Assembly: GCA_013415665.1 (NCBI GenBank)
Contig: JAAEEQ010000006.1
Location: 1 to 37,091 of the forward strand
Source: Methanomicrobiales archaeon
GTDB lineage: Archaea > Halobacteriota > Methanomicrobia > Methanomicrobiales > Methanomicrobiaceae
Direction of reading: 5' to 3'
DNA: 37,091 nucleotides
This document shows, piece by piece, positions 1 through 37,091 of this stretch. Made by a program: the position numbers and the translations under genes. Every line of letters starts with the position of its first letter. Position 1 is the first letter of the stretch. The notes below the pieces were generated by a model. That model was given only the letters and a program-made list of their open reading frames with translations. It did not search any database and was not told the DNA's origin.

Positions 1-1
1 C

Positions 2-862
2 TGCTACCCGACCCTTGCCATGATTGCGGCAAACACCGACAGCCTGAAGATGGGCCCGGGTATCATGAACACCTTCACCGACACCCCCGCAGCGATTGCA
101 TCGTTCATGTGCACCCTCAACGAGATCTCCGACGGCCGTGCCGTGCTCGGTATCGGACCCGGTGACCTTTCCACGCTCCCCAAGCTCGCAATCGCAGGCG
201 AAAAGCCCGTTGCCCGCCTCAAGGAGGGTATCACCCAGATCCGGAGACTCTGTGCCGGTGAGGAGATCAAGAAGACCGGTGCGATGGAATTCTTCGACTA
301 CGACGGTGCCAAGCTGACCGGTGTCCAGCTGCCCGGCAAGAAGGGCATCCCCGTGTACGTCGGTGCGCAGGGCCCCAAGATGCTCGAGCTCGCCGGTGAA
401 GTCGGCGACGGTTCGCTCATCAACGCGTCCAACCCCAAGGACTTCGAGATCGCCATCCCGCTGATCAAGAAGGCGGAAGAGGCAGCAGGCAAGAAGGGCC
501 ACGATGTCGGAGCGTACACCGCCGTCTCGATCGACAAGAACGAGAAGAAGGCGAAGAACGCAGCAAAGATCGTCGCAGCATTCATTGCCGCAGGCTCCCC
601 GCCGCCCCTGCTCCAGCGCCACGGCCTCGACCTGGGCAACGTCGCGAAGATTAAGGACGCCCTTGCACGCTTTGACTTCAAGGCAGTCGGCGGTCTCGTT
701 GGCGACAAGGAGATCGAGGCATTCACTATTGCGGGAACGCCCGATGTCGTCCAGCAGAAGTGCGAGGACCTCATGAAGGCCGGCGTTACCCAGGTCATCT
801 TCGGATCGCCGCTCGGCCCCGACATGACCAACTCCATCCGCCTGCTTGGTAAGATCATATAA
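2..862 (+). CDS. mer: F420-dependent 5,10-methylenetetrahydromethanopterin reductase (5' end truncated by window)
   Basis: Open in frame from position 2; contains ...MIAANTDSLKMGPGIMNTFTDTPAAIASFMCTLNEISDGRAVLGIGPGD..., characteristic of the Mer / bacterial-luciferase-like F420 family. Confidence 0.93.
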   Translation, partial: CYPTLAMIAANTDSLKMGPGIMNTFTDTPAAIASFMCTLNEISDGRAVLGIGPGDLSTLPKLAIAGEKPVARLKEGITQIRRLCAGEEIKKTGAMEFFDYDGAKLTGVQLPGKKGIPVYVGAQGPKMLELAGEVGDGSLINASNPKDFEIAIPLIKKAEEAAGKKGHDVGAYTAVSIDKNEKKAKNAAKIVAAFIAAGSPPPLLQRHGLDLGNVAKIKDALARFDFKAVGGLVGDKEIEAFTIAGTPDVVQQKCEDLMKAGVTQVIFGSPLGPDMTNSIRLLGKII

Positions 863-975
863 GCGGATACCCGAACTTTTTCCTTTTTTTGTTTCCGGAA
901 GGACTTGCCCGGATTTATCAAACCGTATGCTTTTTCTGGTTGCTCTTCGCCAGTATCTCGTACGAGAACGACGGC

Positions 976-1923
976 ATGTTCTTTTCCTGCAGCGACACAC
1001 CGACACGCACCGGCTCGATACAGGTCCGCCGCGAGATCCTGACAGGGTATACCTGCCGGATCAGCCCCGAACGCCTCCGGCGCGGAATCGATCAGGCGCC
1101 CGCACCGGTGGCGGATACTGGGGGCTGCCCTTTCTGTCCCGGGGCAGTGGAATCCACCACCCCCGTTTTTCAGGACGGATCCCGGATCTACCGGGGTGAA
1201 AGCGTCACCTTCCCGAACCTCTACCCGTTCGCCCGGCGGCATACGGTCACCGTGATTACCCGGGCACATGCGGTTGACCGTTTTAGCAGAAAACAGATTG
1301 CCGATGCGCTTGACGCGCAGATCCTCTCTCTTTCGGATTCCGGCGGCTATGCGAGCATCAACTGGAACTACCTTCCGTCGGCGGGTGCGAGCCTTGCCCA
1401 CCCGCACCTGCAGGGCATTGCCGATACCGCCCCCTCAGCCCGTGCCGGCAGGTATATCCGGAAAAGCTCGCGGTACCGTGCCGACACGGGCGCCTGTTAC
1501 TGGGACCATCTCCGGGAGCATGAAGCCCGTTCGGAGCGGTACTGTTTCGGCGACGAACTCGTCTGGGCGGCAGGTGCCGTGCCGGTGGGCGAGAAGGAAA
1601 TGCGCGGGTACCTCCCTGTCCGGACGATCGCCGAATTTTCGTCGTATACCGACATGTTTGCAGCGGATCTGCTCCGCATCATCGACTGCTACCGGAAACT
1701 GGGCACCCATGCCTTCAACATGGCGCTGTTCTTCGATAAAGAGGGTGCTGATTCCGGATTCAGGGCCTTCGCTTCGGTCATCGCGCGGATCAATCCGAAT
1801 CCCGCATCGACAAGCGACTCGGCATTTATGGAGCGGCTTCACCTTGAACCGGTGATCATGACGCTGCCCGAAGAACTCGGAAGAATTATGCGCGATTCCG
1901 CCGGTTACGATTCAGTCCCGTAA
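976..1923 (+). CDS. Galactose-1-phosphate uridylyltransferase-like (HIT superfamily) nucleotidylyltransferase
   Basis: GCPFCPG zinc-type motif and GASLAHPHLQG (HPHxQ-type) active-site motif; start placed at internal ATG 976 instead of 889 because the N-terminal extension looks non-native. Confidence 0.72.
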   Translation: MFFSCSDTPTRTGSIQVRREILTGYTCRISPERLRRGIDQAPAPVADTGGCPFCPGAVESTTPVFQDGSRIYRGESVTFPNLYPFARRHTVTVITRAHAVDRFSRKQIADALDAQILSLSDSGGYASINWNYLPSAGASLAHPHLQGIADTAPSARAGRYIRKSSRYRADTGACYWDHLREHEARSERYCFGDELVWAAGAVPVGEKEMRGYLPVRTIAEFSSYTDMFAADLLRIIDCYRKLGTHAFNMALFFDKEGADSGFRAFASVIARINPNPASTSDSAFMERLHLEPVIMTLPEELGRIMRDSAGYDSVP

Positions 1924-1947
1924 AAAGGCAAAAAAAGTGATGTGGTT

Positions 1948-2787
1948 TTACTCGGGTTTGCTGATGAGGGCCGTCTTGGAGACGATGGTACCGTCGTTCT
2001 TGTGGGGCTTTCTGACCACACCGTCGACACCCTTCTCGATCTCGCGGGCCTCGTCGCAGAGTAGCGCCGCGACGCGCATCATCTCGTGGGCACTTGCAAC
2101 GATCGGGACGTAGTTCTCGAATCCCTTGGTCATGAAGCAGCCCTTCACGTTTACCATCGCGACTGCCGCTGCAATCTCGAAAGCTGCGCGTGCCTTCGCG
2201 TAGGCGTAGGGGTTGGAGAATTCGCCGGCGACAGCCTTGTCAGCGGTCACGACAATCTTGGGGAGTACGACTTCCGCACCCTTCTTGCCTGCCTTGACCT
2301 GGTCGATGACTTCGTCGAGCGCGAGCTGCATCTTGCGGAATGCACCGGTAATCGAGAGCACCTTGACGAGGTTGCCGTTGTAGTCGGCCATTTCAATCGG
2401 GTCGAGGAACTCGCGGCGGGCGCCGATCATGGCGTCTGCCTTCTGGATAATGTAGCCGAACTTGCTCTCCTTCAGCTCAGCCCATTCCTTCTTGGTGGTG
2501 ACATCGTCGGTGATGACGATGGTGGGGATGCCTGCTGCGGCGAGCGCCTCGCGTGCTCCGGTGGGTCCGGGAAGAACGCCGTTCGGGGACACAACAATCG
2601 CGAAGTCAGGGCCGTATGCTTTGAGGTTGCTTACGACACGGTCCACGTCTTCGACTTCGAGTTTGGTGCCGCTCGTCGCCATGAAGGTCTGCATATCTGT
2701 CCTGTCAGCACGCTCATCGAGCAGAAGCTCGACCATCACACCACTGGCAATGTTGCCTAATTTCGCTACTCCGACTTTAATTACCAT
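1948..2787 (-). CDS. mtd: F420-dependent methylenetetrahydromethanopterin dehydrogenase
   Basis: [29 protein letters not shown]...[21 protein letters not shown]...; 279 aa from ATG at 2787. The 415-aa track ORF is an over-extension. Confidence 0.95.
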
Positions 2788-2833
2788 TTTAACACCTCTC
2801 AAATATGAGAACAACTCAATATCATCCAGTTGC

Positions 2834-2848
2834 AATATAAACATTTTG
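2834..2848 (-). promoter_or_regulatory. Putative TATA element of mtd
   Basis: Minus strand reads aaaatgtttatattgcaac about 50 nt upstream of the mtd ATG. Confidence 0.4.
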
Positions 2849-2925
2849 AAACGCGATTTTTTTGCCTGCAACGGGGTGCATGTTAAGGAAAAGTGTTTAA
2901 GGTGCCGCGGTGCGATAGTACCGTA

Positions 2926-3330
2926 ATGAAAGAGGGGCTGCTGACCGAACGACAAAAGGAGGTATTGCGGTACCGGAAGAAGGGGATGACCCAACAGCAG
3001 ATAGCGGACCTGATCGCAACATCGAAGGCAAATGTGTGCACGATTGAGAAAGCTGCGTTTGAAAACATCAGGAAAGCAAAGGAAACGCTTGAATTCCTGT
3101 ACACGCTTGATTCCACGCATCTGTGCACTATCAGAAACGGCACCGATCTGCTCGATGCGGCAAAAGCGATCTTTACCGCCGCCGAAGCGCTGCACATCAA
3201 AGTGCGCTACGACACCATCGGACTTGCCAACCGGCTGCGGGAGTCAAATCCGGAACGTGTCCGCGGCCGTTTCATCCGGGAAGACATTGAGGTCTATCTC
3301 AGTGACGAAGGCGAACTCTATTTCGGATAA
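2926..3330 (+). CDS. tfx: Tfx family DNA-binding protein
   Basis: [61 protein letters not shown]: Tfx-type HTH plus C-terminal domain. Confidence 0.88.
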
Positions 3331-3377
3331 TCCCCATTTTTCCCGCTCCGGCAATCCTGCAATCCCCCGGGGTACGG

Positions 3378-3390
3378 CAAGGTTTATATC
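3378..3390 (+). promoter_or_regulatory. Putative BRE/TATA promoter for the structured region / rpl3 leader
   Basis: aaggtttatatcgat matches an archaeal BRE-TATA; expected start about 25 nt downstream (~3408), immediately before the structured region. Confidence 0.45.
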
Positions 3391-3407
3391 GATATCAGCA
3401 TAATATT

Positions 3408-3970
3408 AAGGAAACCGTTATGCGAAGGTGCGGCGGCACCGGGACGGCCGGCAGAGACGATCACGGCTTCTTCCCCGAAAACCGCCCGGATGAGGGCGTG
3501 GCAGAATGCCCGCCCCCGGCGGGCCGTGCCGCTGCAGTGACGCATAACCGGGAATACCCGCAGTTGTTCTGCGGGGCGACCTTGAGAAGGAGTTGTGCCC
3601 AAGCGACACAACGGGCTGACAGACGTAGGATCTGATCGGGGCGCGGGTGGACGTTTCTGTGCAAACGAGCCCGGGTTTTGCTGATGCAAAACACGCTGCC
3701 GGTATCAGGATCTATTCGCGAGACATGGTGCCTGCCGGTGCACACCGGCGATACATACCATACGCATGCGTTGCTTGAACGCATGTCGTCCGTCACGAGG
3801 GACCGGGTTCCTTTCCGTGGCGGCCATGCGGCAGAACGATGGCGCGGAGTCGGTTCAATCCAGACGCGGTACTCCCGTCTCAGGTGGTGAACCGGCAGGG
3901 CGGATACGCCCTGCCCAGAAACCGGCGGTCGTTGCGGCCACCGGCGGTGCCGGATTCCCGGCACCAATCC
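3408..3970 (+). ncRNA. Candidate large structured RNA or very long 5' leader of the ribosomal protein operon; identity unknown
   Basis: No credible protein in any frame; contains at least 10 perfect stems (5-9 bp), e.g. 3557-3563/3569-3575, 3675-3681/3686-3692, 3765-3772/3778-3785, 3894-3902/3907-3915, 3946-3953/3958-3965, plus a long-range 8-bp helix 3417-3424/3541-3548. Confidence 0.55.
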
Positions 3971-3997
3971 CCGAGCATACGAAAGGATTGATAGAAC

Positions 3998-5011
3998 ATG
4001 GGAAAAGTATCTAGACCACGCAGGGGTTCACTTGCGTACAGCCCCCGGAAGCGTGCACAGAGTCCGGTGCCCAGATACGGGGCATGGCCCGAGCACACAG
4101 GGCAGCCGACCCTGCAGGGATTTGCAGGATATAAGGTCGGCATGACGCATGTCATCATGGTCGATGACCACAAGAACAGCCCGACCGAAGGCAAGGATAT
4201 CATGGTCCCCGTGACCATTGTCGAGATCCCGCCGATGAAGGTGGCAGCCATCCGGGTGTACTGTAAGGATACCTACGGCAAGCATGCGATGGCCGACGTA
4301 TGGGCTCCGAACCTCGATACCTCGCTTGAAGGGCGCATTTCCCTCCCGAAAAAGGAGAATACGGAAGAGGCGCTGGCTGCCGTGAAGGAGGCCGGTGCAA
4401 ACGGCGAAATTACCGATGTCTTCGCTGTCGTCTACACCCAGCCTGCAAAGCTGACCGGTGTGCCGAAAAAAGTGCCCGACTTAATGGAGATGCGTGTCGC
4501 AGGCGGCAGCATCGAAGAGCGGATCGAGTTCGCAGCCGGGCTCTTCGGCAAGGATGTCGACTTCGGATCCGTCATCAAGACGGGACAGTATGTCGATATC
4601 ACCGCGATTACCACCGGCAAGGGAACCCAGGGTCCGGTGAAGCGGTGGGGCATCCAGGTCCGAAAGCACAAGCACTCCCGCGGCGGGAAAAAGCGCCACA
4701 TCGGCAACCTCGGCCCGTGGACGCCGCACCACGTGCGGTGGCAGGTCCCGCAGATGGGGCAGATGGGCTACCAGCAGCGGACCGAATTCAACAAGCGCAT
4801 CCTGAAAGTCGGCGATAACGGCGAGAGCATCAACCCTGACGGGGGTTTCCTCCACTACGGCCTTGTCCGGAATCCCTACGTCATGATCAAGGGATCCATC
4901 CCCGGCCCTGCAAAACGGCTCATCCGTATCCGCCCGGCTATCCGCCAGCATGAACATGTCGAACGCATTCCCGCAATCCAGTACGTGAGCCTGCGGAGCA
5001 AGCAGGGGTGA
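3998..5011 (+). CDS. rpl3: 50S ribosomal protein L3 (uL3)
   Basis: [21 protein letters not shown]...[12 protein letters not shown]...[41 protein letters not shown]. Confidence 0.96.
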
Positions 5012-5017
5012 TACAGG

Positions 5018-5764
5018 ATGAAAGCACAGGTTAAATCACTTGACGGCAGGAATGTCCGCGAGGTCGAGCTGCCGGCAGTCTTTTCCGAGGAATTCCGGCC
5101 GGACCTGATCAAGCGGGCAGTCCTCGCACTGCAGAGCACCCGCTACCAGCCGCACGGCACCAACCCCTACGCAGGCATCCGAACGTCTGCTGAAAGCTGG
5201 GGAAGTGGCCGCGGTGTCGCGCAGGTACCCAGGCTGAAGAACGGATCGCGGGTCGCACGCGTTCCGCAGGCTGTCGGCGGACGGGCCGCCCACCCCCCGA
5301 AGGTGGCGAAGGTCCTGACGCTGAAAATCAACAAGGTGGAGAAGAGAAAGGCCGTCCGGTCGGCAATCGCCGCCACGATGAATCCGGAACTGGTCGCCGC
5401 CCGCGGCCACCGGTGTGCCGACGGCCTCTCCGTTGTTGTCGAGGACGCCTTTGAGGATCTCACCCGCACGTCGGAGGTCATCGCCGCCCTGCAGGCGCTT
5501 CTCGTCTATGAGGATGTCGAAAAGGCAAAGGCAGGCAAGAAAGTCCGTTCCGGCAGGGGCACGATGCGCGGCCGCCGGTACAAGCAGAAGAAGAGCCTCC
5601 TTATCGTGACCGCGGAGACGCCGCTCGCAGCCGCCCGCAATCTCGCCGGTGTCGATATTGCAAGTGTGGCTTCACTGAATACCGAACTGCTTGCACCCGG
5701 CACCCAGGCGGGCAGGCTGACGGTCTGGACCGAGGCCGCACTGAAGAAACTGGAGGAGATGTGA
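5018..5764 (+). CDS. rpl4: 50S ribosomal protein L4 (uL4/L4e)
   Basis: Archaeal L4 sequence (NPYAGIRTSAESWGSGRGVAQVPRLKNGSR...GGRAAHPPK) in canonical operon position. Confidence 0.95.
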   Translation: MKAQVKSLDGRNVREVELPAVFSEEFRPDLIKRAVLALQSTRYQPHGTNPYAGIRTSAESWGSGRGVAQVPRLKNGSRVARVPQAVGGRAAHPPKVAKVLTLKINKVEKRKAVRSAIAATMNPELVAARGHRCADGLSVVVEDAFEDLTRTSEVIAALQALLVYEDVEKAKAGKKVRSGRGTMRGRRYKQKKSLLIVTAETPLAAARNLAGVDIASVASLNTELLAPGTQAGRLTVWTEAALKKLEEM

Positions 5765-6013
5765 ATGAAACTGAAGTACCCGTTCGTGACTGAAAAGGCC
5801 ACCATGGTGCTGGAAAAAGAAGGCAAACTCCAGTTTCTGGTGCGAAAGGAAGCGACGAAACAGGATGTCCGCCGGGAAATCGAGTCGATGTTCGGCAAGG
5901 ATGTCACGTCCGTCCGGACCATCGTTACGATGAAGGGAGAAAAGAAGGCTATCGTCGGTTTTTCCGATGAAAAGGCTGCTGAAGAGATTCTCAGCCGTCT
6001 CGGCATCATGTAG
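5765..6013 (+). CDS. rpl23: 50S ribosomal protein L23
   Basis: MKLKYPFVTEKATMVLEKEGKLQFLVRKEATKQDVRREIE; canonical position. Confidence 0.95.
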   Translation: MKLKYPFVTEKATMVLEKEGKLQFLVRKEATKQDVRREIESMFGKDVTSVRTIVTMKGEKKAIVGFSDEKAAEEILSRLGIM

Positions 6014-6022
6014 GTGGGGATC

Positions 6023-6739
6023 ATGGGAAAACGCATTATTTCACAGAACCGCGGGCGCGGAGGCCCCGTCTACCGGGCTCCGTCCCATAAATACAAGGCG
6101 GCGCTCCGTCACCAGGACGCTGCCGAGGCAGGCGTGAACGGGCGTATCATCGATATTGAGCATGATCCCGCCCGCCATGCACCTATCGCCCTTGTCCGCC
6201 TGGAAAACGGCAGGAAAACCTACATGCTTGCCACCGAAGGCATCGGCGTCGACGACGAGATATCGTGGGGCCCGGGCAGCACGGTGAAGAACGGCAATTC
6301 CCTGTCGCTCCGTGACATTCCGGTCGGTGCATATGTCTGCAACATCGAGGCGCGTCCCGGTGACGGCGGCAAGTTCGTCCGGGCGGGCGGTGTCCAGGCA
6401 CAGGTTATCGGCAAGGCAGAGGGCAGGGTCGGCATCCGCATGCCCAGCGGCAAGCACAAGTGGTTCAAGGAGTCCTGCATGGCAACCGTCGGCATCGTCG
6501 CCGGCGGCGGCAGGGGCGAGAAGCCCTTCGTGAAAGCCGGCAAGAAGTTCCACAAGATGAAGTCCCAGGCACAGAAATGGCCGAGGGTGAAGGGCGTCTG
6601 CATGAACGTCATCGACCACCCGTTCGGCGGCGGTGGCCACCAGCATTGCGGACGGCCCAAGACGGTCGCCCGAGGAACCTCGCCGGGCAGAAAGGTCGGG
6701 CATATCGCGGCACGGCGTACCGGAAAATGGAAGAAGTGA
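6023..6739 (+). CDS. rpl2: 50S ribosomal protein L2
   Basis: MGKRIISQNRGRGGPVYRAPSHKYKA...GGGGHQHCGRPKTVARGTSPGRKVGHIAARRTG; ATG 6023 preferred over GTG 6014. Confidence 0.95.
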   Translation: MGKRIISQNRGRGGPVYRAPSHKYKAALRHQDAAEAGVNGRIIDIEHDPARHAPIALVRLENGRKTYMLATEGIGVDDEISWGPGSTVKNGNSLSLRDIPVGAYVCNIEARPGDGGKFVRAGGVQAQVIGKAEGRVGIRMPSGKHKWFKESCMATVGIVAGGGRGEKPFVKAGKKFHKMKSQAQKWPRVKGVCMNVIDHPFGGGGHQHCGRPKTVARGTSPGRKVGHIAARRTGKWKK

Positions 6740-6751
6740 GGGGGGTTGCAT

Positions 6752-7165
6752 ATGGCAAAGAAGACACAAAAACGGTTGCCGCGGCGGCGTGAGGAATTCA
6801 CCTATCACGGCTATAAAATCGAGGAGCTCCAGACGATGGTCATGTCCGAGCTTCTTCCCATCATGCCCTCGCGGGCTCGCCGCAAAATTAACCGCGGCAT
6901 GAAACGCGAACACGAGAAACTCCTGACGGAGATCCGGGAAGGCAGGGAACGCATCCGCACGCACGAACGTGACATGGTTGTTCTGCCGGAAATGGTCGGG
7001 AAAGTGGTTGAAGTGCACAACGGCAAGGATTTCGTGAAAGTCGAGATCCAGCCCGAGGCAGTATTCCACTATCTCGGTGAATTCGCCCTTACCCGGCGGA
7101 GAGTAAACCACGGCAGCGCCGGTATCGGTGCAACGCGGTCGAGTAAGTACGTACCTCTGAAGTGA
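6752..7165 (+). CDS. rps19: 30S ribosomal protein S19
   Basis: [26 protein letters not shown]...[28 protein letters not shown]. Confidence 0.95.
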
Positions 7166-7170
7166 TGACC

Positions 7171-7632
7171 ATGGCACGGACAGGATATGCACTACAGGAG
7201 AAGGGAGAAGGCATTGCCCGTGGCAAGGCTAACGAACTTCCCGTATCGCCGAAGCACTCCATCGAGATTGCACGGTTCATCAAAGGCATGACCACGAAAG
7301 ATGCGTCTGCCTACCTTTCAGAGGTCGTGGCGCTCAAGAAAGCCATTCCGTTCAAGCGGTTCAACCGCAACGTCGCCCACAAGCGGTGCCTTGAAGGATG
7401 GGACGCCGGCCGCTTCCCGGTCAAGGCCGCCACCCAGTTCATCCGCCTGCTTCATTCGGTGGAGAAGAACGCTGAATATGCCGGCCTTGACACGGAAAAG
7501 CTTGTCATCAGCCATGCGTCGGCAAACCGCGGCCGCGGCATGCGGGGCGTGTTTCCCCGTGCCATGGGGCGTGCGACCCCCAAGCGGCGTGAAACGGTGA
7601 ACATCGAGATTGTTGTACGAGAGGTGGAGTAA
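7171..7632 (+). CDS. rpl22: 50S ribosomal protein L22
   Basis: [40 protein letters not shown]...; start 7165 also possible. Confidence 0.94.
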
Positions 7633-8336
7633 TGGCAATTGAACGGCGTTTTATTGAGGACGGTGTCCGGAAAGCCCGTGTCGAACAGTTCCTGAACAAG
7701 GAACTCAAACGGGCCGGGTACGGCGGCATGGATATTGCCCGCACTCCGCTCGGAACACAGGTGACGATCTTTGCTGAAAAGCCCGGTATCGTGATCGGCA
7801 AAGGCGGCAAGGTCGTCCGCCAGCTGACACAGGATCTGAATACCGGCTTCGGGATCGAGGCACCCCAGATCGAGGTGCAGCAGGTTGAGAATCCGAACTT
7901 CAATGCACAGATCATGGCAGAACGGCTCGCGAACTCACTCGAGCGCGGCTGGTATTTCCGCAAAGCCGGAACCAGCGTCATCCGCCGCGTCATGGAAGCA
8001 GGAGCCCTCGGCTGCGAAGTCGTCATTTCCGGCAAGCTCACCGGCGCCCGTGCACGGGTCCAGAAGTTTACCGAAGGGTACATCAAGCACTGCGGCGAGC
8101 CTTCCGAGACTATCGTGGAGAAGGGCTTCGCTGTCGCAATAAAGAAGCTCGGAACCATCGGTGTCCAGGTCAAGATCATCCCGCCCGGTGCACAGCTGCC
8201 GGATCACTTCGAAGTGCTCCCGCCGGTGCCGAAGAACCCTGAGGCGGATGCGGATCTTACCCCCGACGCGCTTGGCGAGGAGATCGATGCCGAACTTTCC
8301 GAGATGGAAGATGTGCCTGACGCGGAGGACTACTGA
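7632..8336 (+). CDS. rps3: 30S ribosomal protein S3
   Basis: KH-domain [23 protein letters not shown] overlap with rpl22. Confidence 0.95.
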
Positions 8337-8337
8337 T

Positions 8338-8541
8338 ATGGCAATCTTTCGAGCGCGTGAAGTTGCCCAGCAGAGCGATGTCGAACTGCAGGAGCAGCTC
8401 GCAAAACTCCAGCTTGAACTGATCCAGGACAAAGGTAAGGTGAGTGCCGGCGGTGCGACCGAGAACCCGGGCCGCATCCGCGAACTTCGCCGCACCATTG
8501 CCCGGATACAGACCGAGCAGACAAAGCGGCAGAAGAAATGA
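8338..8541 (+). CDS. rpl29: 50S ribosomal protein L29
   Basis: MAIFRAREVAQQSDVELQEQLAKLQLELIQDKGKVSAGGATENPGRIRELRRTIARIQTE. Confidence 0.94.
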   Translation: MAIFRAREVAQQSDVELQEQLAKLQLELIQDKGKVSAGGATENPGRIRELRRTIARIQTEQTKRQKK

Positions 8542-8819
8542 TCACCCCGCAGAACGTGCTCCGGCACGAACTCATCGGGCTCTACGCCCGTGTGGCCTCG
8601 GCTCCAAACCCCTCGCACGAGGGACGTGCCGGGATCATCACGGACGAAAGCCGGAATATGCTCGTGCTTGCGACTCCCTGCGGAATAAAAAAGATCCCGA
8701 AACGATATGCGCTGTTTGATCTTTGCCTCCCTGATGATACCCGGGTCCGGGTTGATGGGTCGGTCCTGGTCATGCAGCCTGAAAAACGAATCAGCATGCG
8801 TATTAGGAACCAGAGGTAA
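8538..8819 (+). CDS. rnp1: Ribonuclease P protein component 1 (Rpp29/Pop4 family)
   Basis: MITPQNVLRHELIGLYARVASAPNPSHEGRAGIITDESRNML; conserved archaeal location between rpl29 and rps17. Confidence 0.9.
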   Translation: MITPQNVLRHELIGLYARVASAPNPSHEGRAGIITDESRNMLVLATPCGIKKIPKRYALFDLCLPDDTRVRVDGSVLVMQPEKRISMRIRNQR

Positions 8820-8822
8820 AAT

Positions 8823-9149
8823 ATGGCGAAAAACATCGGATTGAACGTCCCGGTCCCCGAAAGGGAATGCACGGACGTGAATTGTCCATTTCACGGCACT
8901 TTACCGGTACGCGGCCAGGTGATTACCGGTAAGGTCGTGAGTGACCGGATGCAGGGTTCCGTGGTCATAGCACGGGACTACCTGCACTACGTGAAGAAGT
9001 ACAAGCGGTACGAGAAACGCAGCTCGAAACTTCACGCACACAACCCCCCCTGTCTCGGTGTCAAGGTCGGCGATACCGTCAGAATCGCCGAGTGCAGGCC
9101 GCTCTCCAAGACGAAGACCTTTGTTGTCGTGGAGGTGCTTGAGGAATGA
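8823..9149 (+). CDS. rps17: 30S ribosomal protein S17
   Basis: [32 protein letters not shown]...[16 protein letters not shown]. Confidence 0.95.
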
Positions 9150-9544
9150 AAGCAAAGCAGTCCCGGACACCGCGAGCCCTTGCAACGGGTTCACGGCTTG
9201 TCTGTGCAGACAACACCGGAGCCCGGATCGTCGAGATCGTCTCGGTTGATCGCTTCCACGGCGTCCGGCGGCGGCAGCCGAAAATGGGCCTCGGTGACAT
9301 GGCGACGATGACGGTCAAGAAAGGAACGCCCGACATGCGCCGTAAACTTGTCAAGGCCGTGGTCATCCGCCAGAAGAAGGAAATCCGCCGCATCAACGGC
9401 CTTCGGCTTTCGTTTGAGGATAATGCAGCCATTGTCACCAACGAACGCGGAGAACCCCGCGGCACCGAGATTAAAGGGCCGGTAGCCCGTGAAGTGGCCG
9501 AACGCTTCCCGAAGATCGGGTCGATGGCCACGATCATTGTCTGA
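9146..9544 (+). CDS. rpl14: 50S ribosomal protein L14
   Basis: [38 protein letters not shown]. Confidence 0.95.
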
Positions 9545-9555
9545 GGTGGTCTGGA

Positions 9556-9918
9556 ATGGTACGAATTGTAAGCAAACAGCCGAGAAAGCAGCGAAAACTG
9601 CGGTTCAACGCACCCCTGCACCAGCGCGGCAGATTCCTCTCCGCACCACTCTCATCCGAACTCAGGACGAAGTACGGCACCCGGGCCGCCCGCGTTGCCA
9701 AGGGCGATACCGTTCAGGTTCTTCGCGGCGATTTCAGCGGTGAAAGCGGCGTTGTCGACGGCGTCGACACCAGTGCCTGCAAACTGCTTGTCCATGGCGT
9801 TTCATCGACCAAGGCGGACGGCACCGAAGTCCCCCGCCCCATCGATCCTTCGAACGTGCGGATTACGAAACTGAACCTGAAGGACAAGGCACGAGAAGCA
9901 CGTATCGGGAGGGCTTAA
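9556..9918 (+). CDS. rpl24: 50S ribosomal protein L24
   Basis: MVRIVSKQPRKQRKLRFNAPLHQRGRFLSAPLSSELRTKYGTRAARVAKGDTVQVLRGDF (KOW). Confidence 0.94.
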   Translation: MVRIVSKQPRKQRKLRFNAPLHQRGRFLSAPLSSELRTKYGTRAARVAKGDTVQVLRGDFSGESGVVDGVDTSACKLLVHGVSSTKADGTEVPRPIDPSNVRITKLNLKDKAREARIGRA

Positions 9919-9921
9919 CGT

Positions 9922-10644
9922 ATGTCAAATCATTTAAAACGCCTGACGACGCCCGATTCATGGCGTATCGCCAGGAAAGCAAACACGTTCGTCACCAAGA
10001 CGGCGCCGGGCCCCCACACGGCCCATGCCATGCCCATCGCGGTGTGGCTCCGGGACCATATGGGCACCGCACGCACGATGAAGGAAGTCAAGAAGATCCT
10101 CACCGACCGTGCCGTCATGGTCAACGGCAAGATATGCACCAACCCGAAGCTCGGGATCGGCGTCTTTGACATTATCTCGATCCCGAAGACGGACAAACAC
10201 TACCGGATTCTCCTTGACAAGAAGGGGAACTTTGTTTCCATCGCAATCTCGCCCGAGGCCGCGCAAACGCGCCTCTGCAAGATCCGGAACAAGACGGTCA
10301 TCCCCGGCGGGAAAGTGCAGCTCAATCTGCTCTACGGGGCAAATGTGCTTGCCGACCAGCAGTACAAGCCCAAAGACTCGATCGTGCTGTCCCTCGGAAA
10401 AGACGATCACTTCACGATCGTGGATCACTTCCCCTTCGCCGTGGGCAACATGGCCATGGTCATCGGTGGGCGCCACTCCGGAAAAGTCGGCAGACTCACC
10501 GAGATCAGGGAAGTTCCCGGCAGCACGCCGAACCGCGTGGTGCTCGAGGGCGAGAACGGCGAGCAGTTCGACACGATCGAGGGCTATGTCTTCATGGTAG
10601 GACGGGAGAAGCCTGCCGTATCCGAATGGGGGATTGAGCAGTGA
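9922..10644 (+). CDS. rps4e: 30S ribosomal protein S4e
   Basis: [45 protein letters not shown]. Confidence 0.95.
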
Positions 10645-11147
10645 ACCCGATGCAGAATGTCGTGATCGACAAGGTGGTCGTTCATATGGGTGTCGGCGAA
10701 GCCGGTGAAAAACTGGTCAAAGCCGAGGATATCATGAAGGCGATCACCGGCCAGCAGAGCGTCCGCTCGTTTGCAAAAAGGACCCAGCCTGCCTTCGGCA
10801 TCCGGAAAGGGCAGCCCATCGGATGCAAAGTGACCCTGCGCGGGGAAAATGCAACGGCCTTTATCGGAACTGCGCTCGACATCATCGAACGAACGCTGAT
10901 GGCACGGCAGTTCGACATCAACGGCAATGTCTCCTTCGGGATCGAGGAACACACGGATTTCCCGGGCCAGTCGTACGATCCGATGATCGGCATCTACGGC
11001 ATGGACATCACCGTTGTGCTGGAGCGCCCCGGCGTGCGGATAGCACGCAGATCGATCGAACGCAGGAAACTTCCTGCCGCACAGCGGGTGCGTCGCGACG
11101 ATGCGATCCGGTTCATGCAGGAATCCTATAACGTCGAGGTGCAATAA
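10641..11147 (+). CDS. rpl5: 50S ribosomal protein L5
   Basis: [68 protein letters not shown]. Confidence 0.95.
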
Positions 11148-11323
11148 TGGCGGAAGAGCAGAAAGAAAAAGGACAGACGACCGTCCGAAAATTCGGGCGC
11201 GGTGCAAACGAATGCCAGATGTGCGGCCGGAAACAGGGCCTTGTGCGCCGGTACAATATCTACCTCTGCCGCCAGTGCTTCCGCGAATGGGCGGCACGGA
11301 TCGGCTTTAAAAAGATGGACTGA
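11147..11323 (+). CDS. rps14: 30S ribosomal protein S14 (zinc-ribbon type), absent from the supplied ORF track
   Basis: 58 codons: [58 protein letters not shown], with CxxC...CxxC; TAATG overlap with rpl5. Confidence 0.95.
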
Positions 11324-11338
11324 AAGGAGAGGAAAAGC

Positions 11339-11731
11339 ATGGCACGACTCAATCCAATCGCAGATGCGATGGGCATCATCAAGAACGCCTCCGCAGTCGG
11401 CAAAGACGAGTGCATCGTCGAACCGGCAAGCAAACTCTTCGGCGCGATGCTCGGCATCATGAAGGAAAACGGTTATGTCGGGGACTTTGAGTTCATCGAT
11501 GACGGGCGCGGCGGCCAGTTCCGCGTACACCTGATCGGCAAGATCAACAAGTGCGGCGTCATTACTCCCCGGTACGCGGTCAAGGTGAGCGAAATGGAAT
11601 ACTGGGAAACCCAGTTCCTGCCCGCGAAAAACTTTGGAATACTCCTGATTTCCACTTCCAAAGGTGTGCTTTCCCATGAGAGTGCACGGAAAGAGGGAAT
11701 CGGCGGCGAACTGCTGGGATATGTGTACTGA
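11339..11731 (+). CDS. rps8: 30S ribosomal protein S8
   Basis: [59 protein letters not shown]. Confidence 0.95.
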
Positions 11732-11741
11732 GGGTGTGACA

Positions 11742-12266
11742 ATGGCATTTGAAAAGAAAGTCGATATCCCGGGCAACGTCACGGTGACGATGGACGGGAC
11801 GACGCTTGTGGTTTCAGGGCCAAAAGGGACGCTCAAACGTGAAATGCGCTACCCTCAGGTCTCCGTTGACTGCGATGAGGAAACTGTCCTCTTCGCGACC
11901 GGATCCGATCGCAAGCGCATCGTTGCGATGGTCGGCACCTATGCAGCGCATACAAACAATATGTTCCAGGGCGTTACCGAGGGCTTCGAGTACCGGATGA
12001 AGGTGGTGTACAGCCACTTCCCGATCCAGCTCAAGGTAGCCGGCAACCGGCTTGAGATCATCAACTTCCTTGGTGAAAAAGAAGCCCGGTATGCCCGGAT
12101 CCTTGACGGCGTCTCCGTCAAGCTCGGAAATGATGAAGTGACCGTATCAGGCATCGACAAGGATGCCGTCGGATCGACCGCCGCCAATATCGAGACGGCA
12201 ACCCATATCAGGAAGCGCGATCCGCGGGTCTTTCAGGACGGCATATACGTTGTTGAGAAGGTGTGA
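11742..12266 (+). CDS. rpl6: 50S ribosomal protein L6
   Basis: MAFEKKVDIPGNVTVTMDGTTLVVSGPKGTLKREMRYPQ; start trimmed from 11664. Confidence 0.94.
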   Translation: MAFEKKVDIPGNVTVTMDGTTLVVSGPKGTLKREMRYPQVSVDCDEETVLFATGSDRKRIVAMVGTYAAHTNNMFQGVTEGFEYRMKVVYSHFPIQLKVAGNRLEIINFLGEKEARYARILDGVSVKLGNDEVTVSGIDKDAVGSTAANIETATHIRKRDPRVFQDGIYVVEKV

Positions 12267-12682
12267 TGCAGATGGCGGATGAAACAAAAAGGCTGATTCG
12301 GGCGCGTGCCCGCAACCGTGCAACATTCAAGCGCCAGGGACTGAGCCGCAAGAAGAAGCTCGAGGATACCTGGCGGCGGCCGCGTGGTCTGCAGAGCAAA
12401 CAGAGAAAACAGTACCGTGCAAAGGGACGCCACCCGCGGCCCGGCTTCGGCGCACCGGTCAAAGTCCGCGGGTTCCACCCGAGCGGCTATGCGGAAGTGC
12501 ATGTCTGCAACGTGGCGGACCTCGAGGGGCTCGACGCGGCAACCCAGGCGATCCGCATCGGCGGCACCGTTGGAAACCGCAAGCGTGAAGCAATTCAGGC
12601 GAAAGCCCTTGAATACGGTCTTAAAGTCATTAACCCGAAAGAGGTCGGGACTCCCGAAGCGGGGGTGACGGACGATGAGTGA
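12266..12682 (+). CDS. rpl32e: 50S ribosomal protein L32e
   Basis: KRQGLSRKKKLEDTWRRPRGLQSKQRKQYRAKGRHPRPGFGAPVKVRGFHPSGYAEV. Confidence 0.94.
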   Translation: MQMADETKRLIRARARNRATFKRQGLSRKKKLEDTWRRPRGLQSKQRKQYRAKGRHPRPGFGAPVKVRGFHPSGYAEVHVCNVADLEGLDAATQAIRIGGTVGNRKREAIQAKALEYGLKVINPKEVGTPEAGVTDDE

Positions 12683-13127
12683 CCTTACCAACCAGCGGCG
12701 CATGGCTGCCGCGATCCTGAAATGCGGTGTGCACCGGGTCTGGCTGGATGCGGAACGCATCTCCGATATCGGGAACGCCATTTCACGCGACGATGTCCGT
12801 GGCCTTATTGACGAAGGCGCGATCCGCGCCCGCCCCAAAACGGGGGTCAGCCGCGGCAGGGCTCGCATAAAAGCGGCGAAACGCTCATACGGGCACTGCA
12901 AGGGAGCCGGACGGCGAAAGGGAGCCTCTGGAGCCCGCACACCGTCCAAAGAACAGTGGATGAAAAAGATCCGTGCAATCCGGCGCACATTACGCGAAAT
13001 GCGCGAGGAAGGGACGATTAACCCGCACCTGTACCGCGTGATGTACCGCAAGGCCGCCGGCGGCCAGTTCCGCAGCGTTGCGCATATGAAAGCACAGATG
13101 GAGTCGATTTCAGGGAGGATGGACTGA
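12675..13127 (+). CDS. rpl19e: 50S ribosomal protein L19e
   Basis: [50 protein letters not shown]. Confidence 0.94.
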
Positions 13128-13128
13128 T

Positions 13129-13656
13129 ATGGCAACGGGACCGCGGTATTTTGTCCCATTCCGGAGACGGAGAGAGGGGAAGACCGATTACTACAAACGG
13201 ATGAAGCTGCTCCTCTCCGAAAAGCCCCGGATGGTGGTGCGGAGAACCAACCGCCAGATCATCATCCAGCTTGTCGAAGCTGAAATGGTGGGTGACCGGA
13301 CGCTCGTCGCCGCCTACTCAACGGAACTGGAACGGTTCGGGTATACGGGTGCGACGGCGAATACGCCCGCTGCCTACCTGACCGGCATCCTGTTTGCCGT
13401 CAAGGCGCAGAACGCCGGATATACGGAGGCCATCCTCGACATCGGCCTTGCCCGCGCCACTGTCGGTGCACGGGTGTTCGCGGCGCTCAAGGGCGCTGTT
13501 GAAGCAGGGCTTGATATCCCCCATGGCGAGAGCATCCTTCCGGATGACGACCGTGTGAGGGGTGTGCATATTGCAGAATATGCACCGGAGCGTGCGGGGA
13601 GTCTCGTACAGAACGTCGAAGACACAGCAGAGGCAATCAGAAAGGAGCTGGTGTGA
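13129..13656 (+). CDS. rpl18: 50S ribosomal protein L18 (L18p/L5e)
   Basis: [52 protein letters not shown]. Confidence 0.94.
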
Positions 13657-13657
13657 C

Positions 13658-14275
13658 ATGGCATGGGAACAGGAAGAATGGATTCCCCTCACCGGCCTGG
13701 GAAAAGCAGTTGCCGCAGGACAGATCGGAAGCATCGATGAGGTGCTCGAGAGCGGCAAGCCCATCAAAGAGCCACAGATCGTGGACTATTTCCTCCCCGA
13801 CCTCGAGGACGAGGTCCTCGACATCAACATGGTGCAGCGGATGACTGACAGCGGCAGGCGCGTGAAGTTCCGCTGCGTCGTTGTTGTCGGTAACAAAAAC
13901 GGGTATATCGGGTTCGGGCAGGCAAAAGATGCCCAGGTAGGAAACGGTATCAAAAAGGCAATCGACAACGCGAAACTGAACCTGATTAAGGTCAAACGTG
14001 GCTGCGGCAGCTGGGAATGCGGCTGTGGCGTAAACCACTCGATTCCGGTCCAGGTCTCGGGCAAGGCGGGCAGCGTACGGGTCACCCTCAAACCCGCCCC
14101 CCAGGGAATCGGACTGGTCACCGGTGATATCGGGAAGAAAGTGCTCCAGCTTGCGGGCATCAGGGACGTCTGGACCTATACCAGCGGCCAGACCCGCACG
14201 ACCATCAATTACGCCAAGGCGACCTTCGAAGCCTTACGGCAGACCAATCTGGTCCGGGTGGGAGGATCCGAGTAA
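13658..14275 (+). CDS. rps5: 30S ribosomal protein S5
   Basis: [22 protein letters not shown]...[46 protein letters not shown]; start trimmed from 13562. Confidence 0.94.
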
Positions 14276-14736
14276 TGTACGCGATAGTGCAGGTGCGCGG
14301 CGTTGTCAAGACCCCGCGTGAAATCAAGGACACGCTTAAGATGCTTCGTCTGCATCACATCAACCACTGTGTGCTTGTGCCCGATACGCCCGCCTATCTC
14401 GGGATGATCCGGAAGGTCAAGGACTTCGTGGCATACGGCGAGATCGATGCCCCGGTGCTGGGCGAGATTCTCAGCACCCGCGGCCGCCTTACCGGCAACA
14501 TCCGTCTCACCGACGAGTATGTCAAAGAGCACAGCCGGTTTGAGAACATCGATGCGTTTGCACAGGCGCTCTGTGCCGGCGAGGCTGCAATGGCCGATAT
14601 CCCCGGGTTAAAGCCGGTGATGCGGCTGCACCCGCCCCGCAAGGGTTTCCGCTCGATCAAGCGGACCTACCAGCAGGGCGGCGCACTCGGATATTACGGG
14701 CAGGAGATCAATGGCCTCCTGCATAAAATGAGGTGA
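14275..14736 (+). CDS. rpl30: 50S ribosomal protein L30
   Basis: [51 protein letters not shown]. Confidence 0.94.
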   Translation: MYAIVQVRGVVKTPREIKDTLKMLRLHHINHCVLVPDTPAYLGMIRKVKDFVAYGEIDAPVLGEILSTRGRLTGNIRLTDEYVKEHSRFENIDAFAQALCAGEAAMADIPGLKPVMRLHPPRKGFRSIKRTYQQGGALGYYGQEINGLLHKMR

Positions 14737-14740
14737 AGAC

Positions 14741-15166
14741 ATGCCGGTCAACAAACGTTCAAAATACCGGGGTTCACGCACATGCGGCGGCGGTACGCAT
14801 AAAAACCGCCGCGGTGCAGGGAACCGGGGTGGAAGGGGCCGGGCGGGGCACCGTGATCACCGCTTCTCCCACTTCCTCCTTGCAGGGCTCGTGCACAACG
14901 GCAAGCACGGCTTTGTCCACAAGCAGGCCGCGAATGTATCCGTGCTGAACATCGGCGAGATCAGCGAGATCGCAGATGCCCTCGTCGATGCCGGAATCGC
15001 GGTGAAAGAAGGGGATGCCATCGTGCTTGACGCAGACCAGATCGGTATCGATAAGATACTTGGCGGCGGAAAAGTAACACAGAAGATGCACATTCAGGCG
15101 CGTGCATGTTCTGCACAGGCACAAAGCAAGATTGAAGAACTGGGCGGTCAGGTAACGATCGTCTGA
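14741..15166 (+). CDS. rpl15: 50S ribosomal protein L15
   Basis: MPVNKRSKYRGSRTCGGGTHKNRRGAGNRGGRGRAGHRDHRF. Confidence 0.94.
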   Translation: MPVNKRSKYRGSRTCGGGTHKNRRGAGNRGGRGRAGHRDHRFSHFLLAGLVHNGKHGFVHKQAANVSVLNIGEISEIADALVDAGIAVKEGDAIVLDADQIGIDKILGGGKVTQKMHIQARACSAQAQSKIEELGGQVTIV

Positions 15167-15190
15167 TAACAAATTTTTTCTGGTGAACGC

Positions 15191-16624
15191 ATGGGAGCGA
15201 TGCTTGATCGGATGGAGCCACTCCTTGCCGCGATGCCCGCGGTACGGAGCCCGGAAGGCCATGTCCACTTCAAAAACAAACTGCTGTGGACACTGGCAGT
15301 TCTGATGCTGTATTTTATGCTGACAAACATTCCGGTGTTTGGACTCGATACGAATGCACAGGATATTTTCCAGTATTACCGGGCACTGCTTGCAGGTGCG
15401 AACGGTTCAATCGTGCATCTCGGTATCGGGCCGATTGTGACCGCGTCGATCGTGCTGCAGCTCTTAAAAGGCGCCGATCTCCTCAACCTGGACACCAGTG
15501 ACGCACGCGGCCAGGTCATGTACATGGGGCTGCAGAAGATGCTGATCTTTGTCATGATCGTGCTCGAAGCGGCACCGAACGTCATAGGCGGCTTTCTCCA
15601 GCCTGACCTGGGCATCGCCGATGCGTTCTTCGCCGGGAATGCCGGAATGCTTTCGTTTGTGATATTCCTGCAGATCTGCATCGGCGGGCTCCTGATATTT
15701 CTGCTCGACGAAGTCGTCACGAAGTGGGGGATGGGATCCGGTGTCGGCCTCTTCATCGTGGCCGGGATATCACAGGGGCTGGTCAACGGTTTTCTCAACT
15801 GGCTCCCGGTCAACGATCCCTATCCCGTCGGGTTTTTCCCGCGGCTTGTCGCCGTCGTTACCGACGGGGCCAATTTCCTCGAATACTTCGGGACGGATAT
15901 GTTGGCTTTCGTCACAACGATAGCGATATTTCTCATCATCGTCTATGTCGAATCGACCCGGATTGAAATCCCGCTTGCCCATACGGCTGTCCGGGGCGCC
16001 CGCGCACGGTTCCCGGTCAAACTCATCTACGCAAGCGTCCTTCCCATGATCCTCGTGCGGGTACTGCAGGCGAATATCCAGATGCTCGGCCTGTTCTTAA
16101 ACAACGTCGGCATAACGGTGCTCGGCAGGTTCCAGGGGCAGACGCCTGTCGACGGCCTGATGTACTTCCTCGCTCCTATCTACGGCCCCTCGGACTGGAT
16201 GTGGTGGACGACCGATCTTGGCCATGCGCCATGGGAGGTTCTATTACGCATGGGGATTGATATTTCCATCATGGTGGTCGGCGGTGCCGTCTTTGCCCTT
16301 TTCTGGGTCAAGACGGCCGGGCTCGATTCATCACACGTGGCACGCCAGATTCAGATGAGCGGGATGCATATTCCCGGGTACCGCCGGAATACGCAGGTGC
16401 TGGAAAAGTACCTCGACCGGTATATCCCACGGATCACGGTGATCGGCGGTATTTTCATCGGTCTCCTGTCAGTGTTCGCCAACCTCTTCGGTGTTATCGG
16501 GGCTGTCGGCGGCACCGGTCTCCTCCTGACGGTCAGTATCGTCTACCGTCTCTACGAGGAGATTGCAAGCGAGCAGATCATGGAGATGTATCCGTTCATG
16601 CGTGGCTTCTTTGGAAAGGAGTGA
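15191..16624 (+). CDS. secY: Preprotein translocase subunit SecY
   Basis: Polytopic membrane protein following rpl15 with IFQYYRALLAGANGSIVHLGIGPIVTASIVLQLLKGADLL and IPLAHTAVRGARARFPVKLIYASVLPMILVR. Confidence 0.95.
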   Translation: MGAMLDRMEPLLAAMPAVRSPEGHVHFKNKLLWTLAVLMLYFMLTNIPVFGLDTNAQDIFQYYRALLAGANGSIVHLGIGPIVTASIVLQLLKGADLLNLDTSDARGQVMYMGLQKMLIFVMIVLEAAPNVIGGFLQPDLGIADAFFAGNAGMLSFVIFLQICIGGLLIFLLDEVVTKWGMGSGVGLFIVAGISQGLVNGFLNWLPVNDPYPVGFFPRLVAVVTDGANFLEYFGTDMLAFVTTIAIFLIIVYVESTRIEIPLAHTAVRGARARFPVKLIYASVLPMILVRVLQANIQMLGLFLNNVGITVLGRFQGQTPVDGLMYFLAPIYGPSDWMWWTTDLGHAPWEVLLRMGIDISIMVVGGAVFALFWVKTAGLDSSHVARQIQMSGMHIPGYRRNTQVLEKYLDRYIPRITVIGGIFIGLLSVFANLFGVIGAVGGTGLLLTVSIVYRLYEEIASEQIMEMYPFMRGFFGKE

Positions 16625-16630
16625 GGTTCT

Positions 16631-17200
16631 TTGGGAAAAACAGTCGTCATCACCGGCGTCCCCGGCGTCGGGAAAACCACCGTCATCAACGGCGCGCTGG
16701 CAGCCCTCGAAAAGGAGGGCGTCAGCTACCAGTCAATCAATTTCGGAACGTTCATGTTCGAGGTTGCGTCCCAGGAAGGGATCGCAAGCGATCGCGACGA
16801 GATGCGCAGACTCGACCAGGATGTCCAGCGAAGGCTCCAGCGCAGCGCAGCACAGGGGATTGCGCAGATCGAGGGGAACATCATTGTCGACACGCACTGT
16901 ACGGTCAGCACCCCGAAAGGCTACCTTGCCGGTCTGCCCGAATGGGTGCTCCGGGAATTAAAGCCCGATATCTTTGTGCTTGTCGAGACCGACGAAGATC
17001 AGATCCTCTCCCGCCGCCTCTCCGATGCCAGCCGCGTCCGGGACATGGACGGGTACATGGGCATTCGCGACCACCAGCAGTTCAACCGGTCAATTGCGGC
17101 ATCCTATGCCATGTATTCGGGATGTACCGTCAAAATCGTCAGGAATGCGGACTTTCTGCTTGACAAAGCCGTTGCCGACATGGTCGAAATCCTGAGGTGA
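16631..17200 (+). CDS. adkA: Archaeal adenylate kinase
   Basis: MGKTVVITGVPGVGKTTVINGALAALEKEGVSYQSINFGTFMFEVA; TTG start; canonical position after secY. Confidence 0.9.
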   Translation: MGKTVVITGVPGVGKTTVINGALAALEKEGVSYQSINFGTFMFEVASQEGIASDRDEMRRLDQDVQRRLQRSAAQGIAQIEGNIIVDTHCTVSTPKGYLAGLPEWVLRELKPDIFVLVETDEDQILSRRLSDASRVRDMDGYMGIRDHQQFNRSIAASYAMYSGCTVKIVRNADFLLDKAVADMVEILR

Positions 17201-17811
17201 GGCGGATGGCAAAAGGCTTGGGCCAGTTCTCCTTTTTTTTCGTGATGATCCTTGCGATGGTGGTTTACAGCATCGAAAGTATCCGGGTGGGCATCGGCTC
17301 AGCCATGGATATGATCTTTGCCCCGATTGTCCAGTCGCCCGACGGCGGATACGTGACGTCGTGGCTGGTCATCATCCTTGCCCTCGCGGCCATTACCGGC
17401 GTGTATTCATCCCTCCTCCAGAAATACACCATCGATTATGAAAAAATGCAGGTCGTGCAGAAGAAGATGCGCGACTTTCAGAAGGATTTTCGCGAGGCAC
17501 AGCTCTCCGGCGACGAGAAAAAAGTCAAAAAAATGATGGACAAACGGGATAAACTGATGCAGGAACAGCTCGAAATGTCCCAGGAGCAGTTCAAACCGAT
17601 GTCCTACATCATGGTCATCACCGTCCCGATCTTTCTCTGGCTGCTCTATAAGGTCCCGGATATGGGTTCGATCGTCTTTCCCTTCTGGGGGGAGCTCAAC
17701 CTTGCCGACGGCACGCCGTTCTTCCTTCCCGCATGGATTCTCTGGTACATGATCTGTTCCTTAACGCTCTCACAGGTCATCAGGAAATCGCTCAACATCG
17801 GAGGCCTCTGA
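17197..17811 (+). CDS. DUF106 (EMC3/TMCO1-type, Oxa1/YidC superfamily) membrane protein
   Basis: TM segments flanking a charged coiled coil (KMQVVQKKMRDFQKDFREAQLSGDEKKVKKMMDKRDKLMQEQLEMSQEQFKPM), between adkA and cmk as in many archaea. Confidence 0.87.
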   Translation: MRRMAKGLGQFSFFFVMILAMVVYSIESIRVGIGSAMDMIFAPIVQSPDGGYVTSWLVIILALAAITGVYSSLLQKYTIDYEKMQVVQKKMRDFQKDFREAQLSGDEKKVKKMMDKRDKLMQEQLEMSQEQFKPMSYIMVITVPIFLWLLYKVPDMGSIVFPFWGELNLADGTPFFLPAWILWYMICSLTLSQVIRKSLNIGGL

Positions 17812-18344
17812 TGCGCATCACCATCAGCGGCCCGCCCGGCAGCGGCACGACTTCGCTCGCCCGGTATCTCGTTGAAAAGCATGGTTTATCCCTCATCTCC
17901 GCAGGCGAGGTGTTTCGATCGCTGGCAAAGGAGCGCGGGATGGATCTCGCGGCATTCGGCAGGCTCGCGGAAGAGGATCCGTCGGTCGACCGGATGATCG
18001 ATGCACGCCAGAAGGAGATCGGCGAGTCCCGTGAGGATATCGTCATCGAAGGCAGGCTTGCGGGCAGGATGGTCGGCAATGCCGATCTGCGAATCTGGGT
18101 GGCCGCGTCGCTCGCATGCCGCTCGGGGCGTGTGGCGGAGCGTGACGGCATCGATCCGGCCACGGCAGCAGACCTCACCGCCGAACGCGAGGAGTGCGAG
18201 GCGGGGCGCTATGCCCGGTATTATGCCATTGATATCGGCGATCTGACGCCCTACGATCTTGTCGTTTCCTCGGAAAAGTGGGGAAAAGCAGAGCTCGGGG
18301 CGATCGTGGATTGTGCGATAGCCAATCTGCGGCAGGAACCGTAA
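17811..18344 (+). CDS. cmk: Cytidylate kinase (archaeal type)
   Basis: MRITISGPPGSGTTSLARYLVEKHGLSLISAGEVFRSLAKERGMDLAAFG; TGATG overlap with DUF106. Confidence 0.9.
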   Translation: MRITISGPPGSGTTSLARYLVEKHGLSLISAGEVFRSLAKERGMDLAAFGRLAEEDPSVDRMIDARQKEIGESREDIVIEGRLAGRMVGNADLRIWVAASLACRSGRVAERDGIDPATAADLTAEREECEAGRYARYYAIDIGDLTPYDLVVSSEKWGKAELGAIVDCAIANLRQEP

Positions 18345-18430
18345 GATCCCTTTATTGGCACGGTTTTTTGTTTTTTCATCCGCGGCCGTGCAGGCCCGGG
18401 ATGGTGGCTTTCTTGTGGTTCTGCCGGAGG

Positions 18431-18440
18431 TGCTATATAG
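18431..18440 (+). promoter_or_regulatory. Putative TATA element of msrA
   Basis: gtgctatatagaacc about 25-30 nt before ATG 18462. Confidence 0.35.
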
Positions 18441-18461
18441 AACCGTGTCCGACAGAGGGGC

Positions 18462-18965
18462 ATGGGTACCGGAGAAGGGGCGGACCGGCAACGGGGCGAA
18501 AAGGAAACCGCATATTTCGCTGCAGGCTGCTTCTGGGGCGTTCAGGCGGCATTCGACACCGTTGCCGGCGTGATCTCGACGGCAGTCGGGTATATGGGCG
18601 GACGGACGGCGAACCCGACCTACCATGATGTCTGCACCGGCACGACCGGCCATGCGGAGACGGTGCAGGTTATCTTCGATCCGGCAGACGCCGATTACAC
18701 AGCGCTGCTCGAAATCTTCTGGTCGATTCACGACCCGACGACGAAAAACCGGCAGGGGCCGGATGTAGGCTCCCAGTACCGCTCGGTGATCTTTTTTGCC
18801 ACGCCGGAACAGGAAGCCGTTGCAAAACGATCACGCGACGCGATCGAACAGCGCCTCGGACGCGCGGTGGCGACGGAGATCGTGCCTGCCGGCGCGTTCT
18901 GGCGTGCCGAGGAGTACCACCAGCATTATTTCCGGAAACAGGGGAGGGGTGGGTGCCGGCTCTGA
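18462..18965 (+). CDS. msrA: Peptide methionine sulfoxide reductase MsrA
   Basis: AYFAAGCFWGVQAAFDTVAGVISTAVGYMGGRTANPTYHDVCTGTTGHAETVQV...DVGSQYRSVIFF. Confidence 0.93.
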   Translation: MGTGEGADRQRGEKETAYFAAGCFWGVQAAFDTVAGVISTAVGYMGGRTANPTYHDVCTGTTGHAETVQVIFDPADADYTALLEIFWSIHDPTTKNRQGPDVGSQYRSVIFFATPEQEAVAKRSRDAIEQRLGRAVATEIVPAGAFWRAEEYHQHYFRKQGRGGCRL

Positions 18966-19016
18966 GGCCGGATACAGGATCCCCGCCGGATTGAATCGCA
19001 TGAGGCCGGTTCCGGG

Positions 19017-19787
19017 TCACGTCGCACCGGGCTCGTACCGGGCATAGAGGCATGCATACTTTTCATGGGTAAGCCGGGAGAGCAGCGCGGTAAAGAGGGC
19101 CTCGTGGGCCGGGTGTACCAGCATGATATAATCGCGCACGGAAAACGGGAGGGAACGTAAAACGAAGAGCACAGCACGTGGATCAATGGCAGCGTGGAGC
19201 CCCCGGATACCGGCGTCGTATCGGGCTTTCGGCAGCCGGTTGCGGTGCTGGTAGAGGATGAGGGACTGCCCTCTCCGGAAATACCGGGAGCACTCGTCGA
19301 AAAAGAAATATTTTCCCGCATTTTTACCGGATTTTTTCATGGATGGCGCCTGCATGCCGTTGTCGGGATCGAGGAACAGGATGTCGCAGTCAGCAAGGGC
19401 GCAGAGGGATTGTTCGAACCAGTGCAGCCTCGCTGCAATCCGTGCGGCCGACGGCATGCGGCCGTCCGGAACAGGAGCGGAATAATACGTGACGTTTCTG
19501 CCGATGATCTTTTCGGCTTCGATGGCGGAAATATGCCGCCTGCCGGAACGGACGATGTCCTGTAATCCGTCATAGATCTCCGGAAAACACACGCGGAACC
19601 GGGCTGCCCGGGGATAGCCGGGATCAAGGTACCTGCAATGCCGCCCGTCCGCGCTCTCCTCGCCGTGCCCGGAAAAATAATACCAGTTCACTCCCAGGGC
19701 GGTTGCGGGTCCAGCCATGGCAAGCAGAGTACGCAGGAGACCGTATTTTCCGAAATCACCCGCATCGCCCACATACCGGTCCTGCAT
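19017..19787 (-). CDS. Conserved hypothetical protein ('DRYVGDxGDFGKYGLLR' family)
   Basis: 256 aa starting MQDRYVGDAGDFGKYGLLRTLLAMAG...LGVNWYYF...DILFLDPDNGM...KYFFFDE...LILYQHRNR; fixed motifs look like an enzyme family but function unknown to me. Confidence 0.7.
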   Translation of the reverse strand: MQDRYVGDAGDFGKYGLLRTLLAMAGPATALGVNWYYFSGHGEESADGRHCRYLDPGYPRAARFRVCFPEIYDGLQDIVRSGRRHISAIEAEKIIGRNVTYYSAPVPDGRMPSAARIAARLHWFEQSLCALADCDILFLDPDNGMQAPSMKKSGKNAGKYFFFDECSRYFRRGQSLILYQHRNRLPKARYDAGIRGLHAAIDPRAVLFVLRSLPFSVRDYIMLVHPAHEALFTALLSRLTHEKYACLYARYEPGAT

Positions 19788-19793
19788 GCGCCC

Positions 19794-20696
19794 TCACCTC
19801 CGGTCCGGCAGGGTCGGTCCTGCGGATTGCAGCCCGCCGGCAAGCACATCGAATTCGCGGTCGGTAAGCAGGCCGCCTTCCTTCAGGTGCTGCAGCCGTT
19901 CGATGCGATCGCGCGCCTCCTGTCCGCGGGGCAGTCTGCCCCGGTGGTGCAGCTCTTCGACAAAACCGGATGCGAGCACTCCTGCCGGCACAGCAATCAG
20001 GCCGATGCCGAGCAGGGCGATAATAGCACCCAGGAATTTGCCGAGCGGCGTTATCGGACAGACATCACCGTATCCGACCGTTGTGAGCGTGACAATCGCC
20101 CACCACATTGCAGCCGGAATGCTTGCAAAGGCCATGGGCTGCGCATCACGCTCTGCGTAGTACATCAGGCTCGACGCCATGATGAGAATGAGGAAGACGA
20201 CGAGCAGCACAATGGTGATGACCGGCAGCTCCTTTTTAAGGACACCGCCCAACAGCCGGAGCGCCGATGAGTAGCGTGCCATTTTGAGCACCCTGAATAT
20301 CCTGAGCAATCGCAGCGAACGGACGAACCGGAGGTCGAAAGGAATGAAGAACGGCACGAAAAACGGAAGGATTGCCACAAGATCGATGAGGGCGAACGGG
20401 GTCGCGGCGTAGCGGAAACGTCCGCGGACGGGTTCGGCATACCGCGGGTCTTCGGTGGCGGACCATATCCTGAGGAGGTATTCGATGGAAAAGACGGTTA
20501 TCGACACGACCTCGAACCCGTAAAAAAAACCGGGATATGACGCAGCGATGCCGTCGACGGATTCGAGCATGACGGCAACAACGTTCGCGCATATCATCGA
20601 AATGATGAAGATATCGAAATACCTGCTCGTCGAATCGTTTCCTGCCGCTATTTCAAGGATTTCACGAGTCCTCCGCCGGAGAGCAATGGCCGTCAT
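19794..20696 (-). CDS. Voltage-gated-type K+ channel (6-TM) with C-terminal SHOCT-like segment
   Basis: S4-like RFVRSLRLLRIFRVLKMARYSSALRLL and selectivity filter TLTTVGYGDVCP; C-terminal RIERLQHLKEGGLLTDREFDVL. Confidence 0.88.
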   Translation of the reverse strand: MTAIALRRRTREILEIAAGNDSTSRYFDIFIISMICANVVAVMLESVDGIAASYPGFFYGFEVVSITVFSIEYLLRIWSATEDPRYAEPVRGRFRYAATPFALIDLVAILPFFVPFFIPFDLRFVRSLRLLRIFRVLKMARYSSALRLLGGVLKKELPVITIVLLVVFLILIMASSLMYYAERDAQPMAFASIPAAMWWAIVTLTTVGYGDVCPITPLGKFLGAIIALLGIGLIAVPAGVLASGFVEELHHRGRLPRGQEARDRIERLQHLKEGGLLTDREFDVLAGGLQSAGPTLPDRR

Positions 20697-20768
20697 TTCA
20701 GTAAGGGTGGGATGAGGGTCGTCTAAATCTTTGCTGCACCGGCTGTGCAAAAAAAAGGTGGAACCGCT

Positions 20769-21554
20769 TTACAGCGTCCGCAGCAGCAGGAATGCCGCCG
20801 CGAGCAGGACGCCGCATACCAGCAGGCCGATATCCGCGGTGCCGAACCCCTGGCCGGTGCCCGGTGTGCGGTGCATGCTGCGCAGCCCCCTCAGATCGAT
20901 GGTGAGGCCCAGCACGTTCGCCTTGCCGAGCGCATTGGAGACCAGCGGGATGATGATGGGCGTTAAGGACTTCACCTTGCCGCGGATCCCCTTTCCGGGG
21001 TAATAGGCGCGGGCGAGCTGTGCTTCCTGGATGCGTTTTCCTTCGAGCTGGAGGCTTGGTATGAACCGGATGGCAATCAGCAGCATCAGGGTATAGTCCA
21101 TCGGGAGGCGGAGCTGCTGGAGGGCATGCACCAGATCGCGGGGCTGTGTGGAGATGATCATGAGCTGGAAGGCAAAGAGCATCGCAAAGAACCTCAGCGA
21201 GAGGATGAGGGCGAAGAGCAGCGCACCTGTGGTGACGGGAATGCTCCCGCCGATGAGGGGGACGCCGGCGGGGATCACGAACCCGATGACGGCCCCGCTC
21301 TGCATGGTAAGCACCGTGAGCAGCACAAGGCCCGCCGACAGGAAGAGGAGCATGGGGATCTGCCGGGCGAGCTCTTCTGCAAAGCGCCCCGCCGCCCCGA
21401 GCAGGAACAGGATGACAACCAGCCCTGCGAGGATTGCCGGATCGGTCGCCACGATCGCCAGCACGATGACAATGCCGATAAAGACGATCTTTGCGAGCGC
21501 ATTCATCCGGTGAAAGATCCCGTCGATGCGCTTGTACTGCAGAAGTTCGGCCAT
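20769..21554 (-). CDS. ECF transporter transmembrane (T) component, EcfT/CbiQ family
   Basis: Multi-TM; ALQQLRLPMDYTLMLLIAIRFIPSLQLEGKRIQEAQLARAYYPGKG is an EcfT-type coupling region. Confidence 0.85.
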   Translation of the reverse strand: MAELLQYKRIDGIFHRMNALAKIVFIGIVIVLAIVATDPAILAGLVVILFLLGAAGRFAEELARQIPMLLFLSAGLVLLTVLTMQSGAVIGFVIPAGVPLIGGSIPVTTGALLFALILSLRFFAMLFAFQLMIISTQPRDLVHALQQLRLPMDYTLMLLIAIRFIPSLQLEGKRIQEAQLARAYYPGKGIRGKVKSLTPIIIPLVSNALGKANVLGLTIDLRGLRSMHRTPGTGQGFGTADIGLLVCGVLLAAAFLLLRTL

Positions 21555-21555
21555 G

Positions 21556-23595
21556 TCACGCACCCCCCGCACTGCAGCCGCTATCCCCGGCGATGCGGCC
21601 GTTTTCCATCCTGATAATTCTTCTCGCGTGGTTCTGGACGATGCGCATGTCGTGGCTGATCATGATCACGGTATGCCCGCTGTCGGCAAGGCGTTCCAGG
21701 ATCCCCATTATCCTTCCCGCTTCTGCGGGATCGAGCCCCGTCGTCGGTTCATCGAGAATGATCACCTCCGGCTGCATCGCAGTTACGCACGCGATGGCCA
21801 GCCGCTGGCGCTCCCCGCGGCTCATCGCACGCGGAAAACTATCTTTTCGGTTGAGGAGCCCGACATCGGCGAGAACGGCATCGACGACGGCCGCAGCATC
21901 GTTCTCCCTGCCGATGTTCTTCAGCCCGAAGAGGATTTCCCGCTCGACGGTGTCCTCGAACAGCATGGTGTCGGGATTCTGAAAGACCAGCCCCACATGC
22001 CGCGCAAGCTCTGTCACGGTAGCGGTGCGGGTATCGATGCCGGCCACCGTCACACGGCCTCCGGTGGGATGGAGAAGCCCGTTGAAATGTTTTGCAAGGG
22101 TCGTTTTTCCCGATCCGTTTTCGCCGATGATGGCACAGAGTTCGCCTTTCCGGATGGTGAGGGACACGCCGTCCAGTGCCGGGGTCGTGCCGTAGACATG
22201 CGTCAGCGTATCGACGGCAATAACGGGATCGCCGGGAGGGAGTGACGGGCACGGCGCCGGCATGGCGGCGGGAGCCTCGTCCTCTTCCGAAAATCCCGCG
22301 AAGTATTCCTTCGCAGGATAGGAGCCGGTGATGGATCCGGCATCGATCATCACCACCCGGTCCGCAATACCCGCAAACTCCCGCGGCTTCTGCTCCACAA
22401 CGAGGATGGTCTTCCCTTCAGCCTTCAAGCGACCGAGAATGCCGATGATCGTCTTCGTCGCTGTTGCGTCCAGTTCTGCGGTTGCCTCGTCGAGGATCAG
22501 GCAGTTCGTGCCCGCCGCAAGCGTCGCGGCAAGGGCGACCCGCTGTTTCTGGCCGCCGGAGAGGGTATGGGGCTGGCGGTACCGCAGGTGGCCGATAGCG
22601 GTCAGGGCAAGGATCTCTTCGAGCCGCCGGCGCACTTCCCGTGCGTCGAGCCCCCGGTTTTCAAGGCCGGACAGGACCTCCTCCTCCACGGTGGTGAAGA
22701 TGAGCTGCGCATCGGCGTCGTCGAATACCATGCCCACGGTTCTGCCGATGTCCCCCATGTCCCGGTATGCGCGGACATCTTTCCCGAGAATGGCCACGGT
22801 GCCCTCCGACGCCCCTTCGTATTCATGGGCAAGGATCCCGGCTGCAGCCAGACAGAACGTCGTTTTTCCCGCACCTGTTGCCCCGTTGATCAACAGGCAT
22901 TCTCCTTTGGCGATGGAAAGCGTAATGGACTCAAGCGACCGCTTTTCCTGGCCCGGATAGGCATACGAAAATGTCGAAAACGCGATCATCGGGATGTCCC
23001 CCGCCGGTTCGGCATCCTTTGCAGGAGGCAGGCCGGCCTCTGCCGGCGGGAGTTCCGGCTCGCCGACCGGGCCCCGCATCAGGATCCGGGATGCCGGGTA
23101 ATAGAGGATCTGGGTGATCGCTGCGTTTGCGATTGCCGTCCCGATGATAATGGGTGAAACCGCCGCCACAAACGCGCTGATCGTGAAGTTTTCTCCCGGC
23201 GCCGTGATGATCGATGAAACGATGACGAACAGGCTTACCAGCAGGAATGAAAAACCGCTGGCAAGGGTCGCAAGCAGCGTGGCAGCGCCGGGGGCGAAGG
23301 GCATACGTCCCCGCAGGAGGGAATAGACGCCGAGGCAGACGAGCGCTCCAATCGGTTCGCTGATGAGGTTGGCGGGGGGAAAGATGGAGTGGCTGATCAG
23401 GGCGGATATGATGCCGGCAACGATGCCGATCCCCAGCGCGTCCTTGACTTTCGGTGCAATGAGCACAATCGCACAGCAGTACAGGGCGATGATGGGATTG
23501 GCGACGATTGCACCCGGGACGATATTCGAAAGATACCTGAGTATGGCACCGATGGCCAGCAGAATGCCTACAATGGCAAGGTCGTGCGATTTCAT
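21556..23595 (-). CDS. ECF transporter fusion: N-terminal S-type membrane component plus two ABC ATPase domains
   Basis: MKSHDLAIVGILLAIGAILRYLSN...(TM domain), then two ATPases: GATGAGKTTF...LSGGQKQRVALAATLAAGTNCLILDEATAELD and GENGSGKTTLAKHFNG...MSRGERQRLAIACVTAMQPEVIILDEPTTGLD. Confidence 0.9.
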   Translation of the reverse strand: MKSHDLAIVGILLAIGAILRYLSNIVPGAIVANPIIALYCCAIVLIAPKVKDALGIGIVAGIISALISHSIFPPANLISEPIGALVCLGVYSLLRGRMPFAPGAATLLATLASGFSFLLVSLFVIVSSIITAPGENFTISAFVAAVSPIIIGTAIANAAITQILYYPASRILMRGPVGEPELPPAEAGLPPAKDAEPAGDIPMIAFSTFSYAYPGQEKRSLESITLSIAKGECLLINGATGAGKTTFCLAAAGILAHEYEGASEGTVAILGKDVRAYRDMGDIGRTVGMVFDDADAQLIFTTVEEEVLSGLENRGLDAREVRRRLEEILALTAIGHLRYRQPHTLSGGQKQRVALAATLAAGTNCLILDEATAELDATATKTIIGILGRLKAEGKTILVVEQKPREFAGIADRVVMIDAGSITGSYPAKEYFAGFSEEDEAPAAMPAPCPSLPPGDPVIAVDTLTHVYGTTPALDGVSLTIRKGELCAIIGENGSGKTTLAKHFNGLLHPTGGRVTVAGIDTRTATVTELARHVGLVFQNPDTMLFEDTVEREILFGLKNIGRENDAAAVVDAVLADVGLLNRKDSFPRAMSRGERQRLAIACVTAMQPEVIILDEPTTGLDPAEAGRIMGILERLADSGHTVIMISHDMRIVQNHARRIIRMENGRIAGDSGCSAGGA

Positions 23596-23646
23596 GCTGT
23601 ATTGTCCCCGCAATGTCGTTTTCCGGGTTATTATGTATATTTTTGT

Positions 23647-23661
23647 TCATCAGAGATGAAA
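23647..23661. promoter_or_regulatory. Inverted repeat TTCATC-AGA-GATGAA upstream of ECF fusion gene
   Basis: Perfect 6-bp inverted repeat about 50 nt upstream of ATG 23595, beside an AT-rich TATA-like stretch (minus: aaaaatatacataa). Confidence 0.5.
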
Positions 23662-23707
23662 AATGCTCGCGTCGTCCCGGGGCGGGAAAAGGAGAGGGGT
23701 GGTTATT

Positions 23708-24226
23708 TCAGCGCATCAGGATGCGCCGCGCAGGGTATGTCAGGATACCGGTGACAACCGCATTGAAGACTGCGGTTATCAGCACAATCGGGAGGACCGC
23801 CAGGAAGAACCCCATGACCGTCCCCGTGGGGATTGCAACGATTGCGGCGAGCCCGACGAGAATGGCGATGCCGACGAAGGTAAAGCCGCTTGCACAGGTC
23901 GCGAAGAACGTGGTGACCCCCGGGGCTGCCGGCAAACGCTCACGGGTCATGCCGTAGAGGGCGGTGCAGACAAGGGCTCCAACGGGTTCGCTGATAAGGT
24001 TCGCCGGCGGGAAGAGCGAGTGCGAAATGAGCATCGAGAGCACCCCCGCGACCAGGCCGATGCCGGCGGCTTCTTTTAAGGGCGGGCGGATCAGGATGAT
24101 CGCAAGGCAGTACAGCGCGATCACGGGATTGCCGACGATCGCACCCGGAAACATGTTCGCCACAAACCGGAGAATCGCGCCGATGGCCAGCAGAATGCCG
24201 ACGATGGCAATGTCGCGTGATTTCAT
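23708..24226 (-). CDS. Stand-alone ECF S-type membrane component, paralogue of the N-terminal domain of the fusion
   Basis: MKSRDIAIVGILLAIGAILRFVANMFPGAIVGNPVIALYCLAIILIRPPLKEAAGIGLVAGVLSMLISHSLFPPANLISEPVGALVC, closely alignable to the start of the 21556-23595 product. Confidence 0.85.
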   Translation of the reverse strand: MKSRDIAIVGILLAIGAILRFVANMFPGAIVGNPVIALYCLAIILIRPPLKEAAGIGLVAGVLSMLISHSLFPPANLISEPVGALVCTALYGMTRERLPAAPGVTTFFATCASGFTFVGIAILVGLAAIVAIPTGTVMGFFLAVLPIVLITAVFNAVVTGILTYPARRILMR

Positions 24227-24296
24227 TGCGCATCACCCGTACCCGGAAAGGTGGTTCCTGTGCGGTGCAGTAGGGATGTACGAAGTATGGTCATCA

Positions 24297-24314
24297 ATGA
24301 ACACTTATGTTCAT
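24297..24314. promoter_or_regulatory. Inverted repeat ATGAACA-CTTA-TGTTCAT in divergent promoter region
   Basis: Perfect 7-bp inverted repeat next to ataaatatg (24320-24328), which can serve as TATA on either strand. Confidence 0.55.
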
Positions 24315-24403
24315 CGAGGTATAAATATGTATGCCTGGTGGCGTGCCCGGCATACCGTGATTCGCTGCGATGCTTTAAGTGCAATCCTGCTCCAGAAACC
24401 TGA

Positions 24404-24421
24404 TGATGAAAGAATTCATCA
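24404..24421. promoter_or_regulatory. Inverted repeat TGATGAA-AGAA-TTCATCA upstream of acetolactate decarboxylase
   Basis: Perfect 7-bp inverted repeat 50 nt before ATG 24471, downstream of a TATA-like tgctttaagtgc. Confidence 0.5.
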
Positions 24422-24470
24422 GACGGTATCCGCTCCTCTGGAGCGAGGATATCGTGGAGGTTCGCAGCAT

Positions 24471-25271
24471 ATGACGTCCGTACAGCGCGCCATGCCGTGG
24501 CTGGTTGCCGTCGCGGCGCTGGTGCTGGCATTCACGGCGTGGCAGGCGCCACCCGCCGTGTTCACCCCCGATCGCGAGGTTCTGTTCCAGGTATCCACCA
24601 TCGACGCTTTGATGATCGGGGATTACACCGGGAGCGCAACCTTTGCAACGCTTGCCGAATCGGGAGACTTCGGGCTGGGTACCTTCGATGCCCTTGACGG
24701 CGAGATGGTCGCCCTCAACGGTACGTTCTGGCAGGCGACGGCGGACGGGCAGGTCCACAGGGCCGACCCGTCCATGACGACGCCGTTCGCCGTCGTAACA
24801 TGGTTTGACTCCGATATCGTCATTCCTTATGAACATTCGTCGGATCTCGATGCGATCATGGCTGCCACCGACACCCGCCTCATCTCGGAAAATTATTTCT
24901 ATGCGGTTGCAATCAGCGGTACGTTCGATTTCGTGACCGTGCGCAGTTTCCCCCGGCAGGAGCCGCCCTATCCTCCCCTGGCGGAGGCGGTGGCGAACCA
25001 GTTTACCTATCAAGACGTGACCGGAACGCTCGTCGGATTCCGCTCGCCGGCCTACGTCACGGGAATCAACGTTCCCGGCTATCACCTGCACTTCATCAGC
25101 GATGACCGGACACAAGGGGGCCACCTGCTGGACTGCAGGATGCGTGAAGGAAACGGGGCCCTCGACATCACGCCCCGGATGACGCTCTGGCTTCCGGAGA
25201 CCGTGTCCTTTATAGGGGCCGATCTGACCGGAGATCGCACGCAGGACGTCGCGGCGGTCGAAAGGAAGTAA
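24471..25271 (+). CDS. budA: Alpha-acetolactate decarboxylase with N-terminal signal/TM segment
   Basis: GDFGLGTFDALDGEMVALNGTFWQATADGQVHRADPSMTTPFAVVTWF...GTLVGFRSPAYVTGINVPGYHLHFISDDRTQGGHLLDC; N-terminus MPWLVAVAALVLAFTAW hydrophobic. Confidence 0.9.
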   Translation: MTSVQRAMPWLVAVAALVLAFTAWQAPPAVFTPDREVLFQVSTIDALMIGDYTGSATFATLAESGDFGLGTFDALDGEMVALNGTFWQATADGQVHRADPSMTTPFAVVTWFDSDIVIPYEHSSDLDAIMAATDTRLISENYFYAVAISGTFDFVTVRSFPRQEPPYPPLAEAVANQFTYQDVTGTLVGFRSPAYVTGINVPGYHLHFISDDRTQGGHLLDCRMREGNGALDITPRMTLWLPETVSFIGADLTGDRTQDVAAVERK

Positions 25272-25329
25272 AAAGGGGGGGCAGCCTGTGCCGTAGGGCA
25301 CGCCGCCCCGGGAGAGCTGCAGGGATGTA

Positions 25330-25779
25330 TCAGTGGACGATGAGGATCGGCGCCGTCACATCCCTGCTGATATCGCAGAAAAGGCTTCCCATGCGGATTT
25401 TTGCATTCTTGCCGTACGCGCCCATCACGATCAGCGTATACCCGCCGTCTTTTACTTCCCGGACAATTTCCTCGTGTAGGTTGCCCTCAACGACTTTTGA
25501 AAGGCAGTCCACGTTCTCCCGGTTGTAGTAGTAGAGAATATCGGCGATTTCGTCATTGATGCTCTTTTTCATGTCGCGCCAGATCTGCTCCTCGTAATTT
25601 TTTATCCGGTCGCAGAGATCGCTCTGCGCACAGAAATTGAATGCCATCGCCTTGGCTTCGCGGATATCCAGCACCGAGAAGAACATGACCTGTGCTTTTT
25701 TCCGCTTCGCAATCGTGATTGCGTGCATCGCCGCTTTTTGGCTCCATTTCGATCCGTCCAGCAAAACCAGTATTTTCAT
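25330..25779 (-). CDS. Universal stress protein (UspA) family
   Basis: MKILVLLDGSKWSQKAAMHAITIAKRK...DGGYTLIVMGAYGKNAKIRMGSLFCDISRDVTAPILIVH. Confidence 0.85.
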   Translation of the reverse strand: MKILVLLDGSKWSQKAAMHAITIAKRKKAQVMFFSVLDIREAKAMAFNFCAQSDLCDRIKNYEEQIWRDMKKSINDEIADILYYYNRENVDCLSKVVEGNLHEEIVREVKDGGYTLIVMGAYGKNAKIRMGSLFCDISRDVTAPILIVH

Positions 25780-25789
25780 TTCCACTACC

Positions 25790-27112
25790 TCACACCATAA
25801 ACATCAGCCAGAGTATGCCCAGCCCCACGGCAACCGTGACCACCAGTACAAACATCCCGATTTTTAAGAAGTCCATGAAGGTGATATTGATTCCCTCGCG
25901 CTCCGCGATACCGAGCACGACAACGTTTGCCGATGCGGCAATCGCGGTTCCGTTGCCGCCCATGCAGGCGCCGAGCGAGAGTGCCCACCAGAGGGGATAG
26001 ACATCCATCGTCCCCGAGAGATCGTGAATCAGGGGAATAAGCGCCGCGGTCAGGGGGATGTTGTCCACTATCGCGGATGCGAATGCCGAGAACCACGCAA
26101 TCAGGATCATCGCCTCCCCTTCCGTGCGCACGTGGCTGATCATGAAGGAGGCGATATCGGCGATCACTCCTGTCTCGACCAGCGCACCGACCAGAATGAA
26201 CAGCCCGCCGAAGAAAAAGAGCGCCGGCCATTCGATCTTTTCAAAGATCAGTTCCGGCGACTCCCTGCTCCAGAACAGCAGGATGGCGGCGCCGATGAGC
26301 GCCACTTCCGCAGGCTCGAGCGTCATGGCGGGATCGACGAACGGAATGATGAGCGAGAGATACTGCCCGATGCTCGAGTGGATGAAGAAGAGAAAGACCA
26401 CGAATGCGATGGTGATAATCGATTTGTTAAACAGCACCCGGTCCTGGATCGCCGCCCGCTCATCGAGCCCGTCAAGGGTGCGGACGATGATTTGCCGTTC
26501 GTGTTCGTCGACTTTCATGCTCTTGCCGTACACGGCGATGAAGATCCCGAGAATGATGACGAGATCGACAACGGCAACCGGCCCCATGATCGTGATGAAT
26601 TCGTTGAAGGTCAGGCCGGCGGACGACGCAATCATGATGTTGGGCGGGTCGCCGATGAGGGTGCCGGCGCCGCCCACGTTCGAGGCAAGCACCTCCGCGA
26701 GCAGAAACGGAACAGGATTGAGCCGCATCACCTTGGCGATATAGAGCAGCATCGGGGTGAGCAGCAGCACCGTCGTGACGTTGTCGAGAAACGCGCTGAC
26801 GACGGCGGTGACTATCGAAAAGAAGATCAGCACTTTCAACGGCGAGCCGCGGGCAAGCTTTGCGGTCCTGATGGCGATATATTCGAAAAGCCCGCTGTTC
26901 CGCGCGGTATTGACGATGATCATCATCCCCATCAGCAGGAGGATCGTGCCGAGATCGAGATGATGCAGCAGCGTCTCCCACGGGACGATCCCGAGGAATA
27001 CGACGACCGCCGCACCCGCCATTGCGGCAACGGCCCGGTGGATGCGTTCATCGATGATGAGGATATAGGTGATGATAAAAACGACTATTGCGAGTATTTC
27101 TACCGAGATCAT
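25790..27112 (-). CDS. SLC13 / ArsB / NhaD-type (ion transporter superfamily) permease
   Basis: Polytopic; DNVTTVLLLTPML...NVGGAGTLIGDPPNIMIAS...IVDNIPLTAALIPLI...GACMGGNGTAIAASANVV. Confidence 0.88.
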   Translation of the reverse strand: MISVEILAIVVFIITYILIIDERIHRAVAAMAGAAVVVFLGIVPWETLLHHLDLGTILLLMGMMIIVNTARNSGLFEYIAIRTAKLARGSPLKVLIFFSIVTAVVSAFLDNVTTVLLLTPMLLYIAKVMRLNPVPFLLAEVLASNVGGAGTLIGDPPNIMIASSAGLTFNEFITIMGPVAVVDLVIILGIFIAVYGKSMKVDEHERQIIVRTLDGLDERAAIQDRVLFNKSIITIAFVVFLFFIHSSIGQYLSLIIPFVDPAMTLEPAEVALIGAAILLFWSRESPELIFEKIEWPALFFFGGLFILVGALVETGVIADIASFMISHVRTEGEAMILIAWFSAFASAIVDNIPLTAALIPLIHDLSGTMDVYPLWWALSLGACMGGNGTAIAASANVVVLGIAEREGINITFMDFLKIGMFVLVVTVAVGLGILWLMFMV

Positions 27113-27122
27113 CAGAGCGCTC

Positions 27123-27668
27123 CTAGAAGAGTATCGTCGGCTTTTTCAGGCGCTGGGCGATGCGAATCGCCAGCGGGCTTATCGGATAATGCTCCGTCTT
27201 TTCAGAGCCGTATGATTTGGCAAGGGCCACCAGATCGTGGCTGGATGCGAGCTTTTCAATGTCTTCTCCCTTATGCCCGGTGAACATCCGCTGGGTGCTC
27301 TCGATGCCTGCCGCAGCAAGCTCTCCGGAGACCTGGTTGAGCAGGACGTGCCCGTATTCCTCCTTTTTACGCATGAATTCCTCGCCGGCCCCGGCTGAAA
27401 GCACTTCGGAGATCACCGAATAGACCTGCGCATCGGTAATATAGACCAGCGACACCCGTGCACCCTCGTATGCCGAGAGCACCTCGTAGAGGGAGGGGGG
27501 GATTTCTTTGACGAAGATATCAAGCGGGAGGAGGATGGAATGGATCTCCGGCACGACCATCTCTTCTTCGGAGAGCAAAAACTCGCCGTATTCGCGGAGG
27601 ACGGACTCGTACCGCTTGCCCACCACGTCCTTGAATTTTCGCTGTATCAATGACGTATAATATCCCAT
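27123..27668 (-). CDS. Usp-like nucleotide-binding-fold protein
   Basis: IHSILLPLDIFVKEIPPSLYEVLSAYEGARVSLVYITDAQVYS...HDLVALAKSYGSEKTEHYPISPLAIRIAQRLKKPTILF resembles a diverged Usp domain. Confidence 0.6.
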   Translation of the reverse strand: MGYYTSLIQRKFKDVVGKRYESVLREYGEFLLSEEEMVVPEIHSILLPLDIFVKEIPPSLYEVLSAYEGARVSLVYITDAQVYSVISEVLSAGAGEEFMRKKEEYGHVLLNQVSGELAAAGIESTQRMFTGHKGEDIEKLASSHDLVALAKSYGSEKTEHYPISPLAIRIAQRLKKPTILF

Positions 27669-27739
27669 ATCATCAATCCGGAAACGTCTGTACCAGATTT
27701 ATGGCTCTGGTTCGCCATAAATATTCTCCATCCGTAAAA

Positions 27740-28294
27740 TCAGGGCTCTACGGGCTCCTGTCCGCAGAAGCTTTCGAGCAGCTTCCGGCATTGGGGGCAG
27801 AGCATCTTTTTCTTGCGATCGAGATCATCAAGGGTTTCAGGCAGGAACATGATGCACTCCGGATTGTCGCAGTGATCAAGGCCGATGAGGTGCCCGATCT
27901 CGTGGGCCCCTTCCTTCGCCACCCGGTCAATGATATCGTCGTCCCGGTGCTCTCGCCCGTACCAGCCGTTGGCGAGGCGCGCCGTCGAGACGACGGCGGC
28001 GTTAATCCCCTGCCGGGCGAGACCGAATACGAAATCGCCGCCGGGCAGATAGAGATCACCCGGGATGACGAGAAGCAGGGAGTCGGCCATGCCGTTGACC
28101 CGGGTATACTTGTCCTGCATGTCATCAAGGATCGCCCGTGCATTGTGCTGGTTCCTCTGCCGGTCGAATCCGCGGATCATTACGGGATTCTCCCGCACGT
28201 CAACCGGAATATCGAGGATCTGGGAAATGATCCGCGCCACGGGCAGCTGGATGCCCTCCGGCGCCTGGCGATCCCAAAAAATAATGACACCCAT
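27740..28294 (-). CDS. amzA: Archaemetzincin (zinc metalloprotease)
   Basis: HEIGHLIGLDHCDNPECIMFLPE...CPQCRKLL. Confidence 0.93.
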   Translation of the reverse strand: MGVIIFWDRQAPEGIQLPVARIISQILDIPVDVRENPVMIRGFDRQRNQHNARAILDDMQDKYTRVNGMADSLLLVIPGDLYLPGGDFVFGLARQGINAAVVSTARLANGWYGREHRDDDIIDRVAKEGAHEIGHLIGLDHCDNPECIMFLPETLDDLDRKKKMLCPQCRKLLESFCGQEPVEP

Positions 28295-28312
28295 TGCCTA
28301 TAGAGTAGGGAT

Positions 28313-28744
28313 ATGCGGGACTATAAACATATTGAAGCATGTATTGCCCGCTACATTGTAAAAAGATACCGTAATGTCGTTGAAATCGGGGTCGGAAAAA
28401 ATTTTGCCGTTGCCGAAACCCTGGTGCAGGCAGGGTGCGCGGTGCGCTGTACCGACATCCGTCCGGCGGATCACGGCACGATCGCCGTGCTCTGTGACGA
28501 TATCTGCAACCCCCGGCCCGTGCTCTATGCCGGAGCCGAACTGCTCTATGCAGTGCGTCCCGGCGTCGAGATGGTGCCGTTTCTGATCGCGCTTGCACGG
28601 GATGTCGGTGCCGACTGCCTGGTCTACCATCTCGGAGGTGAGATCTACGAAAACGGCGGGCGGATCGTGGATGCCGGCGTGGTCCTGCACTGCTATCACC
28701 GCAGCGGGCGGACAGCCCCGTCAGAACCCGTCAAAAAGGGTTGA
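28313..28744 (+). CDS. UPF0146 family protein
   Basis: [32 protein letters not shown]...[14 protein letters not shown]. Confidence 0.82.
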
Positions 28745-30058
28745 CTGGTTGTCGGCAGTTCTCTTCTGTTCTTTTTTGGCGGGTTCGGGCTCTTTTGCCT
28801 GCTGCGGTGCCGCAGGCTCCGGCGGTTCGGCCGGCAGGGCGCTCCCCTTCACAATCCGTCCGCTCCGATCGCGGTCGTGCAGGAAGAAGGTGAGTTCGTC
28901 GGTATCGAGATCGAATTCCCGGACGAAGGGGGGTGCATGGGCATCGATGAGCATGGCAAGCGGTGTTAAGAAATCGTCGCGGAGCGTCGCCTGCGACATC
29001 CGGAGGTTTCGTGAGAATTTGTGCAGGACCGATGTCCGCACGGCTTTCTGCCGCCGCAGCTGCCCCATCGCCCGCCAGCGGGAGGGAGCGGCAATTCTTC
29101 CTCCAAGGTGCGACCCTTCCGCGGCCCGGGCGGATCCTATCAGCATGATCGCGGTTGCATACCGCCAGAGCGTATAGTACTGGCGCCGGAAGGTATACCC
29201 GATAAATTCGTCCGCACGGGCAAGGCGGCCGAATGCCGACGCCTGCTCCCGCGGCGACTCGATATGCCGGATATTTTCATCGATCCACTGGACGACGGTG
29301 TCCGGCGTATCGGCGATCTCGTAGGAAAGGCCCAGCAATGCGGCATCATCCGGCGTTTTGAAGATGCCGGCGACGAGATCGAAGATGGTGGCCCGCCCGT
29401 CTTTGCGGGACGTCGCAACATTGTCCGCCGCAAGTTCGCCCGAGCCGATGGCGGCGGCATACAGCATGTTCACCGCCGCCCGCATATCCCCCCCTGCCGC
29501 GGCGGCAATACCCGCCAGCACATCCTCATTGCAGGACACTCCTTCCGATCTGCAGATGAACCTCAGCCGGGGCACGATCGAACGTGCGGGAAGCGCCTTG
29601 AACTGGACGGCCTCGCACCGGCTTTTCAGCTCCTTGGCAATCCCGTAGATGTCATTGGCGATGAGGATGATCGGCTGACGCGTTCCCCTGATCAGATCGA
29701 CGATCGCTTTTGCGCCACCCCGGTCGGCGGTGCCGTGCAGGTTGTCCGCCTCGTCGAGGATGATCAGTTTTCGTCTGGCACCCGAAAGGCTCGCCGTGGT
29801 GCTGCTGTTTCCGGCAATTCGCTCGATTACTGCTTTGGTCCGCTGATCGCTCGCGTTCAGCTCGACGATCTCCCATTCCATGTCGTGTGCAAGGGCGTGG
29901 GCAGCAGATGTTTTGCCCGTGCCGGGCTTGCCGTACAGGATGAGCGGTTTGCTCTGCCGTGTCCAGTCGCGTGCCCACTCGGCAATCTGGCGGATTGCAG
30001 TCCCGTTTCCAACGATATCCGCGAGGTGGCGCGGCCGGTACTGCTCCGCCCAGTCCAT
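28721..30058 (-). CDS. rfcL: Replication factor C large subunit
   Basis: [24 protein letters not shown]...[20 protein letters not shown]...[10 protein letters not shown]-terminal [11 protein letters not shown]-box. Start trimmed from 30574. Confidence 0.92.
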
Positions 30059-30188
30059 GTGTACATACTTGTCCGCTGTCGTCAAAAAAGCGATGCCCAA
30101 CGGTCCCGGGCGTATCGGAACCGGAAGCAAATACATTATCTTGCATGCCGCGCAAATACCTTCTATCGAACGAAACGATGGTGTTATC

Positions 30189-31226
30189 GTGGCAAACAGC
30201 TGCTCCACAGAGATCATTGCAAAGGCTGTCCGGGAATATGCGGGGGTGACCAGAAAAAGTGCCATTGGCCGTATTATCAAAGGACTGCGGATTGACGCTC
30301 CGTTCGTGGTTGCGTCGTTCGGCGAGGATGCCGCCGTCATACAAAACAACGACGAGGGCCTGCTGCTGGCAGCGGACGGCATCTGGAGCAAGCTTATGGA
30401 GGCCGATCCGTACTGGGCGGGGTACTGCTCGGTCCTGGTCAATATCCATGATATTGCCGCCATGGGCGGGCGGCCGCTCGCCATGGTCGATGTGCTGTCT
30501 GTCGCGAGCGAACAGATCTGCCACGACGTTTCACGGGGCATGCTGGATGCATCGCGGCAGTTCGGCGTCCCCATCGTCGGCGGGCACCTGCATCCCGATA
30601 CCCCCTATAATGTGATCGATGTGGCGATCCTCGGGATTGTCAGGATGGATGCGGCGATTTATTCCCACACGGCCCGTGAAGGGGACCGCGTGGTTGCCGC
30701 GATCGATCTCGACGGGCGTGTTCATCCCTCCTGCATCTTAAACTGGGATTCGGTGACGATGAAATCCGCGGAGGTCGTACGAAAGCAGATTGGGGTCCTC
30801 GAAGGGCTCGGGCGCGATCGTCTCGTGACGGCGGGCAAGGATATCAGCAATCCCGGCGTTATCGGGACGCTTGGCATGCTGCTTGAAATGAGCGGGAAGG
30901 GAGCGGTTCTGGATCTCGACCTGATTCCATGCCCCGACCTGAAAGCAATAGGGATTACCTTTGACCACTGGGTGCGGATGTATCCCGGCATGGGATTCAT
31001 CCTGACGGTCCGGCCGGAGCATGTCGCCGAGGTATGCCGCCGTTTTGCCAATGCAGGCATGGCGGCGGCGGACATTGGATCCGTCGACACGTCGAGGCGC
31101 CTGACCGTGACCCACCGGGACGAAAGCTCACCGGTATTCGATCTCTCCAGGGAAGGTATCATGCGCATCTTTAACGGCGAAGGGGTGCAGCGGAGCCATG
31201 TTAGTGGGAATCGGTGCGATCTCTGA
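30189..31226 (+). CDS. Putative methanogenesis marker protein 2 (AIR synthase-related)
   Basis: [62 protein letters not shown]...; GTG start inferred. Confidence 0.82.
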
Positions 31227-31846
31227 TCCGGGGCCGGTCATTGCGGCACTCCGGTGCCTTCCTGCCGGCATTTCGGTCGTGCTCTATCTTCCCGAAGGCG
31301 TGGGGGACGCTGCCTGCGAACAGCACGCTGGCAGCACTGAAGGAAGCCTTTGCCGTCGAGCGCCTTGAAAGGGTTGCATTACTCGAAACAGCGGCCGGAA
31401 AACGTTTTTTCCTAGCACCCGTCGGGGTTGACGAAGGATGGACGGTTTTTGACAAATGCTCGCTTATCGCGGGAGCACGGAGGCTTGCCGCACGTTTCTT
31501 ACCGGATACCTCCGTTGCCGTGCTTTCCGGCGGCCGGCTCGGGGATGTGGGAAGGCACGGGCAGGTCGACAGGAGTCTCGCCGATGCGGAACTCGTCGCC
31601 CGCCTGACCTCTGCTGACCATGCCGAGATCCTGATCGAGGATGCCGTTTCGACGCACAGTATTATCATTGCCCCCGACGGGATTTCCGGCAACCTGATTT
31701 TCCGGACTCTTGTCTTTCTGGGCAACGGGTCCGCACACGGGGCTCCGGTGCTAAATATCGATAAAATCTTTGTGGATACTTCGCGCGCTTCCATAGATTA
31801 TTCCAATGCGATAAAGCTTGCCGCAGCACTGGCGAAAGAAATTTAA
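31198..31846 (+). pseudogene. mtxX: MtxX-like (methanogenesis marker protein 4) with apparent frameshift / possible internal deletion
   Basis: N-terminus [34 protein letters not shown] is in the frame starting at 31198; the rest, TLPANSTLAALKEAFAVERLERVALLETAAGKRFFLAPVGVDEGWT...FVDTSRASIDYSNAIKLAAALAKEI, is in the +1 frame, ending 31846. Confidence 0.6.
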
Positions 31847-31990
31847 AGGCTAATTACACGCTTATATTTAATTTAAATTGCATATTTTGGGTTTTTTGTA
31901 TTTCTGGCTCGAATCTGAAGGATGGCAATCAGATCTCTTCATCTCATACTCTGATGGCATGTTTCGCCAAAAATTGGGGCTAAATCCCGA

Positions 31991-32004
31991 AATATTTAAA
32001 TATT
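31991..32004. promoter_or_regulatory. AT-rich histone promoter region with perfect palindrome AATATTTAAATATT
   Basis: 14-nt perfect palindrome 34 nt upstream of histone ATG; overlaps a TATA-like tatttaaat. Confidence 0.5.
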
Positions 32005-32037
32005 AACTGATATATTTTCTTTTGAGGTGGAATTGAA

Positions 32038-32244
32038 ATGGCTGATCTACCTATTGCTGCAGTAGTTCGTATTGCTAAGAAAAATGGTGCAGAGCGGGTT
32101 GGCAGTGACGCAGCTGAGGCCCTTGTAAAGGCCGCAGAGTCCTACATTGCAAACCTGACGAAGGAAGCTAACAAGCTTGCGATGCACGCCGGACGAAAGA
32201 CGATCAAAGAAGAAGATGTGGCAATGGCGGTTGAGTCCGCGTAA
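32038..32244 (+). CDS. Archaeal histone
   Basis: MADLPIAAVVRIAKKNGAERVGSDAAEALVKAAESYIANLTKEANKLAMHAGRKTIKEEDVAMAVESA. Confidence 0.96.
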   Translation: MADLPIAAVVRIAKKNGAERVGSDAAEALVKAAESYIANLTKEANKLAMHAGRKTIKEEDVAMAVESA

Positions 32245-32262
32245 ACACATTCTTTTTTCTTC

Positions 32263-32847
32263 TTACAGCACACCCTTCGTACTTGGAATATCGTTCCTCT
32301 TCTCATCGCGTGCCGTTGCACTGCGCAGGGCCACGCCGAATGCCTTGAATGCCGCCTCGCAGGCGTGGTGGTCGTTGGCACCCCTGACACTGATATGGGC
32401 GGTGATCCCGGCGTGGGTGCAGAGGCTGTAGAAAAAGTGCTCGATAAGGTTTCCGGGGATAGCGCCGCCGAGCGGCATATCCGAAAACGCATCTTCCCAG
32501 ACCAGGTAGCCCCTTCCTCCGCAGTCGAGGGTGATCGTGGCGATGGCTTCGTCCATCGGCACGGCGGTGTGTGCAAACCGCCGTATGCCGCGTCCGTCGC
32601 CGATTGCTTCTTTTAATGCCGTTCCAAGTACAATCCCGGTATCTTCGACCGTGTGGTGGCTGTCGATGGCGAGATCCCCCTCTGCCTGCACTTCCAGGCC
32701 GATGGCCCCGTGGCGGCCCATCGCCGTCAGCATGTGGTCGAAGAACGGCATGTTCGTGGCAACGGACACGCCTTTTTCGCCGTCGAGATCTATACTTACG
32801 GAAATATCCGTTTCTTTTGTTGTGCGCCGATATCGTCCGGTTCTCAT
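32263..32847 (-). CDS. hisB: Imidazoleglycerol-phosphate dehydratase
   Basis: [41 protein letters not shown]...[16 protein letters not shown]. Confidence 0.95.
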
Positions 32848-33554
32848 CCTGATGCCTCCAATGCTTCTGAAAGTGAAATTTTTTTACTGTAGAGGGCGGA
32901 GCCGAGGACGGCACCCGCCGCCCCGATCCGGAGCAGGGTCCGGAGATCCCCGACACTCGAAACACCGCCGGCGACAACGACCGGCAGGCGGGTACGGGCA
33001 ACCAGCCTTGATACGGGATCGGGGTTGATGCCCTGCTGCAGCCCCTCGACATCGACATTGGTATACAGGAGGGATCCCGCACCGCAGGTTTCGAACCGCT
33101 CAGCCCATGAGAGGTAGTCGCCGGCGGCCTCCGTCCATCCTTCGACAACCACCTGCCCGCCGCGGGCGTCGACACCGGCCATCACCGCATCGGAGCCGTA
33201 CCTGTCCGCCACGTCGGTGATGCTCTCCGGCCGGCGGATCGCAAGCGTCCCGAGGATCACCCGGTCGACTCCCAGGTCGAGCCATGCACAGGCATCCTCA
33301 ACACTCCTGATGCCGCCACCGAGCTGGATGAACGCCCCCGTCTCCCTGACGATTTCACGGATTTTTGCAGCATTTTCACCGGCATTGCCGAAAGCCCCGT
33401 CGAGATTGATGATATGCAGGTTTTCCGCCCCCTCGTCGAGCCACTGCCGTGCACAGGCAAGGGGATCGCCGTAGTAGCATGCCCGGTCGCGGGAGCCCTG
33501 CACGAGCTGGACGCATCGCCCCCCGAGGATGTCGACAGCGGGATAGAGCTTCAT
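32844..33554 (-). CDS. hisA: Phosphoribosylformimino-AICAR ribotide isomerase
   Basis: [56 protein letters not shown]...[16 protein letters not shown]. Confidence 0.95.
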
Positions 33555-33558
33555 GCGG

Positions 33559-34437
33559 TCACCGGATAATGCGCTCTATCGGCATGACAAGGATATCCCT
33601 GGCACCCGCGTTCTTTAACTGGCTGATGAGCTGGTAGATGTGGTCTTCCGCCACAACGGCATGGACGGCGACGAGGTTGTCGGCGGAGGCGACCTCCATC
33701 ACGGTCGGCCCGGAAAGGCCGGGAAGGACACGTTTCACATCTTCGAGGGCATTTTTCTGCACGTTCATCATGACGTACACCTGCCCGCGTGCCCGGATGA
33801 CGCTTTCCAGCGCAAGCCGGAGCTCCTCGATCTTTGCTCCCCGCATCGCCATCCGGCCACGGTTGGCAATGAGGATCGTCGACGACTCGAGAATCTCCTC
33901 GATGACGCGAAGGCGGTTGGTGCGGAGCGTATTGCCGGAACTGGCCAGATCGACGATCGCGTCTGCGATGCCGAGATAGGGCGTCGCCTCGCAGGCGCCA
34001 CCGACCGGGACGATAGTCACCCTGATGCCCTTTGTCTTAAAAAAGGAACGGGTGAGGTTCGGAAACTCCGTGGCAATCCTCGCCCCGTCGAGATCGGCTG
34101 CGTCGGCTATCCCGGCATCGTCAGGGACGGCAAGGACGAGTGTTGCCGTTCCCAGCTCCAGATCCAGGAGCTCGGCGACGTCCGACTCCCGCTCCCGCAC
34201 CATGTCCCTTCCGGTGATGCCGATATCGGCCGCCCCGTTGGCGACATACTCGGGAATATCGATCGGCCGGGCGAAGAGCACCTCGATCTCGGGATCGCCT
34301 GTCGGGGCGATCAGCTTCCGGTCTCCGCCGTTCTTGATATGCAGCCCGCTTTTTTCGATCAATTCGAGAATCGGCTGTGCAATCCGCCCCTTGTTCGGGA
34401 CGGCAAGGCGCAGCCGTTCAGAAGGTTTTGAGTTCAC
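33559..34437 (-). CDS. hisG: ATP phosphoribosyltransferase (long form)
   Basis: [26 protein letters not shown]...[11 protein letters not shown]...[35 protein letters not shown] start at 34437 inferred, overlapping metK end. Confidence 0.92.
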
Positions 34438-35623
34438 CTTTGATGACCCTCTCGGTGATGCCGGTAATGCCGGCGAGCTGCTCGTCGATGATCGCCTCGG
34501 TTTCACGCATGATGGCGGTTTCGTCGGCGCCCGCCTTCGGTATGTACTGGACGCTGGCGACCAGCGGGTGGTCGATGGGCTTGCCGATCTGCGAGAGCAG
34601 CCGGATATACATCTCTTCTATGCCGTCGATGCTGGAAACGCAGGTCTGTGCCATCTCGGTTGCGAGAAGGTTGTAGATCTTGCCGATATGGTTGATCGGG
34701 TTCTTGCCGCTCGTCGCCTCCATGCTCATGGGACGGTTCGGGGTGATCAGGCCGTTGGCGCGGTTGCCGCGCCCGACGGAGCCGTCGTCGCCCATCTCGG
34801 CCGACGTGCCGGTCACGGTCATGAACAGGTTGCCGCTCGCGTAGTCGTCGCCGGTATTGACTGCCACGACGACGTTCCGGTTCGTGTATTTACGGGCCTG
34901 GGTGGCGACCTCGTCGCACATCATCGCCACTGCTTCCTTGTAATCCCCGATCCCGGAGCAGAAACGGTCGATCATCGCCGTACAGAGCGTCAGGGTGATG
35001 GAGTCGCTGTCCCTGAGCCCCATGATCTTGATATCGGTGCCGATGATGGGGTGTCGGGGACGGATGACGGTATCGATGTAATCGCTCACTTCACGGGTGA
35101 TCGTCTCGAGTTCGGAAAACGGCGCATGGCCGACGCCGAAGGAGGTATCGTTCGCATGAGGAATGGGATTTGTTCCGCATGCCCGGAACACTCCCTGCAG
35201 ATCCGAGGACCCTTTGCCCATCCGGCAGTCAACGATGACATCCTGCTCGAGATCCAGGTACGTGAGGGTGGAACGCAGGTAATTCCTTGCCGCCTTGACG
35301 GCGATGGCGTCTGTCGGGATAATCCGCCCGTTGACGTCCTTTGAGGCACGCCCGGTGACGAGCACATAAATCGGCCGGGTGACGCGGCCTCCGCCAAAGC
35401 GCGGGAGCGATTCGCCCGCCACAATCTCACCCTGATCGGTATTGTGGTGAAGCACAGCGCCGCATTCTTCAATATACGCACGGGAAAGCGCGCGGCTGAT
35501 CGACTCCGCAATGCCGTCCGCAAGGCTGTCCGGGTGGCCGATTCCCTTGCGTTCGACAAGCTCGATGTGCTGCTTCTCAATAGGAACCTGTTGTAGTGTT
35601 TCCACTCTGATATTCCGTGTCAT
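34418..35623 (-). CDS. metK: Archaeal S-adenosylmethionine synthetase
   Basis: [50 protein letters not shown]...[18 protein letters not shown]. Confidence 0.95.
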
Positions 35624-35687
35624 GTCGGTCCTCGAGTTCCTCAGGATAAATAGTATAAAATTGCCGGGTACTCACTTAACGGTTTCC

Positions 35688-35717
35688 TTACCTCCCAGAA
35701 AGCGGGAATTGAGGTAA
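35688..35717. promoter_or_regulatory. Inverted repeat TTACCTC...GAGGTAA between dacZ and metK
   Basis: 7-bp perfect arms (35688-35694 / 35711-35717), with inner CC/GG pairing. Confidence 0.4.
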
Positions 35718-35748
35718 AGCACGCCCCGTACCGGGCTTTTTGTACCGC

Positions 35749-36546
35749 TCACCGGATAATCCTGAGATCGGAATCGATGGAGAGTTTGCATTCGCCGTCG
35801 CGAAACACCCGAACGATACCTCCGCTTTCGGAGATCGTCACGCCGACCACCGGCAGCTTCTGCGTCACCGCGGCTGCGGCACGGTGGCGCCCGCCAAGGC
35901 CCCCGGGCAGGCGGATGCAGCTGCCGTCCATGTCAAGGTACCTGCCTGCGGCACGGATGATGCCGTTGCAGTCGATGACGAAGACGCCGTCAAGCTGTGC
36001 GAATTCCTTGATGCTCTCCCAGTTGTCCCGGTTCTTGATGTCGCAGTCCTCGTAGCGCTGCCCGATGAAGGGGTTGAGGATCGCCTGGTGGGACTGCGAA
36101 AAGATCGCGTCGGGATCGCCGATGATAAACGCCGTGCCGATCGGGTGCCCTTCCCGCCCCTGCACGCCGATTTCCATGGCGAGGCTCAATGCCGCGAAGA
36201 TGACATCGCGTGGCACGATGTCCTCGTATTCCCTGACATTCACAAAATCACGCCCTTCCTTGATGTCGTAGATCAGGATGGCATACGGGAGCACGCCCAC
36301 GACCTGCCCTTCACTGAACCGCCGGGAGAGGTATATCTGGACGGCGGCATCGAGCAGGTGGTGTTCCGAGACCTCGAAGATGTCCTGCATGGTAAGCTCT
36401 TTGAGGACGTCTATCTGCAGGTCCTGCACCCAGATGACGGGGATGGCGCTCTCGTACTCGGCAGGTTCGAGGAATGAAACGATTGCCTGCGCTCCGATGC
36501 GTTCTGCCAGCTCCTCTGCCGTTTCCATCAGTACCCGGGCGATCAT
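35749..36546 (-). CDS. dacZ: Diadenylate cyclase DacZ (DisA_N/DAC domain)
   Basis: FAQLDGVFVIDCNGIIRAAGRYLD...GGLGGRHRAAAAVTQ: DGA-like and RHR motifs of the DAC domain, archaeal architecture. Confidence 0.9.
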   Translation of the reverse strand: MIARVLMETAEELAERIGAQAIVSFLEPAEYESAIPVIWVQDLQIDVLKELTMQDIFEVSEHHLLDAAVQIYLSRRFSEGQVVGVLPYAILIYDIKEGRDFVNVREYEDIVPRDVIFAALSLAMEIGVQGREGHPIGTAFIIGDPDAIFSQSHQAILNPFIGQRYEDCDIKNRDNWESIKEFAQLDGVFVIDCNGIIRAAGRYLDMDGSCIRLPGGLGGRHRAAAAVTQKLPVVGVTISESGGIVRVFRDGECKLSIDSDLRIIR

Positions 36547-37091
36547 AGGAGGTCCCTTATCATGCCGGGGATGTCCGAAGGTTTTTGAGCCACAGGTACA
36601 CCGAGTTCGCGGAGCCTGCGGATCTTCGAACGTGCGTCGCCTTCCCCGCCTTCGATGATAGCGCCTGCGTGGCCCATGCGTTTTTCCGGCGGGGCCGACA
36701 CGCCGGCAATGTACGCGACGACCGGGAGATCGGTTGCGGCGGCCCCCTCCTCCTCAAGATGCCCGCCCACTTCGCCGATCAGCACGACGCCGCGGGTTTC
36801 CGGGTCGTCCTCGAATTCCGCGAGCACGTCGGCGAAGGTCTGGCCGATGACCGGGTCGCCGCCGATGCCAATGACCGTGCTCTGCCCGATGCCAGCCCGG
36901 GTCAGTTCGGCGGCCACCTCGTATGTCAGCGTCCCGCTCCGTGAGATGACGCCCACGTGCCCGCGGGAGAAGAGCTGCGAGGGCATGATGCCGAGCTTGA
37001 TCTCGCCCGGCGAGAGGAGCCCAGGGCAGTTCGGGCCGATGACGGTGCACCCTTCCGCCTGGGCATAGGCGATCGCCCGCATCGTGTCGTG
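36543..37091 (-). CDS. sucD: Succinate-CoA ligase (ADP-forming) alpha subunit, truncated by window end
   Basis: GCTVIGPNCPGLLSPGEIKLGIMPSQLFSRGHVGVISRSGTLTYEVAAELTRAGIGQSTVIGIGGDPVIG...EKRMGHAGAIIEGG. Confidence 0.94.
   Translation of the reverse strand, partial: HDTMRAIAYAQAEGCTVIGPNCPGLLSPGEIKLGIMPSQLFSRGHVGVISRSGTLTYEVAAELTRAGIGQSTVIGIGGDPVIGQTFADVLAEFEDDPETRGVVLIGEVGGHLEEEGAAATDLPVVAYIAGVSAPPEKRMGHAGAIIEGGEGDARSKIRRLRELGVPVAQKPSDIPGMIRDLL

Follow-up and report, generated by a model that had tools for sequence, protein, structure and literature searches.

A leader RNA of the rpl3 operon in Methanomicrobiales whose conserved core probably outlived the SPOUT methyltransferase gene around it

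We analyzed a 37,091-nucleotide stretch of DNA (the window) from the draft genome of a Methanomicrobiales archaeon (G000; GCA_013415665.1, contig JAAEEQ010000006.1). Its nearest named relatives by L3 are metagenome-assembled genomes (MAGs) and isolates belonging to this order. In this stretch, 667 nt separate tfx (2926-3330) from rpl3 (3998-5011), the first gene of an operon that continues with rpl4 (from 5018), rpl23 (5765), and rpl2 (6014). The gene tfx is the 5' neighbor of the leader in nearly all of the examined Methanomicrobiales loci. As the original prediction from the sequence had stated, a TATA-like element lies upstream; TTTATAT at 3383-3389 is the sole such match between tfx and rpl3, so that a leader of ∼590 nt starting at ∼3409 would be expected, presumably in the 5' untranslated region (UTR) of the operon. 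The same TTTATAT followed by AGGAAACCGTTATG recurs in relatives both with and without a coding sequence (CDS) in the interval. All 13 stems listed in the prediction, including the long-range helix, are exact reverse complements at the correct coordinates. It had also seen no plausible protein in the interval; none is encoded now, and the core still shows the frameshifted remnants of one. The genes and the parts of the leader outside the core are as follows.

2926-3330, + strand: tfx, the upstream neighbor (from the list of open reading frames [ORFs])
3383-3389, + strand: TATA-like promoter element TTTATAT, the only match in the tfx-rpl3 interval
3417-3548, + strand: 5' domain, closed by the long-range helix GTTATGCG/CGCATAAC (3417-3424 with 3541-3548); z of the 5' flank, about -4.4
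3557-3575, + strand: hairpin Pa, CCCGCAG/CTGCGGG, adjoining the core on its 5' side
3580-3884, + strand: candidate helix P1, CCTTGAGA (3580-3587) with TCTCAGG (3878-3884), one bulge
3734-3749, + strand: hairpin P7, GCCGGTG-CA-CACCGGC, stem confirmed
3760-3970, + strand: 3' hairpin domain, z of -4.3, sequence poorly conserved
3998-5011, + strand: rpl3, the first gene of the downstream operon, then rpl4, rpl23, and rpl2

The expected strong fold was borne out by comparison with shuffled sequences. The minimum free energy (MFE) of 3400-3970 on the + strand was -280.1, compared with -241.5 on average for shuffled sequences (z, -5.14), and 0 of 100 shuffles reached so low a value; the - strand was weaker (z, -3.76). 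Neighboring CDS controls gave z scores of -0.1 (tfx) and -1.7 (start of rpl3). The stability is located in the flanks, at 3409-3576 (z, about -4.4) and 3760-3975 (z, -4.3), and the evolutionarily conserved core, 3581-3760, had a z score of only -0.7. The leader is 63% G+C and 17% T, with T runs of four at most. Among relatives, the core stays constant, and the leader differs greatly in length and in its flanks. The sequence of the hairpin flanks is poorly conserved, with the DNA match to the sister species ending at about 3763, and their pairing is consistent within genera; in five leaders of family f5, 16 of 48 consensus pairs in the flanks had changes on both sides, and the 5' flanks covary within other genera. 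Read by eye, many relatives carry a hairpin of other sequence at the Pa site and a GGTGCACACC-type hairpin with changed stem pairs at the P7 site. In most relatives that possess P1, it reads CCGAGA/TCTCGG; we treat this helix only as a candidate because it is nearly invariant, shows little covariation, and, while seen in many genomes of f1, f3, and f5, went unseen in most genomes of f4 and all of f6.

To describe the conserved part, we used a covariance model (R1) made from 20 noncoding cores that were found with an anchor and aligned, the window among them; hits of R1 on these 20 leaders are not independent, since it was trained on them. Most of the 20 cores, folded singly, adopt one common shape, in which hairpin P2 is followed by a closing helix P3 (GATCTGA / TCAG-G-ATC) that runs into P4, with P5 and P6 on top and a tail, TATTCGCGAGAC. 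The isolated core of the window is an exception, its minimum-energy fold differing from the common shape. The features of the core, with the peptide relics discussed below, are as follows.

3589-3724, + strand: conserved leader core (P2 to P6 plus tail), R1 match
3592-3612, + strand: helix P2, GTTGTG/CACAAC, 91.5% of cells paired, 7 of 7 pairs with two-sided changes
3629-3712, + strand: helix P3, GATCTGA (3629-3635) with TCAG[G]ATC (3705-3712), enclosing P4, P5, and P6
3645-3672, + strand: hairpin P5, GGGTGGACG.../...CGAGCCC, with an internal loop (covariation alignment)
3675-3692, + strand: hairpin P6, GTTTTGC-TGAT-GCAAAAC, 6 of 6 pairs with two-sided changes
3707-3724, + strand: conserved RNA tail TATTCGCGAGAC and peptide relic RIYSRD (RIYSRDGAFWCTPE in the intact relative); the corresponding codons do not vary in haloarchaea
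3586-3648, + strand: EGVVPKRHNGLTDVGSDRGAG, a peptide relic of the lost SPOUT methyltransferase (EGVVLSHNGMIDVGSDECAW in the intact relative)
3641-3676, + strand: peptide relic ARVDVSVQTSPG in a different frame (intact relative, AWVDVGATSPLP)

The window core (3589-3724) scored 105 bits with R1 (E value, 1.2e-19; window in seed). An R1 core precedes rpl3 in 79 of 80 named Methanomicrobiales L3 loci, and the one locus lacking a match has just 123 nt of upstream sequence. Covariation in relatives, proposed as a check of the structure, was clear. Across 66 R1 matches, 90.5% of cells were paired, compared with 36 to 47% when partners were slid, percentages that are inflated because the alignments were fitted to the model; 23 of 32 pairs had changed on both sides, with 293 two-sided cells versus 89 in shuffled data. 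P2, P4, and P6 change completely in sequence between families and keep their pairing. A kink-turn in P5 was considered by eye and rejected, as the G.A arrangement is unsuitable. Two divergent forms were seen: L272 (G066, f5) has a strongly diverged core (24.9 bits) with a GTTGTTTATACAAC P2 and, of the order members included in the phylum sample, was alone in being missed by R1 under default filters, and L271 (G127, f11) has a very short possible form, GAATCTGACGATGACGCGTTGAATTGACATCAGAATCTTTTAGAG, before rpl3, which apparently lacks P5 and P6 and received no score from R1.

No Rfam family matched the window at the gathering threshold. A relaxed-threshold search of 3300-4010 gave no match to RNase P RNA, SRP RNA, or another large noncoding RNA (ncRNA), the families the original prediction had singled out, and returned instead RF03135, the "L4-Archaeoglobi" ribosomal protein leader, at 3632-3708 (32.3 bits; E value, 2.5e-4). 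This score falls just short of the gathering cutoff of 34.5 bits, and the match covers model positions 1 to 85 of 85. RF03135 has a match in 76 of the 120 genomes of the order, in 59 of them above the cutoff; the sister species in the same genus (G005) scores 44.6 bits, and the window element is orthologous to members that pass. The element is single copy in G000 and, as in the published context of RF03135, lies upstream of the rplC-rplD-rplW-rplB operon. The helices of the RF03135 consensus structure recur both in single-sequence folds and in covariation, and an independent family-wide DNA search found ∼3606-3672 as the sole widely conserved part. Thus, the proposal of a novel structured RNA is only partly right: the region is strongly structured, and its core is homologous to RF03135. 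The main text of PMC7247131 (Eckert and Weinberg 2020) reports RF03135 for Archaeoglobi only, rates it as borderline, and mentions no overlapping gene. The element described here shares with it a homologous core over the whole model, the position before rplC, rplD, rplW, and rplB, and the predicted r-leader role, but occurs in much of the phylum, covaries strongly, has large added hairpin domains, and lies inside a CDS in most lineages while being free-standing in others. The RNA core is a known motif that has been underestimated. As a possible hint to the ligand, we looked for second copies elsewhere; four further low-scoring RF03135 hits, all from f4 genomes, were taken as chance. Three of these (G099:C2:407764-407870, G060:C1:2268209-2268315, and G105:C1:1189841-1189947; L287-L289) fall within an ORF similar to glycogen phosphorylase (CTGATGACCGCCGGGGTGGATG...), and the fourth is at the 3' end of an unrelated ORF.

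The tfx-rpl3 interval of four genomes of the order, G003 and G004 (genus g3, in the window's family) and G033 and G073 (family f2), is 1.06 to 1.6 kb long and holds an intact ORF that contains the core. The ORF belongs to PF02598, a SPOUT-class RNA methyltransferase (E values down to 4e-58). Within the order, PF02598 was found in 5 of 120 genomes, always at the tfx-rpl3 locus, with no detectable copy in the other 115; there was no match anywhere in G000, whose assembly is 89% complete. In a set of 298 genomes from the phylum, PF02598 occurs in 148 and RF03135 in 171. Outside the order, the PF02598 gene directly precedes rpl3 in 12 of 12 examined loci with L3, and the RNA match lies inside the PF02598 CDS in every genome for which coordinates were compared (for instance, in G147, the CDS at 2200132-2200959 encloses the RNA at 2200475-2200574). 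When the two lists of matches were counted, 139 of 140 RF03135-bearing genomes outside the order also had PF02598, G130 being the exception.

These positions bear on whether the region could be an independent gene for a structured ncRNA of ∼560 nt, located by coincidence between tfx and rpl3, an option left open by the original prediction. Its strong fold and its own TATA-like element would fit such a gene, but the element is always immediately upstream of rpl3, even where tfx is not the neighbor, the outgroup core sits inside a CDS abutting rpl3, and length and flanks vary widely around a fixed core. We therefore regard a free ncRNA as quite improbable. The other option, a ribosomal-operon leader, is supported by an element that is single copy in the genome, always directly before rpl3, and covarying in structure.

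Conversely, PF02598 without an RF03135 match occurs in G144, G193 (f18), G222, G245 (f24), and G253 (f28). In the three of these five that were checked (G144, G222, and G253), no SPOUT gene was found adjoining rpl3, which suggests that departure of the gene from the operon entails loss of the RNA. The presence of the element within the enzyme's own mRNA in outgroups would be explained if the RNA were a control or target site for the methyltransferase itself, through autoregulation or as a substrate mimic, and not one for a ribosomal protein. This is very improbable, given that the RNA persists in dozens of genomes without any PF02598 and that the five genomes above have an intact PF02598 without the RNA. 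The RNA has been tied to the rpl3 operon through deep time, independently of the methyltransferase.

The window itself retains pieces of the protein. EGVVPKRHNGLTDVGSDRGAG can be read in one frame and ARVDVSVQTSPG plus RIYSRD in another, and the intact proteins have EGVVLSHNGMIDVGSDECAW, AWVDVGATSPLP, and RIYSRD as counterparts. What remains here is a relic of a SPOUT methyltransferase gene, which was lost only after the RNA had arisen; the original prediction missed both points. The locus resembles those of the PF02598/COG2106 SPOUT methyltransferase (MTH1-type) in its ancestral gene and relic peptides and differs in that the window copy is a dead gene in which the RNA function alone remains. 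When a tree was made from L3, L4, L23, and L2, the coding genera fell within groups of RNA-only genera (g3 within f1, beside the window's genus, and two in f2), an arrangement that requires at least 3 changes under parsimony; by our own count, there were at least four losses within the order if the gene cannot be regained. We considered regain by transfer in place of repeated loss. It is disfavored because all four SPOUT proteins from the order group in a single clade and because the 5' leader of g3 still has the sequence AGGAAACCGTTATG, as in the f1 relatives of this genus; transfer within the order is compatible with the data, which favor vertical descent with repeated loss.

Other lineages hold further stages. 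In G130 (f14), N-terminal, core, and C-terminal fragments of the broken gene are kept along with the RNA (33.5 bits), and in G157, of the same genus code, the gene is intact. G358 (f34) has a compact leader of ∼190 nt consisting of the core only, with a C-G pair of P3 replaced by U-A, a change on both sides. PF02598 is missing from four f8 genomes, all of which have, by eye, a diverged standalone form before rpl3; the sole clearly scoring one is L278 (20.7 bits; E value, 0.0086). From our own reading of these genomes, we take f14 to be Methanocella-like and f8 to be Methanosarcina-like, and the same outcome was reached separately in the two groups. Very probably, then, a stretch that served as both codons and RNA became RNA only several separate times in archaea, the coding function being lost and the RNA kept and enlarged, and the intact gene, broken gene, remodeled leader, and compact leader are living intermediates of this gene-to-regulatory-RNA conversion. 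We found no report of the dual-use origin or of repeated conversion in the main text of PMC7247131 or in a literature search with thin coverage of subscription journals, and both appear unreported.

Selection on the RNA is visible within the coding sequence. In 26 nonredundant haloarchaeal CDSs, synonymous differences were 0.61 of expectation over the core and 1.11 elsewhere (column permutation P value, 3e-4), and 2 of 241 shifted windows were as low, one being the core itself. Many core codons are identical in all 26 haloarchaea (GTG, ACC, GGA, CGG, AAT, AGG, TCT, and TCG among these); the invariant codons spell conserved strands of the RNA, and synonymous codons are frozen in the P3 region. 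Cores embedded in CDSs show covariation as well (90.6% paired; two-sided cells, 94 versus 36 shuffled), with P2 weak or missing in part of this set. Between the close coding species G003 and G004, where changes are few overall, synonymous changes in the core were not fewer than in the rest of the gene. It is important to note that the RNA coincides with a protein-coding segment and that relics of the protein remain, as would be seen if RF03135 and the core merely mirrored conserved SPOUT codons and the noncoding copies were decaying pseudogenes with no RNA function. That is barely conceivable, since in lineages without an open frame the stems have changed in a compensatory manner and unpaired blocks are conserved, the core survives throughout the order while the remainder of the gene can no longer be recognized, and synonymous codons are frozen where the frame is open.

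Taken together, the region is likely a cis-acting 5' leader of the rpl3-rpl4-rpl23-rpl2 operon, of the ribosomal-protein-leader kind, with a core that has outlived a decayed SPOUT gene. We infer that its likeliest function is feedback control through a ribosomal protein, L4 or L3. R1 found no structured match in four 23S rRNA loci (best E value, 0.52), and a word search for 23S rRNA mimicry was negative, so the ligand reading rests on operon content and on the "Prior" rule of the literature, under which L4 was proposed as the RF03135 ligand because it is a known ligand of other leaders (main text of PMC7247131). A leader without rRNA mimicry has been called typical of ribosomal leaders (PMC2864571). 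The lack of mimicry would also suit a cis leader that senses a signal other than the r-proteins of the operon, such as a small molecule, temperature, or an L7Ae-type protein. We consider this unlikely, because the association is exclusively with a ribosomal protein operon, at which r-leaders are the usual solution (main text of PMC7247131).

In this reading of the locus, the ancestral core was embedded in the CDS of a PF02598 SPOUT-class RNA methyltransferase directly preceding rpl3, one stretch thereby serving as codons and RNA. Excess ribosomal protein from the operon, most likely L4 and alternatively L3, would bind the P3 to P6 core and lower operon expression; with the core in a CDS nearly abutting rpl3, binding could affect coupled translation or the transcript. 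The gene then decayed in the lineage of the window, as it did in several more, with the core kept in what would now be an untranslated leader and the remainder of the old gene replaced by lineage-specific stable hairpins. Loss of the gene would leave a long untranslated leader RNA, which the flanking hairpins may protect against cleavage or early termination. In archaea, aCPSF1/FttA-dependent termination works at U-tracts (PMC8716108), and, speculatively, the hairpin packing and U-poverty of the leader may compensate for lost ribosome cover.

Two known systems invite comparison. The bacterial S10-operon L4 leader (Escherichia coli type) controls an operon that encodes L3, L4, L23, and L2; the operon content and the proposed L4 ligand are alike, but it belongs to another domain of life, and no structural or sequence relation is evident. 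The archaeal L1 regulatory site of Methanococcus is also a ribosomal protein control element in a coding sequence, but it is small, lies in L1's own gene, and involves no gene loss that leaves the RNA behind. To our knowledge, the locus provides one of the clearest comparative series of a protein gene ending as a regulatory RNA, as it can be seen with a dual-use gene that is intact, with one that is broken, and with a leader alone. A borderline Rfam prediction becomes a well-supported, phylum-wide control element of the main archaeal ribosomal protein operon, now testable in genetically tractable hosts (Haloferax and Methanosarcina), and serves as a warning that r-leaders can hide in annotated coding sequences and escape intergenic searches.

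The first gene of the operon also varies. The rpl3 of genera g5 and g9 (e.g., G010, G012, G025, and G027) encodes a shorter L3 that PF00297 matches in two pieces, a pattern that resembles the loss of an internal L3 segment and was likewise seen in f10, f18, f24, and f28.
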